From: Phycisphaerae bacterium
GTDB lineage: Bacteria; Planctomycetota; Phycisphaerae; Sedimentisphaerales; Anaerobacaceae
DNA length: 64,000 bases
Direction of reading: 5' to 3'
Assembly: GCA_017993835.1 (NCBI GenBank)
Contig: JAGOLX010000032.1
Location: forward strand, 1 to 64,000
How positions within the stretch are numbered: the first letter of the stretch is position 1; each line of letters starts with the position of its first letter. The notes under the pieces are model-generated. The model saw only the letters and a program-made list of their open reading frames with translations, was not told where the DNA came from and did not search any database. The translations under genes and the position numbers were made by a program. Below are positions 1 to 64,000 of the stretch, in pieces.

Positions 1-1153
1 TCCACAGGTCGCCGATGTTGACGCTGCCCAGCGTGAAGTCGGGATGCAGATACGTCGTGCCCATGATGTCGTGCTCGCCGCCGGGATTGACGATGAAGGC
101 CTCGCTCTCGATCCGCGGGATTTCGAGAGTCGTGAAGTACGGATCGAGATCGTTGGGACACTGGATGGGGAGCCGACGGGCATCGAGGCTCTCCCACGCT
201 TTGGCCTGCGGCAGGAACTCGATCTTCTCGCTGGTCGCCCGCTCGAGGAAGGCCAGCGTCTCGTCCCGCAAGAGCGTCGAATAGCACCGACTGTGCGGGC
301 CCGCCCACTGCCTCGTCGCAGGGTGGAACCGACGGGCCACGTGATGCCACGCGAACTCGTGCAGCTCCGCCAGGACCGTCAGCGTCTCGCTGTCGCGGAC
401 GTGCTGACGCATCCGCGTGATCTCCTCGATGGCCACGCAGGTGTAGGTGGGACTGTTGTACTCGGTGAACGAGCCCTTCTCCTTGACGTACTCGTAGAAC
501 CGTCGGAATCGCTTGCGGCCGTAGTCGGCCAGATCGGGGACGCCGAGCCGCTCGCCCGCGACGAGCGTGACATACGTGCCCATCAGCGCGATGTTCGTGT
601 ACCCGGGCCCGACATCCCGCCGTTGGATGGAGCGGGCCGCGTGCAGGATGGAATTCTTGACCCTCTGCTGCAAGTCGGGCGGCAGGCGGTTCATGTGGTC
701 GATGGCGACCTGGAGGAGCTGGACGCCGCAGAAGTCCGCCCAGTTCCAGTCGGGCGGCGACATCCGTCCCAGCGGCTCTTCGAGGAACCACGGCCAGATC
801 CCATACGTCCCGCTGTTCGGGTCCTGGTCCTGCAAGCCGATCACGCGGTCCAGGATCGCCTCGGCCCGCTGGAGACGGTCCGGGTCCCCGCTGTCGAGCA
901 GGGCCACCGCGTACTGGAGACTCTCGCGGGTCCGATGGACGGTCCCGCCTTCGAGCGTCGTGTGGTAGCCGGGCGAGGAGAACGCCCCTCGGAGCATCCG
1001 CCCGGCGGGGTCGTAGTTCTCATCCTCCCGCGCGAGCGCCCGCAGAAACGCCTGCCGACGATCCTCCGCGGAGAACTGGCCGGCCACAAGGCACGAGCCC
1101 GACAGCATCAGGATCAGCAGTCCCACTCGATGGATTTGCACAGAACGCATCAT
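1..1153 (-). CDS. Secreted protein of unknown function, C-terminus cut by window edge
   Basis: The frame is open on the minus strand from an ATG at 1153 to the window edge, so at least 384 residues are visible and no stop is seen. The N-terminus (MMRSVQIHRVGLLILMLSGS, then CLVAGQ) is a plausible signal peptide. AAAGGAG lies about 8 nt upstream of the ATG. The body is rich in Trp, Tyr and His-containing helices (for example around WPWFLEE, PDWNWADFCG, EYNSPTYTC). This recalls alpha/alpha-toroid enzymes of the polysaccharide-lyase or heparinase type, but that is only an impression and no family motif was recognised. It is divergent from the PocR-AraC regulator across an 0.8-kb repeat-rich gap, so that regulator could control it. 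A plus-strand open frame over the same DNA is a high-G+C shadow. Confidence 0.75.
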   Translation of the reverse strand, partial: MMRSVQIHRVGLLILMLSGSCLVAGQFSAEDRRQAFLRALAREDENYDPAGRMLRGAFSSPGYHTTLEGGTVHRTRESLQYAVALLDSGDPDRLQRAEAILDRVIGLQDQDPNSGTYGIWPWFLEEPLGRMSPPDWNWADFCGVQLLQVAIDHMNRLPPDLQQRVKNSILHAARSIQRRDVGPGYTNIALMGTYVTLVAGERLGVPDLADYGRKRFRRFYEYVKEKGSFTEYNSPTYTCVAIEEITRMRQHVRDSETLTVLAELHEFAWHHVARRFHPATRQWAGPHSRCYSTLLRDETLAFLERATSEKIEFLPQAKAWESLDARRLPIQCPNDLDPYFTTLEIPRIESEAFIVNPGGEHDIMGTTYLHPDFTLGSVNIGDLW

Positions 1154-1252
1154 CCCGGTTGCTCCTTTCGTCACGTCCACAGCCCAGCGCCCGGCTATGA
1201 TATGCCCAAGCGGGCGCGAAGTCCACCATCCTGACCACCTTGAGAATCTGGA

Positions 1253-1357
1253 GTTCGTCGTGTGCCCGTCAAGGCATATCTTCGTTCGTAGTGTGTCCGT
1301 CAGGACATATCTTCCTGGCGTGGGAGGAAGATAACGCCTTACGGCGTCACTACAAAC
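1253..1357. repeat. Three copies of a 31-bp repeat (two direct, one inverted)
   Basis: Copies lie at 1253-1283 and 1284-1314 (adjacent, direct). A third inverted copy lies at 1327-1357. All share the core GTAGTG-N-CCGT-N-AGG-N-ATATCTTC with a few mismatches. The third copy makes the end of the cluster palindromic. This looks like a dispersed intergenic repeat family rather than a gene. Confidence 0.6.
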
Positions 1358-1370
1358 GAGTCCCGACCCT

Positions 1371-1453
1371 GTCATTCCTGCGCACGCAGGTATCCAGAAA
1401 TCGCGGGACCCGGCACGACCGAGAGAGTGGATTCCCGCGTGCGCGGGAATGAC
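1371..1453. repeat. 83-bp imperfect palindromic repeat, copy 1
   Basis: The element begins GTCATTCCTGCGCACGCAGG and ends with the inverse, GCGCGGGAATGAC. Both inner arms are themselves small palindromes, and the middle reads ATCGCGGGAC. It resembles the dRS3/REP type of GTCATTCC...GGAATGAC element found in many bacteria. Two further copies of exactly the same length lie at 1554-1636 and 3363-3445. Confidence 0.75.
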
Positions 1454-1553
1454 AAGGCGCGGAGCGACCGTAACTCAGTCGCGGATGGGGCCATGATCCA
1501 GCCCGGAGTCGGACGCGATTGAGGGATGATACCCACACACACGTCACGACCCC

Positions 1554-1636
1554 GTCATTCCTGCGCACGCAGGAATCCAGGAACCGCGGGACTGGTCACA
1601 ACCCGGAGAGTGGATTCCCGCTTCCGCGGGAATGAC
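1554..1636. repeat. 83-bp imperfect palindromic repeat, copy 2
   Basis: Same element as 1371-1453, in the same orientation, 83 bp long, with GTCATTCCTGCGCACGCAGG at one end and CGCGGGAATGAC at the other. The spacing between arms is kept while the inner tetraloop bases vary. Confidence 0.75.
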
Positions 1637-1705
1637 AACGCGAGGGAACCGGCGCGAGCCCGGCGTAGTGATGGGACACGTGCCAAGTCCCTCTCTCCGT
1701 GACAT

Positions 1706-1769
1706 CTGTCATGTGTCATTCTGGGTTTTTGGGCAGATAATCCACATGACACATGACAGACACACAGGC
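1706..1769. repeat. Word-repeat palindrome A (TGTCATG word)
   Basis: The left arm CTGTCATGTGTCAT (1706-1719) pairs perfectly with ATGACACATGACAG (1746-1759). Each arm is a duplicated 7-base word (TGTCATG, TGTCATT). The loop contains TGGGTTTTTGGGCAGATAA, and the right arm is followed at once by ACACACAGGC (1760-1769). The neighbour at 1804-1878 has the same loop core and tail with a different stem. Confidence 0.75.
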
Positions 1770-1803
1770 ACTCAACTGGGATACATGCCCTACCCCTCGA
1801 CCG

Positions 1804-1878
1804 TTGGCGCTTGGCGTCCTTGGGTTTTTGAGTGAATAACGCCAAGAGCGCCAAACGCCAAGCGCCAAACACACAGGC
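1804..1878. repeat. Word-repeat palindrome B (TTGGCGC word)
   Basis: The left arm TTGGCGCTTGGCGT (1804-1817) pairs perfectly with ACGCCAAGCGCCAA (1855-1868). An extra near-copy of the right arm (1839-1854) precedes it. The arm is a duplicated 7-base word. The loop TTGGGTTTTTGAGTGAATAA and the tail ACACACAGGC (1869-1878) match palindrome A. It lies just upstream of the PocR regulator promoter. Confidence 0.75.
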
Positions 1879-1881
1879 CTC

Positions 1882-1909
1882 TTGGCATCTGGAGCACTAC
1901 GGGTATAAT
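1882..1909 (+). promoter_or_regulatory. Sigma-70-type promoter of the PocR regulator
   Basis: TTGGCA (1882-1887), a 16-bp spacer and a consensus TATAAT (1904-1909) lie about 30 bp before the chosen ATG at 1940. Transcription would start near 1916, giving a short leader. Confidence 0.6.
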
Positions 1910-1939
1910 AGCACTATCCTGCTACAGTGGGGTGTTTGG

Positions 1940-3241
1940 ATGGTGGAATCGCCCAAGTTGACGGACATCCTGACGACGGAGAAGCTCAAGCGGATCGAGC
2001 GGGCGTTCCGCAAACGGTTCGGGCTCGGGCTGGAGACGACCACGCCGGACGGCATGGCGGTGGACCGACTGTGCAGCGAGAACTGTCGGCCGGGGTTTTG
2101 CAGGCTCGTGCAGGCGGTCGGCGAGGGTCGCAGGCGGTGCATCGCGGAACGCAGCCGGGCCATCGAGATCGCGGTCGAGACCGGGCAGTCCTTCATCACG
2201 ATCTGCCACGCCGGGATCGTGCTGGTCTGCGTGCCGGTCGTGGATCGGGATCTCGTGCACGGCGGGCTGTTCTTCGGCAAGTGCCTCTCGGAGCCGGTGA
2301 CGACCTTCCTCGTGGAGGACGTGACTGGGCGTCTGCGCGGCATCCCCATCCAGGAGAGGGAACTGGCGGAGGCCCTGGGCGAGCTGGCGGTCGTGCGGGG
2401 CCGGCAGATCCACAATGCGGCGGAGTTCCTCTTCGACCTGCTCTACGAGGTCGGCGGCTTCGACGCCAAGGTCATCCGCTGGCGAAGGCAGCGAGCCCGC
2501 CAGCAATCGGAGCTGGGCGAGTTCATCCAGGAGCGAAAGAAGCTCGGCGCCCAGTGGCAGTACCCGCTGGAGAGCGAACGCGCCCTGCTGCGGAAGGTCA
2601 AGATCGGCGACCGCACCGGCGCCAAGGAGATCCTCAACTCGATCCTCGGGACGATCCTGTTCAAGGACCTCGGCGACCTGGGCATCCTGAAGGTCCGCCT
2701 GCTGGAGCTGCTCAGCGTGCTGAGTCGCTCGGCCGCCGAGGGCGGCGTGGACGTCCACACCATCCTGGAGAAGAACCTCGCCTACGCCAACAAGGTGATG
2801 CAGATCGACACGCAGGAGGACCTGTGCGCGTGGATCAGCACGGCGCTGAACGAGTTCATCGAGCTGGTGTACTCCTCGCAGGACGCCAGGAAGGTGACGC
2901 AGATCCGACCGGCGATCAACTATCTCGACGCCCACTACGACCGCCCGGTCACGCTCGCGGAGATCGCACGGGCGTCCCACCTGAGCGTGTCGCGACTGGC
3001 CCACTTGTTCAAGGAGCAGATGGGAATGACGCCGATCGACTACGTGACGACTGTGCGGATCGAGCAGGCCAAGGAGCTGCTGCTGGGCACGGATCGCAGT
3101 TGCACGGAGATCGGCTTCGAGGTGGGCTACAACCAGGCGAGCTACTTCACGCGGACGTTCAAGTCGCTGGTCGGCATGACGCCGCGACAGTTCCGCCAGC
3201 GAAACCAGCGGGCGCCGCAGGACGAAGGCCCGGGCGGATGA
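1940..3241 (+). CDS. PocR-domain AraC-family transcriptional regulator
   Basis: 433 aa from the ATG at 1940 (MVESPKLTDI). An earlier in-frame start would begin inside the repeat palindrome and is not favoured. Residues about 10-190 form a PocR-type sensory domain, with the Cys-containing pattern RPGFCRLVQ and ITICHAGIVLVCVPV expected of this PAS-like ligand-binding fold. The middle is a helical linker. The last roughly 105 residues are a double helix-turn-helix AraC domain (AINYLDAHYDRPVTLAEIA, then SYFTRTFKSLVGMTPRQFR). PocR itself controls propanediol use in enterobacteria. The ligand here is unknown and could be a sugar or diol. A consensus promoter precedes it. The gene is isolated, with repeats on both sides and a divergent secreted-protein gene, which is its most likely target. 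Confidence 0.88.
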   Translation: MVESPKLTDILTTEKLKRIERAFRKRFGLGLETTTPDGMAVDRLCSENCRPGFCRLVQAVGEGRRRCIAERSRAIEIAVETGQSFITICHAGIVLVCVPVVDRDLVHGGLFFGKCLSEPVTTFLVEDVTGRLRGIPIQERELAEALGELAVVRGRQIHNAAEFLFDLLYEVGGFDAKVIRWRRQRARQQSELGEFIQERKKLGAQWQYPLESERALLRKVKIGDRTGAKEILNSILGTILFKDLGDLGILKVRLLELLSVLSRSAAEGGVDVHTILEKNLAYANKVMQIDTQEDLCAWISTALNEFIELVYSSQDARKVTQIRPAINYLDAHYDRPVTLAEIARASHLSVSRLAHLFKEQMGMTPIDYVTTVRIEQAKELLLGTDRSCTEIGFEVGYNQASYFTRTFKSLVGMTPRQFRQRNQRAPQDEGPGG

Positions 3242-3362
3242 TCGCTGGTCCGGCCTCCCGCATGGCAACGAGGCATGAGCACGATCCAGCCGGCGTCGCC
3301 CGTGATCCGGTAGGGAGGCGGACGCGACCCACGGATAACAACCGACCGCACGTCACGACTCT

Positions 3363-3445
3363 GTCATTCCTGCGGACGCAGGAATCCAGGAATCGCGGGA
3401 CTTGGCGCAACCCAGAGAATGGATTGGCGTTTGCGAGGGAATGAC
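3363..3445. repeat. 83-bp imperfect palindromic repeat, copy 3
   Basis: Third copy of the GTCATTCC...GGAATGAC element, again exactly 83 bp. It is more decayed on the right arm (TGGATTGGCGTTTGCGAGGG) than the copies at 1371 and 1554. Confidence 0.7.
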
Positions 3446-3499
3446 AACCGAGGGGCTTCGTCAGGACAAACGCAGAGTCACCGGACGGGTCTCACGGAT

Positions 3500-3575
3500 G
3501 TCATTGCGAGCGAAGCGAAGCAATCTCCCGAGCCGGGAGTTGAGATTGCTTCGTCGCGATGCTCCTCGCAATGAC
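3500..3575. repeat. CATTGCGAGCGAAG palindromic repeat
   Basis: TCATTGCGAGCGAAGCGAAG (from 3501), followed by CAATCTC, faces GAGATTGCTTCGTCGC...CTCGCAATGA on the other side of a CCGAGCCGGG centre. The whole is a 76-bp near-palindrome. The same type of element (CATTGCGAG / CTCGCAATG) is widespread in unrelated bacteria as a miniature repeat. The rest of 3242-3697 holds no gene. Confidence 0.7.
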
Positions 3576-3697
3576 CTTCCCGGCAGCTCTCCGAAACGGT
3601 TTCGCGTTTGCCCCAGGGGCCTCCTGAACCCCTCTTGCACGCACGCAAGTTCGGCCGTCCCCCCGGAACCTCGGAGGGGGAGTCGTCAGGCACCCGG

Positions 3698-5647
3698 CTA
3701 GCCCGGATCGTCGCGCTTGGGCAGGGTGAAGGAGAACGTGCTTCCCTTGCCCGGCTGCGATTCGATGCCGACGCGTCCGCCGTGCATCTGCACGATCTTC
3801 TTGACGACGGCCAGGCCGATCCCGGTGCTGTCGCCGTGGGAGGACCCGAGCGTCTGGAACATCTCGAAGAGCTTGTCGAAGTGCCGCGGATCGATGCCCA
3901 TGCCGTTGTCGGCGACGGTGAACTTCCAGCACTCGCCTTCGTCCGTCGCGGCGACTCGGATATCGCCCTGCGGCTTGTCCATGTACTTCACCGCGTTGCT
4001 GATGAGGTTCTGGAACACCTGGGTGAGCCCGACCCGTTCGCAGAACACCACCGGCAGGCTGCCCTGGACGCGGACCTGGATGTGCGTCGGCGGCGCGATC
4101 TGCTCGATGGTTTCCGCGACCACCTGGTTCGTATCGACGCGCTCGATGAGCCGGTCGCCGTGACCGATCTGGGCGTAGCGAAGGATGCCGTCGATGAGCC
4201 GGCCCATCCGGTCCACGCGATCTCGCATCAGGCCGAGGTTCTGTCGGCCCTGGTCGTCGATCTTGTCCGCGTAGTCCTGGGCGATCCATTCCGCCAGCGT
4301 GGCGATCCCGCGCAGCGGCGCCTTGAGGTCGTGGGCCGCGACGTGGGCAAACGCGCGAAGCTCCTCGTTCGAGCGTTCCAGGTCCTCGATCGTATCGCGC
4401 AGGTCCCGATTGAGGCCCTCGAGCAGGATCTCGGCCCGCTTGCGATCGGTGACATCGCGGAGCAGGATCACCAGGCCGCGAACGCCCCCCTTCTTGTGGA
4501 CCACGGACGCACTGCACTCGACGAAGAGCAGTTCGCCTCCCTTGTTGGTGATCGACAGGTTCAGGGGTTCCTGCGTGCCCAGGAGCACCTGCTGAAAATG
4601 GGTCATGAACCGCGGGACATCGCCCGCATCCAGCAGGCCCAGCTCGATGAAGTGCTTGCCGACCGTCTCGGTTTCGGTCTGCTGGAGAATCTCCAGGGCC
4701 TTCTTATTGACGTCGAGCACGCGTCCGACGTCGTCGAGGTAGACGATGCCCTCGTGCGCCTCCTCGAAGATGACCTTGAACTTTTCCTCGCTCTCCCTGA
4801 GGATCTCCTCCGCCTTCTTGCGGTCGGAGACGTCCCGTGCGATCCCGAGGACGACGTTCCGCCCTTCGATCTGGACTGGGTAGGTCCGAATCTCCGCATG
4901 GACCTGGGTGCCGTCCAGGCGGTGCAGGCGGAATTCGACGGGACCCACGGGGTGCCCGAGGGCGTTCTTGGCCAGGTATCCCGCCGCCCGCGGCAACTGC
5001 TTCCTCGACAGGAGGTCCAGCTTCAGGAAGCTCTTGCCGACCAGTTCCTCCCGCCGACAGCCGATGAGTTCCTCGGCCGCCTTGTTGCCGTCGAGGAAGG
5101 TGCCCATCAGATCGCTGAGGTAGTAGGCGTCCGGCGCATACTCGAAGAGGACTCGCAGTCGCTCCTGTAAGCTGGCCAGTTGCTCCCGGGTCCGCGTCAG
5201 TTCCGTGACGTCCCGACCACTGACCAGGACGTGGACCGTGCGGCCCAGGTCGTCACGGACCGGCGCGCAGTTCGCGAGCAGGTCGAGACCGCAGCCGGCC
5301 TTCGTGCCGACACGGAACGCCACGTTCTCGGCGAGATGTCCCGCCACGGCCTGCTGCATGGCAGCGTCATAGGACGAACGCGATTCCGCGCAGACCAGGG
5401 CAGCAGCACTCGAGCCGAGGACCTCCCGGACGGAGTGCCCTGTGTGCTGCTGCCAGGACGGGTTCGCGCAGACGATCCTGCCGTCGAGATCCACGACGAG
5501 CACCAGGTCCGTCGTCGCCTGGAACAGCTCATACGACGGGGTCCGGCCCGGCTGGAGTTCCTGTCGCAGCACATCGGATTCCTCGCAAGACGCGAGCATC
5601 TGACGGTCCCGACAATCCATATTTCTCTGTGCCTGGTTTTCACCCAT
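3698..5647 (-). CDS. Soluble multi-PAS sensor histidine kinase
   Basis: 649 aa from the ATG at 5647 (MGENQAQRN), which has GAAGGA 9 nt upstream; an in-frame TTG six codons earlier is a weaker choice. There is no signal peptide or membrane segment. Three PAS domains lie at roughly 40-150, 165-285 and 290-410. Then comes a HisKA domain with the phospho-acceptor in AHDLKAPLRG (His439), and a HATPase_c with NLISNAVKYMDKP, DNGMGID and GIGLAVVKK. No receiver domain follows. It is the last of four kinases in one minus-strand series, 14 bp after the upstream kinase and so probably cotranscribed. The kinase core closely resembles its three neighbours, pointing to local duplication. The signal is unknown. 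Confidence 0.88.
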   Translation of the reverse strand: MGENQAQRNMDCRDRQMLASCEESDVLRQELQPGRTPSYELFQATTDLVLVVDLDGRIVCANPSWQQHTGHSVREVLGSSAAALVCAESRSSYDAAMQQAVAGHLAENVAFRVGTKAGCGLDLLANCAPVRDDLGRTVHVLVSGRDVTELTRTREQLASLQERLRVLFEYAPDAYYLSDLMGTFLDGNKAAEELIGCRREELVGKSFLKLDLLSRKQLPRAAGYLAKNALGHPVGPVEFRLHRLDGTQVHAEIRTYPVQIEGRNVVLGIARDVSDRKKAEEILRESEEKFKVIFEEAHEGIVYLDDVGRVLDVNKKALEILQQTETETVGKHFIELGLLDAGDVPRFMTHFQQVLLGTQEPLNLSITNKGGELLFVECSASVVHKKGGVRGLVILLRDVTDRKRAEILLEGLNRDLRDTIEDLERSNEELRAFAHVAAHDLKAPLRGIATLAEWIAQDYADKIDDQGRQNLGLMRDRVDRMGRLIDGILRYAQIGHGDRLIERVDTNQVVAETIEQIAPPTHIQVRVQGSLPVVFCERVGLTQVFQNLISNAVKYMDKPQGDIRVAATDEGECWKFTVADNGMGIDPRHFDKLFEMFQTLGSSHGDSTGIGLAVVKKIVQMHGGRVGIESQPGKGSTFSFTLPKRDDPG

Positions 5648-5661
5648 ATGCGACCATTCCT

Positions 5662-8280
5662 TCAATTGATGGAACGTCCATCGTCATTGTGCGTGTCGTC
5701 CGTTCCGCAGCCGGCCAGACAGACCGCCTGCGGTTCGACGGAATTCGGCACGGCGTCCCGACGATTCCGCGGGAACGTGAACAGGAACGTGCTGCCGTCG
5801 CCGACCTTCGATTCGACCCAGACGCGTCCGCCGTACATCTCGACGATCTTCTTGACCAGTGCCAGACCGACGCCGGTGCTTTCGAACTCGTCCCGCGGCG
5901 CGAGCGTCTGGAAGAGCTTGAAGATGCGATCGAAGTGCTTCTCTTCGATCCCCGGCCCGTTGTCCGCGACGCTGAACCGCCAGAACCCGCCGTCCTCGAC
6001 GCACCCGACGCGGATCTCTCCGACCGGCTTGTCCATGTACTTCACCGCGTTGCTCAGCAGGTTCTGGAACACCTGCGAGATGCGCGTCCTCTCGCCCTCG
6101 ACGACAGGGAGGTCGGATTCGACGGTGATGTGGACGTGGTCGGGCGCGGCGAGGCCGTCGATGACGCTCGGCAGCAACTGGTTCAGGTCCACCGCCTGTG
6201 TTTCTTCTTTGACGCGTCCCACGCGCGAGTATTGCAGGATGCCGTCGATCAGGTCGTGCATCCGTCCGACGCGGCTCTGGAGCAGATCGAGCTGCTCCTT
6301 CCCGTCGGCGCCGAGCTTGTCTGCATAGTCGGCGCAGAGCCATTCCGCAATCAGTTTGATCCCGCGCAGCGGCGCCTTGAGGTCGTGCGAGACCACGTAA
6401 GCGAAGTGCGTCAGCTCCTCGTTGATCCCGGCCACCTGCTGCAGGAGCGCTTGCTGCTTGTGCTGAGCCGCACGCTTGTCTGTGACATCGCTGGCCACCA
6501 GCAGGAGCTTGTCGCAATGGCCGTCATCGTCGATCAAGGGCACCCGCGTCGTGGCGAACCAGCGCATGGCGCCGTCGGGCGAGGCAACCGGGTCCTCCGC
6601 GATGACGCGGGTCTTCCTGGCGGCCATGACCTCCTGGTCGATGCGATGCCAACGCTCGACCTGCTCGGGATCATGGAAGAGAGCGGTTTCGTATTCGCCC
6701 TCCAGATCCTGCACGTTGGCGCCACAGGTCGTCGCCAGAGCGGCATTCACCACCATCAGCCGACCGTCCTGCGACCTCACACAGACGAACTCCGGGAGAG
6801 AATCGATCACCAGACGCAGGAATCTCCGCTCCTTCTCGACCGTGGCCTCGATGCTGCGCCGGCGCCGCGCGTCCGCCCAGGTGAGAAAGGCGATTCCCGC
6901 AAGGAAGACGATGCACAGAGCCAGTGCCACCAGCATGTGACGCCAGACCTGCGCGCGGGCGGCGAGATAGGACGCGTTCACCGGCACCGCGGCCAGATCG
7001 ATGGACAGTTCGCCCACGGAGCGGCCGAAACCCGCTACAGGGCCATACTGTCGTATCAGCGATTCGGGCGCGTCTTCCGGTCGGCCGTGACACTCGAGAC
7101 ACGCAGGTGTGAACCGCCGCGGAAGCGCGCACACGAAGTGCTGCTGTCCCGACTCGAGAAGGTCCATCACGCCGGACCATGTCTCGACCTCCGGATGCTC
7201 CTCGAAGTACCGGATCAGCGACGCCTCCGAGCGCGACGCCAGGTTGGTCGGGTTGCGCGGGTTCGTCGAGGGGAAACGCACGATCACGTCGGGAAAACTC
7301 TCGCGAGTCATGTCGAAGACGCTGCGGGCCACAAACGAGGTCGACATGGCCTGCGGAATGAACTCGCCCTGCTCGACCCGTTTCTCCATCTCCGGGCGGA
7401 TGTGCCGGCCCACGTAGTCCCTCAGGGCCTTCTCCAATTCGACGGCCAATTTTGCCTGTTGTTCGGCCGTGGCGTCGATGTGACGATATGTCCAGTGACG
7501 GGTCTGGAGGAGGACCACGCCGAGGAACGCGACGCCCAGCACTCCCATGCCCGCCAGGAGGCCGGCGCCTGCGTACCGGCCGGGCTGGGGAGTCGTTTGC
7601 CCCCAGGCCGGCGGATTCGCCGATTCGATGCCGCCCGACCGCCGGTTCCGCACCCACGAGGTCGCAACCGCAATCCCGGCCAACAGAACCGCCAGCACGA
7701 CTAGGGAGACGAGCAGGGATTCCCGCCGGGCCATGCCCAGGGTGGCGCCCCAGTCTTCTGCGGGAACGTCGATCCCGACTACCATCAGGACCTCGCCGCT
7801 GTCCGGATCGAACACAGGGGCCAGAGAGCAGACGAAGGTGCCGTACTCGTCCGTGATCGGGCCGAACGTCGCGGGCTTGCCCGTGGCAAAGACCTCCAGA
7901 TCCTCCGGAGACGACTCCTCGTAGACCGTCCCCGGCGGGCTGGCCATCGGATCGTCCTGGGGGTAGCTCTCGGGCCCGAAGACCAGTTGCCCGTCCCGGA
8001 GAGCCATGCTGTAGATCCCCCGGTTGGGGACGTACCCACCGAGTCCGGTCATCTGCCTGCGGATGAATTCGAAGGCGGGCGTCCCCTTATCGGCCTCGGT
8101 GAAGGAGAGTTCGTGGACCATCTGGGGCTTGAGCGTCCGTGCGACGTACGTCGCCTGTTCCAGCAGGTGGTGCCGCATCTGCGCGTCGATCCGACCCGCA
8201 CGCCATTCGCCGATGCCCCATCCTGCGGACGGCGCCGCGACCAGCAACAGGCATAACCACCCAGTCATGCGACCTGTCAT
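5662..8280 (-). CDS. Membrane sensor histidine kinase with haem-type CxxCH input domain
   Basis: 872 aa; ATG at 8280 with AGAAGG 8 nt upstream. An N-terminal membrane anchor is followed by a Cache-like extracytoplasmic region (about 30-165), membrane segments near 190-207 and 228-250, and a second sensory region. That region contains CLECHG (Cys394, Cys397, His398), the covalent haem c motif, in a context like DUF3365/Tll0287 domains. Another membrane segment (about 445-465), a PAS domain, HisKA with SHDLKAPLRG (His632) and HATPase_c (NLLSNAVKYMDKP, DNGPGIE, GVGLALVKK) follow. It has two stacked extracytoplasmic sensors in one protein. A redox or gas signal is inferred from the haem motif only. 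The kinase half is very close to the protein at 8339-9877. No receiver domain is present. Confidence 0.88.
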   Translation of the reverse strand: MTGRMTGWLCLLLVAAPSAGWGIGEWRAGRIDAQMRHHLLEQATYVARTLKPQMVHELSFTEADKGTPAFEFIRRQMTGLGGYVPNRGIYSMALRDGQLVFGPESYPQDDPMASPPGTVYEESSPEDLEVFATGKPATFGPITDEYGTFVCSLAPVFDPDSGEVLMVVGIDVPAEDWGATLGMARRESLLVSLVVLAVLLAGIAVATSWVRNRRSGGIESANPPAWGQTTPQPGRYAGAGLLAGMGVLGVAFLGVVLLQTRHWTYRHIDATAEQQAKLAVELEKALRDYVGRHIRPEMEKRVEQGEFIPQAMSTSFVARSVFDMTRESFPDVIVRFPSTNPRNPTNLASRSEASLIRYFEEHPEVETWSGVMDLLESGQQHFVCALPRRFTPACLECHGRPEDAPESLIRQYGPVAGFGRSVGELSIDLAAVPVNASYLAARAQVWRHMLVALALCIVFLAGIAFLTWADARRRRSIEATVEKERRFLRLVIDSLPEFVCVRSQDGRLMVVNAALATTCGANVQDLEGEYETALFHDPEQVERWHRIDQEVMAARKTRVIAEDPVASPDGAMRWFATTRVPLIDDDGHCDKLLLVASDVTDKRAAQHKQQALLQQVAGINEELTHFAYVVSHDLKAPLRGIKLIAEWLCADYADKLGADGKEQLDLLQSRVGRMHDLIDGILQYSRVGRVKEETQAVDLNQLLPSVIDGLAAPDHVHITVESDLPVVEGERTRISQVFQNLLSNAVKYMDKPVGEIRVGCVEDGGFWRFSVADNGPGIEEKHFDRIFKLFQTLAPRDEFESTGVGLALVKKIVEMYGGRVWVESKVGDGSTFLFTFPRNRRDAVPNSVEPQAVCLAGCGTDDTHNDDGRSIN

Positions 8281-8338
8281 TGGCGGGCCCTTCTCATAAG
8301 ATGAATCCGATTATACACGGTGTGCTCCATGTAACTCC

Positions 8339-9877
8339 TCAGTTGCGTAACTCCAGAGGCTGCAACTGCCTTACTCTATCCGGCGGATTCTGCATGGGCA
8401 GTGTGAAGTAGAACGTGCTGCCCTCGCCGACCTTCGATTCGACCCAGATGCGCCCGCCGTACATCTCGACGATCTTCTTGACCAGCGCCAGGCCGACACC
8501 ACTGCTCTCGAACTCGTCCCGCGGCGTCAGCGTCTGGAAGAGCCGGAAGATCCGGTCGAAGTACCTCTCTTCGATCCCCGGCCCGTTGTCCGAAACGCTG
8601 AACCGCCAGAAGTCGCCGTCCGGGGCACACGCGACCTGGACGTCGCCCGCCGGCTTGTCCATGAACTTCACCGCGTTGGTCAGCAGGTTCTGGAACACCT
8701 GCGTGATGCGAGTCCTCTCGCATTCGACCACAGGCAGGTCCGGCGCAACGGTGATCCGGACGTGCTCGGGCGGCGCAATGCCGTCGATGATGGCGGGAAT
8801 CAACTGGTTCAGGTCCACAGGCCGGGTCTCCTCCTTAATTCGTCCCACGCGAGAGTACTGCAGGACGCCCTCGATCAGGTCGTGCATCCGAGCGACGCGA
8901 CTCTGGAGCAGATCGAGCTGTTCCTTGGCGTCGTCGCCCAGCCTGTCCGCGTAATCGGCGCACAGCCATTCCGCGATGAGCTTGATCCCGCGAAGCGGCG
9001 CCTTCAGATCGTGCGAGACCACGTAGGCGAAATGGGTCAGTTCCTCGTTGATCTCGGCCACCTTCTGCAGCAGCGCCGCCTGCTTCTGCTCGGCCCTGTG
9101 TTTCTCCGTGATGTCACGGAAGCTCCATACGCGCCCGACGATCTCGTCTCCCATGCGCTGCGGTTTGGAGTAGTACTCGACCATGCGGCCGTCTTTGAAC
9201 TCGATGATCTCATGGCGGTCCTGCTCGCGGTGCGCGTACAGATCACGGACTTGGGCGAGGAACGCATCCGGGTCCATCAAGAGAGGGGTTGCCGCCGCGA
9301 GCGCGAGGTTGTCGTCTCGCGTATCGAGAACGCTGTCCGGCAGTCTCCACAATTCCTGGAACTGCTCGTTGTACTCCTTGACCCTTCCGAGCCCATCGAC
9401 GATGAGCAGGCCGTCCGCCATGGACTCCAGGGCTCCCTCGAGCAACGAGAGGGATTCGCTTGCCTGGCGTTCCGCCTGGGTGAGTCGGGAGATGTCGACG
9501 AAACTCTCGATCAAGTACTCGTGTCCCTGCCACGTCGCGGGAACTACCGTCTTGAGAATCGGGACCTGGGCGCCGCGGCGCAGCAGAACGTGATCCGATT
9601 GGTCCATGCTCTGTCCCAGGTCGGTGATCGGGCAACTGCCCTTCGGCGCGGGACAGACGAAATGGTGACAGGTTCTGCCGATGATCTGGGCTCTGGGCAG
9701 GCCGATGGCGGCCGCGGCGTGTGCGTTCACGTCGACGATCCGGTGGGTCTCGCGGTCGATGACGAGCACGCCCGCGATGATGCGGTCCAGCATGGCGGGC
9801 AGGCGAAGCGCCGTGTTTGCTGCCGACGATTCCATGTCATCGCGGAAGATCTCCGTGCAGGTGATTCGGTCGGACAT
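8339..9877 (-). CDS. PAS-PAS sensor histidine kinase with Cys-rich first PAS
   Basis: 512 aa, ATG at 9877 with AAAGGAG about 12 nt upstream. Soluble. PAS 1 (about 25-140) carries GRTCHHFVCPAPKGSCPI, a three-Cys pattern that suggests metal or redox sensing. PAS 2 (about 150-260) is followed by HisKA with SHDLKAPLRG (His289) and HATPase_c with NLLTNAVKFMDKP, DNGPGIE and GVGLALVKK. It lacks a receiver domain. It lies between the CHASE/GAF kinase at 9902 (24 bp away) and the CxxCH kinase at 8280, all on the same strand. The C-terminal half is nearly the same as that of the 5662-8280 kinase. Confidence 0.88.
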   Translation of the reverse strand: MSDRITCTEIFRDDMESSAANTALRLPAMLDRIIAGVLVIDRETHRIVDVNAHAAAAIGLPRAQIIGRTCHHFVCPAPKGSCPITDLGQSMDQSDHVLLRRGAQVPILKTVVPATWQGHEYLIESFVDISRLTQAERQASESLSLLEGALESMADGLLIVDGLGRVKEYNEQFQELWRLPDSVLDTRDDNLALAAATPLLMDPDAFLAQVRDLYAHREQDRHEIIEFKDGRMVEYYSKPQRMGDEIVGRVWSFRDITEKHRAEQKQAALLQKVAEINEELTHFAYVVSHDLKAPLRGIKLIAEWLCADYADRLGDDAKEQLDLLQSRVARMHDLIEGVLQYSRVGRIKEETRPVDLNQLIPAIIDGIAPPEHVRITVAPDLPVVECERTRITQVFQNLLTNAVKFMDKPAGDVQVACAPDGDFWRFSVSDNGPGIEERYFDRIFRLFQTLTPRDEFESSGVGLALVKKIVEMYGGRIWVESKVGEGSTFYFTLPMQNPPDRVRQLQPLELRN

Positions 9878-9901
9878 GGCTCTAACCCTGCTCCTTTCTC
9901 A

Positions 9902-12064
9902 TCAGTTCAGACTCACGCACATGGGACTGAGTGGATCTGGTTCCGCCGCGACCTTGTGTTTCGGCAGCGTGAAGAAGAAAGTCGTCCCTTGTCCCACGTT
10001 CGATTCCACCCAGACGCTCCCGCCGCACAGTTCCACGATCTTCTTGACGATGGCCAGACCGATGCCGGTGCTCTCCCGCTCGTCGCGAGGAGCCAGTGTC
10101 TGGAAGATCTGGAAGATCTTCTCGAAGTACTTCGCCTCAATCCCCGGCCCATTGTCGGATATGGAGAACCGCCAGAATCCCAGTTGCTCCGAGCAGCCGA
10201 TCACGATGCGCCCCTCGGGCTTGTCCATGTACTTGACCGCATTGTCGATCAGATTGCGGAAGACCTGTCCCACGCGGACCTTCTCGCAAACGACGACGGG
10301 CAACGGGCCCTCGACCACGACCTTGATGTGCTTCGGCGCGTTGAGCAGAGCGATCGTCTCGGGGATGAACTGGTTCAGATCCACCGGCTCCTGGCGGCGG
10401 GCCACCCGACCGATCTCCGAATAGTGCAGGATGCCGTCGATCAGCTCGGAGAGCCGGGAGACGCGCCCCTTGAGCAGGCGCAACTGCTGACGACCTTGCT
10501 CGTCGAAGCGGTCCGCGTAGTCGGAGGCGATCCAGTCGGTGAGCGTCCCGATCCCTCGCAGCGGCGCCTTGAGGTCGTGGGCGGCGACGTAGGCGAAGTC
10601 CTGCAGTTCCTTGTTCGAGCGGCGCAGATCCCGCACGGTCTCGGCCAGATGCTCGTTGGCCTTCGCCAGGGCCCGCTCGAGCTTGCGCCGTTCGTTCGAC
10701 TCCGCCTGCAGCGCGATCATGTCCGCGACCGAAGCGGCGAAGTCCTGCTCCTCCAGCGACCACTCGCGCACTGCGCCGACGTGCTCATAACACATCACGC
10801 CGAGCAGCTTACCGTGCAGACGGATGGGAACGTCCATCAGGGACATGATGCCCAACGGCTTGAAGTAATTCTCGCTGAAGGCCCGGGTGCGTGGGTCTTC
10901 CCTCGCGTCCTTGACCGCGAGAATGCGACTGTTCTCGATCGCGTCGAAATACGCCGGGTAGTCGGCCACTCGCAGCCGAATGCCGGCGCCCTGATCCTTG
11001 CCACTGAGACTGTACGACTGCTCGCACACCAGTTCGGAGGACTGCTCATGAAAGAACCAGATGCTGACCTGCTCGACGTCGAGCGTCTTGGCCGCCTCCT
11101 CGGTGGCCATCTTTGTCGTCGCCTGGAGGTCGCCCTTGATCTCCTTGGTAAACCGCAGCAGTGTTCTCTGGTGGTTGACGAGGGTCTCGGTCCGTTGCAC
11201 GAGGACCTGCTCGGCCTGCTTGCGAAAGGCGATTTCGCGAACCAGGTTCCTGTTGGCTGTGGTCAGTTCGGCGGTCCGCTCCTGGACGCGGGCCTCCAAG
11301 CGTTCGTTGGCATCCACCAGGGCGGCGTCCCGCTGCTCGATCTGTTGGAGCATCTCGTTGAAAGCGTCGATCAGCAGGCCCACTTCGTCCTTGCCGTGGT
11401 GCTGGGCCCGCACGGAGTACTGTTGTTTGTCCGAGACCAGGCGCGCCACATCCGCCAGGTGAAGAATGGGACGCGAGATGATCCTCTGGAGTCTGGAGGA
11501 GACGATGTACGCAGCCACGGAGGACAGGAACAGGACACACAGAATCACCGTGGCTCCGCGGCGGATCCTGCCGTACATGAAATCGAGGCTCTGACAAAGG
11601 CAAACCGTGCCGATCCGTTCTTCGTCGAGCAGCACCGGCTGCGTCAGCGTGAGCAGACCGGCGCTGAAGACGGGATGCTCCTTCAGATCCCCGGCGAGGG
11701 GAACTGCCGCTCTGCTTCCCTCTCGCACGTACGTGGCGAGCAGCTCCCCGTCGACGGCGTAGACGCAGGCGACCACGATGGAGGGGATCGGTTCGACTGT
11801 CTGGAGGATCTCGCCCGCGTCGGCGGTGTCGCGGAAGGTGACCGCGGCTCGGCAGTTGTCGGCCAGGATGCTCGCGTGCGTCGTCAGATCGCGAACCACG
11901 CCGCGGTGAAGGGTCGTCCATTCCCAGGCGGCGAACACCCCGCCTGTCAACACCAGCGCAGCGACACACGTCAGCATGACAATCGCGATCAGCTTGGACT
12001 TGAGCGACAAGTCATGCGCGAATGACCAGATCATGCGTCGGATGTCATGGACGTGTGGTCCCAC
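9902..12064 (-). CDS. Membrane sensor histidine kinase with HAMP and GAF domains
   Basis: 720 aa from a GTG at 12064, chosen because GGAGGAAC sits about 8 nt upstream. This start overlaps the end of the YfiR-like gene by 20 bp, suggesting translational coupling. Order: membrane helix (about 22-44), periplasmic sensor of CHASE8 type (about 45-170), second membrane helix, HAMP (about 195-250), coiled coil, GAF domain (about 305-450), HisKA with AHDLKAPLRG (His496), HATPase_c with NLIDNAVKYMDKP, DNGPGIE and GIGLAIVKK. No receiver domain. CHASE8 kinases are often encoded beside YfiR-like proteins and TonB receptors, as here. The partner response regulator is not in the window. Confidence 0.88.
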   Translation of the reverse strand: MGPHVHDIRRMIWSFAHDLSLKSKLIAIVMLTCVAALVLTGGVFAAWEWTTLHRGVVRDLTTHASILADNCRAAVTFRDTADAGEILQTVEPIPSIVVACVYAVDGELLATYVREGSRAAVPLAGDLKEHPVFSAGLLTLTQPVLLDEERIGTVCLCQSLDFMYGRIRRGATVILCVLFLSSVAAYIVSSRLQRIISRPILHLADVARLVSDKQQYSVRAQHHGKDEVGLLIDAFNEMLQQIEQRDAALVDANERLEARVQERTAELTTANRNLVREIAFRKQAEQVLVQRTETLVNHQRTLLRFTKEIKGDLQATTKMATEEAAKTLDVEQVSIWFFHEQSSELVCEQSYSLSGKDQGAGIRLRVADYPAYFDAIENSRILAVKDAREDPRTRAFSENYFKPLGIMSLMDVPIRLHGKLLGVMCYEHVGAVREWSLEEQDFAASVADMIALQAESNERRKLERALAKANEHLAETVRDLRRSNKELQDFAYVAAHDLKAPLRGIGTLTDWIASDYADRFDEQGRQQLRLLKGRVSRLSELIDGILHYSEIGRVARRQEPVDLNQFIPETIALLNAPKHIKVVVEGPLPVVVCEKVRVGQVFRNLIDNAVKYMDKPEGRIVIGCSEQLGFWRFSISDNGPGIEAKYFEKIFQIFQTLAPRDERESTGIGLAIVKKIVELCGGSVWVESNVGQGTTFFFTLPKHKVAAEPDPLSPMCVSLN

Positions 12065-12731
12065 CTGGTGGTTCCTCCGCTTTCTCCGACTCCAGTTGAT
12101 CGTGCTCGATCGTTCGAACGGCCAGTCGCAGCAGGCTGGATCGAATCGTCAGCCTGGCGCGGACGGCCGCCGCCAGGTTGATTTCAAATCGGACCTTCTT
12201 GTCCTCGATCAACAGGTTGATCATGCCTCCGCTCTCCAGGAACGAGGGGACATCCCCGACGGTGAGAATCCCGCTTGCTCGAAGCGGGGTCAAGATCCGC
12301 GACAGGAACGTCTTCTCGGACGGGCACAGAACCAGTACATGACAGGCACGGATCGCATCGAGATCGGGGTGTTGCTCCGGGAGCGCCTTGTCCTCCCCGG
12401 CCAATGCCTCGAAGCCCCGGAACCAGCGAACGGCAATCGGCCGGTTGCCAATTTGTTTGCCCTGGAGTTCCTCGAAGGCCACCCGGGAGGGCGGCACCCC
12501 GAGAATGCCGACCAGGAGCGGATCGTTCGGATCGACTTCGTTCTTCTTCCCCTGCTTCGGGGTGAATCGGCCTCCGTCGACGAACTTGAGGAAGTTGTAC
12601 ACGAAGGCGGCCTTGATCCGGTACTCCCGGTCGACCGCCTCGTCCGCGCGCAGACAGGTTGTGTGCGACATGACCATCACGGCCGCCGCAAGAACCCAGA
12701 GCAGACATCGCGGTTTGGCGCTCATCATCAC
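12045..12731 (-). CDS. YfiR-like (DUF4154) periplasmic protein
   Basis: About 228 aa with an N-terminal signal peptide (LLWVLAAAVMVMSHTTCLRA). The mature part begins EYRIKAAFVYNFLKFVD, the usual opening of YfiR/DUF4154 proteins. These are small periplasmic proteins; in Pseudomonas, YfiR represses a diguanylate cyclase. Several starts are clustered (GTG 12731, ATG 12728, ATG 12725) and none has a clear ribosome site. It sits between the TonB receptors and the CHASE/HAMP/GAF kinase and overlaps the latter by 20 bp. It is therefore likely to link an outer-membrane event to the kinase. That role is inference from gene order and family. Confidence 0.85.
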   Translation of the reverse strand: MMMSAKPRCLLWVLAAAVMVMSHTTCLRADEAVDREYRIKAAFVYNFLKFVDGGRFTPKQGKKNEVDPNDPLLVGILGVPPSRVAFEELQGKQIGNRPIAVRWFRGFEALAGEDKALPEQHPDLDAIRACHVLVLCPSEKTFLSRILTPLRASGILTVGDVPSFLESGGMINLLIEDKKVRFEINLAAAVRARLTIRSSLLRLAVRTIEHDQLESEKAEEPPGGTTRP

Positions 12732-13049
12732 GTTATGAACACACGATCAATCCATGAATCATTCATCCACCATGCAACCCCATCCCGACTCCACCCCAGT
12801 CGCACGTAGCCGTCCGGATCCCCTGTCGGTACAACGACACGGTGACCGTCGTCCCACCGTGGGCCGCCGCTCTTCAAACGGCCCGCCCACACCCCATGGC
12901 GGACCCATAACGGACTTCGGGATCTTCTATCGTCCAATTTCATCCCCGAGTAGAGCCGCCGGGTAGGGAAACCGAACCGGAGGGCATTCTGCGGGATGCC
13001 CACAATCCGATGCCCAAACTCGGCAGCGTTTATCAGACGCAACGGGTGG
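12732..13049. other. Gap without recognisable gene
   Basis: 318 bp between the YfiR-like gene and the TonB receptor. A minus-strand open frame crosses most of it but shows no recognisable family, and its start is not supported. A short hairpin GAGGGCATTCTGCGGGATGCCC type sequence lies near 12980. I see no riboswitch or terminator. Confidence 0.4.
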
Positions 13050-15089
13050 TCAGAACCGATAGGTCAGACCGGCCCGGAAGGTCCGTCCATCCTGTTCGAT
13101 CGTGTCCTGGACGCTCCCTGCGAAGCTCGGGAACGCATAGTCCACATCGAAGAGGTTATATACACTGGCAGCGATCTCCAGCCGCTTCGAGACGCTGACA
13201 TAGGTCAGCGTCAGATTCGTCAGCATGAAGTCGTCCGCATGATCGCCGGCGACGGTCTTGACCTCGCTCTCATAGAGAAACTCCAGTCCTGCGAAGAGCC
13301 GCTCCGCGACGACCGGCTGAATGAAACTCAGTTTCGCCAGGTGCTTCGGCGAGTTCACCAGGGTCTCGTCCGTGGTCTCGTCCTCGGCCTCGACGTACGA
13401 GTAGCTGGCACGGGCTTGCAGGCCCCCTGTCCATCGGCCGCGCAGCGCCAGCTCGATCCCGCTCGCCTGCACCTCGCCGCGATTCTCAAAGACGAGCCAT
13501 CCGTCGGACGGATCGACGACCGTGTCGATCAGATCTTCCAGGACATAGTGGAATCCGCAGGCCGATGCGAGGAGATTGCGGGTGAGCTGCTGATCGACGA
13601 CCGCTTCGTACGTCCGGATTCTCCCGGGTTCCAGGTCGTTGGCCGCCTTCTGACCCTGTGCCGCGTTCTCGTAGTACAGAGAGTAAGCGGATGGCGCGCG
13701 AAATGCCTGGCCGTAGAGAAGCTTCAGCGTGGTCCGGTCACACAGGTCGTAGATCAGCCCCAGACGCGGGCTCGTGGTGCCGCCGCAGGTCTCATACTCA
13801 TCATGCCGGACACTCCCGATGAAGGTGAGCTTCTCCAGCAGTTTCACCTCGTCCTGGAGGTAGATACCCCAACTGCGGTTGTCCTCGGAGTAGTCCAGCA
13901 GAATCAGATCGTCCAGCCAGAGGGTCTGATCCTGTTCGTACTCGTAGCGAAACTCCGTGCCAACAGTCACGGTATGCCCTTCGATCGGGCTGCCCGTCAG
14001 GCCGAACTCGGCCTCCCACCAGCGCCCGGTCCAGGCATTGCCGCTGATGGCGACGACGGGGTCCTCGGCGCCCGGCGCCAGGTCCAGTGCGTTGCGCAGA
14101 TCCGTATCGCCCTGGCAATAGGCGAAACGCGCCTTGGCGGTGTATTGTTCGGACAGCTCCCGTATCCAGGTCAGGCCGGCCAGCGTTCCTTCGCTGAGGA
14201 CCCGCGTGCGGGAGTCGCCGAAGGCAGTATTGGCCATGGTCACGGGGATGCCCTTGTCGCGTTTGGCGTGGATCAGATCGAACGAGAAATCGCCCCAGGA
14301 CAGCGTGCCGGCGACGTTGGTCGTTTCTTCGTCGTCGTTCTCCACCCAACCATCGCTGGTCTGCGGCGTGTCGAATCCCCTGTAGTACAGCGAGGGACCA
14401 TCGCTGGAGTACGTGCTCGCGGACAACAGCAGGTCCACATCCTTGCGGAGGAGCTTGCCATAGGTGATTCGGCCCTTCTGCGCATCGAAACTGCCCGTCT
14501 GGCCGTTCAGTTCCAGGCCGTCGATATCGCTGCCTCGCTTGGTAATGACGTTGACGATGGCCAGCACCGCGTTGCTGCCGTAGAGCGAGGAGCCCGGGCC
14601 ACGAATGATCTCGACCCGGTCGATCAGTTCCACATCCAGCGGGAATTCCGTGCCGCTGGGCGGGGCGCCCGAGACGCTGTCGTTCATCTTGTGACCGTCG
14701 ATCAGGACGAGGATTCGCGTGTCGAAGTCGCCTGGCCTGCGGAACCCTCGGGTCCCCACGTAGTGGGCCATCCGGTCGTAGTTCGCGTAGAAGCCGGGGG
14801 CGCTCTGGAGGATGTCCGCCAGGGTGCGATAACCGTACTTGCGGATTTCGTCGGCGGTCACCACGGTGGCCGACGCGGGCGCTTCCTCAAGTCGCTGAAC
14901 GCGTTTGGAGGCGCCGTACACCGTATCGATGCGAACGTCCATCAGTTCCTCGATGGACATCGCGAAGAAGTCCTCGTCCCCCGCCGCCCGGCTCCGGTCG
15001 ACGGACGCCAGACCGTCCGCGCCCGCTCGTGCCGACGCAGCGAGTCCAGACAGCAAGACCAGAATCGACAAGATCTTCCCGGCAGTCAC
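13050..15089 (-). CDS. TonB-dependent outer-membrane receptor (copy 2)
   Basis: 679 aa from a GTG at 15089 (VTAGKILSILVLL). This start was chosen because it aligns with the GTG start of the paralogue at 15285-17324 and gives exactly the same length. Signal peptide, then MSIEELMDVRIDTVYGASKR, a plug domain (about 45-165: ATVVTADEIRKYGYRTLADIL, RGPGSSLYGSNAVLAIVNVI) and a 22-strand-type beta-barrel ending in TYRF with the terminal Phe needed for outer-membrane insertion. The substrate is unknown. Neighbouring YfiR-like and CHASE8 kinase genes suggest a signalling transporter. It is clearly a tandem duplicate of its neighbour, with strong identity in the plug and C-terminus and more divergence in the extracellular loops. 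Confidence 0.9.
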   Translation of the reverse strand: MTAGKILSILVLLSGLAASARAGADGLASVDRSRAAGDEDFFAMSIEELMDVRIDTVYGASKRVQRLEEAPASATVVTADEIRKYGYRTLADILQSAPGFYANYDRMAHYVGTRGFRRPGDFDTRILVLIDGHKMNDSVSGAPPSGTEFPLDVELIDRVEIIRGPGSSLYGSNAVLAIVNVITKRGSDIDGLELNGQTGSFDAQKGRITYGKLLRKDVDLLLSASTYSSDGPSLYYRGFDTPQTSDGWVENDDEETTNVAGTLSWGDFSFDLIHAKRDKGIPVTMANTAFGDSRTRVLSEGTLAGLTWIRELSEQYTAKARFAYCQGDTDLRNALDLAPGAEDPVVAISGNAWTGRWWEAEFGLTGSPIEGHTVTVGTEFRYEYEQDQTLWLDDLILLDYSEDNRSWGIYLQDEVKLLEKLTFIGSVRHDEYETCGGTTSPRLGLIYDLCDRTTLKLLYGQAFRAPSAYSLYYENAAQGQKAANDLEPGRIRTYEAVVDQQLTRNLLASACGFHYVLEDLIDTVVDPSDGWLVFENRGEVQASGIELALRGRWTGGLQARASYSYVEAEDETTDETLVNSPKHLAKLSFIQPVVAERLFAGLEFLYESEVKTVAGDHADDFMLTNLTLTYVSVSKRLEIAASVYNLFDVDYAFPSFAGSVQDTIEQDGRTFRAGLTYRF

Positions 15090-15284
15090 AACCACCCCAT
15101 GTATGTCGTTCCCAGAACGACGGTCATACCCAGCCGCAAGAACCTCTGCGGCCCCCAACTCCTATCGTCCCGTTTCGGACGGGAATGGAGCAATCCAGAC
15201 GCAGAACTGGAATAAAGGCCTCTGCACAGGAGATCGAGCGATTCAAGATCCGAGATTGGAGGAAGTTATCGGGATTTGCAGCGG

Positions 15285-17324
15285 TCAGAACCGATAGGTC
15301 AGCCCGACCCGAAACGTCCGCCCGTCCTGCACGATCGTGTCCTGGGTGTGCTCGCCAAAGCCGGGGAAGGCGTACTCCACATCGAAGAGGTTGTACACGC
15401 TGGCCGCGATCTCCAGCCGCTTCGAGAGGCCCACGTACGTCAGCGTGAGATTCGTCAGAGCGAAGTCGTCGGCGTAACCGCCGGTCAGCGTCTTGGCCTT
15501 GCTGTCGTAGAGGACCTCCAGACCCGCGAAGAGCCGCTCGGGCACCACCGGCATCAGCAGATGCAGCTTCACCAGATGCTTGGGGGAGTCCACGAGGGTC
15601 TCGTCGGTGTCTTGGTCTTTGGCCTGGACGTAGGAGTAGCTCACGCGCGATTGCAGGCCGCAATCCCACTTGCCGATCAGAGCCAGCTCGGCGCCTGCGG
15701 CCTCGACCTCGCCGAGATTCCGGAACACCAGCAGCTCATCAGCCGGGTCCAGGTATTGATCGATCAGGTCCTCCATGACGTAGTAGAAGCCGCTGACGCT
15801 CGCCCGGACGTTGCGATGGAACTGCCGTTCCAAGACCGCCTCGTAGGTGTCGATCTTCTCAGGGTCCAGGTCGAGAGTGGCCTTCTGTGTGTAGCCACCA
15901 TCGTGATAGTACAGTTCATAGGCGTTCGGCGCGCGGAATGCCTTGCCGTAGAGGAGTTTCAACGTCGTGTGTTCAAACGGGTTGTAGATCAGCGCCAATC
16001 GTGGGTTCGTGGCGCCGCCGAAGGTGCTGTACTTGTCGTAGCGGATGCCGCCGATGAGTTTCAGGCTCGCCAGCAGCGTGAATTCGTCCTGGAGGTACAC
16101 GCCCCAGTTGTCGCTGTGCCTGCTGTCGTCCAGGTAGGTTTCCTCGATGTCCCAGCAGGCCTGATCCTGGCGGGCGTTATAGCGGACCTCCGTGCCGGCG
16201 GTGACCACGTGTCCCTCGACCGGATTGCCGATCCATTGCAGTTCGCCCTCCCACCAGCGGCCTTTCCAGTAGTCCTTGTTCACAACGATATACGGCTCGT
16301 CCCCCTCTTCCGCCCAGTCGTAGACGTAGCGCCCATCGTAGTCGGAGTGACCGTACGCCGCACGGGCGGATATCGAGTGCTGTTCCGACAGGGCGTGGCT
16401 CCAGGTCAGGCCCGCGATGGTGGAACAGTCCCAAGTCCTCGTTCTGGGATCGCCGAAGACAGTGTCCCAGGCTGCCGTGGGAATGCCCTTCTCGCGCGAG
16501 GTGTGAGCGAGCAGGAACGAGAGGTCGCCCCAGGAGATACGGGCAACCAGGTTGTCAAACTGATCATCGTCGTTGTCCACGAGGCCGTTCCGGGTCTCGG
16601 GACTGTCGAACTCCCGGTAGTACAACTCGGGACCGTCGCTGTTGTATGTGCTCGCCGACAGCAGTACATCGATCCCCTGGTCGAGACGTTCTCCGTACGT
16701 GATCCGCGCCTTCTGCGTGTCGAAGCTTCCTGTCTGACCGGAAAGTTCCAGACCCTTGACGCCCTCTCCTCGTTTCGTGATAACGTTCACAACAGCCAGC
16801 ACGGCGTTGCTGCCATAGAGTGCCGAACCGGGACCTCGGATGACCTCGACCTTCTCGATCAGGTCTACATCCACCGCCAACTCGGTGCCGAAGGTCGGAG
16901 CATCGCCGACGTTATTATTCGCTCTGTGACCATCGATCAACAGGAGGATACGCGTGTCGTAGTCGCCTGGCCGGCGGAATCCCCGCGTTCCCACGAAGTT
17001 GTAATTTCGGTCATAGTTGATGTAGAAGCCGGGGGCGCCTCGCAGGATCTCGGCCAGGGTGCGATAGCCATAGCGACGGATCTCCTCCGCAGTGATGATC
17101 GTGACCGACGCGGGCGCCTCAGCCAGCGTTTCGACACGTTTCGAGGCACCGAACACGGTGTCCACACGAACGTCCATCAGCTCTTCGATCGACATGTCGT
17201 AGAGATTCGCGTCCGTCTCCGCGGCATTCGAGTCGGCGGGCACGGAGCCCTCCCACGCTCCCCACGACAGTCCGCTCGGCCAGAGCAACAGGATCACCAA
17301 CGACAGGATCTTCCCGGCAGCCAC
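15285..17324 (-). CDS. TonB-dependent outer-membrane receptor (copy 1)
   Basis: 679 aa from a GTG at 17324 with AAGGAG 6 nt upstream. Signal peptide (AAGKILSLVILLLWPSGLSW), the conserved MSIEELMDVRVDTVFGASKR segment, plug domain with RGPGSALYGSNAVLAVVNVI, then barrel ending TYRF. Same length and architecture as the gene at 13050-15089. The 195-bp spacer between the two repeats a motif also found beyond 17460. It is the first gene of the minus-strand signalling cluster. Ligand unknown. Confidence 0.9.
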   Translation of the reverse strand: MAAGKILSLVILLLWPSGLSWGAWEGSVPADSNAAETDANLYDMSIEELMDVRVDTVFGASKRVETLAEAPASVTIITAEEIRRYGYRTLAEILRGAPGFYINYDRNYNFVGTRGFRRPGDYDTRILLLIDGHRANNNVGDAPTFGTELAVDVDLIEKVEVIRGPGSALYGSNAVLAVVNVITKRGEGVKGLELSGQTGSFDTQKARITYGERLDQGIDVLLSASTYNSDGPELYYREFDSPETRNGLVDNDDDQFDNLVARISWGDLSFLLAHTSREKGIPTAAWDTVFGDPRTRTWDCSTIAGLTWSHALSEQHSISARAAYGHSDYDGRYVYDWAEEGDEPYIVVNKDYWKGRWWEGELQWIGNPVEGHVVTAGTEVRYNARQDQACWDIEETYLDDSRHSDNWGVYLQDEFTLLASLKLIGGIRYDKYSTFGGATNPRLALIYNPFEHTTLKLLYGKAFRAPNAYELYYHDGGYTQKATLDLDPEKIDTYEAVLERQFHRNVRASVSGFYYVMEDLIDQYLDPADELLVFRNLGEVEAAGAELALIGKWDCGLQSRVSYSYVQAKDQDTDETLVDSPKHLVKLHLLMPVVPERLFAGLEVLYDSKAKTLTGGYADDFALTNLTLTYVGLSKRLEIAASVYNLFDVEYAFPGFGEHTQDTIVQDGRTFRVGLTYRF

Positions 17325-17511
17325 GACAACTCCTTACGTGCTTCACGGAATTCAGCCACGCCGCAGAGTCCTCTGCGGACACATTTCCTTTCGTCCGGCG
17401 TCGCACCCACATTAGGCCCTAGCTGAAAAGAATGGAATTGCAGGCCGTTATGCAAGGAACGACACAACCCAAGGTCCGAGATTGACGAGGATTATCGGAA
17501 GTCCCGGGTAA

Positions 17512-17556
17512 TCAAAACCGATAGGCCCAGTCGAGCGAAAAGGATGGCGCAATGCA
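17512..17556 (-). pseudogene. C-terminal scar of a third TonB receptor
   Basis: On the minus strand the last 14 codons read CIAPSFSLDWAYRF followed by TGA at 17512-17514, a typical final barrel strand ending in Phe. An in-frame stop lies directly upstream (17557-17559). The flanking DNA (17471-17490, TCCGAGATTGACGAGGATTA) also matches the spacer downstream of copy 1 (around 15249, TCCGAGATTGGAGGAAGTTA). The whole unit was therefore once present three times and one copy was lost. Confidence 0.6.
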
Positions 17557-17600
17557 TCACCGTCGTCTGGATTCCTTGTCCGAATGGAAGTGCTTTGAGC

Positions 17601-17630
17601 TTGACAGTTTGCCCATCTTCATCATACTAT
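17601..17630 (+). promoter_or_regulatory. Sigma-70-type promoter for dxr and the M50 protease
   Basis: TTGACA (17601-17606), an 18-bp spacer and TACTAT (17625-17630). Start of transcription near 17637 would give a leader of about 127 nt before the dxr ATG. Confidence 0.55.
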
Positions 17631-17763
17631 CGGCCTTATCGTGGGCGGGCCCCCGGCAGGCAGGTTGCATTGTCTCAAGGTGGCTGCCGTGCAATCGTAA
17701 GTGCCTGTTGCGACAAGGGAATACGCGACCACGCGACGGAAGGAACGTGTCGAGTTTCGATCT

Positions 17764-18924
17764 ATGTCAAGGGGCATCGCCATCCTGGGTTCCACCGGCT
17801 CGATCGGGCGAAACGCGCTGCGCGTGATCGAGGCCTTGGGACCGGAATATCGAATTATAGGACTGAGTGCTCACCGTAATGTAGAGCTTCTGGCGCAGCA
17901 GGTCCGCAAGTACCGCCCGCGATACGTTGCGGTGACGAACCGGGAGTACGCCGGCCAGTTCCGCTCGCTCACGGACGGCCAGGATCTGGAGATCCTCTGC
18001 GGACCCGACTGCCTCACCGAACTCGTCCAGTGCGAGGGGGTCGATACCGTGCTCACCGCGGTGGTGGGCGCCGCCGGGCTGCCTTCGGCGCTGGCGGCCG
18101 CGAGGACCGGGAAACGACTGGCGATAGCGAACAAAGAGCCGCTCGTCGTCGCAGGCGAACTGCTGACCCGCACGGCGAAGGAGCACGGGAGCACACTGCT
18201 GCCTGTGGACAGCGAGCATTCGGCGGTCTTTCAGGCCATGCAGTCGGGTTCCTCGCACGAGGTTCATCGCATCCTGCTGACCGGTTCCGGCGGCCCCTTC
18301 CGCGGGGCGAACCTCCACGACCTGGAAGGCGTAACACCCGAGCAGGCCCTCTCGCATCCGACCTGGAGCATGGGACCGAAGATCACCATCGACTCGGCCA
18401 CCCTGATGAACAAGGCCCTGGAGGTGATCGAGGCCCGATGGCTGTTCGGCGTGCCGGTGGATCGGATTGACGTGCTGATCCACCCGGAGTCGATCGTGCA
18501 TTCGCTGGTGGAGTTCGTGGACGGTTCGGTCATCGCCCAGCTCGGACAGCCGGACATGTGTCTGCCGATACAGTACGCGTTGACTTATCCGCAACGCGTT
18601 CCCGGCGTCTCGAATCGCCTGCGACTGGAGGATATCGGGAAGCTTCGCTTCGAGAAGCCCGATCTCCGCACGTTCCGGGCGCTGCCGCTGGCGTACGACG
18701 TGGCCCGGGCGGGCGGCACCGCCGCGGCGGTCTTCAACGCCGCCAATGAGACCGCGGTCGAGGAGTTCCTGGCCGGGAGAATCCGATTCCTGCAGATCCT
18801 CGAACTGATCGAGCACTGCCTGGACCGTCATAGTGTCCGCCAGACGACGTCGCTGGAGGAGTTGCTTGAAGCCGACGCCTGGGCCAGGAGAGAAGTCAAG
18901 GGCAGGTTGCTCGTCGGCCGATGA
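17764..18924 (+). CDS. dxr: 1-deoxy-D-xylulose 5-phosphate reductoisomerase
   Basis: 386 aa, the usual size. It converts DXP to 2-C-methyl-D-erythritol 4-phosphate with NADPH in the MEP isoprenoid pathway. The start at 17764 (MSRGIAILGSTGSIG) places the Rossmann motif GSTGSIG at residues 8-14, as in the family. Metal and substrate motifs are present: LLPVDSEHSAVFQ, LTGSGGPF, HPTWSMGPKITIDSATLMNKALEVIEA (shown in two parts: HPTWSMG and KITIDSATLMNK), and HPESIVHSLVEF. The downstream protease gene follows closely, the common dxr-rseP order. The ribosome site is weak (GGAAGG about 20 nt upstream). Confidence 0.95.
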   Translation: MSRGIAILGSTGSIGRNALRVIEALGPEYRIIGLSAHRNVELLAQQVRKYRPRYVAVTNREYAGQFRSLTDGQDLEILCGPDCLTELVQCEGVDTVLTAVVGAAGLPSALAAARTGKRLAIANKEPLVVAGELLTRTAKEHGSTLLPVDSEHSAVFQAMQSGSSHEVHRILLTGSGGPFRGANLHDLEGVTPEQALSHPTWSMGPKITIDSATLMNKALEVIEARWLFGVPVDRIDVLIHPESIVHSLVEFVDGSVIAQLGQPDMCLPIQYALTYPQRVPGVSNRLRLEDIGKLRFEKPDLRTFRALPLAYDVARAGGTAAAVFNAANETAVEEFLAGRIRFLQILELIEHCLDRHSVRQTTSLEELLEADAWARREVKGRLLVGR

Positions 18925-18992
18925 ACCGGTGTGGGCGGCGCGAGCCGTTCGTCAATTGTAAGGGGTGGATCGTCACTTATCGGAGTACCTGG

Positions 18993-21089
18993 ATGTCGCA
19001 AACGACGAAATCATGGACGAAGTGGGCCGGTGCGGCCTTTTGGGTCGCAGTCCTCGCGGGCGTTGTCTACACGATCGTCCTCCACATAGCGGTGGTCGGC
19101 AACGTCCTGCTGGTTCTGCTGGGCTTCGGCGCGGTCGTGCTCGTCCACGAGTTCGGCCACTTCATCACCGCCAAGCTGGGCGGGATCAAGGTCGAAGCCT
19201 TCTCCATCTGCATGCCTCCCACCGTGCTGGGGATTCGCAAGGCCCCCAGCGGATTCAAGTTCCGAGTTCTGCCGGGCTTCATGCGACAGGAGGAAGAGGA
19301 ACCCGCCGGAGAGAAGGACGAAGCGACGGAGTACCGCATCGGCTTGTTCCCATTCGGCGGCTACGTCAAGCTCCTCGGCCAGGAGGACACCGGGCCCGTC
19401 AAGCAGCTCGATGATCCCCGGTCGTTCAACAGGAAGTCGGTGCCGATCCGTGCGGCGGTCCTCGCCGCCGGGGTGACTCTGAACGTCATCAGTGCAGCGA
19501 TCATCTTCATGGTCGTCTTCCTGGTCGGGATCAAGCTGCCGCCGCCGGTGGTGGGCGGCGTCATCCCGGGGTCGCCGGCCGCCGAGGCGGGCCTGGTCCC
19601 CGGCGACGAGTTCATCGAGATCGACGGCAAGAGGCTGGCCCTGGATTTCAGTGACATCGGGATCGCCGCGGCGCTGTCCGGCTCCGACGAGAAGGTCCCA
19701 GTCACCATCCGCCGGGCGGACAACTCCGTGTTCGAAACCTCGCTGGTCGCCCGGGGTCTCGGGCGATCCTTCCGCGAGTTCGGAATCTTCGATCCGTTGA
19801 GCCTGGCCATTTCCCAGGTCTCCGAGCCCAACGTCCTTCGCGAGCGAACCGGCCTGCTGCCCGGAGACCGCGTCGTGTCGGTCAACGGCGTCAAGGTCGA
19901 GCACTACTGGCAGTTCGAGCAGGTCGTCGCAGAGACCCTGACGCCGACGGTCCAGCTCGCGGTCGAGCGGAAGACGGGCGAGAACGTCGAGACCGTGGAG
20001 ATCCGTCTGCCGCTGGATTGGGCCGCGGCCGACAGCAACGTGGGCGTGCCCTCCGAGGCGAGCCTGGGCAGTATCTATTCCCTCGTGCCCCGTCTGCGAG
20101 TCATGGGCATCAGCGAGGAGGAGGCCCGCCCAGCCAAGGACGGCGAGAACCAGGATACGAAGCATCTGAAGCCCGGCGACATCATCGTCGCCATCGGCGA
20201 CGTCGAGTATCCCACGTACAGGGAGTTGCGCGAGGTCACCACGGATCATGAGGGCAAATCGCTGTCGCTCAAGGTGCTCCGCGCGGACGCCAACGGCGTC
20301 GAGCAGCCCCTGACCGTGACGGTCAAACCGCGCAAGCCGCCGGGGGAGGACCGAGTTATCATCGGGTTTGCGCCGGTGCTGGACGCTCAGCACGCGGTGG
20401 TGGCCAAGGCCCTTCCCACCGAGGGCAACCCGGCGGGATTGGACATTCCGCGGGGAGCGAAGATCGTCAGCGTCAACGGCAAGCCCGTCGCCAGCTTCCA
20501 TGACATCATCGCCCAGGTCCAGCAGTGGCAAGGGCAGCCTGTGACCCTGCAATACCAGCTCGACGGAGCGGTGGAGGGAGGAGTGACCCTGCCGACGGAA
20601 GCGGGCAAACCGACTGCGTCGGTGAGAGCCCAGTTGGCCGAGACGGTGCCCTTCGAGCGACTGGAACGCCTCTATCGGGCAGAGAATCCGATCGACGCGG
20701 TCGCGATGGGCTATCGCAGGACCCTGGGATTCGTCGCCCAAACCTATGTCACGCTTGCCCGCCTGCTCAAGGGCTTGATCGGCCCGGACAATCTCATGGG
20801 CCCGCTGGGCATCATCACGCTGAGCTATCGCATCGTCGCCCAGCAGCCGCTGGTACACTACGCCTACTTCCTCGGACTGATCAGCGCGACCATCGCGGTG
20901 GTCAACTTCCTGCCGTTGCCCCCCTTCGACGGCGGACTGATCGTCCTGATGCTGATCGAGAAGATCAAAGGCTCCGCCCTGACGGAACGGACCCAGGGGA
21001 TCGTCGCCTACACAGGCTGGGTGCTCGTCCTGGTTCTATTGGTGTATGTCACATTCAATGACATCCTCCGCAGTTTTTTCAGTAGCTAA
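18993..21089 (+). CDS. rseP: RseP-type M50 site-2 protease with extra PDZ domains
   Basis: 698 aa from the ATG at 18993 (MSQTTKSW; GGAG 7 nt upstream). An earlier ATG at 18921 overlaps the dxr stop but has no ribosome site. Intramembrane zinc protease: HEFGH at residues 52-56 gives two zinc ligands and the catalytic Glu, and NFLPLPPFDGG near 646 gives the third ligand (Asp), with Phe in place of the usual Leu. Several membrane helices at both ends. Between them lie at least three and probably four PDZ-like units (GGVIPGSPAAEAGLVPGDEF; TGLLPGDRVVSVNGVKVEHY; KHLKPGDIIVAIGDVEYPTY; GAKIVSVNGKPVASF). The usual RseP is about 450 aa with two PDZ domains, so this is long. It should act in regulated cleavage of anti-sigma or signal-peptide remnants. 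Confidence 0.9.
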   Translation: MSQTTKSWTKWAGAAFWVAVLAGVVYTIVLHIAVVGNVLLVLLGFGAVVLVHEFGHFITAKLGGIKVEAFSICMPPTVLGIRKAPSGFKFRVLPGFMRQEEEEPAGEKDEATEYRIGLFPFGGYVKLLGQEDTGPVKQLDDPRSFNRKSVPIRAAVLAAGVTLNVISAAIIFMVVFLVGIKLPPPVVGGVIPGSPAAEAGLVPGDEFIEIDGKRLALDFSDIGIAAALSGSDEKVPVTIRRADNSVFETSLVARGLGRSFREFGIFDPLSLAISQVSEPNVLRERTGLLPGDRVVSVNGVKVEHYWQFEQVVAETLTPTVQLAVERKTGENVETVEIRLPLDWAAADSNVGVPSEASLGSIYSLVPRLRVMGISEEEARPAKDGENQDTKHLKPGDIIVAIGDVEYPTYRELREVTTDHEGKSLSLKVLRADANGVEQPLTVTVKPRKPPGEDRVIIGFAPVLDAQHAVVAKALPTEGNPAGLDIPRGAKIVSVNGKPVASFHDIIAQVQQWQGQPVTLQYQLDGAVEGGVTLPTEAGKPTASVRAQLAETVPFERLERLYRAENPIDAVAMGYRRTLGFVAQTYVTLARLLKGLIGPDNLMGPLGIITLSYRIVAQQPLVHYAYFLGLISATIAVVNFLPLPPFDGGLIVLMLIEKIKGSALTERTQGIVAYTGWVLVLVLLVYVTFNDILRSFFSS

Positions 21090-21230
21090 AGAGGGGCGAC
21101 TGCCGATACAACTCATAAGGCACGGAGTGTGCAGAAAGCAGAGATCCTATGGGACCTGACGGGATCGGCGCTTTCACGAGTGTGGTGGGATCGCGTGCCG
21201 CAACCGGAGAAAGGATTTGAAGGTTTACGC

Positions 21231-22649
21231 ATGTTGGTGGACAAACGCACCGGCGAGACGCTCTCGCGCATCGACAAGCCGGTCTATGAGATCATCGAGC
21301 CCGCGGCGCAGAAGGCGCTGAGCAACGAACAATATCATCGCGGCCTGTTGAACGCACTGGAGGAGGCAGACGCCGATGTCTACCGCCTGGTCACCCAGGA
21401 GTATGACCGCCAGCAGATGACGCTCCAGCTCATCGCGGCGGAGAACCAGTGTTCCCGCGCCGTTCTGGCGGCTCTGGGCTCGGTCGTTCAGAACAAGACG
21501 ACCGAAGGATTCGCGGGCGCCCGCTTCCACGGCGGCTGCGAGGTGGTCGATTCCCTCGAAACGCTGGCCATCAGCCGGGCCAAGGAGGCATTCAAAGCCC
21601 GCTACGCCAACGTCCAACCCCACTCCGGCACCAGCGCCAACCAGATCGTCTTCATGGCCATCCTCGAAAAGGGGGACCGCATCCTGAGCCTGGCGATGGA
21701 CCAGGGCGGGCACGTCTCCCACGGAGCCCCGGTCGCCCTGGCGGGCAGGATCTTCGAGGTCGAGCACTATCGCGTCTGCCCGGACAGCTTCCTGCTCGAC
21801 TACGACGCGATCCGCGAGCAGGCGCTGCGAGTCCGCCCGAAGCTGATCATCTGCGGAACCACCGCGTATTCCCGGATCATCGATTTCGCCCGGTTCCGCC
21901 AGATCGCGGACGAGGCGGGCGCCTACCTGATGGCCGACGTCTCGCACATCTCCGGCCTGATCTCCGCGGGCGTCCACCCCTCGCCGGTGGATCACGCCCA
22001 CTTCACGACGACCAGCACGTACAAGCCGGGCGGCCCTCGCGGCGGCCTGATCCTCATGGGCCGCGATTTCGACAAGCCCTTCCAGGTCGGCAGCAAGACC
22101 GTCCCGCTCTGGGAGCGGATCGAGAAGGCCACGTTCCCCGGCTTCCAGGGAACCCCCTACCTGAACAACATCGCCGCCAAGGCGGTGTTCTTCAAGGAGA
22201 TGCTCAGCAGCGAGTACCGGGCCAGGCAGGCCGCGATCGTGGAGAATGCCAAGGCCCTCGCCCAGGAATTCGTCCGTCTCGGCTATGACGTCCTGACCGG
22301 CGGCACGGAGAACCACCTGTGCCTGATCAACGTCGCCAACCTCCGCAAAGGACTCACCGGCCTGATCGCACAGAAGAGCCTCGAAGACTGCGGCATCATC
22401 GTGAACATGAACCGCCTGCCCTACGACGCCCACAACGCACGCATCACGAGCGGCATGCGCCTCGGCACCCCCATCGTCACCAGGAACGGCATGCGACCCA
22501 GCGAGATGAAGGTGGTCTCGCAACTGGTGGATGGGGTCCTGACCCACGTCGAGATCCTCAGCGAAAGGGAGTACCGCCTCGATCCGGCCCTCTGCGAGGG
22601 AATCCGCGACCGGGTCCACAACCTGTGCATCCGCTTCCCGATGCAGTAG
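21231..22649 (+). CDS. Serine hydroxymethyltransferase-like PLP enzyme with altered active site
   Basis: 472 aa from the ATG at 21231 (MLVDKRTGE; GAAGG 7 nt upstream). The fold is that of GlyA: NVQPHSGTSANQIVF, DQGGHVSHG, LMADVSHISGLISAG and GPRGGLI are all present, and the PLP Lys is expected at 265. Key positions differ from canonical SHMT. TTTTHKT reads TTSTYKP, so the His before the Lys is Tyr. SENYTS reads AENQCS, so the Tyr is Gln. RYYGGCE reads RFHGGCE. These residues take part in substrate and folate chemistry in known SHMTs, so the reaction may differ. It could still supply glycine and one-carbon units. It also has a roughly 60-residue N-terminal extension. It lies 141 bp after the M50 protease. 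Confidence 0.8.
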   Translation: MLVDKRTGETLSRIDKPVYEIIEPAAQKALSNEQYHRGLLNALEEADADVYRLVTQEYDRQQMTLQLIAAENQCSRAVLAALGSVVQNKTTEGFAGARFHGGCEVVDSLETLAISRAKEAFKARYANVQPHSGTSANQIVFMAILEKGDRILSLAMDQGGHVSHGAPVALAGRIFEVEHYRVCPDSFLLDYDAIREQALRVRPKLIICGTTAYSRIIDFARFRQIADEAGAYLMADVSHISGLISAGVHPSPVDHAHFTTTSTYKPGGPRGGLILMGRDFDKPFQVGSKTVPLWERIEKATFPGFQGTPYLNNIAAKAVFFKEMLSSEYRARQAAIVENAKALAQEFVRLGYDVLTGGTENHLCLINVANLRKGLTGLIAQKSLEDCGIIVNMNRLPYDAHNARITSGMRLGTPIVTRNGMRPSEMKVVSQLVDGVLTHVEILSEREYRLDPALCEGIRDRVHNLCIRFPMQ

Positions 22650-22687
22650 CACGACCCCTGTCAGCCCCATCCGCGGATCCCGCACGC

Positions 22688-22720
22688 GCATAAAAAAGGC
22701 CATAAGTTGCTGGCTTATGG
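22688..22720 (-). terminator. Rho-independent terminator on the minus strand
   Basis: Read on the minus strand: GGCCATAAG, loop CCAGCAA, CTTATGGCC, then TTTTTT (stem arms 22696-22704 and 22712-22720; T-run 22690-22695). It follows the small minus-strand gene at 22775-23002. The plus strand has no T-run here, so it would not stop glyA-like transcription well. Confidence 0.75.
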
Positions 22721-22774
22721 CCTGTGGCTTGTAACCGAGATCTTCTTTCGGTGTTCTGCAAGATCATGCAGTTT

Positions 22775-23002
22775 TCATTCCCTCCGAGGCGGCGGTCGAA
22801 CCGAGATCGGGCCATACCACGACAGTAGAGACGAGTCATTGGATGCGTTCAGAAACGTGGTTTGAAGGTGTGTTGGCTCACCGGTTTCGGGATCGTGGAT
22901 CGCTCGGCGGAGCCGGCTGACTGCGCCGTCGGCCCCCAGTCCCCAGTCATCGATCCACAGCCCGAGCAGGAAGATTTCCGTGACGACGATCCATGTCTTC
23001 AT
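22775..23002 (-). CDS. Small protein of unknown function (75 aa)
   Basis: ATG at 23002 with AAGGA 7 nt upstream. The product starts MKTWIVVTEIFLLGLWIDDW, a short hydrophobic stretch that could be a signal or membrane anchor. It continues with a charged region and ends SVRPPPRRE. A strong rho-independent terminator lies about 55 bp after the stop, so ribosome site, frame and terminator agree. No family recognised. It is convergent with the SHMT-like gene and isolated otherwise. Confidence 0.55.
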   Translation of the reverse strand: MKTWIVVTEIFLLGLWIDDWGLGADGAVSRLRRAIHDPETGEPTHLQTTFLNASNDSSLLSWYGPISVRPPPRRE

Positions 23003-23663
23003 GCGACAATCCTTACTGATCCACCGTGCGTATCGGCGCGTGACGGAGATTTTCCTTAGACGATCTGTGCGACCCTGGAGTCCCCTCCCTTGCGGCCGAT
23101 TCCCCCACGATTTGCAGGAATTTGGATATCAATGGTGAGAATCGGTCTTTCTCGGGCGTGCGTTTCACGCCCGCCCGGCGGGAAGCAGGACACCGGCCCT
23201 GTCAATACTGGCACCGTGGATGACGAACCGTGAGAAGTTTTTTTGCGCGAGCGTTTTTTCTTGGTTCTTCAGGGAATTGAGGCGACGAACGGATCCGGAT
23301 TCCGACGCTTTGCGTCGGGAGTTTCGCGCGTGGGGCCCATCAGCATGCAGGGGCGTTGCACGCCCCCGCGCAACGTCCGGCCCCGCAAGCGAACGCCTCG
23401 TTCGCGTTGAAGCCGGAGGCCACAACGCGACAAACTCCCCCTGCACAACCGCTTCGGGCGTGCCGCTGAAGACAGTTCCAATGATCGCCCGAAATTCTGT
23501 GAAGAACCTTCTGCTTTGAGGCCCCTCCGGCTTTCGCGTACTTCCATGACCCCGGGCACGCCCAAAGCGGCGTGCTCAGGAGATTCTTCGCTTTGGGCCA
23601 ATGGCATGATGCTGTGGCCCACGGCCCGTGACCGCGTGCCACGAATTACGGGAAAATGACGGT
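23003..23663. other. Hairpin-rich gap, no supported gene
   Basis: The stretch is full of short GC-rich inverted repeats (GACGCTTTGCGTC near 23307, GGGGCGTTGCACGCCCC near 23352, GCGAACGCCTCGTTCGC near 23390). Open frames exist on both strands but none has a ribosome site or family resemblance. It may be repeat DNA or a decayed element. Confidence 0.4.
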
Positions 23664-23760
23664 CGCATCTTAAATCTTAAGTGTTGTCAGGATCGTCGTC
23701 TGGTTCGCGAGATCACGCAGATCCGACAGAGACTCGCAGACGGTTAAGATTTAAGATGCG
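23664..23760. repeat. Word-repeat palindrome (ATCTTAA word)
   Basis: Perfect 17-bp inverted repeat: CGCATCTTAAATCTTAA (23664-23680) and TTAAGATTTAAGATGCG (23744-23760), separated by 63 bp. Each arm contains the 7-base word ATCTTAA twice. The architecture is like the palindromes at 1706 and 1804 but word and loop differ. It lies downstream of the minus-strand membrane-protein gene at 23948. Confidence 0.7.
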
Positions 23761-23947
23761 AACTCGGCTCTTCCCCAGTGAACTGGAGCCCGAGATGGGT
23801 CACGTGGATGTGGAGAAATCGAGATGGACCCAATAGACACGCAAACTGAAGAGCCATCGGTGGAAACAGGAGGGGAACGTGAAATGCGCAGGTTTGCCCC
23901 CCCTCGGATTCCAATGCCCCCCACTTTTCCGGACTCCTCTTCTGCCT

Positions 23948-25069
23948 TCATACGGAAAGCAACAATACTAGGAATACCCCATTGATCACCAGTGAAATCC
24001 AAGCCAAAGTCCTCCCGCAGAGGCGCGACTTGCTCTTCGCTATCCTCCTTAGCGACAGTAACGCCATTGGGAGCCCAAAATACGGAAAGAAGCACAGCAG
24101 AAGAGAGAAAACCGCCAGTGAGCTCACCCGACGCTTGGACTTTCCGGACGAACGTCGCACCTTCTTGTTTGGATCGCATGATTCATGGCCTGGTGTCTCT
24201 TCATTTGGCTCATTGTCTTCCGACCATTCAGCTATGCTTGAGTCATCTCCTTTTTCTACTGCTTGAGCAATACACTCCTTCTTGTCTGCCCTCCTGTTCG
24301 TCCGCGTTCCAGTGGCAGTCGTGCTCTTTTCATGAGATGAAGAAGCGCGTCTCTTTGAGTGCGATTGCCAAGCCCAAGCCAAGATAATGCCGGCGGCAAT
24401 CAGTGCCCATTGGGGCACCTCGGGCAGCCCTCCCCACCCAGTCACCCTAAAAGACCGCATCACTTCCTGCAATACAGGATAGTAATCACCCTGATTAGCC
24501 TCTTTCGCAAAGCCTGCGACTTCATATGTCACGCCATTGCCCGGCACCATATACCCCGTGAAACTGATCTCTTGATCCTCTACGGTAAGGACGCCCGAGA
24601 AGGCAAGGCAGTCTCGATTGGCAAAGTGAACAACCCCATTCGTGAAGTCTCGCAGTGTCAGGCCCATAGAACGGAACTGTTGCTGGATGCGCTCGGATAT
24701 TTCTGTACGATTCGATACTGATGCTCTCCCTCCGAGAACGTTGACATACAGGCAGGCAGGGAACTCCTCAACGGTATCTCTATACATCAGAGCATCAATA
24801 TCCACATCATTGAAATCAATGTCGAACTGGGACCAATATTGCTTCAACATCTCTTTCGCTAAGACTTTGCCTTCAGAATCTATGACTATCCAGTGTTCTG
24901 GAACTTGTAGAACGTATCCCTTTGAGCTCACATACTGTAGAGTATTGGACGCGTCCTCATCCAGCACGCGACCACCTTCTGCAATTGTTGCCGAGACAAC
25001 GACAATACCCATGATGACTCTTCTGAAGGTAGTACTTGGTCCGTGTGGGCAAATGCTCTGAGTGACCAT
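23948..25069 (-). CDS. Membrane protein with C-terminal DUF4190-like helices, low G+C
   Basis: 373 aa from the ATG at 25069 (AGGAGG 9 nt upstream). The N-terminal half, after a hydrophobic segment (IMGIVVVSATIAEGG), is a soluble domain that mentions YVLQVPEHWIVIDSEGKVLA and YYPVLQEVMRSFRV, like stress-type lipoprotein domains. A membrane helix follows (WALIAAGIILAWAW), then a long Lys/Ser/Glu-rich linker, then two helices (VFSLLLCFFPYFGLPMALLS, ISLVINGVFLVLLL) of DUF4190-like shape. Base composition is visibly lower in G+C than its neighbours, and it lies beside an IS element and repeats. Recent acquisition is therefore likely. Function unknown. Confidence 0.75.
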   Translation of the reverse strand: MVTQSICPHGPSTTFRRVIMGIVVVSATIAEGGRVLDEDASNTLQYVSSKGYVLQVPEHWIVIDSEGKVLAKEMLKQYWSQFDIDFNDVDIDALMYRDTVEEFPACLYVNVLGGRASVSNRTEISERIQQQFRSMGLTLRDFTNGVVHFANRDCLAFSGVLTVEDQEISFTGYMVPGNGVTYEVAGFAKEANQGDYYPVLQEVMRSFRVTGWGGLPEVPQWALIAAGIILAWAWQSHSKRRASSSHEKSTTATGTRTNRRADKKECIAQAVEKGDDSSIAEWSEDNEPNEETPGHESCDPNKKVRRSSGKSKRRVSSLAVFSLLLCFFPYFGLPMALLSLRRIAKSKSRLCGRTLAWISLVINGVFLVLLLSV

Positions 25070-25299
25070 GGAGAGATCCCTCCTGCAAAAGCGTGTTCTC
25101 ATGCACAATATCCCATCCATCGACCGACGGATACTACTGATAGCTACCGTCTATCCCTCGATCTTACCGTCTGCGTTTGGTAGTATCAAGGGTTTTTCGC
25201 TCTTGTGTGTATCCTCATGAAGGGACAGGATAAGCGGTGGGCGGAGCCCACCCTTGTATGTTACGAGCGACCCGGTATCTTTTGATGCCGGCAGGAGAT

Positions 25300-26409
<1,110 letters not shown>

Positions 26410-26510
26410 TTCTTAACACAGTCGCTACTGCGCCGTCCACGTTCAAATGATGAGTGACATACACATAAGGTGAAATGGCAATCCGGACCACATCCGGATT
26501 CCGCCGCCTT

Positions 26511-26592
26511 GGGGGAACTGAAGGTGTCAGGTACATTTGTTCCGACTTCTCGGGGGAACTGAAGGTGTCAGGTACATTTGTTCCGACTTCTC
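26511..26592. repeat. Two tandem 41-bp direct repeats
   Basis: Identical units at 26511-26551 and 26552-26592, containing GAAGGTGTCAGGTACATTTG and TTCCGACTTCTC. The GGTGTCAGGTAC motif is commonly seen next to REP-associated tyrosine transposase genes. No such gene is present here, so this may be a remnant. Confidence 0.75.
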
Positions 26593-27460
26593 GCGTATGT
26601 CTCTGGCGGAAAAGAGCTCATCCACGCCCCCTGCCTTGGCTGCCTATCGCTTGGAGCACGATGTTGGAGACCCCAGGCCGCGTGGCCCGTGACCCGTGGC
26701 TTGTTTGGAATCCGCGAAAATCGGCGTCAATCGGCGTAACCGGCGGATAAATTGAAATGGTGCGTGATACGCACCCTACTACGCCGTCCATGTTAATTGG
26801 GTGGGTGGCCACACTTGTGTCGAGGGCGTCCCGCCCTCGAATCGCGGGCAGGATGCCCGCGACACGCTCATCATGCCCACAATTTTAAGGTGGACGGCGT
26901 ACTACGAGACTCCGCGCCTTTGCGTCTCTGCGCGAGAGCCAATCCGTCTATCCCAGAACAACGGTGGACGGGGTCCATCCTGTCGCTGACGCTGGGGGGA
27001 GAATATCTGTACTATTTTCGGTTCTTATGCAACCTACAGCCCTCTCGATGCGTCTTCTATGAAGACAGGCGACCGCGTTGACGGTCCTTCCTGAGTCCCA
27101 TGCGGTTTTGGCGGACTTCGATCCTGTTGTGCGAAACGAAGCCAATTCGGGACAGGGCCCGAGCAAGGGTAAATGCTTTGCAGAGAAGGGAATATGGCGA
27201 ATCAGATGCGTAAACGACATCGGAGAACAAAGCCAATTGGCCTGCGCTGGGATCCCCCTGTATTCCACGATTCCATCATTCCGTCCTTCCCATCTGACGC
27301 CAATCGTGCGAAACGAACCCAATTCGTGGATCGCGGGACGGGACTCCCGGCGCGGACGGAATTGGCTTCGTTTGGCGCGGATGCAGTACGCGGGGGAGGG
27401 TCGAAGGCGGGCATGCACGAGCCGGATGACGCCCTTTGGGGATCGGTCCGGCCGGGGGAA
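26593..27460. repeat. Repeat-rich gap including AAACGAAGCCAATTC copies
   Basis: No gene is supported. Copies of a GTGCGAAACGAAGCCAATTC-like repeat occur at 27129-27148, 27226-27240 (shorter), 27305-27325 and, inverted, 27359-27378. Palindromes such as GAGGGCGTCCCGCCCTC (26822) and a GGGTGGGTGGCCAC piece (26799) also occur. This is a graveyard of dispersed repeats beside the polyprenyl synthase gene. Confidence 0.5.
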
Positions 27461-28363
27461 CTACTTGTTGCGATCCAGAAGAACGGTTGCCAAGTGGCAC
27501 AGAACGTCGGCGCGGGCGCCGAACGGCTCCAGTTCGGCCACCGCCTCGTGGGCCAGCGCGTGGGCCAGTTCCCTGGCCTTCTCGATGCCGACGACCGCGG
27601 GGTAGGTGCATTTTGCCGCTGCGACATCCTTGCCTGCGGTCTTGCCCAGTTGCTCGCTGGAGGCGCTGACGTCGAGGATGTCGTCGGCGATCTGGAAGCC
27701 CAGGCCAATTTTCAGGCCGTATCGACCCAGCGATTCACGCTGTCGTGCGTTCGCCCCGCCGCACCATGCGCCCATCAAGGTCGCGCAACGGAACATCTTG
27801 GCGGTCTTGTTCGTGTGGATGTACTCCAGGACCTCGACGGTCCCGGCCTTGTTCTCGGCCCTCAGGTCGGCGACCTGCCCGGCCACCATGCCCGCAGGAC
27901 CCGCCGCCTGCGCCAGCTCCCGCACGAGATTCACCGCCAGCGACGGATCGCTCACCCCGTCCGCGAGGACCTCGAAGGCAAGCGTCAGGAGCCCGTCGCC
28001 CGTCAGAATCGCGGTCGCTTCATCGAAGGCCTTGTGGCAGGTCGGACGCCCGCGGCGCAGGTCGTCGTCGTCCATCGCCGGCAGGTCGTCGTGGATGAGC
28101 GAGTAGGTGTGGACCATCTCGATGGCCGCCGCGGCCAGGCGGGCGGCCGCGTTGTCTCGCCCGGCCACCAGCTCGCAGCACCACAGGACCAGCGCCGAGC
28201 GAATCCGTTTTCCCGGCGAAGAGAGCGTGTACCGAAGCGCCTCGCGCAGCGCCTCCGGGATTTCTTTCTGCTCGGCCAGGAGCCGGTCGAGCGTGTCGTT
28301 GACGATCTGAACCCGTTCGTCCAACGAACGGGAGAAGTCTGAGTTGGCTGTGGACGATGACAT
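27461..28363 (-). CDS. Polyprenyl diphosphate synthase (FPP/GGPP type)
   Basis: 300 aa from the ATG at 28363 (MSSSTANSDFS). It condenses IPP with allylic diphosphates to make C15-C20 isoprenyl diphosphates, downstream of the MEP pathway to which dxr belongs. The first Asp-rich motif is IHDDLPAMDDDDLRRGR and the second is GFQIADDILD, with GKRIRSAL near residue 50 for IPP binding. The length and the two-residue insert in the first motif match bacterial IspA-type enzymes. No clear ribosome site. Divergent from miaA across a word-repeat palindrome. Confidence 0.92.
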   Translation of the reverse strand: MSSSTANSDFSRSLDERVQIVNDTLDRLLAEQKEIPEALREALRYTLSSPGKRIRSALVLWCCELVAGRDNAAARLAAAAIEMVHTYSLIHDDLPAMDDDDLRRGRPTCHKAFDEATAILTGDGLLTLAFEVLADGVSDPSLAVNLVRELAQAAGPAGMVAGQVADLRAENKAGTVEVLEYIHTNKTAKMFRCATLMGAWCGGANARQRESLGRYGLKIGLGFQIADDILDVSASSEQLGKTAGKDVAAAKCTYPAVVGIEKARELAHALAHEAVAELEPFGARADVLCHLATVLLDRNK

Positions 28364-28376
28364 AGAACCGTGAGAA

Positions 28377-28443
28377 TTTACTATTTATGATTTACTATTC
28401 GCGATTGAAGTCCAATAGTAAGCCGCAAATGGCAAATAGTAAA
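28377..28443. repeat. Word-repeat palindrome (TTTACTATT word)
   Basis: TTTACTATT occurs twice on the left (28377-28385, 28391-28399). Its inverse AATAGTAA(A) occurs twice on the right (28414-28421, 28435-28443), with CGCGATTG and CCGCAAATGG pieces between. It is AT-rich in a GC-rich region. It fills the gap between the polyprenyl synthase and miaA and overlaps the possible upstream starts of miaA. Confidence 0.65.
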
Positions 28444-28449
28444 CCACGA

Positions 28450-29364
28450 ATGATTTTAGTTCTCGGCGTGACCGCCTCCGGCAAGGCCCGCCTGGGCTTC
28501 GAGCTGGCTCGGTCGCTGGCCGGCGAGATCCTCAGCGTCGATTCCATGAAGGTCTACCGACGAATGGACATCGGCACCGCCAAGCCCTCCCGCGACGCGC
28601 AGCAGCAGGTCCGCCACCACCTGATCGACGTGGTCGAGCCGAGCGAGTCCTTCAGCGTCGGCCTGTTCCTGGAAAGGGCCCTGGCGGCCATCGAGGACAT
28701 CCGCAGCCGGGGCAAGACGGTCGTCGCGGTGGGCGGCACTGCTCTGTACCTCAAGGCCCTTCTCTACGGGCTCTTCGACGGTCCCGGCAGCGACGAGTTC
28801 ATCCGCGCCGAACTGCGGGCCCAGGCCCAGCGCGAGGGCCTGGCCAAGCTGCACGAAGCTCTGCGCCAGATCGACCCGGATGCGGCCGCCCGGATCGACG
28901 CGAACGACGCCAAACGCATCATCCGCGCCCTGGAGGTCTTCCGCCTGACCGGAAAGCCCATATCGAGCTTTCAAAAGCAGTTCGACGCCCCACAGCCGAT
29001 GCACGACTGGACCATCCTGGGCCTGTGCCGCGAGAAGGCCGAGGAAAGCCAGCGAATGAACGCCCGCGTCAAGAGGATGATCGAGCAGGGCCTCGTCGAC
29101 GAGGTCCGATCGCTCCGCGCGGAGGACAAGCCGCTCAGCCAGCAGGCACGATGCGCGATCGGCTACGCGGAGATCATCGAGCACCTCCAGGGCCGAATCA
29201 GCCTGGAGGACGCTATCGAGCAGATCAAGAAGAACACCCGCCGGCTCGCGAAAGGCCAGCGAACCTGGTTTAAGACGTTCAAAGGGGTCCGCTGGCTCGA
29301 TGTCGGGCCCCAGGAATCGGCAGAGTCCGTGATCGAGCGGGCGACGAGGGAATTGGACCTGTAG
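28450..29364 (+). CDS. miaA: tRNA dimethylallyltransferase
   Basis: 304 aa from the ATG at 28450 (MILVLGVTASGKARLG); in-frame ATGs upstream lie inside a repeat. It adds the isopentenyl group to A37 of tRNAs reading UNN codons, using DMAPP. Family motifs: the P-loop GVTASGKA, DSMKVYRRMDIGTAKPS, HHLIDVVEPSESFSV, VGGTALYLKALLYGL, and the C-terminal CAIGYAEI and TRRLAKGQRTWF. The P-loop ends in Ala where Ser or Thr normally binds magnesium, an unusual change. It is divergent from the polyprenyl synthase, and both use isoprenyl diphosphates. Confidence 0.93.
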   Translation: MILVLGVTASGKARLGFELARSLAGEILSVDSMKVYRRMDIGTAKPSRDAQQQVRHHLIDVVEPSESFSVGLFLERALAAIEDIRSRGKTVVAVGGTALYLKALLYGLFDGPGSDEFIRAELRAQAQREGLAKLHEALRQIDPDAAARIDANDAKRIIRALEVFRLTGKPISSFQKQFDAPQPMHDWTILGLCREKAEESQRMNARVKRMIEQGLVDEVRSLRAEDKPLSQQARCAIGYAEIIEHLQGRISLEDAIEQIKKNTRRLAKGQRTWFKTFKGVRWLDVGPQESAESVIERATRELDL

Positions 29365-29402
29365 CGCGAAACATCGAGAAAGAAACGCCCCGAGGCGGGA
29401 AG

Positions 29403-29541
29403 ACTCGAAATCCGAAACAAATCCCAAGGGCCAAAACCCAAAGGACCGAAACGCTGCCACCCGCCGAAGGGTCCGTTTTGAATTTCGGATTTGGGGCATT
29501 TGTGCTTGTTTCGGATTTCGTGCTTCGAATCTCGGATTTCC
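29403..29541. repeat. Word-repeat palindrome (GAAATCCGAAAC word), copy 1
   Basis: CGAAATCCGAAAC (29406-29418) pairs with GTTTCGGATTTCG (29508-29520). Further degenerate copies of the word lie outward and inward on both arms. It follows the miaA stop and precedes the tandem array at 29609. Confidence 0.65.
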
Positions 29542-29608
29542 GCAGCGAGTCCGACGGAAAAAGGCAGGTTCGTCCCTCGTCGCGCGTCGCTCGGACCCCG
29601 GCGCGACC

Positions 29609-29812
29609 GTGGCCCAGCCGCCCCCGGCTGGGGAAAGGACATGTAGCCCAGCCGCCCTCGGCTGGGGAAAGAACATGTAGCCCAGCCGCCCCCGGCTGGG
29701 GACAGGACATGTAGCCCAGCCAGCCCCCGGCTGGGGAAAGAACATGTAGCCCAGCCAGCCCCCGGCTGGGGAAAGAACATGTAGCCCAGCCGCCCCCGGC
29801 TGGGGGAAGAAC
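29609..29812. repeat. Six-copy tandem array of a 34-35-bp palindromic unit
   Basis: Units read GTAGCCCAGCCGCCCCCGGC, then TGGGGAAAGAACAT, with small changes (CCCTC, AGCCCC, ACAGG). The unit carries the inner palindrome CCAGCCG...CGGCTGG. Copies abut with no unique spacers, so it is not a CRISPR array. Single or paired copies of the same element lie inside the GH95 gene (49441-49523) and the GH43 gene (52790-52850). A related CACCCCCGAGGGCGGGGGTG palindrome follows directly. Confidence 0.85.
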
Positions 29813-29949
29813 ACCCCCGAGGGCGGGGGTGCCACATGTGCCACAGGCGACCATGGTTTGGGAGGGAACAACCGATGAAGAGATTCTCCCCTCCCAAAGC
29901 AGGCTCGACCTGCCTTCTTCCGTCGGATTCACCCGGCAACGCGGCGGTC

Positions 29950-30531
29950 TCAGGCCGTCTGGAGTTCCTGCTGGGCTCGAAGGATCGCGGCGGCCTCGCC
30001 CAGGACGAGCTGTTTGACCAGGCTCTGCGGGACCAGGGTCATGCCCATGCTGAAGATCCGCTCCTCGACCATCGCGGCCACGACGCGGGCCGTCTGGCGG
30101 GACAGTCCCGACTCGTCGGTCAGCTCATCGATGATCCTGCTCTTGTCCCAGGGCACTCGCTCAGGCGGTCTTGGCGTGCGGTACAGCCGTTCCACGTCCG
30201 AGAAATCCCGCACGTCCACCGCCAGGACCTCCGTCCGGGCGCGTTTGAGACGACGCTCGATGGCATGCTCGCCCAGCGCCAGCGCCGCATCCTCGAAGCC
30301 GGTCGAGACCAGCACTGCCTTGATCATCGAGAAGATCTCGCTCGAGCTGGTCTGGCGGGACTCCTGTCTGCGATACAGGTAGTAGGTCACCACCTCGGCC
30401 AGGTCCTCCGCCATCGCCATGTCCGGCTCGCCCGCGCTGGACAGCGCGTTGTTGATCGTACCGACCACCTTCGTGTGAATGTACTCCTCGGTCGTCCCGT
30501 CGCTCTTAGTGACCTGCAACTGCTTGCGCAT
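29950..30531 (-). CDS. ATP-cone domain protein, NrdR neighbour
   Basis: 193 aa from the ATG at 30531 (MRKQLQVTKSDG); a GGAGG lies 12 nt upstream. The N-terminal roughly 95 residues look like an ATP-cone (VTKSDGTTEEYIHTKVVGTI, then YLYRRQESRQTSSSEIFSMI), the nucleotide-sensing module of ribonucleotide reductases and NrdR. The C-terminal half (RDFSDVERLYRTPRPPERVPW; ERIFSMGMTLVPQSLVKQLV) is not recognised. No zinc ribbon and no catalytic part. It lies downstream of nrdR on the same strand, separated by a word-repeat palindrome, so a role in dNTP-responsive control is plausible. Confidence 0.7.
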   Translation of the reverse strand: MRKQLQVTKSDGTTEEYIHTKVVGTINNALSSAGEPDMAMAEDLAEVVTYYLYRRQESRQTSSSEIFSMIKAVLVSTGFEDAALALGEHAIERRLKRARTEVLAVDVRDFSDVERLYRTPRPPERVPWDKSRIIDELTDESGLSRQTARVVAAMVEERIFSMGMTLVPQSLVKQLVLGEAAAILRAQQELQTA

Positions 30532-30558
30532 CTGAGCCGTCTGCCTCCATGCCGAACA

Positions 30559-30710
30559 AGCACGAAATCCGAAACTCCAAATCCGAAACAAACTCGAATG
30601 ATCGAAATCAGAATGACCGAAACGCTCGCGCTCGTCGCACGCTCCGTTTTGGATTTGGGGTTTGGGTCATTCGTGCTTGTTTCGGATTTCGAGATTCGTG
30701 CTTTGAATTT
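30559..30710. repeat. Word-repeat palindrome (GAAATCCGAAAC word), copy 2
   Basis: Left arm from 30559 carries AAGCACGAAATCCGAAAC, CAAATCCGAAACAAAC and GAATGATCGAAATC. The right arm to 30710 carries the inverse words (TCATTCGTGCTTG, TTTCGGATTTCG, GATTCGTGCTTTG). Same word family as 29403-29541. It fills the gap between nrdR and the ATP-cone gene. Confidence 0.65.
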
Positions 30711-30751
30711 CAGACTTCCGCCCGATCTTCCATTTTTCCGAACCCTACTTT

Positions 30752-31243
30752 CTAATGCTCAAAGAGCTTGAGCTGTTCAGCAGGCTCCGTTTCCCGGATC
30801 GCCTTGCTGACCTCCTCGATGAGTTCGCCCGCGTCGTCGAACTCCCGATAGACGCTGGCGAAACGGATGTACGCGACCTTGTCCACGTCGCGCAGGTGCT
30901 TCATCACGCACTCCCCGATGAACGCGGAAGTCACTTCCTTGTCGAAGTTGCGGAAGATGTCCTCTTCCGTCTTGTCGGCCACCTGCTGGACCTGTTCCGC
31001 GGAGATCGGACGCTTGTAGCACGCCTTCTGCAGGCCCGCGATGATCTTCTCCCGCTCGTACGGCACGCGCGACTTGTCCTTCTTCACCACGTGCAGCTTG
31101 AAGCTCTCGCCTGTCCTCTCATAGGTGGTGAAACGCCTCTTGCAGACCAGGCATTGGCGGCGCCGCCGGATCACGCGCCCCGAATCGCTCGAACGCGAAT
31201 CGACGACCTTATCGCTGTCTTCCTTGCAGAAGGGACATCTCAC
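30752..31243 (-). CDS. nrdR: Ribonucleotide reductase repressor NrdR
   Basis: 163 aa from the GTG at 31243, which gives the standard family start (M/V)RCPFCKEDSDKVVDSR. The zinc ribbon uses CPFC and CLVC (about residues 3-6 and 31-34). The ATP-cone spans about 48-140 (VVKKDKSRVPYEREKIIAGL ... ECVMKHLRDVDKVAYIRFAS). NrdR senses ATP/dATP and represses ribonucleotide reductase genes through NrdR boxes. Two such boxes overlap this gene's own promoter (31331-31377), so autoregulation is likely. GGAGG lies about 12 nt upstream of the GTG. Confidence 0.95.
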   Translation of the reverse strand: MRCPFCKEDSDKVVDSRSSDSGRVIRRRRQCLVCKRRFTTYERTGESFKLHVVKKDKSRVPYEREKIIAGLQKACYKRPISAEQVQQVADKTEEDIFRNFDKEVTSAFIGECVMKHLRDVDKVAYIRFASVYREFDDAGELIEEVSKAIRETEPAEQLKLFEH

Positions 31244-31330
31244 GACCCAACTCGACCTCCCTGAACGTCCATCCCCGCCGGCCGAAACCAAAACCCCCGG
31301 CTATCCATTCCACGCACCTGCGATCCTTCT

Positions 31331-31380
31331 ACACTATATAGCTGACCACCCGATTGTAGGACCTATATATAGCGTGTCAA
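31331..31380 (-). promoter_or_regulatory. nrdR promoter with two NrdR boxes
   Basis: Minus strand: TTGACA (31380-31375), 16-bp spacer, TACAAT (31358-31353), a near-consensus sigma-70 promoter. One box, CTATATATAGCGTGT (31363-31377 on the plus strand), overlaps the -35 and spacer. The other, ACACTATATAGCTGA (31331-31345), lies just past the start site. Both match the ACACTATATATAGTGT-type NrdR palindrome. The centres are about 31 bp apart, close to three helical turns, as in known NrdR sites. Confidence 0.8.
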
Positions 31381-31450
31381 CGGAAAATCCGAGGACCTGA
31401 CGCGATCAGAGGGCGAAGAACCGGCTTGGAAAAAGGCGAATCGGGCCTAT

Positions 31451-31491
31451 ATTCTTCAACGAAATCTCTTGGTTCGATTTCGTTGAAGAAT
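31451..31491. repeat. Perfect 16-bp hairpin
   Basis: ATTCTTCAACGAAATC (31451-31466), 9-nt loop, GATTTCGTTGAAGAAT (31476-31491), extended outward by GGCC pairs. There is no T-run, so it is not a typical terminator. It lies directly upstream of the decayed gene at 31519-31854 and may mark the end of that element. Confidence 0.6.
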
Positions 31492-31518
31492 GGAAAGGCC
31501 GAATCTCTCGACGCGCGA

Positions 31519-31854
31519 CCGGGGTTTGAGGGGTTTTGACCGGCTTCGCTTTCGCGGCACGCTGCGGTCGATCTGTTACGCCGGGGGCATGGATCTGTTT
31601 CTGGCCCGTGTGGGCGTTCGATAGAAGGACTTCAAGGAAGTGGCCTTGGGGTGGTCGGAGCAGTTGGTCGAGCGGGGTCGGCAGGTGGCCCGGGAGGCGG
31701 GTCGCCCGTTCCAGTTTATCGCCAGCAGCCACGAGGACAAAAAGGCCGAGGCTCTGCGGATTGCCGCTATTATCGCGTTACGCCCAAAGGACAGCAGATC
31801 ATGACGGCGGCCCTGAGGCTGCGTGACGCGGATGTCGCGAAGCTGGTAGCCTGA
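31519..31854 (+). pseudogene. Decayed gene fragment with stop and internal deletion
   Basis: One frame reads FDRLRFRGTLRSICYAGGMD, LFLARVGVR, a TAG stop, then KDFKEVALGWSEQLVERGRQ and GRPFQFIASSHEDKKAEALR. Another frame then gives YYRVTPKGQQIMTAALRLRD and ends ADVAKLVA at TGA 31854. The two parts read like the start and end of one protein with the middle deleted and a frame change at the junction near 31765. I believe it is a mobile-element-associated protein but cannot name the family. Confidence 0.55.
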
Positions 31855-32045
31855 AGATGCTTGCTAGGAAAACAAGATCTTACGCCTTTGCAGTGCAGGA
31901 ATGACAGGATCGATTCGCGAGGCTCGAAAGAATCTACCTGCAAACGCGAATCGCACGCTTCGCCCCGGACCGCCTGGGGCGGTTCTTGATAACGCGGCCG
32001 CGATGGAGTATGATGCCGGTCTTCGTCTGGTTCGGGAGAACTTTC

Positions 32046-32552
32046 ATGGACAACAAATTCGTCAGGGCGATCTTTCCGGGCTCCTTCGACCCGATTACGA
32101 ACGGGCATTTGGACGTGGTCCGTCGGGCCATCAATCTATTCGACGAGCTGATCATCGCGGTCGGGCGAAGCCCGATCAAGAACCAGCTCTTCACGCCGCA
32201 AGAGCGGGTCGAGATGATCCAGGAGTTGATCGGCGACATGCCGGGGGTGATCGTCGAGAGCTTTGAGGGGTTGATGGTCGAGTACGCCACCCGGCGGCAG
32301 GCGAACGTCGTCCTTCGCGGCCTGCGCAGCCTGACGGACGTGCAGTACGAGTTCCAGCTTGCCATGACCAACCGGGCGGTCGCGGGAATCGAGACGATCT
32401 TCATCATGACCAGCGAGCAGTACGGATTCACCAGCTCGACCCTGATCCGCGAGATCGCCTCGCTCGGCGGCGACCTCTCGAACCTGATCCCCCAGAGCGT
32501 TCACCGCCGTCTGAAGGAGCGGTTCGCCCGACTGCGGGCGGAGAACCGCTGA
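32046..32552 (+). CDS. coaD: Phosphopantetheine adenylyltransferase
   Basis: 168 aa, the family size. ATG at 32046 (GGGAG 7 nt upstream). It transfers AMP from ATP to 4'-phosphopantetheine in CoA synthesis. Motifs: FPGSFDPITNGHLDVVRRA with the nucleotidyltransferase T/HxGH-like site (NGHL), VLRGLRSLTDVQYEFQLA, MTSEQYGFTSSTLIREIASL. Convergent with ftsQ, with only 10 bp between the two stops. Confidence 0.96.
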   Translation: MDNKFVRAIFPGSFDPITNGHLDVVRRAINLFDELIIAVGRSPIKNQLFTPQERVEMIQELIGDMPGVIVESFEGLMVEYATRRQANVVLRGLRSLTDVQYEFQLAMTNRAVAGIETIFIMTSEQYGFTSSTLIREIASLGGDLSNLIPQSVHRRLKERFARLRAENR

Positions 32553-32562
32553 CATCCCGATA

Positions 32563-33507
32563 TCAGTATCGCTTGTCGATCGGCTGAGGGATCTTGTCCT
32601 GCGGATTGAGGAGCGGTAGATACTTGATGTGTCCCCCTTCGCTGAGCGACCCGTATTGCTTGTAGTGCGTGTAGAGCTTGGCGAGCTTCACGTCGTCGCC
32701 GGCTTCGAGGTACATGGCGTAGTCGCCGATCTCAGCACCCCAGATGATCTGCACGTCGTCTTTGCTCTGCAGAGTGATATGGGGCTGCGATCCGCGGGGA
32801 TACTTGCGTCCTTTGTAGTTGGAGACATCGATGCTGGCGATCTGATTCAACAGCGGGTTCTTGAGCGCGTGTTCGGTGTCCATCCGGTTCAGCAGGAGAA
32901 CCAGAGCGACCGCAGTGGAGAGATCGCCCACGTCGAACACCTGGCCCGGCGGGGGCACGACGTTCAGCGCGACGCCTTTGGCCTCGACGATGGGCAGGTG
33001 CGGCATGGCCATGTAATCCATCACGACGAGGTCCCGATCGACATAGATCTTCTTGGCGTCCTCGCGGATGTCGATCATGACCAGGGGCTTGCGCCATCGA
33101 GCGGTGAGGCGCACCGACTCGTGCGTCACGCGGACGTTGATGTCGTCGAGCCAGGCCATGGACGCCAGCTTGCCGGCGATGTCGGAAGCGGTCCTCTCGG
33201 TCAGCGGGAATCGCGTTCCGCCCGCGATCTCGGCCACACGGTTCTTCAAGTCCCAGTTGACCCACTCCGGCACATTGACGAGGACCAGGCCGCCCTCGGG
33301 GACCGGGTCCACGGACCGGACGTACCCCTCTGCATACCGCAGGAACGCCCCGGAGCCCACGAGAAAACCGATGACCGCCGCCACCTTCAGGATGGCGACC
33401 CAATTCCAGTTCCGGATGGCGGTCAGCCGCTTCTCGCGGGCCCGCCGGTTGTTCTTCCAGGAGCTGAGACGCTCCCTAAAACGAATCTTCTTTGCCTTTG
33501 CGGCCAC
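32563..33507 (-). CDS. ftsQ: FtsQ/DivIB-like cell-division protein
   Basis: 314 aa from a GTG at 33507 (AAGGTG about 7 nt upstream); a GTG two codons earlier is possible. A basic cytoplasmic tail is followed by one membrane helix (VAILKVAAVIGFLVGSGAFL), then an extracytoplasmic part with a POTRA-like segment (about 75-150: VNVPEWVNWDLKNRVAEIAG; WLDDINVRVTHESVRLTARW) and an FtsQ-like beta region. Similarity is loose, as is normal for FtsQ. The assignment rests on topology and on being the last gene after murC-murB-ddl. It should link the divisome to septal wall synthesis. Confidence 0.75.
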   Translation of the reverse strand: MAAKAKKIRFRERLSSWKNNRRAREKRLTAIRNWNWVAILKVAAVIGFLVGSGAFLRYAEGYVRSVDPVPEGGLVLVNVPEWVNWDLKNRVAEIAGGTRFPLTERTASDIAGKLASMAWLDDINVRVTHESVRLTARWRKPLVMIDIREDAKKIYVDRDLVVMDYMAMPHLPIVEAKGVALNVVPPPGQVFDVGDLSTAVALVLLLNRMDTEHALKNPLLNQIASIDVSNYKGRKYPRGSQPHITLQSKDDVQIIWGAEIGDYAMYLEAGDDVKLAKLYTHYKQYGSLSEGGHIKYLPLLNPQDKIPQPIDKRY

Positions 33508-33520
33508 GTTCACACCTTGG

Positions 33521-33590
33521 GATTTGTGAATTGCGATTTACGATTGTCGATTTGAGGGTGCCGCCGGATAGGCCACACCACAAATCAAAG
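33521..33590. repeat. Word-repeat segment (GATTT word) between ftsQ and ddl
   Basis: GATTTGTG (33521-33528), GCGATTTACGATTGTCGATTTG follow-on words (33533-33554, given here as repeated GATTT pieces), and the inverse CACAAATCAAAG (33579-33590). The word is related to those flanking the S23 gene (34560-34995), but no gene lies inside. Confidence 0.5.
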
Positions 33591-33593
33591 ACC

Positions 33594-34517
33594 CTATGTC
33601 CTGCATTTGCTACGCGCCAGCGCCGTTTGGACGATCCGCACGCACAGCTCGCTCATCGACAGGCCGATCTTGCCCGCCGCCTTGGGGAGCAGCGAATGTG
33701 TGGTGAAGCCCGGGATCGTATTGACCTCCAGCGCATAGGGAGTCCCGTCCTGGCTCACGATGAAGTCGACGCGCGAGAAGTCCCGGCAGCCCAAGGCGTC
33801 GAAACAGGCCATCGCCGCATCCGCGACGCGGGTCCGCACGGCCTCGTCTTCAATCGTATCGAAGAGGTATTCCGTCCGGTCGTCCACGTACTTGGCGTGG
33901 TAGTCGTAGAACCCGGTCTTGCTGCGAATCTCGATGATGGACAGGGGTTGCCGACCGAGAACGCCGACCGTGACCTCTCGCCCCTCGACGAACGACTCGA
34001 TCATGCAATCGCCGAACTCGTCGCGAACGGCGCAGGCGGTCGCGACCGCTTCGTCGCGGCTGTTGACCATGTGCACGCCGACGCTGCTGCCCTGTCGGAG
34101 CGGCTTGACCACGAATCGCTGGCCGAGCCCCTTCAGTTGAGTGTCCAGGCCCGACGGGTCGGCGCCCGGACCGAACTCCACCACCGCCGGCACCGCCACC
34201 CCGGCGGCGCGGAACAGCCGTTTGCTGGCCATCTTGTCGAACGCCAGCCGGCTGGCCGCCGGGTCGCAACCGGTATACACGAGGCCGCGATCCTCGAAGA
34301 CCTGCTGAAGCTGACCGTCCTCGCCGAACTCCCCGTGCAATGCCAGGAAGAAGACATCCACGTCTGTGCTGTCCAAGATCTGCATATCGTCCGGGCGGAT
34401 ATCCGAAACCACCACGTCGAGACCGCCTTCACGAAGGGCCTCGGCGACACACCGCCCGCTCTCCAGGCTCACTTCGCGTTCCCGGCCCACGCCTCCCCGC
34501 AATACGGCTACCTTCAT
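33594..34517 (-). CDS. ddl: D-alanine--D-alanine ligase
   Basis: 307 aa from the ATG at 34517 (MKVAVLRGGVGREREVSLES), the standard family length; the upstream extension crosses a repeat and is rejected. ATP-grasp enzyme joining two D-Ala for peptidoglycan. Motifs: GGVGREREVSLESG, ALHGEFGEDGQLQ, KPLRQGSSVGV, DYHAKYVDDRTEY, DFIVSQDGTPYALEVNTIPG and FTTHSLLPKAA. Ligand choice: the HGEFGEDG loop is of the D-Ala-D-Ala type as far as can be seen. It lies in the murC-murB-(S23)-ddl-ftsQ block. Confidence 0.95.
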   Translation of the reverse strand: MKVAVLRGGVGREREVSLESGRCVAEALREGGLDVVVSDIRPDDMQILDSTDVDVFFLALHGEFGEDGQLQQVFEDRGLVYTGCDPAASRLAFDKMASKRLFRAAGVAVPAVVEFGPGADPSGLDTQLKGLGQRFVVKPLRQGSSVGVHMVNSRDEAVATACAVRDEFGDCMIESFVEGREVTVGVLGRQPLSIIEIRSKTGFYDYHAKYVDDRTEYLFDTIEDEAVRTRVADAAMACFDALGCRDFSRVDFIVSQDGTPYALEVNTIPGFTTHSLLPKAAGKIGLSMSELCVRIVQTALARSKCRT

Positions 34518-34559
34518 CTTCTCATGCCTCGGCGACTTGTCAAGACCTTTGAAAAGTGT

Positions 34560-34995
34560 GATGTTTGATCTTTGATTTTTGATTTCAGAGAGATTTGCCT
34601 TCATCCATGGTCTCTTCCGTATTTTGAGGTTTTGACCGCTGATGTGAAGATCGCAGTCAGCGCGTTGGCTTCGTCCAGGAGGGCTGCCACCCGCTTCGCG
34701 GGCAACAGCGTGCTCTCGATGATCAGTTCGAGCCAGAAGCAGGTTTCATCCGCTTCTTCCTCCACGGTCCCCAATTTGGCCGAGAATTCCGCTTTTGACC
34801 GCGAGCGACATGCGGCCCGGTAGTTCGCGCCAACCGACGTCCCACAACGAACCAATTGGCCTCCGATTGCCCGGCCAATGGTGGTTCTCAGCAGCGCACC
34901 AACGAGCTTCATCACACGCAAGGCAAACTGTTTGGTCCGGATCTTCAGTTCCTCGCTGTTCATCGCCGACGGCCTCAAATCAAGAATCAAACATC
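34560..34995. mobile_element. Candidate S23-gene unit bracketed by word repeats
   Basis: The left side has GATGTTTGAT (34560-34569) followed by CTTTGATTTTTGATTTC. The right side has the exact inverse ATCAAACATC (34986-34995) embedded in AATCAAG, ATCAACC and AGAAATCAG words. The bracket contains only the four-helix gene and interrupts an otherwise tight mur-ddl-ftsQ operon. No transposase is present. The idea of an inserted unit is inference. Confidence 0.4.
34601..34963 (-). CDS. Four-helix-bundle (S23 / Avd-like) protein
   Basis: 120 aa from the ATG at 34963 (MNSEELKIRTKQF; GAGG 9 nt upstream). Pattern of the family first found in 23S rRNA intervening sequences (TIGR02436): FALRVMKLVGALLRTTIGRA, IGGQLVRCGTSVGANYRAAC, RSRSKAEFSAKLGTVEEEAD, ETCFWLELIIES. 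The family forms pentameric helical bundles and is related to the Avd protein of diversity-generating retroelements. Its cell function is unknown. Here it is not in rRNA but sits between murB and ddl, bracketed by inverted word repeats. No reverse transcriptase is nearby. Confidence 0.9.
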   Translation of the reverse strand: MNSEELKIRTKQFALRVMKLVGALLRTTIGRAIGGQLVRCGTSVGANYRAACRSRSKAEFSAKLGTVEEEADETCFWLELIIESTLLPAKRVAALLDEANALTAIFTSAVKTSKYGRDHG

Positions 34996-35015
34996 AACCA
35001 TCAGAAATCAGAATG

Positions 35016-35897
35016 CTACTGCCAGACTTCCAATTCGAGCTCCAGCTCGACGTCGAACTGCTCATGGACCCGCTGGCGGATCACATCGATCAATCGCGTC
35101 ACGTCCCGGCTGGTGCAACCATCCTTGGCGACGATGAAATTCGCGTGCTTCTCGCTGACCACGGCGCCGCCGATCTGGTGTCCTTTGAGGCCCGCGCGGT
35201 CGATCAGGGCGCCCGCCGACGCGCCGGGCGGGTTCTTGAACACGCACCCGCAGTTGCGGGTGTTCAAGGGCTGGCTGTTCTTCTTATAGATCCAGCCTTC
35301 CTTGACCGTCCGCATGATCTTCTCGGGATCGCCCGGGGTCAGTTTGAGCTGGGCATTCAGGATGAACCGGGCCCGGATGTTCACCGTGCGATAGTCGAAG
35401 ATCAGCTCGGGCTTCTTCTTCTCGAAGACGGTGCCCTGGACGTCCATCAGGGTGACTGCTTCGACCGCGGAACCGATGTCGCCGAACCGGCCGCCGGCGT
35501 TCATGCGGACCGCGCCACCGACCGAGCCGGGGATGCCCGTCAGGGCCTCGACGCCCGAGAGCCCCTTCTCCACGCAATCGAGGACCAGCTTGCTCAGCTC
35601 GGCGCCCGCCCAGGCGGTGACGGTCTCGCCCTCGAACTGGGTCTGGCCGAACTCCCCGCTCTGGAGCTGGATCACCGCGCCGCGGACCCCCTCATCGCTC
35701 ACGAGCAGATTGGACCCGAAACCCAGGACGTGCATGCGGATGTGGTTCTCGCCACACCGACGAATGATCTCCTTCAACTCCTTGGCATTCCTCGGGCGGA
35801 GAAAGAAGTCCGCAGGGCCTCCCAGGCGATACCACGTGTGCGGCGCCAGCGGGTGGTTCTGTTCAACGATTTCTTCGTAGCCGCTGAATATACTCAT
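35016..35897 (-). CDS. murB: UDP-N-acetylenolpyruvoylglucosamine reductase
   Basis: 293 aa from the ATG at 35897 (MSIFSGYEEIVEQN; AAGGTG 7 nt upstream), which overlaps the murC end by 35 bp. FAD enzyme reducing the enolpyruvyl group to give UDP-MurNAc. Motifs: HTWYRLGGPADFF, VLGFGSNLLVSDEGVRGAVI, GIPGSVGGAVRMNAG, and NCGCVFKNPPGASAGALID. The acid-catalytic position in GCVFKNP is Cys, as in short (type II) MurB. The C-terminus (VELELEVWQ) matches the family. Part of the mur block. Confidence 0.95.
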   Translation of the reverse strand: MSIFSGYEEIVEQNHPLAPHTWYRLGGPADFFLRPRNAKELKEIIRRCGENHIRMHVLGFGSNLLVSDEGVRGAVIQLQSGEFGQTQFEGETVTAWAGAELSKLVLDCVEKGLSGVEALTGIPGSVGGAVRMNAGGRFGDIGSAVEAVTLMDVQGTVFEKKKPELIFDYRTVNIRARFILNAQLKLTPGDPEKIMRTVKEGWIYKKNSQPLNTRNCGCVFKNPPGASAGALIDRAGLKGHQIGGAVVSEKHANFIVAKDGCTSRDVTRLIDVIRQRVHEQFDVELELELEVWQ

Positions 35898-37278
35898 CTG
35901 CCACCTTCCAGACATCTCCGGCGCCCATGGTGACGACCACGTCGCCGGCTCTGACATGCTGCTCCAAATGGTCGCACGCCGCATCAAACGTCATGACGTG
36001 CTCCGCGTCCGTGCCGCTGCGCCGGATCCGGTCGGCCAGGATCTTCGCGTTGACCGCGCTGCAACTGGCCTGGGAATCCCGTGCGAAGTAGATTTCCGGG
36101 ATGATCACCTTGTCGGCCTGGGCGAAGCTGGTCGCGAACTCCTCGAGCAGGGCCTGCGTCCGACTGTACTGATGGGCCTGGAAGACGCACCAGAGCCGAC
36201 GGGGCTGGTACCGCTGGCGGATCGCCTTGAGGCTCGCCTGGATCTCCGTCGGGTGATGGGCGTAATCGTCGAGCACGGAAATGCCGGCGAGCTGCGCCTT
36301 GAGCATGAGCCGACGGTCCATCCCCTGGAAGCCGTCCAGAGCGCCGAGGAGCGGGTCGGGCTCGACCCCGACACTCAACCCCATCGCGACTACCGCCAGG
36401 GCGTTGCGAACGTTGTGTACTCCCGGCAGCGAGATTTTCGCGGGTCCCAGGCGCCGTCCATCCTGGAACACGTCGAAGTGATAGAGGCCGTCGACCTCGC
36501 GGAGGTTCTTGGCCGAGACGTTGCACTGCGGATCGAGACCGAACGTGATGACGCGCGGGTGCACGGAGGCACTCTCCCTCCCCAACGCGTCGAGCATTTT
36601 TCGGACGTTGGAATCCTCGCCGCCGGCGACGATCAGGCCGTCCGGGCGGGTCCCCCGCGCGAACTGACGGAACGATTCGATGATCTCCTGTTCGTCCTTA
36701 TAGCAGTCGAGGTGATCCCGCTCGATGTTCAGGACGCAGGCGATTGCCGGCTTGAAGTTGTGGAAGCTGCGGTCATACTCGCAGGCTTCGACGATGAACA
36801 GATCGCTGTCGCCGGCGCCGGAGGAGCCGTCCAGTTGCAGGATGTCGGCGCCGACCACGAAGTTGGGGTCGAGACCGACCTGTCTAAGGCAGCAGACCAG
36901 CCAGCCGGTCGTTGTACTCTTGCCGTGGGTCCCGCTGATGGCGATGCCCTGGAAGTGGTTCATCAGCTCGCCCAGCAACTGGGCGTACTTGACGACCCGA
37001 CAGCCCCGGTGGCGGGCCGCCTGCAGCTCGGGATTGCTCTCCTGGATGGCCGCGGAGATGACGACGACATCGGTCGAAGGATCCAGATGGTCGGCGCTGT
37101 GGCCGGCGTGGATCGTCGCCCCCAGGGCATTCAGTCGCGATGTTATCGCACCAGGCCTCAGGTCGGAGCCGGTAACGATCGCCTTCTTCCCGATCAGCAA
37201 GCGGGCCAGTCCACTCATGCCGACTCCGCCGGCCCCAATGAAGTGGTATCGCGTGCCCGCGATTCTCAATCGGCTCAT
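35863..37278 (-). CDS. murC: UDP-N-acetylmuramate--L-alanine ligase
   Basis: 471 aa from the ATG at 37278 (MSRLRIAGTRYHFIGAGGVG). This start places the GAGGVGMSG loop about 14 residues in, as usual. An ATG at 37374 with AAAGGA close upstream would add 32 residues and cannot be excluded. ATP-dependent addition of L-Ala to UDP-MurNAc. Motifs: ISGTHGKSTTTGWL (P-loop), VEACEYDRSF, LNIERDHLD, GVHNVRNALAV, DDYAHHPTEI and FQAHQYSRT. Overlaps murB; the two are likely coupled. Confidence 0.94.
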   Translation of the reverse strand: MSRLRIAGTRYHFIGAGGVGMSGLARLLIGKKAIVTGSDLRPGAITSRLNALGATIHAGHSADHLDPSTDVVVISAAIQESNPELQAARHRGCRVVKYAQLLGELMNHFQGIAISGTHGKSTTTGWLVCCLRQVGLDPNFVVGADILQLDGSSGAGDSDLFIVEACEYDRSFHNFKPAIACVLNIERDHLDCYKDEQEIIESFRQFARGTRPDGLIVAGGEDSNVRKMLDALGRESASVHPRVITFGLDPQCNVSAKNLREVDGLYHFDVFQDGRRLGPAKISLPGVHNVRNALAVVAMGLSVGVEPDPLLGALDGFQGMDRRLMLKAQLAGISVLDDYAHHPTEIQASLKAIRQRYQPRRLWCVFQAHQYSRTQALLEEFATSFAQADKVIIPEIYFARDSQASCSAVNAKILADRIRRSGTDAEHVMTFDAACDHLEQHVRAGDVVVTMGAGDVWKVADEYIQRLRRNR

Positions 37279-37634
37279 AATATCTACGACCTCATATCGG
37301 TGGGCCGCCCTGACCACCCCCGTGCGCCGCGGTCCCGCGGGCACAGGATGGGTCTGAATATCCTCCATGCTCATGGCATCCTTTCCGTGAAAGCCAGGGA
37401 CGTTCGAGATCCGATGGCGAAGTCTGGAAGGAGCACCGGCTCCCCCTATCACTTCACACGTCGCACCTCAAACTTCCCCTCTCTTAACATCGGCAGAGTC
37501 TATCAGAAACCCACACCCAAAAAAAGGCCAAAACACCGTCCCCTTGCGGAAAGCCGCCGGCCGGGACATATTGCCAGGTTACCCAGTTTCGCCATTCGAT
37601 GGAGATATCCCTATCACCAGACCGGAGTTTCTTC
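37279..37634. other. Gap upstream of murC
   Basis: About 350 bp between the divergent murC and the promoter at 37635. Apart from the possible 32-codon murC extension I see no gene. A run of A (37520-37526) on the plus strand and AT-rich stretches could hold the murC promoter, but no convincing pair of hexamers was found. Confidence 0.35.
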
Positions 37635-37662
37635 TTGACTGGGAGTTATAGGACAGTATAAT
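37635..37662 (+). promoter_or_regulatory. Sigma-70-type promoter for the Cys-rich ORF and protease
   Basis: TTGACT (37635-37640), 16-bp spacer, consensus TATAAT (37657-37662). Start near 37669 gives a leader of about 60 nt before the small ORF and 260 nt before the protease gene. Confidence 0.7.
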
Positions 37663-37727
37663 GATGGACAATAGCGGTTGGATGTGCGTAGCTGATTGAC
37701 AGAAGATCAGAGGTGTTTTGCAGCGAG

Positions 37728-37904
37728 ATGCCCCTGAAGTGCCGCATCGGTACTTGTGCGGAGGGTGATCCCTGCGATTGCCGGTATGAAATCCTTCTCG
37801 GACAGTTCTGGAGGGAAGGAGATGACATGCCAACGGCACTCGAACGGGCGAGAGTGCCTGTCCGGATGCAAAACAGGCATGCCGTAGCAAGAAACGGCCA
37901 GTGA
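37728..37904 (+). CDS. Small Cys-rich protein (58 aa)
   Basis: ATG at 37728; a GTG at 37713 is an alternative. The product begins MPLKCRIGTCAEGDPCDCRY. It has four Cys in a C-x4-C-x5-C-x-C pattern, then EILLGQFWREGDDMPTALER and a basic tail ending RNGQ. It could bind zinc. It directly follows a strong promoter and ends 24 bp before the caspase-fold protease gene, so the two are probably cotranscribed. No family recognised. The DNA could instead be a structured leader. Confidence 0.45.
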   Translation: MPLKCRIGTCAEGDPCDCRYEILLGQFWREGDDMPTALERARVPVRMQNRHAVARNGQ

Positions 37905-37928
37905 TTCCACTTACGTTAATGGAGGCAG

Positions 37929-40574
37929 ATGATGTCTGAGAGTCGGTCACTTCGCAGGAACCGGTTGGGCGTCTCGTCCCCTAGTGGATGGCGAGCACAG
38001 AGTGGGAGGTATCTGCCGCTCCTGTTCTGGTCGATTTCCATGGTGCTTTCGTCATCAGGGAATCACGTCTGGTCACAAGAGGCTGATTCTCAGGCATTCA
38101 CCTGCATGCCCGCCGACTCCACGGCGACCACACAATGGGACGTGTCTCTGGCCGCGGCGGGGGACCCGGAGACAAAACGAGTTGTTGCACTTCTGATAAA
38201 CACGTCCATGCTCGACCTCATTCAGCAGAACATCGACCAATACAAGGAAGATGTGGAGTCCTCGTTTCCGGTCACACTGATGGTCATTCCGGGCACTTGG
38301 AGCAGCGCGGAGACAATTCGCCAGGAACTCATCGCGCTCTATGAGTCGGAAGGTATCTCCGGCGCCATTCTCGTTGGGAGTCTACCATACGCCAGGTGGA
38401 CGTTCCCGTGGGGGGAGCGGTGCGTTGCGCCGTTCTTCTATGAAGATCTGGATGGTGACTGGCTGGACACGAATAACGACGGCTACTATGACTACCATAC
38501 ATGGGGAATCCGTGACGGGGCGGAGATATGGGTCAGCTTCATCCGACCCACTCGGCCCACAGGTCGCGAAGCCGCATCCCTGCGGTCCTTCTTCGAGAAG
38601 ACGCACGCATACTACCAGAAGGAATTCATGCTGGACGACAGGGCCCTGGTATACGTTTCTCACGACTGGCGGTCTTTCACGGAAGACCTGGAGGAGGTGC
38701 TCTCCCCTGTTTTCGGATCCAGCATCGACGCCCTCGGCGGGGAACCCTATTATTCCAACGGCAGCAGCTACCTGACAATGCTCCAAGGCTACGCATATAC
38801 GCTGGTAACTGTGTGGTCTCATGCCGGGCCCGACGCGCACACGTTCGACGCCTCCCCCCAGAGGGTGACGAGCCAGAATATCCTGGCGCAGCCCTCCGTC
38901 GGCTTACTGACTCACATTTGGGGCTGCTCCGTGGGGAACTTCATGGAATCCGACGCGGGCCAATTCGACAATCTCGCGCTGAGCTACCTCTTCGGAGACA
39001 ACTACGGGTTGGCAGTCTGTGCGGCGACCCGATCCATCGGCACGGAGAAGCACGAGGCGGTCTTCCGGACCATGGGTCTCGGACTCGACTTGGGGATCGG
39101 CTATGCTGAAGTGCTGAGGGCCGCCTACAATTCATCGTTCATCAAGCAGCGGTTCTCCAGCGACGATGTGAACAGGTTCATATGGGGCTGGGCCCTGATG
39201 GGAAACCCCTTCATCACCATCACCGACACAACGCCCACGTACCGAGCACCCAATCACGTGCTGAACGCAACTGCGGGTCTGATCTACGAATACTACGAGG
39301 GTAGTTGGAGTGCCCTACCTCCATTCAACTCTTTGACTCCGATAGCAACAGGCTGGGCAGACTCATTCACGGTTGCGCCGAAGAGGCGGCAGAATCGCTA
39401 TGCACTGCGTTTCAAGGGATTCATCAATGTCGAGCGCAGTGGGGTCTACACCTTTGCGACAAAATCAAACGATGGGAGTCAGCTTTACATCGGCAACGCT
39501 CTTGTGGTAGACAATGACGGACTCCACGCCAAGCAGAAACGCGCGGGCTGCCTGCTCCTAACGCAGGGTATGCATCCAATCACGGTGACCTTCTTCGATG
39601 ATACCGGGGTTGATATTCTGGAGGTCGAGTACGGCGGCCCTGGGATTCCCGACCAGATCATCCCAAGCGACGTCTTGTTCACGGGGTCGGATGGGGGTCA
39701 GAGCGGTCCCCCGGTGGCGCAGGACATGGCCGTCTCGGCAAGCATAAGCACACCGGTTATCGTTACTCTGGAGGCCGTCGACGATGGCCGGCCCAATCCG
39801 CCCGGGAGCCTGAGCTACACGATTGTGTCTCTGCCCAAGCACGGACGCCTGGAGTCCGTGGGCGGCGCGGCAATCACGACCGTCCCCGCCGCATTGGCCA
39901 ATCCCGCCGATAAAGTCGTCTACCGGCCGAACCAGGACTGGATCGGAGACGACAGCTTCACCTTCTACGCGCACGATGGCGGGACCGCCCCCCTCGGCGG
40001 CAAATCGAACACCGCCACGGTGAACATCACGATCGTCAGGGAGATCACCGTCGAGTACCGGATCGCCGACGGCAAGGACGACGCCCACGGCATGAAGTTC
40101 GCCATCAGCCAGTGGGTGGACACGCCCGCGCTGGCCATTGGAGGATACGCCGGCGGCGTGCGATTCCGCAACGTGGAGATTCCCCAGGGCGCGCTGATCC
40201 GCAGCGCCAGCCTGAAGATCTGCTCCTACTCGGTCGGCCTGACCGGCCAGTTCGACGGGATACTCTATGCGGAAGACATCGACAACTCGACCGACTTCAA
40301 CACCACGAGGTTGTCGAAACAAACCAAGACACAGGCCTCCCAGGCGTGGGCATGGGACGCCGCGTCGCCTTGGACGGCGGACACCTGGTATGAGAGTCCC
40401 GATATCACGGACTTGGTCCAGGAGGTTGTCGATCGAGCCGGCTGGTCCTCAGGCAATGCGATGACCCTGATCTACTGGGCCAACTCGAACAGTGGCAGCG
40501 ACCGCAAGATCTGGGCCTACGAAGGGAATCCTGACCGGGCCGCCAGACTGGTGATCACCTACCAGCCGCGATAG
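37929..40574 (+). CDS. Secreted caspase-fold (C25 gingipain-like) protease with PA14 and cadherin-like domains
   Basis: 881 aa (ATG 37929; the next ATG at 37932 fits the GGAGG slightly better). Long N-terminal signal region (RYLPLLFWSISMVLSSSG). Residues about 75-430 form a caspase-like fold with the His in VTVWSHAGPDAH (His298) and the Cys in THIWGCSVGNF (Cys333), the dyad of the gingipain group. Next is a PA14-type sugar-binding domain (about 455-590: RFKGFINVERSGVYTFATKS, DGSQLYIGN). Then a cadherin/Ig-like domain (about 600-705: SYTIVSLPKHGRLESVGG, DWIGDDSFTFYAHDGG) and a C-terminal beta domain of DNRLRE-like shape. It should be exported. The substrate is unknown. Confidence 0.82.
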   Translation: MMSESRSLRRNRLGVSSPSGWRAQSGRYLPLLFWSISMVLSSSGNHVWSQEADSQAFTCMPADSTATTQWDVSLAAAGDPETKRVVALLINTSMLDLIQQNIDQYKEDVESSFPVTLMVIPGTWSSAETIRQELIALYESEGISGAILVGSLPYARWTFPWGERCVAPFFYEDLDGDWLDTNNDGYYDYHTWGIRDGAEIWVSFIRPTRPTGREAASLRSFFEKTHAYYQKEFMLDDRALVYVSHDWRSFTEDLEEVLSPVFGSSIDALGGEPYYSNGSSYLTMLQGYAYTLVTVWSHAGPDAHTFDASPQRVTSQNILAQPSVGLLTHIWGCSVGNFMESDAGQFDNLALSYLFGDNYGLAVCAATRSIGTEKHEAVFRTMGLGLDLGIGYAEVLRAAYNSSFIKQRFSSDDVNRFIWGWALMGNPFITITDTTPTYRAPNHVLNATAGLIYEYYEGSWSALPPFNSLTPIATGWADSFTVAPKRRQNRYALRFKGFINVERSGVYTFATKSNDGSQLYIGNALVVDNDGLHAKQKRAGCLLLTQGMHPITVTFFDDTGVDILEVEYGGPGIPDQIIPSDVLFTGSDGGQSGPPVAQDMAVSASISTPVIVTLEAVDDGRPNPPGSLSYTIVSLPKHGRLESVGGAAITTVPAALANPADKVVYRPNQDWIGDDSFTFYAHDGGTAPLGGKSNTATVNITIVREITVEYRIADGKDDAHGMKFAISQWVDTPALAIGGYAGGVRFRNVEIPQGALIRSASLKICSYSVGLTGQFDGILYAEDIDNSTDFNTTRLSKQTKTQASQAWAWDAASPWTADTWYESPDITDLVQEVVDRAGWSSGNAMTLIYWANSNSGSDRKIWAYEGNPDRAARLVITYQPR

Positions 40575-40583
40575 ACGGGGCGG

Positions 40584-42056
<1,473 letters not shown>

Positions 42057-42241
42057 TGTGGACCTCCAATTCATTCCGTACTGACCCACCCCCCATGAGA
42101 GGCGAGAGACCGAAATCCCGGTGCATCTCCCACCGCGCAGTAGTCACAACACGCATACGATTCTATACGTCTTGGTGTTCGGGATGTCAATTCTCTGATG
42201 CCGGCGACAAACTGAGGCTGGCGGTCCGGCCGGAGATCGGG

Positions 42242-42247
42242 TATAAT
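42242..42247 (+). promoter_or_regulatory. -10 element for tmRNA
   Basis: Consensus TATAAT 41 bp before the mature tmRNA 5' end, as expected for a short precursor leader. The -35 is not clear. Confidence 0.5.
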
Positions 42248-42287
42248 GATGCCCGACGTGGATCGGTTCTTTCAGACAAGTGAATAC

Positions 42288-42641
42288 GGGGGCGAACGGC
42301 ATCGACCGGATCGCGGATGGATAAGATGCGTGCCCAGGACGCCGGTTGGCCTGGTTAATCATCCGGTACCTAATTTCTAAATGGCAACTACAACTATGCC
42401 ATGGCTGCGTAAATAACGCGGCCCGTCCTGTCGGACTGCGCCTGCGGGTCTGACAAGGGCGTCAACAAGTGGGCTGGCTTCGTCGGTCGTCCGGGCCGAC
42501 GGAGTGAGAAACACCGGACTAGCCGATCGCAGAGCTTGTGGCTTGGCGCTGCGTGACGCGAAATCTCCAATAGGGCCACTACGCACGTAGATGCTTGTCC
42601 TGAAACATCTCGGGACGGGGGTTCGAATCCCCCCGCCTCCA
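42288..42641 (+). ncRNA. ssrA: tmRNA
   Basis: Rescues stalled ribosomes by trans-translation. The 5' end GGGGGCGAACGGCATCGACC is the typical tmRNA start. GGGGGCG pairs with the 3' CGCCTCC (one G-U), and the T arm is GGGGG TTCGAAT CCCCC. A discriminator A at 42641 ends the gene. CCA is not fully encoded (ACTG follows). The tag frame runs from GGC at 42383 to TAA at 42410-42412 and reads GNYNYAMAA, close to the usual ALAA ending. Pseudoknot-like GC-rich segments follow. A minus-strand open frame over this gene is a shadow. Confidence 0.94.
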
Positions 42642-42662
42642 CTGTATTTCACTTGCCATAAG

Positions 42663-42680
42663 TGCCTGTAGCGACAGGCA
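42663..42680. repeat. Small hairpin TGCCTGT/ACAGGCA after tmRNA
   Basis: TGCCTGT, loop AGCG, ACAGGCA, just after tmRNA, without a T-run. Similar GTGCCTGT pieces lie at 17700 and 37854. It could aid 3'-end formation of tmRNA or be a short dispersed repeat. Confidence 0.35.
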
Positions 42681-42798
42681 TCGGTGTGCGTCTATTGTGA
42701 CGGCTGTCTGCACTTGGTGCGCCGACGGCACACCGATTCCGTGCCGAATCACCGGCTCGGCCTTTTGAAATCGTCCGCATCGCGAGGAGAGAGTACAC

Positions 42799-45348
<2,550 letters not shown>

Positions 45349-45351
45349 TCA

Positions 45352-47163
<1,812 letters not shown>

Positions 47164-47285
47164 TTAACACTGCCCAGAAATGCCAAGAGTGAGATGAAAA
47201 AAGAGAGCTTGGCCACGGTTTCTGGTCTTTTTCGCAATTTTCATATCCCTTTCAGTCGTTCCTGCCGGTGAATAGGATAATGGCT

Positions 47286-47819
47286 ATGGGTCAGGACAAA
47301 CGCACTCTGGACTTCCTGGGCCTGTTTGTGAGGCACCAACAGGAGATCTACGCCTACATACTGACCCTGGTGCCCCATGTCAATGATGCCGACGACCTGT
47401 TCCAGGACGGGATGACCGTGATGTGGCGGAAGTTCGACCAATTCAAGCCGGGGACAAACTTCGCGGCCTGGGGCATCCAGATCATGCGTTATCAGATCCT
47501 GGAATACCGTCGGACCCTGGCCCGCAGCAGGCGGGTTTTGATCGAGGATTCGCTGTTCGAGGCCTTGCTGGACTACATGCCCAGCATTCAGGACGAGATG
47601 GCCGTGCGGATCGAAGCCCTGCGCAAGTGCCAAGCCCGCCTGGACGACCGGGCCAAACGGATTCTCAAGATGCGCTACGAGCATAACAGCCCGGTCGAGG
47701 AGATCGCGTCCTACCTGAAGGTCTCCCGCCGGCATGTCTACCACCTTCTCGGCCAGATCAATGGAGTGCTGCTTCGGTGCATGCGCAGGACGCTGGCGGA
47801 AGGGAGCCGTCCGGTATGA
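47286..47819 (+). CDS. Planctomycete-type ECF sigma-70 factor
   Basis: 177 aa from the ATG at 47286 (MGQDKRTLDFLGLF; AGGA 8 nt upstream). Upstream ATG 47280 and GTG 47268 fit worse. Region 2: FLGLFVRHQQEIYAYILTLV, VNDADDLFQDGMTVMWRKFD, FAAWGIQIMRYQILEYRR. Region 4: RLDDRAKRILKMRYEHNSPV, EEIASYLKVSRRHVYHLL. This is the Rhodopirellula/Verrucomicrobium ECF group. Its stop overlaps the start of the FecR-like gene (ATGA), the usual sigma and anti-sigma coupling. It heads the plus-strand glycoside-hydrolase series and probably drives it. Confidence 0.92.
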   Translation: MGQDKRTLDFLGLFVRHQQEIYAYILTLVPHVNDADDLFQDGMTVMWRKFDQFKPGTNFAAWGIQIMRYQILEYRRTLARSRRVLIEDSLFEALLDYMPSIQDEMAVRIEALRKCQARLDDRAKRILKMRYEHNSPVEEIASYLKVSRRHVYHLLGQINGVLLRCMRRTLAEGSRPV

Positions 47820-49366
47820 GCACGCCTGCGTTCCCGAATATGGACGAATTGTTGCAGCGTCTGCTGGACGACCAGATCGAGCCCGACGAGATGCAGCGTC
47901 TCGGGAAGGCGATACGCGAGGACCCCCAAGTGAGGGACTACTACCTCGACAGCCTGTTGGTCTCGGCCGTGATCCGCCGTTCCAGCCAGGTGACCGGGGA
48001 GCTTTCGAAGTCAGATCTCATCCGGGCGCTCTCCAGCGGCGCCGGTCGGGGCAGTCCCAGACGTCTGGGGCGGCGCTTCCTTTCGATTGCGGCCCTCCTG
48101 TTGCTGGGGGCCCTGGTTCTGGCGTCTCTCCATTTGCTGCGTCAGAGGGCCCAAGGCCCGGCAATCGGCGTTCTGGCCGGCGAGTATGAAACGCGGTGGC
48201 GAGGATCTCATCCGCGTCCCGGTGAGTCGGTGTGCATCGGTTCCTACGACCTGCGCGAGGGAATGGCCAGGGTGGATCTGGACCAGGGGACGAGCCTGGT
48301 GCTCGAAGCTCCCTGCCAGATCGAGTTTAAGAGCGTCGCGGAAGTGGCTCTCAAGAGCGGCAGGCTGGCCGCCACGGTCCCGACGCAGGCCAGGGGTTTC
48401 CGCGTGCGCACACATGCCGCGATTATCACGGACCTGGGCACGGAGTTCGGCGTGATCGCCCATTCCGACGGGAGCGCCGAGACCCACGTTCTGAAAGGCA
48501 GTGTGACCGTGGCCCTCGATCCGAACAGATCAGGTCGGACCGCCTCGCTCGCAGTCGAGGAAGGGCAGGCCGCAGCAGTGGATGCAAGCGGACGGACGAT
48601 TCGCGACGGGCTGACTGCTCGAGCGGACCTCTTCGCCCTTCAGTTGCCATCGATCAGCCAGCCTCCCGGTCCGGCGGGACGACTGAACCTCGCGGACGTC
48701 GTGGGCCAGGGCAACGGCCGCGGCGCCGGCACGTTGGATCGGGGCATCGACGCGGGAACCGGCCGGGCGTTCAAGGGGCCAGCCACCACGATTCGGGTGG
48801 CCCGACGAAACGAGTTTCGACCGGCGCCGGAGTTCCCCTGCGTTGACGGCGTGTTCGTACCCAACGGAGCTTTGGGCCCGGTCGTAATCAGTTCCACGGG
48901 ATTGACCTTCTCCGAGTGTCCACGGACAATGGGGAGCTATTACGGTGGCCCGGTGAACAGTGGCAAGTTCTTTGATATTCCAAGTCAGCGGAGTTATGCC
49001 GCCCGGCTCGATGGCGTCAGTTTTGGCACGTCCGCCCATCCGGCTCTGAACCTCCATCCCAACGCAGGCATCACGTTCGACCTGGACCAGATTCGACGGG
49101 AGAATCCCGATGTCCGGATCGGTCGGTTCACCGCGGTGTGCGGCGTCCCCAAGGATCTGCCTCAAGCTCAGTTCAGCGCCGCCGATGCGTGGGTCCTTCT
49201 CGATGGCGTCGTTTGCCTTCGCCTGCAATATCCGGTGGAGCGGAGCGTCGTTGAGAAGGTGGATGTACCCATCCCCGCCGGGACACGGTTCCTGACGCTG
49301 ATCGCCACCTGCCCCGGGCGGGCGGACTATTCCTGGGTCTTCTTTGGCGATCCGTATCTGGAATAG
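47816..49366 (+). CDS. FecR-domain protein, likely anti-sigma or signal transducer
   Basis: 516 aa; the ATG at 47816 overlaps the sigma stop by 4 bp. The N-terminal cytoplasmic part (about 1-85) is like planctomycete anti-sigma proteins (PNMDELLQRLLDDQIEPDEM). One membrane helix (about 88-108). FecR domain (about 135-235: RVDLDQGTSLVLEAPCQIEF, VRTHAAIITDLGTEFGVI, AETHVLKGSVTVAL). The C-terminal extracytoplasmic region (about 360-516: HPNAGITFDLDQIR, FLTLIATCPGRADYSWVFFG) looks like an NPCBM-type sugar-binding module. A sensor that binds sugar outside and frees the ECF factor inside is inferred. Confidence 0.87.
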   Translation: MSTPAFPNMDELLQRLLDDQIEPDEMQRLGKAIREDPQVRDYYLDSLLVSAVIRRSSQVTGELSKSDLIRALSSGAGRGSPRRLGRRFLSIAALLLLGALVLASLHLLRQRAQGPAIGVLAGEYETRWRGSHPRPGESVCIGSYDLREGMARVDLDQGTSLVLEAPCQIEFKSVAEVALKSGRLAATVPTQARGFRVRTHAAIITDLGTEFGVIAHSDGSAETHVLKGSVTVALDPNRSGRTASLAVEEGQAAAVDASGRTIRDGLTARADLFALQLPSISQPPGPAGRLNLADVVGQGNGRGAGTLDRGIDAGTGRAFKGPATTIRVARRNEFRPAPEFPCVDGVFVPNGALGPVVISSTGLTFSECPRTMGSYYGGPVNSGKFFDIPSQRSYAARLDGVSFGTSAHPALNLHPNAGITFDLDQIRRENPDVRIGRFTAVCGVPKDLPQAQFSAADAWVLLDGVVCLRLQYPVERSVVEKVDVPIPAGTRFLTLIATCPGRADYSWVFFGDPYLE

Positions 49367-49389
49367 GTGTTCACTCTTCGGAGGCTTGT

Positions 49390-51765
49390 ATGTCTGTCGG
49401 CACACGTTCTACGCTCCTGATGTTGATTCTGACCCTTTCCTGTAGCACCCCCGCCCCCGGGGGTGTCCGATCTTCCCCAGCCGGGGGTGTCCGATCTTCC
49501 CCGGCCGGGGGCGGCTGGGCTACGCAGTCGCCTGCGGAACCGCTGAGTCTGTGGTATCGCCAGCCGGCCCAACGGTGGGTCGAAGCCCTGGCCGTCGGCA
49601 ATGGCCGACTCGGGGCCATGGTCTTCGGCGGCGTGGCACAGGAGCGGATCCAATTGAACGAGGACACGCTCTGGGCGGGCGGGCCGTACGACCCCGCGAA
49701 TCCCGAGGCGCTGGGAGCGTGGCCCAAGGTACGGGACTTGATCTTCGCAGGCCGATACCGGGAAGCGCACAACCTGATCGGCCAGAAGATGATGGCCAAG
49801 CCCCTGACCCAGATGCCCTATCAGTGCGTGGGGGACCTGCTGCTGACGTTCCCCGACGCCAACGGGGTGACGGACTATCGGCGGGATCTCAACCTCGACA
49901 CCGCCGTGGCCGCCGTCGCCTATACGATCGATGGGGTACGCTACAAGCGAGAGGTGTTCTCCAGCCCGGTGGATCAGGTCATCGTGGTTCGCCTGTCAGC
50001 GGACAAGCCCGGCAAGGTCACGTTCACCGCGAGCATGAAAACACAACAGAAGGCATCGGTGACGGTGGAGTCACCCAATACTCTGCTGATGCAGGGCGTC
50101 AACGGGGGAGCGAGCGGCATTGCCGGCGGATTGAAGTATCAGGCCCGCGCGGCTGTTACGACTTCGGGGGGCCAGATCACGCCGGGCGACAGACAGATCA
50201 CCGTCACCGGCACGGATTCTGCAGTCCTGCTGATCGCGGCGGCGACCAGCTACAGAAGCTTCAAGGACGTGACCGGCGACCCGGAAGCGTTGACCCAATC
50301 GACGATCGCCAGGGCTTCCGGGAAGTCATTCGATGCATTGCTCCAGGACCATGTTACCGTTCACCAGAAGCTCTTTCGTCGCGTCACGCTGGACCTCGGC
50401 ACAACGCCTGCCGCCCAACGCCCGACGGATGAGCGAATCCGCGATCTCAGCAAGGAGAACGATCCTCAACTGGCGGCGCTCTACTTCCAGTTCGGCCGGT
50501 ACCTGCTGATCAGCAGCTCACGGCCGGGCTGCCAGCCGGCGAATCTCCAGGGCATCTGGAACGACAGTATGAATCCGCCCTGGCAGAGCAAATACACGAT
50601 CAACATCAATACCGAAATGAACTATTGGCCTGCCGAACCGACGAACCTGGGCGAGTGCGTCGAGCCGCTCGTGGCGACGGTGATGGACCTGACCGAGACC
50701 GGCGCTCGCACGGCCAGGACCATGTACAACGCCCGCGGCTGGGTCACCCACCATAATACCGACCTCTGGCGGGCCTCCGCTCCGATCGACGGTCCCCAGT
50801 GGGGCATGTGGCCGATGGGCGGCGCCTGGCTTTGCCTGCACCTGTGGGACCGCTACGATTACTCCCGTGACAGGGAATACCTGGCCAAGGTCTATCCGGC
50901 CATGAAGGGAGCGGCGCAGTTCTTCCTCGACACGCTCGTCGAGGAGCCCAAGAACAAATGGCTCGTGACATGCCCGTCGCTGTCGCCCGAGAACGGGCAC
51001 CCGTTCGGCACGAGCGTCTGCGCGGGACCCACGATGGACATGCAAATCCTTCGCGACCTGTTCGCCAACTGCATCCGAGCAGCGGAGATTCTGGGCGTCG
51101 ATGAGGACTTCCGAAAGCAGGCGGCCGCGACACGCGAGCGCCTGGCTCCAAACCAGATCGGCAGTGCCGGCCAACTCCAGGAATGGCTTGAGGACTGGGA
51201 CATGAAGGCCCCCGAGATTCACCACCGGCACGTCTCGCACCTCTACGGCCTGTATCCGAGCGACCAGATTCACGTGCGGACCACGCCGGACCTGGCGGCT
51301 GCGGTGCGCAAGAGCCTGGAGATCCGCGGCGACGAGGCCACCGGCTGGGGCATCGGCTGGCGACTGAACCTCTGGGCACGCCTCCACGATGCGGAGCACG
51401 CGTACACAATTCTCACGATGCTGTTGCGGCCCGAGCGGACCTACCCGAACCTGTTCGACGCCCATCCGCCGTTCCAGATCGACGGCAACTTCGGCGGCAC
51501 CTCCGGCATCGGCGAGATGCTCCTGCAAAGCTGCGCCGGCGAAATCGAATTGCTGCCGGCTCTGCCCAAGGCCTGGCCCAGCGGCTCCGTCAAAGGTCTT
51601 CGCGCCCGCGGCGGCTTCGAGCTGGATATTCAATGGAAGGACGGCAGGCTCGTGAACGTGGCCGTACGTTCTCTCGCAGGCGGATCGTGCCGACTTCGCT
51701 ACGGCGCCGTCATTCGAGATTTGAACCTGGCGAAAGGCCAGAGCACTCAATGGGATGGAGTATGA
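49390..51765 (+). CDS. GH95 family glycoside hydrolase (alpha-L-fucosidase / alpha-L-galactosidase)
   Basis: 791 aa; ATG at 49390. The signal peptide (TLLMLILTLS) runs into SPAGGVRSSPAGG repeats that come from a palindromic DNA repeat at 49441-49523 (residues about 18-45). The mature enzyme begins PLSLWYRQPAQRWVEALAVG. GH95 motifs: LNEDTLWAGGP, INTEMNYWPAE with the catalytic Asn pair, CPSLSPENG with the acid Glu, HVSHLYGLYPSDQI and IDGNFGGTSGIGEML with the catalytic Asp. Removes terminal L-fucose or L-galactose from side chains, for example of xyloglucan. Next gene starts within a few bases of the stop. Confidence 0.93.
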   Translation: MSVGTRSTLLMLILTLSCSTPAPGGVRSSPAGGVRSSPAGGGWATQSPAEPLSLWYRQPAQRWVEALAVGNGRLGAMVFGGVAQERIQLNEDTLWAGGPYDPANPEALGAWPKVRDLIFAGRYREAHNLIGQKMMAKPLTQMPYQCVGDLLLTFPDANGVTDYRRDLNLDTAVAAVAYTIDGVRYKREVFSSPVDQVIVVRLSADKPGKVTFTASMKTQQKASVTVESPNTLLMQGVNGGASGIAGGLKYQARAAVTTSGGQITPGDRQITVTGTDSAVLLIAAATSYRSFKDVTGDPEALTQSTIARASGKSFDALLQDHVTVHQKLFRRVTLDLGTTPAAQRPTDERIRDLSKENDPQLAALYFQFGRYLLISSSRPGCQPANLQGIWNDSMNPPWQSKYTININTEMNYWPAEPTNLGECVEPLVATVMDLTETGARTARTMYNARGWVTHHNTDLWRASAPIDGPQWGMWPMGGAWLCLHLWDRYDYSRDREYLAKVYPAMKGAAQFFLDTLVEEPKNKWLVTCPSLSPENGHPFGTSVCAGPTMDMQILRDLFANCIRAAEILGVDEDFRKQAAATRERLAPNQIGSAGQLQEWLEDWDMKAPEIHHRHVSHLYGLYPSDQIHVRTTPDLAAAVRKSLEIRGDEATGWGIGWRLNLWARLHDAEHAYTILTMLLRPERTYPNLFDAHPPFQIDGNFGGTSGIGEMLLQSCAGEIELLPALPKAWPSGSVKGLRARGGFELDIQWKDGRLVNVAVRSLAGGSCRLRYGAVIRDLNLAKGQSTQWDGV
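49441..49523. repeat. Palindromic repeat inside the GH95 gene
   Basis: TGTAGCACCCCCGCCCCCGG then two GGTGTCCGATCTTCCCC units and GGCCGGGGGCGGCTGGGCTA. It is the inverse of the 29609 array unit plus its CACCCCCG companion. It stays in frame and encodes Ser/Pro/Ala/Gly-rich residues between signal peptide and enzyme. Confidence 0.8.
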
Positions 51766-51766
51766 C

Positions 51767-53938
51767 ATGCTACGTTTTCAACACCTTCTGAGATTCGTGA
51801 GTCTGGTCGCGCTGGCTGGCGGCATTACGACGGCCGCGACGTCGAGTCCTTCCGGGATCTCCGCTGACGCGGCAAGACACTGGACCGCCGACAACGGCAA
51901 CGGCACGTATTCCAATCCCCTCTTCTACGAGGAGTTCGAGGACCCCGACATCATCCGCGTCGGCGACACGTACTACCTCGCGGGCACGACCATGCACATG
52001 AACCCGGCGGTTCAGTTGATGCAGTCCAAGGATCTCGTGAACTGGGAACTCGCCGGCTACTGCACGGACAGGCTCGACCTCGGCCCGGCCTTCCGCCTCG
52101 AAGACGGCCGAGGCATCTACGGCCAGGGCATCTGGGCGCCCTGCATCCGCTACCACAACGGCATGTTCTACGTCTTCACCAACGTCAACGGCGCCGGCCT
52201 GCAGGTGTTCCGCTCCAAGTCGATCCAGGGCCCCTGGGAGCGCAACCAACTCCCCGGCCGGCACGACCTGTCGGTCCTCTTCGACGACGATGGCAAGATC
52301 TACCTCATCTGGGGCGCCAACAGCCCCTATCCCATCGAGGAACTCTCTCCCGACCTCCGCTCCTTCGTCGCTGACGCCCCCAAGCGGTCGCTGCCCGAGA
52401 GAATGGGAGAAGGCCACCACCTCTACAAGGTCAACGGCAAGTACTACGACATCTCCGCCATACCCGGCGCGACGACCGACCAGATGGTCGCCCGCGCCGA
52501 CTCCATCGATGGCCCGTGGACGGTCGAACGCATGGTCCAGGGTGAATCGCTCGGCGTGACCACCGTGGCGCCCGCCCGCGCTACACCTGGCGACCGCGGC
52601 TTGACCCTGCACCAAGGCGGCATGGTCGATACTCCCTGGGGCGAATGGTGGAGCGTCATCATGTCCGACCACGGCAGCGCGGGACGCATGGTCGCCCTCG
52701 TTCCGATCACCTGGGACAACGACTTCCCGGTCATCGGTCTGCCGGGCAATCTCCGCAAGGCCCCCAACACCTGGGTCAAGCCCGACCATGTGGCCCAGCC
52801 GCCCTCGGCTGGGGAATCCCAAGGACCACAGCCGAGGGCGGCTGTGCTACAGAATCCCAAGCCGGCATTTACCCATGACGACAACTTCGACAGCGGCAAG
52901 CTCAACCCCGAATGGCAGTGGAACCATGTGCCCGATGACACGAAATGGTCCCTGACCGAGAAGCCCGGCGTACTCCGGCTCCACTCGCTGCCAGCCGGGA
53001 GCTTCTACGCCGCTCGCAACAGCATCTGCCAACGGCCGCCAGGACCTGAGTCCATTATGACCGTCGAACTGGACACGTCGGGCATGGTCGCAGGAGACAA
53101 CGCAGGTCTGGCGCTCCTCAGCTCGCCCTACGCCTGGATCGGCATCGTGAAGACCGCTGAGGGCACGACGCTGCAGAGGTACACCAGCCCCAACATGGGG
53201 CGGGGTCGCCGAGGGGCTGCCGCCCCGCCGGCCAATCCCCCGACGATGGGTCCGGCCAATCCGCCTTCGCGCCTGTGGCTTCGCGTCCACTGCAATTTCG
53301 ACACCGACCAGGCACTCTTCAGTTGGAGCGCCGACGGCAAGGAGTTCACGCCCCTGGGCGAGCCCTTCACCATGACATTCCAGTTGACGACATTTCAGGG
53401 CGTCCGTCCGTCCCTGTTCCACTACAACACGTCGGGCGGGCCCGGCGGCTACGTGGACTTCGACAACTACACCGTGCAGGAACCCCGGGCGCGGGGCATC
53501 GAACGCCAGATCCCCCTGGGCAAGACCATCGTGCTGACCAGCGGCGCCGACGGGACTTTCCTGGCCGCCGACACGCAGAGCAACACGCTGATCAGTATGG
53601 CGGCCGATCCGAACCAGCCGGTTCCCCAGAATGCGAGGTTCCATGTCCTCGATGAGGGCCTGGGTCGCGTGACACTCACGGCCGGCAACGGCAGGATAGT
53701 GTCCGTCAGAAGCGATGGGAGCGTCGTTCTCCAAGATCGAGGCGACTTCAAGCCCGGGCCGTCCGAATCGTTCCAGTGGGTCAACCTGATGCGCGGCGAC
53801 ACGATGCTCATGTCCCTGACGAATCATCGATATCTCGCCACCACGCCCAACAAGCCCGGCCCAGTCACGGCCACCGCCACCGGCCCACAGCCCGCCCGCA
53901 AGAGCGGCGCGGAGTTCAAATGGAGAGTAGCGGAGTAG
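51767..53938 (+). CDS. GH43 family glycoside hydrolase (beta-xylosidase/arabinofuranosidase type)
   Basis: 723 aa from the ATG at 51767 (GGAG 6 nt upstream), 1 bp after the GH95 stop. Signal peptide (LLRFVSLVALAGGITTAATS). Five-blade propeller (about 40-335) with the base Asp in FEDPDIIRVGDTYYLAG, Asp in DLSVLFDDDGKIYLIWG and the acid Glu in GEGHHLYKVNGKYYDI. Residues 342-361 (VAQPPSAGESQGPQPRAAVL) are translated palindromic repeat DNA (52790-52850). A beta-sandwich domain (about 370-570, GH43 C-terminal concanavalin type) and a C-terminal fascin-like trefoil domain (about 585-723) follow. Confidence 0.92.
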   Translation: MLRFQHLLRFVSLVALAGGITTAATSSPSGISADAARHWTADNGNGTYSNPLFYEEFEDPDIIRVGDTYYLAGTTMHMNPAVQLMQSKDLVNWELAGYCTDRLDLGPAFRLEDGRGIYGQGIWAPCIRYHNGMFYVFTNVNGAGLQVFRSKSIQGPWERNQLPGRHDLSVLFDDDGKIYLIWGANSPYPIEELSPDLRSFVADAPKRSLPERMGEGHHLYKVNGKYYDISAIPGATTDQMVARADSIDGPWTVERMVQGESLGVTTVAPARATPGDRGLTLHQGGMVDTPWGEWWSVIMSDHGSAGRMVALVPITWDNDFPVIGLPGNLRKAPNTWVKPDHVAQPPSAGESQGPQPRAAVLQNPKPAFTHDDNFDSGKLNPEWQWNHVPDDTKWSLTEKPGVLRLHSLPAGSFYAARNSICQRPPGPESIMTVELDTSGMVAGDNAGLALLSSPYAWIGIVKTAEGTTLQRYTSPNMGRGRRGAAAPPANPPTMGPANPPSRLWLRVHCNFDTDQALFSWSADGKEFTPLGEPFTMTFQLTTFQGVRPSLFHYNTSGGPGGYVDFDNYTVQEPRARGIERQIPLGKTIVLTSGADGTFLAADTQSNTLISMAADPNQPVPQNARFHVLDEGLGRVTLTAGNGRIVSVRSDGSVVLQDRGDFKPGPSESFQWVNLMRGDTMLMSLTNHRYLATTPNKPGPVTATATGPQPARKSGAEFKWRVAE
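52790..52850. repeat. Palindromic repeat inside the GH43 gene
   Basis: Left arm GTGGCCCAGCCGCCCTCGGC, then TGGGG (52790-52814). Inverse arm ACCACAGCCGAGGGCGGCTG, then TGCTAC (52826-52850). One complete palindrome of the 29609 family, in frame, placed in the linker between two domains. Confidence 0.85.
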
Positions 53939-53990
53939 AAACCGTTCGGATCGGCCTTGTGGCGATGTCAATTCTGAAAGAGAGGACGCC

Positions 53991-56414
53991 ATGCAGAAAG
54001 GACACGTGGCATCGACAGTCGTGATCCCGTTGATCCTGGTGCTTGCCGCCACGTCCTTGTCGGCGGATCTCAAGCCGCGAATCATCGTGCTGACCGACAT
54101 ATCCCCCATCTCCGTGGAGCCCGATGACATGGAATCCATGATCCGGCTGATGGTGCACGCCGACGTGTTCGAAATCGAGGGCCTGGTCGCCACGACCGGC
54201 TGGAGCAACAGCGGTGGCCAGGAACATCCCGACCTCATTCAGGATGTGATCGACGCCTACGAAAAGGACCTCCCCCATCTCCGCAAGCGTTCCCAACAGG
54301 AAGGGCACCTGACGGATGAGTCTCAACAGAAGGTCGGCTACTGGCCGAGTCCCGACTATCTGCGGTTGCGTACCGTCATGGGAAGCAGGAAGATGGGATT
54401 CCGTCTCATCGGCAAAGACAATGACTCCCCAGGCAGCGACCTGATCCTCAAGATGGCCGACGAAAAGGACGACCGTCCCCTCTGGGTCCTTGTCTGGGGC
54501 GGCGCCAACACGCTTGCCCAGTCCATCTGGCGTGTGCAACAGGATCGAACTCCGGAGCAACTCGGCGCGTTTCTGCACAAGATTCGCGTCTATACGATCA
54601 CCGATCAGGACCGCCCACAGCGCGGGGGTTCCTACGATTTCAGCTCTCACTACTGGATGCGCAAGGAATTTCCCAAGGACCTGCTCTTCATCTGGGATGA
54701 ATCCGCGTGGACATATCAGAACGGCACGGGAAGAGCCAACTGGGACGAGTATGTCACCCATATTCAGAACCATGGCAATCTCGGCCGCATGTATCCCAAA
54801 TACAAGTACGGCGTGGAAGGAGATACCCCCTCGTTTCTATATGTCATGCCCAACGGACTGAACGATCCTGAGAATCCGGGCCATGGCGGTTGGGGCGGCT
54901 TCTTCGTCTGGGCCATAGGTATGGACAAGCAGACCGAGGCCTATACGAACGACCGGGGAACCCAGGCGCACGCCGTTTCCAGAAAGTATGAGGCTCGTTT
55001 CTACCCGGTGATTTTCAACGATTTTGCCGCCCGGATGGACTGGGCGAAGGACGGCGCGGGCAATCACAATCCCGTGGTGGTCATCAACGCAAACAGTGGC
55101 ACCGCCCCCATCGAGCTCGCCCCCACACAAGGCGATTCCATTACCCTGGATGCTTCGGCCTCCCATGATCCGGACGGCGATCAACTGGCATTCTCCTGGT
55201 GGGTGCTTCCCGAGGCGGGCACCTGCAACCAGCAAGTCAAGATCTCCGGCCCAGACTCGGCACGCGCCACGATTGCGGTTCCGTCGGACGCAGCAGGAAA
55301 GAGCATTCATGTCATCTGCGAGGTCACGGATGACGGAACCCCCAACCTCACCAGCTATCGTCGGATCGCCCTGACGCCAACCGGCGCTGCGACCAGACAA
55401 CTGTCGCCGCAGAAGCCGGCGGCTGTCGGCAGACCGCGCGTGATCATCCTGTCGGACTTCCCGCCGCTGGACGTTATTCCCGGAGGCGCGGGCTATGGGC
55501 CGGCCGAGAAGCGCAGCGACCCGGACGACGTACAGTCGATGGTTCGCTTTCTGGTTTACGCGAATGAATTCGACGTCGAGGGGCTGATGGCTTCGGCAGG
55601 CACCCTTGCCAACATCGCCCGGAAGCAGAACATTCTGGATATCCTGGACCTCTACGACCAGGTAGATGAGAACCTGAGGAAACACGATTCCCGGTATCCG
55701 ACGGCGGACCAACTGCGTGCGGTGACCCGGCAAGGCCGCGACGGCACCTGGGGCAAACCGGCCCACGACATCGTGGGCGAGGGGCGGAACAGCGAAGCAT
55801 CGCAAGCTATTATCGAGGTCATGGACCGTCCCGATCCCCGGCCGGTATGGGTGTCCGTCTGGGGCGGTCCGTGCGATATGGCGCAGGCAATCTGGCAAGT
55901 GCAGAAAACACGCAGCCCGGCCGAGTTAGACCGATTCCTCAGCAAGCTGCGTATCTTCCTGATCGGGCTGGGCAACCAGCCGGGCCAGGATGGCTCGGGC
56001 CAGTGGATGCTCGACAGTTTCCCGAACTTGTTCATGATCGTCTCGCAGAAGACCTACGGAGGGATGTTCGCCCAGAAGTCTCCGATTGGGAACTTAGAGT
56101 GGCTCAACGCCAACATCCGCGCGGGACATGGGCCCCTGGGCGCCGCGTACCCGCGCAGTGGATTCAATCCAAACAGTCCGGGGCAGCAGGAAGGCGACAC
56201 GCCGTCGTTCCTGTACCTTGCCAGCGCGGTGCGCGGGATGAACGACCCCGAGAAGCCGGACCAGGAGAGCTGGGGCGGTCAATACGTGCGCCGCGACCCT
56301 TCCAAGAATCATTGGTATGACGGTCCGGGCGCCGAGAGCATCTCCAAGTGGCTGCCTGATATGCAAAGGGATTTCGCCGCCCGCATGGATTGGTGCCAAG
56401 CCCGGAAAGACTGA
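53991..56414 (+). CDS. Secreted protein with two DUF1593 (nucleoside-hydrolase-like) units
   Basis: 807 aa, ATG at 53991 (AGAGGA upstream). Signal peptide (VVIPLILVLAATSLSA). Unit 1 (about 28-345) starts PRIIVLTDISPISVEPDDME and has LWVLVWGGANTLAQSIW and FLYVMPNGLNDPENPGHGGW. An Ig-like Sde182 C-terminal domain (about 355-465) follows (DGDQLAFSWWVLPEAG). Unit 2 (about 478-800) starts PRVIILSDFPPLDV and has VWVSVWGGPCDMAQAIW and MNDPEKPDQESWGGQYV. DUF1593 proteins are usually single-unit and include a cellulose-binding protein of Saccharophagus. Both units keep the Asp-rich N-terminal and WGG motifs. Enzyme activity unproven. Confidence 0.87.
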   Translation: MQKGHVASTVVIPLILVLAATSLSADLKPRIIVLTDISPISVEPDDMESMIRLMVHADVFEIEGLVATTGWSNSGGQEHPDLIQDVIDAYEKDLPHLRKRSQQEGHLTDESQQKVGYWPSPDYLRLRTVMGSRKMGFRLIGKDNDSPGSDLILKMADEKDDRPLWVLVWGGANTLAQSIWRVQQDRTPEQLGAFLHKIRVYTITDQDRPQRGGSYDFSSHYWMRKEFPKDLLFIWDESAWTYQNGTGRANWDEYVTHIQNHGNLGRMYPKYKYGVEGDTPSFLYVMPNGLNDPENPGHGGWGGFFVWAIGMDKQTEAYTNDRGTQAHAVSRKYEARFYPVIFNDFAARMDWAKDGAGNHNPVVVINANSGTAPIELAPTQGDSITLDASASHDPDGDQLAFSWWVLPEAGTCNQQVKISGPDSARATIAVPSDAAGKSIHVICEVTDDGTPNLTSYRRIALTPTGAATRQLSPQKPAAVGRPRVIILSDFPPLDVIPGGAGYGPAEKRSDPDDVQSMVRFLVYANEFDVEGLMASAGTLANIARKQNILDILDLYDQVDENLRKHDSRYPTADQLRAVTRQGRDGTWGKPAHDIVGEGRNSEASQAIIEVMDRPDPRPVWVSVWGGPCDMAQAIWQVQKTRSPAELDRFLSKLRIFLIGLGNQPGQDGSGQWMLDSFPNLFMIVSQKTYGGMFAQKSPIGNLEWLNANIRAGHGPLGAAYPRSGFNPNSPGQQEGDTPSFLYLASAVRGMNDPEKPDQESWGGQYVRRDPSKNHWYDGPGAESISKWLPDMQRDFAARMDWCQARKD

Positions 56415-56565
56415 GTCCAGGCGAATCAGACAACATCTGACAGGAGGGTCGAAAGGACGACCCGTGTTTCGAATGGAAGACGCTCGAATGGGATGCAGTG
56501 ACATCCACCCATGCCGACGTTGTGGTGGGAGCAGGACAAGGCAAGCATTACACGATAGGAGTCCC

Positions 56566-58575
56566 ATGAATTGCATCGCTCAAAGACAATTCGTCATGAC
56601 TGGTTTGGCCTTTCTGCTTACCTGCATCTCTTGCGATGTGTACGCGCAGAAGACCACCATCACGATTCAAGCTTCCGAGCCGGGCAAGCAGATCAGCCCC
56701 GATCTGTTCGGCGTCTTCTTCGAAGACCTGAACTACGCTGCCGACGGCGGGCTCTATGCCGAGCTGATCCAGAACCGGTCCTTCGAGTACAGTCCCACCG
56801 AGCAGTCGGACTGGAATCCGCTTTCCTTCTGGCAGCTCCAAAAACGCGGCGGGGGCGACGGCTCCATCGGAGTCGCCGAAATGCGGCCCATCCACGAGAA
56901 CAATCCGCACTATGTTCTGCTGACGGTCCGCACCCCCGGCGACGGCGTGGGCCTCGCCAACAGCGGCTTCGACGGCATCCCGCTCAAGGCCGGCGAGACC
57001 TACGAAGCCTCGTTCTGGGCGTACCAGGCGTTCATGGGACAGATGTGGGGTCGCGGCGACAACAGCAAGCCCATGCCCGTGACCCTCCGGCTGGAGAGCA
57101 AGGAAGGCGACGTGCTGGCCGAAGCTAAGATGGAGATCCTGGGTCGCCCATGGCGGAAGGTCGGCGCCAGGCTGACGCCGACCCGGACGGTGAACGACGC
57201 GCGTCTGGTCCTGCTGGCCCACGAAACCGGCGGCATCGCGCTGGACATGATCTCCCTGTTCCCCGAGAAGACCTTCCGCAACCGCCCGAATGGACTCCGC
57301 GCGGACCTCACCCAGGCTGTCGCCGACCTGAACCCGAAATTCGTGCGCTTCCCCGGCGGCTGCCTGGTTCATGGCGGCGGCCCCCGCCGATACTACAACT
57401 GGAAGGAAACCGTCGGGCCGGTGGAACGACGCCGGGCCAGGCGCAACTCCTGGGGCTATCACCAGACGATGGGACTCGGCTACTTCGAATACTTCCAGTT
57501 CTGCGAGGACATCGGCGCCAGGCCGCTGCCGGTCGTGACCGCCGGCGTATGCTGTCAGCATGCAGGTAGCTCGCCGGGCCGGGGGCAGGAGGGTTTGCCC
57601 ATGGAGGAGATGCCCGCCTACATCCAGGATGTCCTGGACCTGATCGAATGGGCGAACGGGCCTGCGACCTCGAAATGGGGATCGATACGCGCCGCCGCGG
57701 GTCATCCGGAGCCCTTCGGCCTGAAGTATCTCGGAGTCGGCAACGAAGACGCCATCACGCCCATCTTCAAAGAACGTTTCCAGATGGTCTATGAGGCGCT
57801 GAAGAAAGAACACCCCGAGATCACCGTGATTGGAACCGTGGGCCCGTTCGCGGGCGGCGAGGATTACGAAAACGGCTGGGCCTTCGCGCGGGAACTCAAC
57901 CTGCCCATGGTGGACGAACACTACTACGTCCCGCCGCAGTGGTTCTGGGACAACCTCCAGCGATACGACGGGTACGGTCGCAACGGCGCCAAGGTCTACG
58001 TGGGCGAATACGCGGCCCACGATCGCGACCGACGCCGCAACAGCCTGCGCTCGGCCATTGCGGAGGCCGCCGGGATGACGGCCTTCGAACGCAACGGCGA
58101 CGTCGTTCACTTCGCGTCCTACGCCCCCTTGTTCGGCCGCAGAAACCACACCCAGTGGCATCCCGACATGATCTACTTCAGCGGGACCAAGGTCTTCTTC
58201 ACGCCCAATTACTACGTGCAACAGCTCTTCGGCCAAAACAGCGGCGACGCATGCCTGCCCACGGCGCTCGACGCGACGACCAAGCCGCCGACGCTGACCG
58301 CGTCGGCCGTCCGCGACTCCAAGTCCGGCGACCTCGTCATCAAGATTGTCAACGGCGCCGGGGCTCCGGCCGCACTGACGATCAAACTCGCGGGTTTGGC
58401 AGCCGGAGAACTGAAGGCAACCAGAACCGTGCTCACCGGGGCGACTCCCGACTCATTCAATGAGGACGGTCAGTCACCCGCGGTGAAGCCGGTCGCGAGC
58501 GAGGTGACGCTCGCGCCGACGTTCGATTACGAGGCCCCGGCCCATTCGCTGACCGTGTTCCGCATCCGGAGCTAG
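56566..58575 (+). CDS. GH51 alpha-L-arabinofuranosidase (copy 1)
   Basis: 669 aa from the ATG at 56566 (ATAGGAG 4 nt upstream); the in-frame extension upstream lacks signals. Signal peptide (FVMTGLAFLLTCISCDVYAQ). The N-terminal beta/CBM-like part includes LFGVFFEDLNYAADGGLYAE. The catalytic (beta/alpha)8 barrel has FVRFPGGCLVHG, acid/base Glu394 in YLGVGNEDA and nucleophile Glu481 in KVYVGEYAAH. A C-terminal beta-sandwich ends SLTVFRIRS. Releases arabinose from arabinoxylan or arabinan. 151 bp after the DUF1593 gene. Confidence 0.93.
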   Translation: MNCIAQRQFVMTGLAFLLTCISCDVYAQKTTITIQASEPGKQISPDLFGVFFEDLNYAADGGLYAELIQNRSFEYSPTEQSDWNPLSFWQLQKRGGGDGSIGVAEMRPIHENNPHYVLLTVRTPGDGVGLANSGFDGIPLKAGETYEASFWAYQAFMGQMWGRGDNSKPMPVTLRLESKEGDVLAEAKMEILGRPWRKVGARLTPTRTVNDARLVLLAHETGGIALDMISLFPEKTFRNRPNGLRADLTQAVADLNPKFVRFPGGCLVHGGGPRRYYNWKETVGPVERRRARRNSWGYHQTMGLGYFEYFQFCEDIGARPLPVVTAGVCCQHAGSSPGRGQEGLPMEEMPAYIQDVLDLIEWANGPATSKWGSIRAAAGHPEPFGLKYLGVGNEDAITPIFKERFQMVYEALKKEHPEITVIGTVGPFAGGEDYENGWAFARELNLPMVDEHYYVPPQWFWDNLQRYDGYGRNGAKVYVGEYAAHDRDRRRNSLRSAIAEAAGMTAFERNGDVVHFASYAPLFGRRNHTQWHPDMIYFSGTKVFFTPNYYVQQLFGQNSGDACLPTALDATTKPPTLTASAVRDSKSGDLVIKIVNGAGAPAALTIKLAGLAAGELKATRTVLTGATPDSFNEDGQSPAVKPVASEVTLAPTFDYEAPAHSLTVFRIRS

Positions 58576-58764
58576 TCCCGTACAGAGGGCAAGCCCATGA
58601 AGACGTTTCCTGGAGCAACGAATGGATTCAAGAACATGAGCAGATCCCAAACCCTTTGTGGCGGAGACCGCGTCTCCCTCGCTGAATGGTCGCAAGCGAA
58701 TAGCCTTGGTGCCGGTCCGTCGCAGGTTTCCAGGTTGCATCATGGATATCTAAGGACTATGAGA

Positions 58765-59610
58765 ATGAATCGGGTATCGTTCTCACTGGCCGTATTGCTG
58801 TTGCTCCATACGAACGCCTTTTCTCAAGATCCGAATCTCTACGTCTTTCTCTGTTTCGGACAGTCCAACATGGAGGGCTTTCCGGGAATTGAGGAGCAAG
58901 ATAGGGCGGGAAACAGGCGTTTTCAGGTCATGGCGGCCGTCGATTTTCCCGATCTGAACAGAACGAAGGGCAACTGGTACGAAGCGGTTCCTCCGTTGTG
59001 CCGGGGCAGCACAGGTCTTTGCCCCGCCGATCATTTCGGCAGAACGATGGTCGCCAACCTGCCGGAGAAGATCAGAGTCGGCGTCATCAATGTCTCGGTC
59101 GCAGGCTGCAAGATCGAGTTGTTCGACAAAGACCACTACCAGGCATACGCCGACACGGCGGCACCGTGGATGAAGAGCATAATCAACCAGTATGGTGGAA
59201 GCCCCTACGCACGTCTTGTCGAGGCGGCAAGACTGGCTCAGAGAGACGGCGTCATCAAGGGAATCCTGCTGCACCAGGGAGAGTCCAATACGAACGACAA
59301 GCAATGGCCTGCCAAGGTCAAAGCGGTCTACGACAACCTCATGGAGGACTTGAGCCTTGAGCCTGAGTCGGTGCCTCTGCTTGCAGGCGAGCTGGTGAAT
59401 GCCGATCAGCAAGGCGCGTGCGCGAGCATGAATTCCATTATTGCAGAGCTGCCGAAGACAATCCCTAGTTCCTGCGTCATTTCTTCGAAGGGTTGTGCCA
59501 GCCGTCCGGACCATCTGCATTTCTCTCCGGCGGGTTACAGGGCGCTGGGAAGGCGATATGCAGAGAAGATGCTCTCAATCCTGGGATATGAGATCGCCGA
59601 GCCGCAATGA
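58765..59610 (+). CDS. SASA-domain carbohydrate acetylesterase (SGNH fold)
   Basis: 281 aa from the ATG at 58765 (AAGGA 8 nt upstream). Signal peptide (SFSLAVLLLLHTNAFSQ). SGNH-type motifs: nucleophile Ser in CFGQSNMEGFPG, then LLHQGESNTND and the Asp-His pair in PDHLHFSPAGYRALG. The family includes CE6 acetyl-xylan esterases and sialate O-acetylesterases. Between two GH51 genes, removal of acetyl groups from xylan is the likely job. The 150 bp upstream contain a possible leader but no gene. Confidence 0.9.
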   Translation: MNRVSFSLAVLLLLHTNAFSQDPNLYVFLCFGQSNMEGFPGIEEQDRAGNRRFQVMAAVDFPDLNRTKGNWYEAVPPLCRGSTGLCPADHFGRTMVANLPEKIRVGVINVSVAGCKIELFDKDHYQAYADTAAPWMKSIINQYGGSPYARLVEAARLAQRDGVIKGILLHQGESNTNDKQWPAKVKAVYDNLMEDLSLEPESVPLLAGELVNADQQGACASMNSIIAELPKTIPSSCVISSKGCASRPDHLHFSPAGYRALGRRYAEKMLSILGYEIAEPQ

Positions 59611-59633
59611 CCCTTTCATCATAAGGTGAGACT

Positions 59634-61823
59634 ATGTGCAGATTTCGCTGTTTCCTGTTCATCGTCGCGCTCGGCTTGGCGCCCTGCGGACTTCGCGCGC
59701 AAGAGAATGTGATCGCGACGATCGATGCCGGCAAAACGGGCATTCCGATCAATCCCAACGTCTACGGCATGTTCATCGAACACATCGGCAGCCTCGTGTA
59801 CAGCGGCGTGTGGGCTGAGATGATCGACGATCGCAAGTTCTACGATCCCATTACTATTCAGGCCCCGGCCAGTGACGCACGCGGCGCTCGAGGTGCCCGT
59901 GGACGCTTCGGCGGCATGCCGCGCCGCTGGATTCCGGTCGGGCCGGCCGAATCGATCACCATGGACACCCGGCACGCCTACGTCGGTGACCATTCGCCGG
60001 CCATCGCATTGAGTCCCGCAGAAGCCCGGGGCATTCGCCAGTCCGGTATGACGCTCATGCGGGGCAAGGACTACGAAGGCCGCATCGTCTTGGCCGCCGA
60101 TGCGGACATCCAGGTCTCTGTGAGCCTCGTGTGGGGAACCGGGGAAAAGGACCGTCAGTCCATTGCGATCAAGCAGCTCACCCCTGCCTTTGCGACATTC
60201 CCTCTGACCTTCCAATCGCAGGCCGATACCACCGACGGTCGGATCGAAATCACCGCTATCGGTAGCGGGTCATTCCGTGTCGGCGCGGTCTCCCTGATGC
60301 CCGCCGACAATCTGCGGGGCTTCCGCCCCGATGCCATCGCGGCCCTCAAGAGCCTCCGCTCCGGCGTCTATCGTTTCCCCGGCGGCAACTTCGTTTCCGC
60401 GCATGAATGGCGCCATGCGATCGGCGATCCGGACAAGCGTCCGCCGATGTGGGATCCGGTCCGGCGCGGCTTCCAGGTCAATGATATCGGCACCGACGAG
60501 TTCATGACCCTGTGCGAACTCATCGGCGTCGAGCCGTACATCACCGTCAATGCCGGCACCGGCGACGCCTGGTCCGCTGCTCAGTACGTGGAATACGCCA
60601 ACGGCGATATCAGCACCCCCATGGGCAGGCAGCGCGCCGCCAACGGCCATCCCGAACCATATCGGGTGAAGTTCTGGGGCATCGGCAATGAGATGTGGGG
60701 GCTCACGTATCAGTACGGCGCGATGAAGCTCGATCAGTTTGAGTTCAAGCACAACGAGTTCGCCAAGGCCATGCGGAAGGTGGACCCGACGATCACGCTG
60801 CTGGCCAGCGGCGCCATGCCGGGCACGATGACCGGTTCCCGGCAATCGTTGCGGTTGGCGGTGGACAACCTCGTGGAGAGCGCTTTGAATTCCCGTGATT
60901 CGGCTGCCAAACTGAACGGCTCCTGGGAATCGTTCTCGGGGACGACGTGGGAATCGTTCTTCCGCAGCAAACTGGTTCCGGCGTACCTCTCGCCGGAGGA
61001 TTGGACCGGCGGTCTGCTCACCCACTGCTTCGACCACTTCGACGTCATCAGCGAGCACTTCTACAACTACGGCAACACGCACTTCAGCCTGGCGGAAGGC
61101 CGCCAGGTGCCGAACGACCCGAACGAACCCGTCACGGATTGGATGCGGCGCGCCGCCAATCATATCCGCATCAAGGTCGAAGCCTACAGAGAATACGAGA
61201 AGCTGCTGCCTCGGCTCGCCGCTGAGCCCAAGCCTATGGCCATCAGCGAGTGGGCGTACACCGGCGGCCGATATCCTGTGCAACCGGCGTTGGCCTGGGT
61301 CTTCCACGAGATGTTCCGCCACACCGACCTCATCCACATGGCGGATTACACGTTCGCCACGTCCCTGCTCGGCCGGGACGGAGCTAACGTCTCGTTGAAT
61401 ACCAACGGCCTCGTCTTCAAGATCTATCGCGATCACTTCGGGTCCATCCCGGTCGAGGTCTCAGGCAACTCGCCCCAGCCCAGGCCGACAGACCCTCCCG
61501 GCGGCGAACAGCCCATCGTCAACGCCGGCAGCGACACCTTTCCGCTGGACGTGGTTGCCGCCTGGACGACCGATCGTAAGGCCCTCACGGTCGCCGTCAT
61601 CAACCCGACCAAATCCCCACAGGCCTTGAGCCTCCAGATCCGAGGCGCCGAACTGGCCGGCAAAGGCACGTTGAGCCGGATGGTGTCGCCGAGCCTCGCT
61701 GCCGGCGGCGGCTTTGGACAAGGGCCGGGCGTGAAGATCGAGGAACAACCCGTCGGCCAGATTCCCACGAATCCGACGTTCGCACCGTTCAGTATCAACA
61801 TTTATGAATTCGCCGTGAAGTAA
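59634..61823 (+). CDS. GH51 alpha-L-arabinofuranosidase (copy 2)
   Basis: 729 aa, ATG at 59634 (AAGGTGAG upstream). Signal peptide (CFLFIVALGLAPCGLRAQ). Starts PNVYGMFIEHIGSLVYSGVW, a CBM-like domain, then the barrel with YRFPGGNFVSAHEWRHAIGD, acid/base Glu353 in GIGNEMWG and nucleophile Glu539 in AISEWAYTGG. C-terminal beta domain ends INIYEFAVK. Distinct from copy 1 (FIEHIGS against FFEDLNYAA), so substrate preferences may differ. A short Arg/Gly-rich insert (ARGARGARGRFGG) lies near residue 83. Confidence 0.93.
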   Translation: MCRFRCFLFIVALGLAPCGLRAQENVIATIDAGKTGIPINPNVYGMFIEHIGSLVYSGVWAEMIDDRKFYDPITIQAPASDARGARGARGRFGGMPRRWIPVGPAESITMDTRHAYVGDHSPAIALSPAEARGIRQSGMTLMRGKDYEGRIVLAADADIQVSVSLVWGTGEKDRQSIAIKQLTPAFATFPLTFQSQADTTDGRIEITAIGSGSFRVGAVSLMPADNLRGFRPDAIAALKSLRSGVYRFPGGNFVSAHEWRHAIGDPDKRPPMWDPVRRGFQVNDIGTDEFMTLCELIGVEPYITVNAGTGDAWSAAQYVEYANGDISTPMGRQRAANGHPEPYRVKFWGIGNEMWGLTYQYGAMKLDQFEFKHNEFAKAMRKVDPTITLLASGAMPGTMTGSRQSLRLAVDNLVESALNSRDSAAKLNGSWESFSGTTWESFFRSKLVPAYLSPEDWTGGLLTHCFDHFDVISEHFYNYGNTHFSLAEGRQVPNDPNEPVTDWMRRAANHIRIKVEAYREYEKLLPRLAAEPKPMAISEWAYTGGRYPVQPALAWVFHEMFRHTDLIHMADYTFATSLLGRDGANVSLNTNGLVFKIYRDHFGSIPVEVSGNSPQPRPTDPPGGEQPIVNAGSDTFPLDVVAAWTTDRKALTVAVINPTKSPQALSLQIRGAELAGKGTLSRMVSPSLAAGGGFGQGPGVKIEEQPVGQIPTNPTFAPFSINIYEFAVK

Positions 61824-61835
61824 GGAGACCTTTCC

Positions 61836-62912
61836 ATGAAGACGTGCATTCTCTCGTTGTCCATCACTGCGGCGCTGCTGTTCGGAAGCGCTCTCTTTGC
61901 TTCTGCGGCCGAGCCGGTTGCCCAGTCCGCTGCGCCACCGACGGACAGTACGGATGCCCCCAAGTTGCCCTTTGCCACGCCGCTGAGGTGGGAATCCACC
62001 GGCGCGCTGGTCAAGCCCGTCTCCGATCCCAACCACACCATCGTGTCCGTCAAAGACCCGACGATCGTCCGCTACAACGACCTGTGGCACATCTATGCAA
62101 CCGTCTACTCGACGTCCGCCAGGACCTGGAACATGGTGTACCTGAACTTCAAGGACTGGTCCGACGCGCCGAACGCCAAGTTGCACTTCCTGGATCAGAA
62201 TCCGAATCTCAGGGGGTATCACTGCGCACCGAGTCTGTTCTATTTCCGCCCGCACAAGAAGTGGTATTTGGTCTTCCAGTCGCAGCAGCCGCAGTACTGC
62301 ACTACCGACGACATCTCGAGGCCGGAAACCTGGACCCGGCCGCAGAACTTCTTCGAAAGACAGCCTGCAGGCATGCCGAGGCTTCCGATCGACTATCATG
62401 TGATCGCCGACGACACGCACGTCTATCTGTTCTTCACCGGCGACAACGGCAACTTCTATCGCAGCCGGACCCTGATCGAGGATTTCCCCAAGGGCATGAG
62501 CGACCCCCAGATCGCCATCCAGGACAACCGAAACAGCCTCTTCGAGGCGAGCATCACCTACAGGATCAAGGGCACGAACACCTACCTGACTCTGGTCGAG
62601 GCTCTGAGCCCGGCGCGCTACTATCGCGCCTGGACCTCCGACCGACTCGACGGCGCATGGACGCCCGTTCCCGAGGCCGACACGTGGCAGAAGCCCTTCG
62701 CAGGGATCAACAACGTCGCCTTCGAAGACGGCGTGACGCCCTGGACTCGGGACATCAGCCACGGAGAGATGATTCGCGACGGCTATGACGAAACGATGAT
62801 CCTCGACCCGAACAACCTCCAACTGCTCTTCCAGGGTCGTGATCCGGCCAGTGGCGGGCGATACGAGCTGTTGCCCTATCAACTCGGTCTCTTGAAGTTG
62901 TCGGCTCCCTGA
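61836..62912 (+). CDS. GH62 alpha-L-arabinofuranosidase
   Basis: 358 aa, ATG at 61836 (AAGGAG upstream), 12 bp after GH51. Signal peptide (ILSLSITAALLFGSALFASA). Five-blade propeller of GH62: base Asp74 in VSVKDPTIVRYNDLWHIYAT, APSLFYFRPHKKWYLVFQS, DYHVIADDTHVYLFFTGDNG, acid Glu in SLFEASITYRIKGTNTYL, and HGEMIRDGYDETM at the end. GH62 enzymes are specific for arabinose on singly substituted xylose in arabinoxylan. This supports arabinoxylan as the target of the locus. Confidence 0.94.
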   Translation: MKTCILSLSITAALLFGSALFASAAEPVAQSAAPPTDSTDAPKLPFATPLRWESTGALVKPVSDPNHTIVSVKDPTIVRYNDLWHIYATVYSTSARTWNMVYLNFKDWSDAPNAKLHFLDQNPNLRGYHCAPSLFYFRPHKKWYLVFQSQQPQYCTTDDISRPETWTRPQNFFERQPAGMPRLPIDYHVIADDTHVYLFFTGDNGNFYRSRTLIEDFPKGMSDPQIAIQDNRNSLFEASITYRIKGTNTYLTLVEALSPARYYRAWTSDRLDGAWTPVPEADTWQKPFAGINNVAFEDGVTPWTRDISHGEMIRDGYDETMILDPNNLQLLFQGRDPASGGRYELLPYQLGLLKLSAP

Positions 62913-62940
62913 GTAGGGGCCATAGTGAAAGGAGTGAATC

Positions 62941-64000
62941 GTGAGTATGAGTAAGACAGTCGCTGTGGCAGGCTTGGCAATCCTGTGGATCGGTGCGGCG
63001 CACGGCGTGGCCGGGCAGAATGTGCCCTTGTTGAAGGATGTGTTCAAGGCCGATTTCCTGATCGGCGGCGCTCTGAACCGAAACCTCGTGACGGGTCGGG
63101 ATCCCAATGCCGCCGCCCTTGTCGTCAGACACTTCAACACAGCGACCGCGGAGAACGACCTGAAGTGGCAGCGCATTCATCCCCAGCTCAGCGAGTACAA
63201 CTGGGAGCCGGCCGACAGCTTCGTCGCCTTCTGCGAGCAGAACAGGCTATTCGTCATCGGCCATTGCCTCGTCTGGCACAGTCAGGTCCCACGGTCGGTC
63301 TTTCGCGACGACACGGGAAACAACTTGACGCGAGACGCCCTTCTGGCTCGCATGGAGGAGCATATCAGGACCGTCGTCGGGCGATACAAGGGCCGCATCC
63401 AGGGCTGGGATGTGGTGAATGAAGCCCTCAGCGAGGACGGAACGCTGCGAAACAGTTCCTGGCTGCAGATCATTGGCGAAGGGTCCCAAGACAAGCGGTA
63501 CGACTACATCGAATGCGCCTTTCGGTGGGCCCGCGAAGCCGACCCCAACGCAGAGCTGTACTACAACGACTATGGCCTGGAGACGTCGAAGGCCAAGTGC
63601 GACGGCGCCGTCGCCCTCGTGAAACACCTCAGGTCCAAGGGCCTGCGCATCGACGGCGTCGGTATTCAACTGCACGGCGGGCTGACATACCCCAGCGTCG
63701 AGGGCCTCGAATACGCCATCACGTCTCTGGCCGCGACCGGCGTCAAGGTCATGATTACGGAACTGGACATTCGGACGCAAACCCGCGGCTATCGCGGCGC
63801 CGATGTCAGCCAGGTGAACCGCGACAGCACGAGCGATCCGACCGCCGCGGCCGCGGAGACACAGAAGAAGCTCGCCGACAAATACGCCGAGATCTTCTCC
63901 CTGCTGCTCAAGCACAAGGAAGACATCAGCCGCGTCACGTTCTGGGGCGTCTACGACAAAACATCCTGGATCGGTGGCTCGCCGCTGCTGTTCGACCGGA
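62941..64000 (+). CDS. GH10 endo-1,4-beta-xylanase, cut by window edge
   Basis: 353 residues visible. A GTG at 62941 has AAGGAG 6 nt upstream; an ATG at 62947 is 12 nt away. Signal peptide (VAVAGLAILWIGAAHGVAG). GH10 barrel: FNTATAENDLKWQRIHPQ, GHCLVWHSQVP, acid/base Glu161 in WDVVNEALSED, YYNDYGLE, GVGIQLHG, nucleophile Glu274 in KVMITELDIRTQ, and FWGVYDKTSW near the edge. Secreted, cuts the xylan backbone. Follows GH62 by 28 bp. Confidence 0.95.
   Translation, partial: MSMSKTVAVAGLAILWIGAAHGVAGQNVPLLKDVFKADFLIGGALNRNLVTGRDPNAAALVVRHFNTATAENDLKWQRIHPQLSEYNWEPADSFVAFCEQNRLFVIGHCLVWHSQVPRSVFRDDTGNNLTRDALLARMEEHIRTVVGRYKGRIQGWDVVNEALSEDGTLRNSSWLQIIGEGSQDKRYDYIECAFRWAREADPNAELYYNDYGLETSKAKCDGAVALVKHLRSKGLRIDGVGIQLHGGLTYPSVEGLEYAITSLAATGVKVMITELDIRTQTRGYRGADVSQVNRDSTSDPTAAAAETQKKLADKYAEIFSLLLKHKEDISRVTFWGVYDKTSWIGGSPLLFDR

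Follow-up and report, generated by a model that had tools for sequence, protein, structure and literature searches.

Palindromes A and B belong to a small, lineage-specific family of repeat hairpins that lie between genes. Common descent of its copies shows in the left flank, the loop and the tail; their stems differ as blocks. Positions are those of the window, the whole stretch of 64,000 nucleotides that was analysed; A, B and their parts are given on the plus strand.

Structure of the palindromes and of their family

Palindrome A spans positions 1706-1759. Its left arm, CTGTCAT GTGTCAT (CTGTCATGTGTCAT, 1706-1719), was read from the letters and recovered by a repeat search, and its right arm, ATGACAC ATGACAG (ATGACACATGACAG, 1746-1759), is 100% complementary to it. 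These arms are 14 nt long as originally drawn and 15 nt, again 100% complementary, by repeat search. The loop of 26 nt contains a conserved core, TGGGTTTTTGGGCAGATAA (1722-1740), which is homologous to B, L004, L005, L006 and L007. Palindrome B spans positions 1804-1868, with a left arm TTGGCGC TTGGCGT (TTGGCGCTTGGCGT, 1804-1817) identified in the same two ways, a conserved core TGGGTTTTTGAGTGAATAA (1821-1839) found by a loop pattern match, and a right arm ACGCCAA GCGCCAA (ACGCCAAGCGCCAA, 1855-1868) that is 100% complementary to the left. Its loop of 37 nt carries two additional right-arm words, AACGCCAAG and AGCGCCAA (AACGCCAAGAGCGCCAA, 1838-1854), in a tandem array detected up to position 1868, so that the number of words is unequal between the two arms of B.

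Within the loops, TGGGTTTTTG occupies positions 1722-1731 in A and 1821-1830 in B, and ATAA positions 1737-1740 and 1836-1839. The tail ACACACAGGC, located by exact word search at 1760-1769 and 1869-1878, abuts the right arm without a gap in both palindromes, and GACAT/ACCG lies immediately to the left of the arms. No further exact copies of the 10-mers TGGGTTTTTG and ACACACAGGC occur in the window beyond A and B, and the pattern TGGGTTTTTGN5ATAA is found at two places only, A and B, in the 6.37 Mb genome. When folding was compared with that of shuffled sequence, z-scores of -3.7 to -5.2 were obtained for A and B. The initial annotation had described two palindromes that keep loop and tail and swap the stem, and the arms, the TGGGTTTTTG...ATAA core and the ACACACAGGC tail were all as it gave them. 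It had also described each arm as a 7-base word written twice; this holds for a near-repeat, in which one letter is altered and 6 of the 7 positions repeat, but not for an exact one.

The genome (6.37 Mb in 115 contigs) was searched by BLAST with the A/B region. The family consists of seven copies: A, B, L004 (on C72; E 3.5e-23), L005 (on C51; E 9.7e-18), L006 (on C62; E 1.7e-11), L007 (also on C62, 0.45 kb from L006; E 3.8e-10) and the degenerate L009 (on C70). A search of the genome for the loop or the tail with three mismatches allowed returned zero additional copies. In approximate outline the aligned copies have TGCCCCTGTCCGTGGACC, then the words, TTGGGTTTTTGAGCGAAGAA, the words inverted and ACACACAGGACGCCGACGGGGCAGTCGT; the family ends TGCCCCTGTC and GACGGGGCA are near-complementary to one another. 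TTGGCG words are present in four of the seven copies (B, L004, L005 and the degenerate L009) and TGTCAT words in two (A and L006). L007 is half-swapped, with TTGGCG in the left arm (TTGGCGCTTGGCG) and CCTCAAG words in the right (CCCCAAGGACCTCAAGAACCTCAAG), and its surroundings are rich in CTTGNNNNN words. The number of words per arm is 4 in the right arm of B against 2-3 in the left, 3 against 2-3 in L005, 2 and 2 in A, and 3 and 3 in L006.

A conserved scaffold with a blockwise-different stem, as first proposed from A and B, recurs in L004 and L005 (TTGGCG), in L006 (TGTCAT) and in the half-swapped L007. The suggested exchange for arbitrary words is not supported, since two full stems and one hybrid were found among the seven copies. 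This is not far from the refuting outcome named at the time, in which all other copies carry one of the same two stems. Seven copies are too few for counting the swaps or giving them a direction.

Between stem classes, 12-15 of the 19 loop core positions agree, as do 10-19 of the first 20 tail letters (shuffle p mostly <=0.002, weakest 0.02); the arms share 7 of 14 positions (p about 0.07). L006 (TGTCAT) and L004 (TTGGCG) are 90% identical over 31 nt of tail and flank (E 5.6e-5 for a 126-nt query against a genome), and 19 of their first 20 tail letters agree, against 7 of 14 arm letters. For arms drifting at the scaffold identity (0.79), the probability of at most 7 matches in 14 would be 0.016, a value that is indicative only, with one arm counted and the letters taken as independent although the words repeat. 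The common scaffold is thus homologous and not a chance likeness. A chance likeness of two unrelated palindromes, which the annotation had itself considered and with which the unrelated arm sequences of A and B would agree, is refuted by these shuffle values and by a loop and tail that are homologous in seven copies, with E values down to 1e-23.

The repeat island and word-built hairpins of the genus

A and B lie in the intergenic space that separates a minus-strand upstream gene from an AraC-type regulator with a PocR sensory domain (1940-3241, plus strand; HTH_18 1.3e-25, HTH_AraC 5.3e-20, PocR 3.5e-19). The whole repeat island at 1228-1903, upstream of the regulator, has no counterpart in the corresponding syntenic region of congener G004, where window positions 1155-1227 and 1904-1925 align with positions 1331-1405 and 1469-1490 of L090. 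G004 keeps both flanking genes (75% DNA identity for the upstream gene and 79% protein identity for the regulator), the flanking loci being orthologous at 68-79% identity. With regard to MITE traits, the 676 nt of the island correspond to an island-wide empty site in G004, but 63 other nt are present there, and boundaries or duplications of single elements are not discernible. The downstream gene has a promoter-like sequence, TTGGCA-N16-TATAAT (1882-1909, plus strand), recognised from the letters, with TTGGCG-N16-TATAAT as its G004 orthologue; the tail of B lies 3 nt upstream of it.

The family hairpins occur as island modules alongside REP-type palindromes. A head-to-head REP dimer, GTCATTCCTGC...GCGGGAATGACA, lies at 1367-1457 and was assigned to a dRS3-like CGTC type from a published description (PMC3733652). 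A second copy of this dimer (repeat family D1) was located at 1554-1636 by repeat search, and the two dimers of the GTCATTCC repeat in the island fit the CGTC/dRS3 type (PMC3733652). A REP starting with CTGTCATTCC / TGTCATTCC is also found 32-40 nt from L004, L005 and L006. The genome has five Y1_Tnp matches, one of which is a decayed pseudogene about 360 nt from L004 with GTCATTCC-type repeats on both sides. A Y1 transposase is not favoured as the mover of the word hairpins, since the one decayed copy beside L004 seems to be tied to the REP instead. When Rfam models were compared with the window, a tmRNA gene alone was found (42288-42644; RF00023, 158 bits), and A and B were without a match.

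Related genomes were searched for the scaffold with a free stem, as the initial annotation had proposed, and the window alone matched the exact pattern among 99 relatives. BLAST of the scaffold against 89 family genomes gave nothing convincing in the 88 others; one weak match in congener G006 (L023, E 6.4e-5) may be decayed or convergent. A scan of about 85,000 species with the scaffold pattern gave 14 matches, equal to the estimated chance number. By eye none of the 14 is a family member, with three from a single Nitrospirae MAG and two from Polaromonas being other sequences. No paper containing the word strings was found in open-access text.

The way in which these stems are built, unlike the scaffold, is not restricted to the family, which belongs to a wider set of word-built hairpins in the genus. 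Arrays of short words were counted in 1.12 Mb of the genome (about a sixth) and in 0.17 Mb of congeners. The genomic portion contained 81 arrays of 6-10 nt words, compared with 13 in shuffled sequence; these counts include coding sequence, which will account for some of the unpaired arrays. With the congeners included there were 105 arrays, 34 of which have an inverted partner of at least 9 nt within 110 nt, compared with 2.9 on average and 8 at maximum when flanks were permuted among arrays. A same-orientation partner was present for 7 arrays only. Period 7 was found in 22 of the 34 paired arrays, and a 50 kb E. coli control contained one array and zero pairs. The words seen include GATTTAC, ATCAATC, AATTTCG, AGAAGGTC, CTTGAGCCC, CGTTCATCAG, CACAGAGG, TGTCATG and TTGGCGC.

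Another scaffold family in the genus is marked by the fixed ends TCTCGC...GCGAGA and by CGCNNNGA words whose interiors vary. Its pattern gave 58 matches in 9 genomes and 2 for the control, and as it fixes the word skeleton by design, the interiors alone are informative. Among L157-L177, several copies have left words CGCAAAGA and right words CGCCAAGA (other strand) that are unlike at one fixed position, which gives one mismatch between the arms for each word.

Other word-built or palindromic elements were observed. An apparent hybrid hairpin at L084:10480-10590, whose left arm has GTGGATGC words and whose right arm has ACCTTCTC words, is a second half-swapped case, and part of its loop, GTCCGACC, is common with the AGAAGGTC family. 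Nested word hairpins, CACAGAGG outside and AGAAGGTC inside, occur at L086:2110-2250. In the window, a word hairpin with AAATCCGAA/TTCGGATTT words and a GC-rich loop lies at 30550-30715; related hairpins at L036:6720-6860 and L042:15220-15420 carry a loop stretch of the same kind, 'AATGAC..AAACGCT'. Opposite-sense arrays of 7-nt words (TTTGATT; AATCAAGA/ATCAA) lie about 400 nt apart at 34559-34585 and 34978-35013. The perfect hairpin ATTCTTCAACGAAATC/GATTTCGTTGAAGAAT at 31451-31491 is frequent in the genome (L029, L039, L040, L041, L063, L065, L084), usually with a second hairpin (TTTGAGGGGGAAAAATC...) about 34 nt away and with ends GGGCCTAT/GTAGGCCC. It resembles a MITE-like two-hairpin element, whose second hairpin has been lost from the window copy. 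A loopless perfect palindrome of 32 nt, GCTGTGGGGTGGGTGGCCACCCACCCCACAGC, is present at 25306-25337, and a hairpin of the GTCATTGCGAGCGAAGCGAAGCAATCTC type at 3480-3590 recurs at L073:10597 and L077:8884.

Possible origins of the differing stems

Slippage, with copying between arms or into them, is suggested by the tandem words, the unequal word number and the half-swapped copy. The explanation that we prefer, with about even confidence, is word change by slippage and hairpin template switching in a small repeat family whose hairpins are probably neutral or nearly so. Slipped-strand copying would multiply a word inside one arm. During replication, a template switch across the hairpin (quasipalindrome correction) would copy one arm onto the other and leave loop and flanks untouched, and a new word, once present in one arm, could take over both. 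The copies would spread together with adjoining repeat modules. We infer a faster rate of change in the stems than in the scaffold, with pairing preserved by concerted evolution. As far as sequence can indicate, the hairpins would be neutral or nearly so, probably with no function. Template switching that makes and repairs hairpin stems is documented (PMC8794818, PMC7202029).

A neighbour may have supplied the new word, CTGTCAT being the start of the adjacent REP. The letters CAGA occur in the old arm end (GCGCCAGACACACAGG), in the new one (ATGACAGACACACAGG) and, on the other strand, in the REP (AATGACAGAGT), so that a microhomology switch would be possible. The REP is a possible source of the TGTCAT word, a reading made after the fact, and in this form a local word may be copied, as was suggested earlier, given the REP beginning with CTGTCATTCC near L004, L005 and L006. 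Against the REP as a template, the match is about 8 nt, for which the chance is estimated at about 4% for a 14-nt arm. Against the preferred explanation as a whole, no clean TTGGCG/TGTCAT intermediate was found, TTGGCAT in L009 being at best suggestive. The TCTCGC...GCGAGA family arms keep different word interiors, which indicates that one arm is not always successfully corrected to match the other.

The chief alternative to template switching is recombination between elements. Stems or half-stems would be exchanged as modules between different island repeats, and A and L006 would carry a cassette from another family. The islands combine several repeat modules in a mosaic, L007 and the hairpin at L084:10480-10590 resemble joined halves of two word families, and CTTGGCG word arrays are plentiful in the genus (137 matches, compared with 12 for the reversed control), which together make such exchange a tentative possibility. 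However, apart from the family members A and L006 this genome showed no hairpin of TGTCAT words that could have served as donor, and, with loop and tail in register, two separate exchanges with exact ends would be needed, one for each arm.

Selection on a transcribed RNA or single-stranded DNA stem, in which pairing is needed, the sequence is free and drift is compensatory, would explain the 100% complementary arms of A and B, their folding far better than shuffles and the position of B directly upstream of a conserved promoter-like sequence. Mere pairing does not need the tandem words that are the hallmark here, L007 retains a broken stem, and stepwise-drift intermediates are missing. The G004 site is without such a hairpin although the neighbouring genes are conserved, which argues that the hairpin is dispensable, and this explanation is considered unlikely.

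An active process in the genus by which hairpin stems are rewritten in short words, with a local sequence or an RNA as template and dozens of words circulating in fixed frames, is very unlikely. A templated word writer, such as a reverse transcriptase, that builds stems into a fixed frame is hardly credible: stem blocks do differ between homologous scaffolds and many different words occur within one genome, but no associated enzyme was found in a search for Y1 transposases, the nearest candidate is the Y1 pseudogene beside L004 between its GTCATTCC-type repeats, word variation within arrays is irregular, and known copying errors suffice. Nothing found requires the dedicated process for copying template words that had been envisaged for A and B.

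Known systems and significance

The pattern had been thought to be without precedent, and two known systems precede it. The closest is the P6b stem of the trnL(UAA) group I intron of Nostoc and Calothrix, which is built of heptanucleotides of Class I (TDNGATT) or Class II (NNTGAGT); the whole stem has repeatedly been replaced by the other class in a fixed frame in Nostoc, and the number of words varies on one or both sides (PMC4476775). The arms of A and B likewise consist of tandem 7-nt words, with alternative word classes in the same frame. P6b belongs to one conserved self-splicing intron of cyanobacteria, whereas the A/B family is dispersed and intergenic and uses other words.

The second precedent is provided by the REP super-families with a GTAG or CGTC tag, which form BIME-like clusters and keep an unpaired end tag while stems and loops differ (PMC3733652). 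The likeness lies in short palindromes arranged in islands, and CGTC-type dimers are direct neighbours of A and B. The A/B family differs in its tail ACACACAGG, which is neither a GTAG nor a CGTC tag, in its arms of at least 14 nt of tandem words with loops of 18-37 nt, and in its seven copies in 6.37 Mb, which is not a high copy number.

Intergenic tandem 7-mers are also known from the cyanobacterial STRR heptanucleotide repeats and the heptameric repeats of Xanthomonas and Nostoc, which are abundant, little studied and variable between close genomes (PMC4692102), and from the TAACTGA direct repeats (PMC4679880). These are mostly direct arrays, and a conserved loop and tail with word-swapping inverted arms is not described there (PMC4692102, PMC4679880). 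Quasipalindrome correction likewise makes both arms match and leaves the surroundings unchanged (PMC8794818, PMC7202029); alone it explains the pairing and the block change, but neither why words stand in tandem nor where a new word comes from.

The plentiful hairpins of many words in the genus suggest an under-described class of intergenic repeats beyond the cyanobacterial heptanucleotide repeats, and they offer material for measuring word turnover. If the stems truly turn over as whole words and the loop and flanks are kept, the hairpins would be natural records of inverted-repeat copying errors, and a process of mutation alone could mislead tests that use compensatory changes to detect conserved RNA structure.
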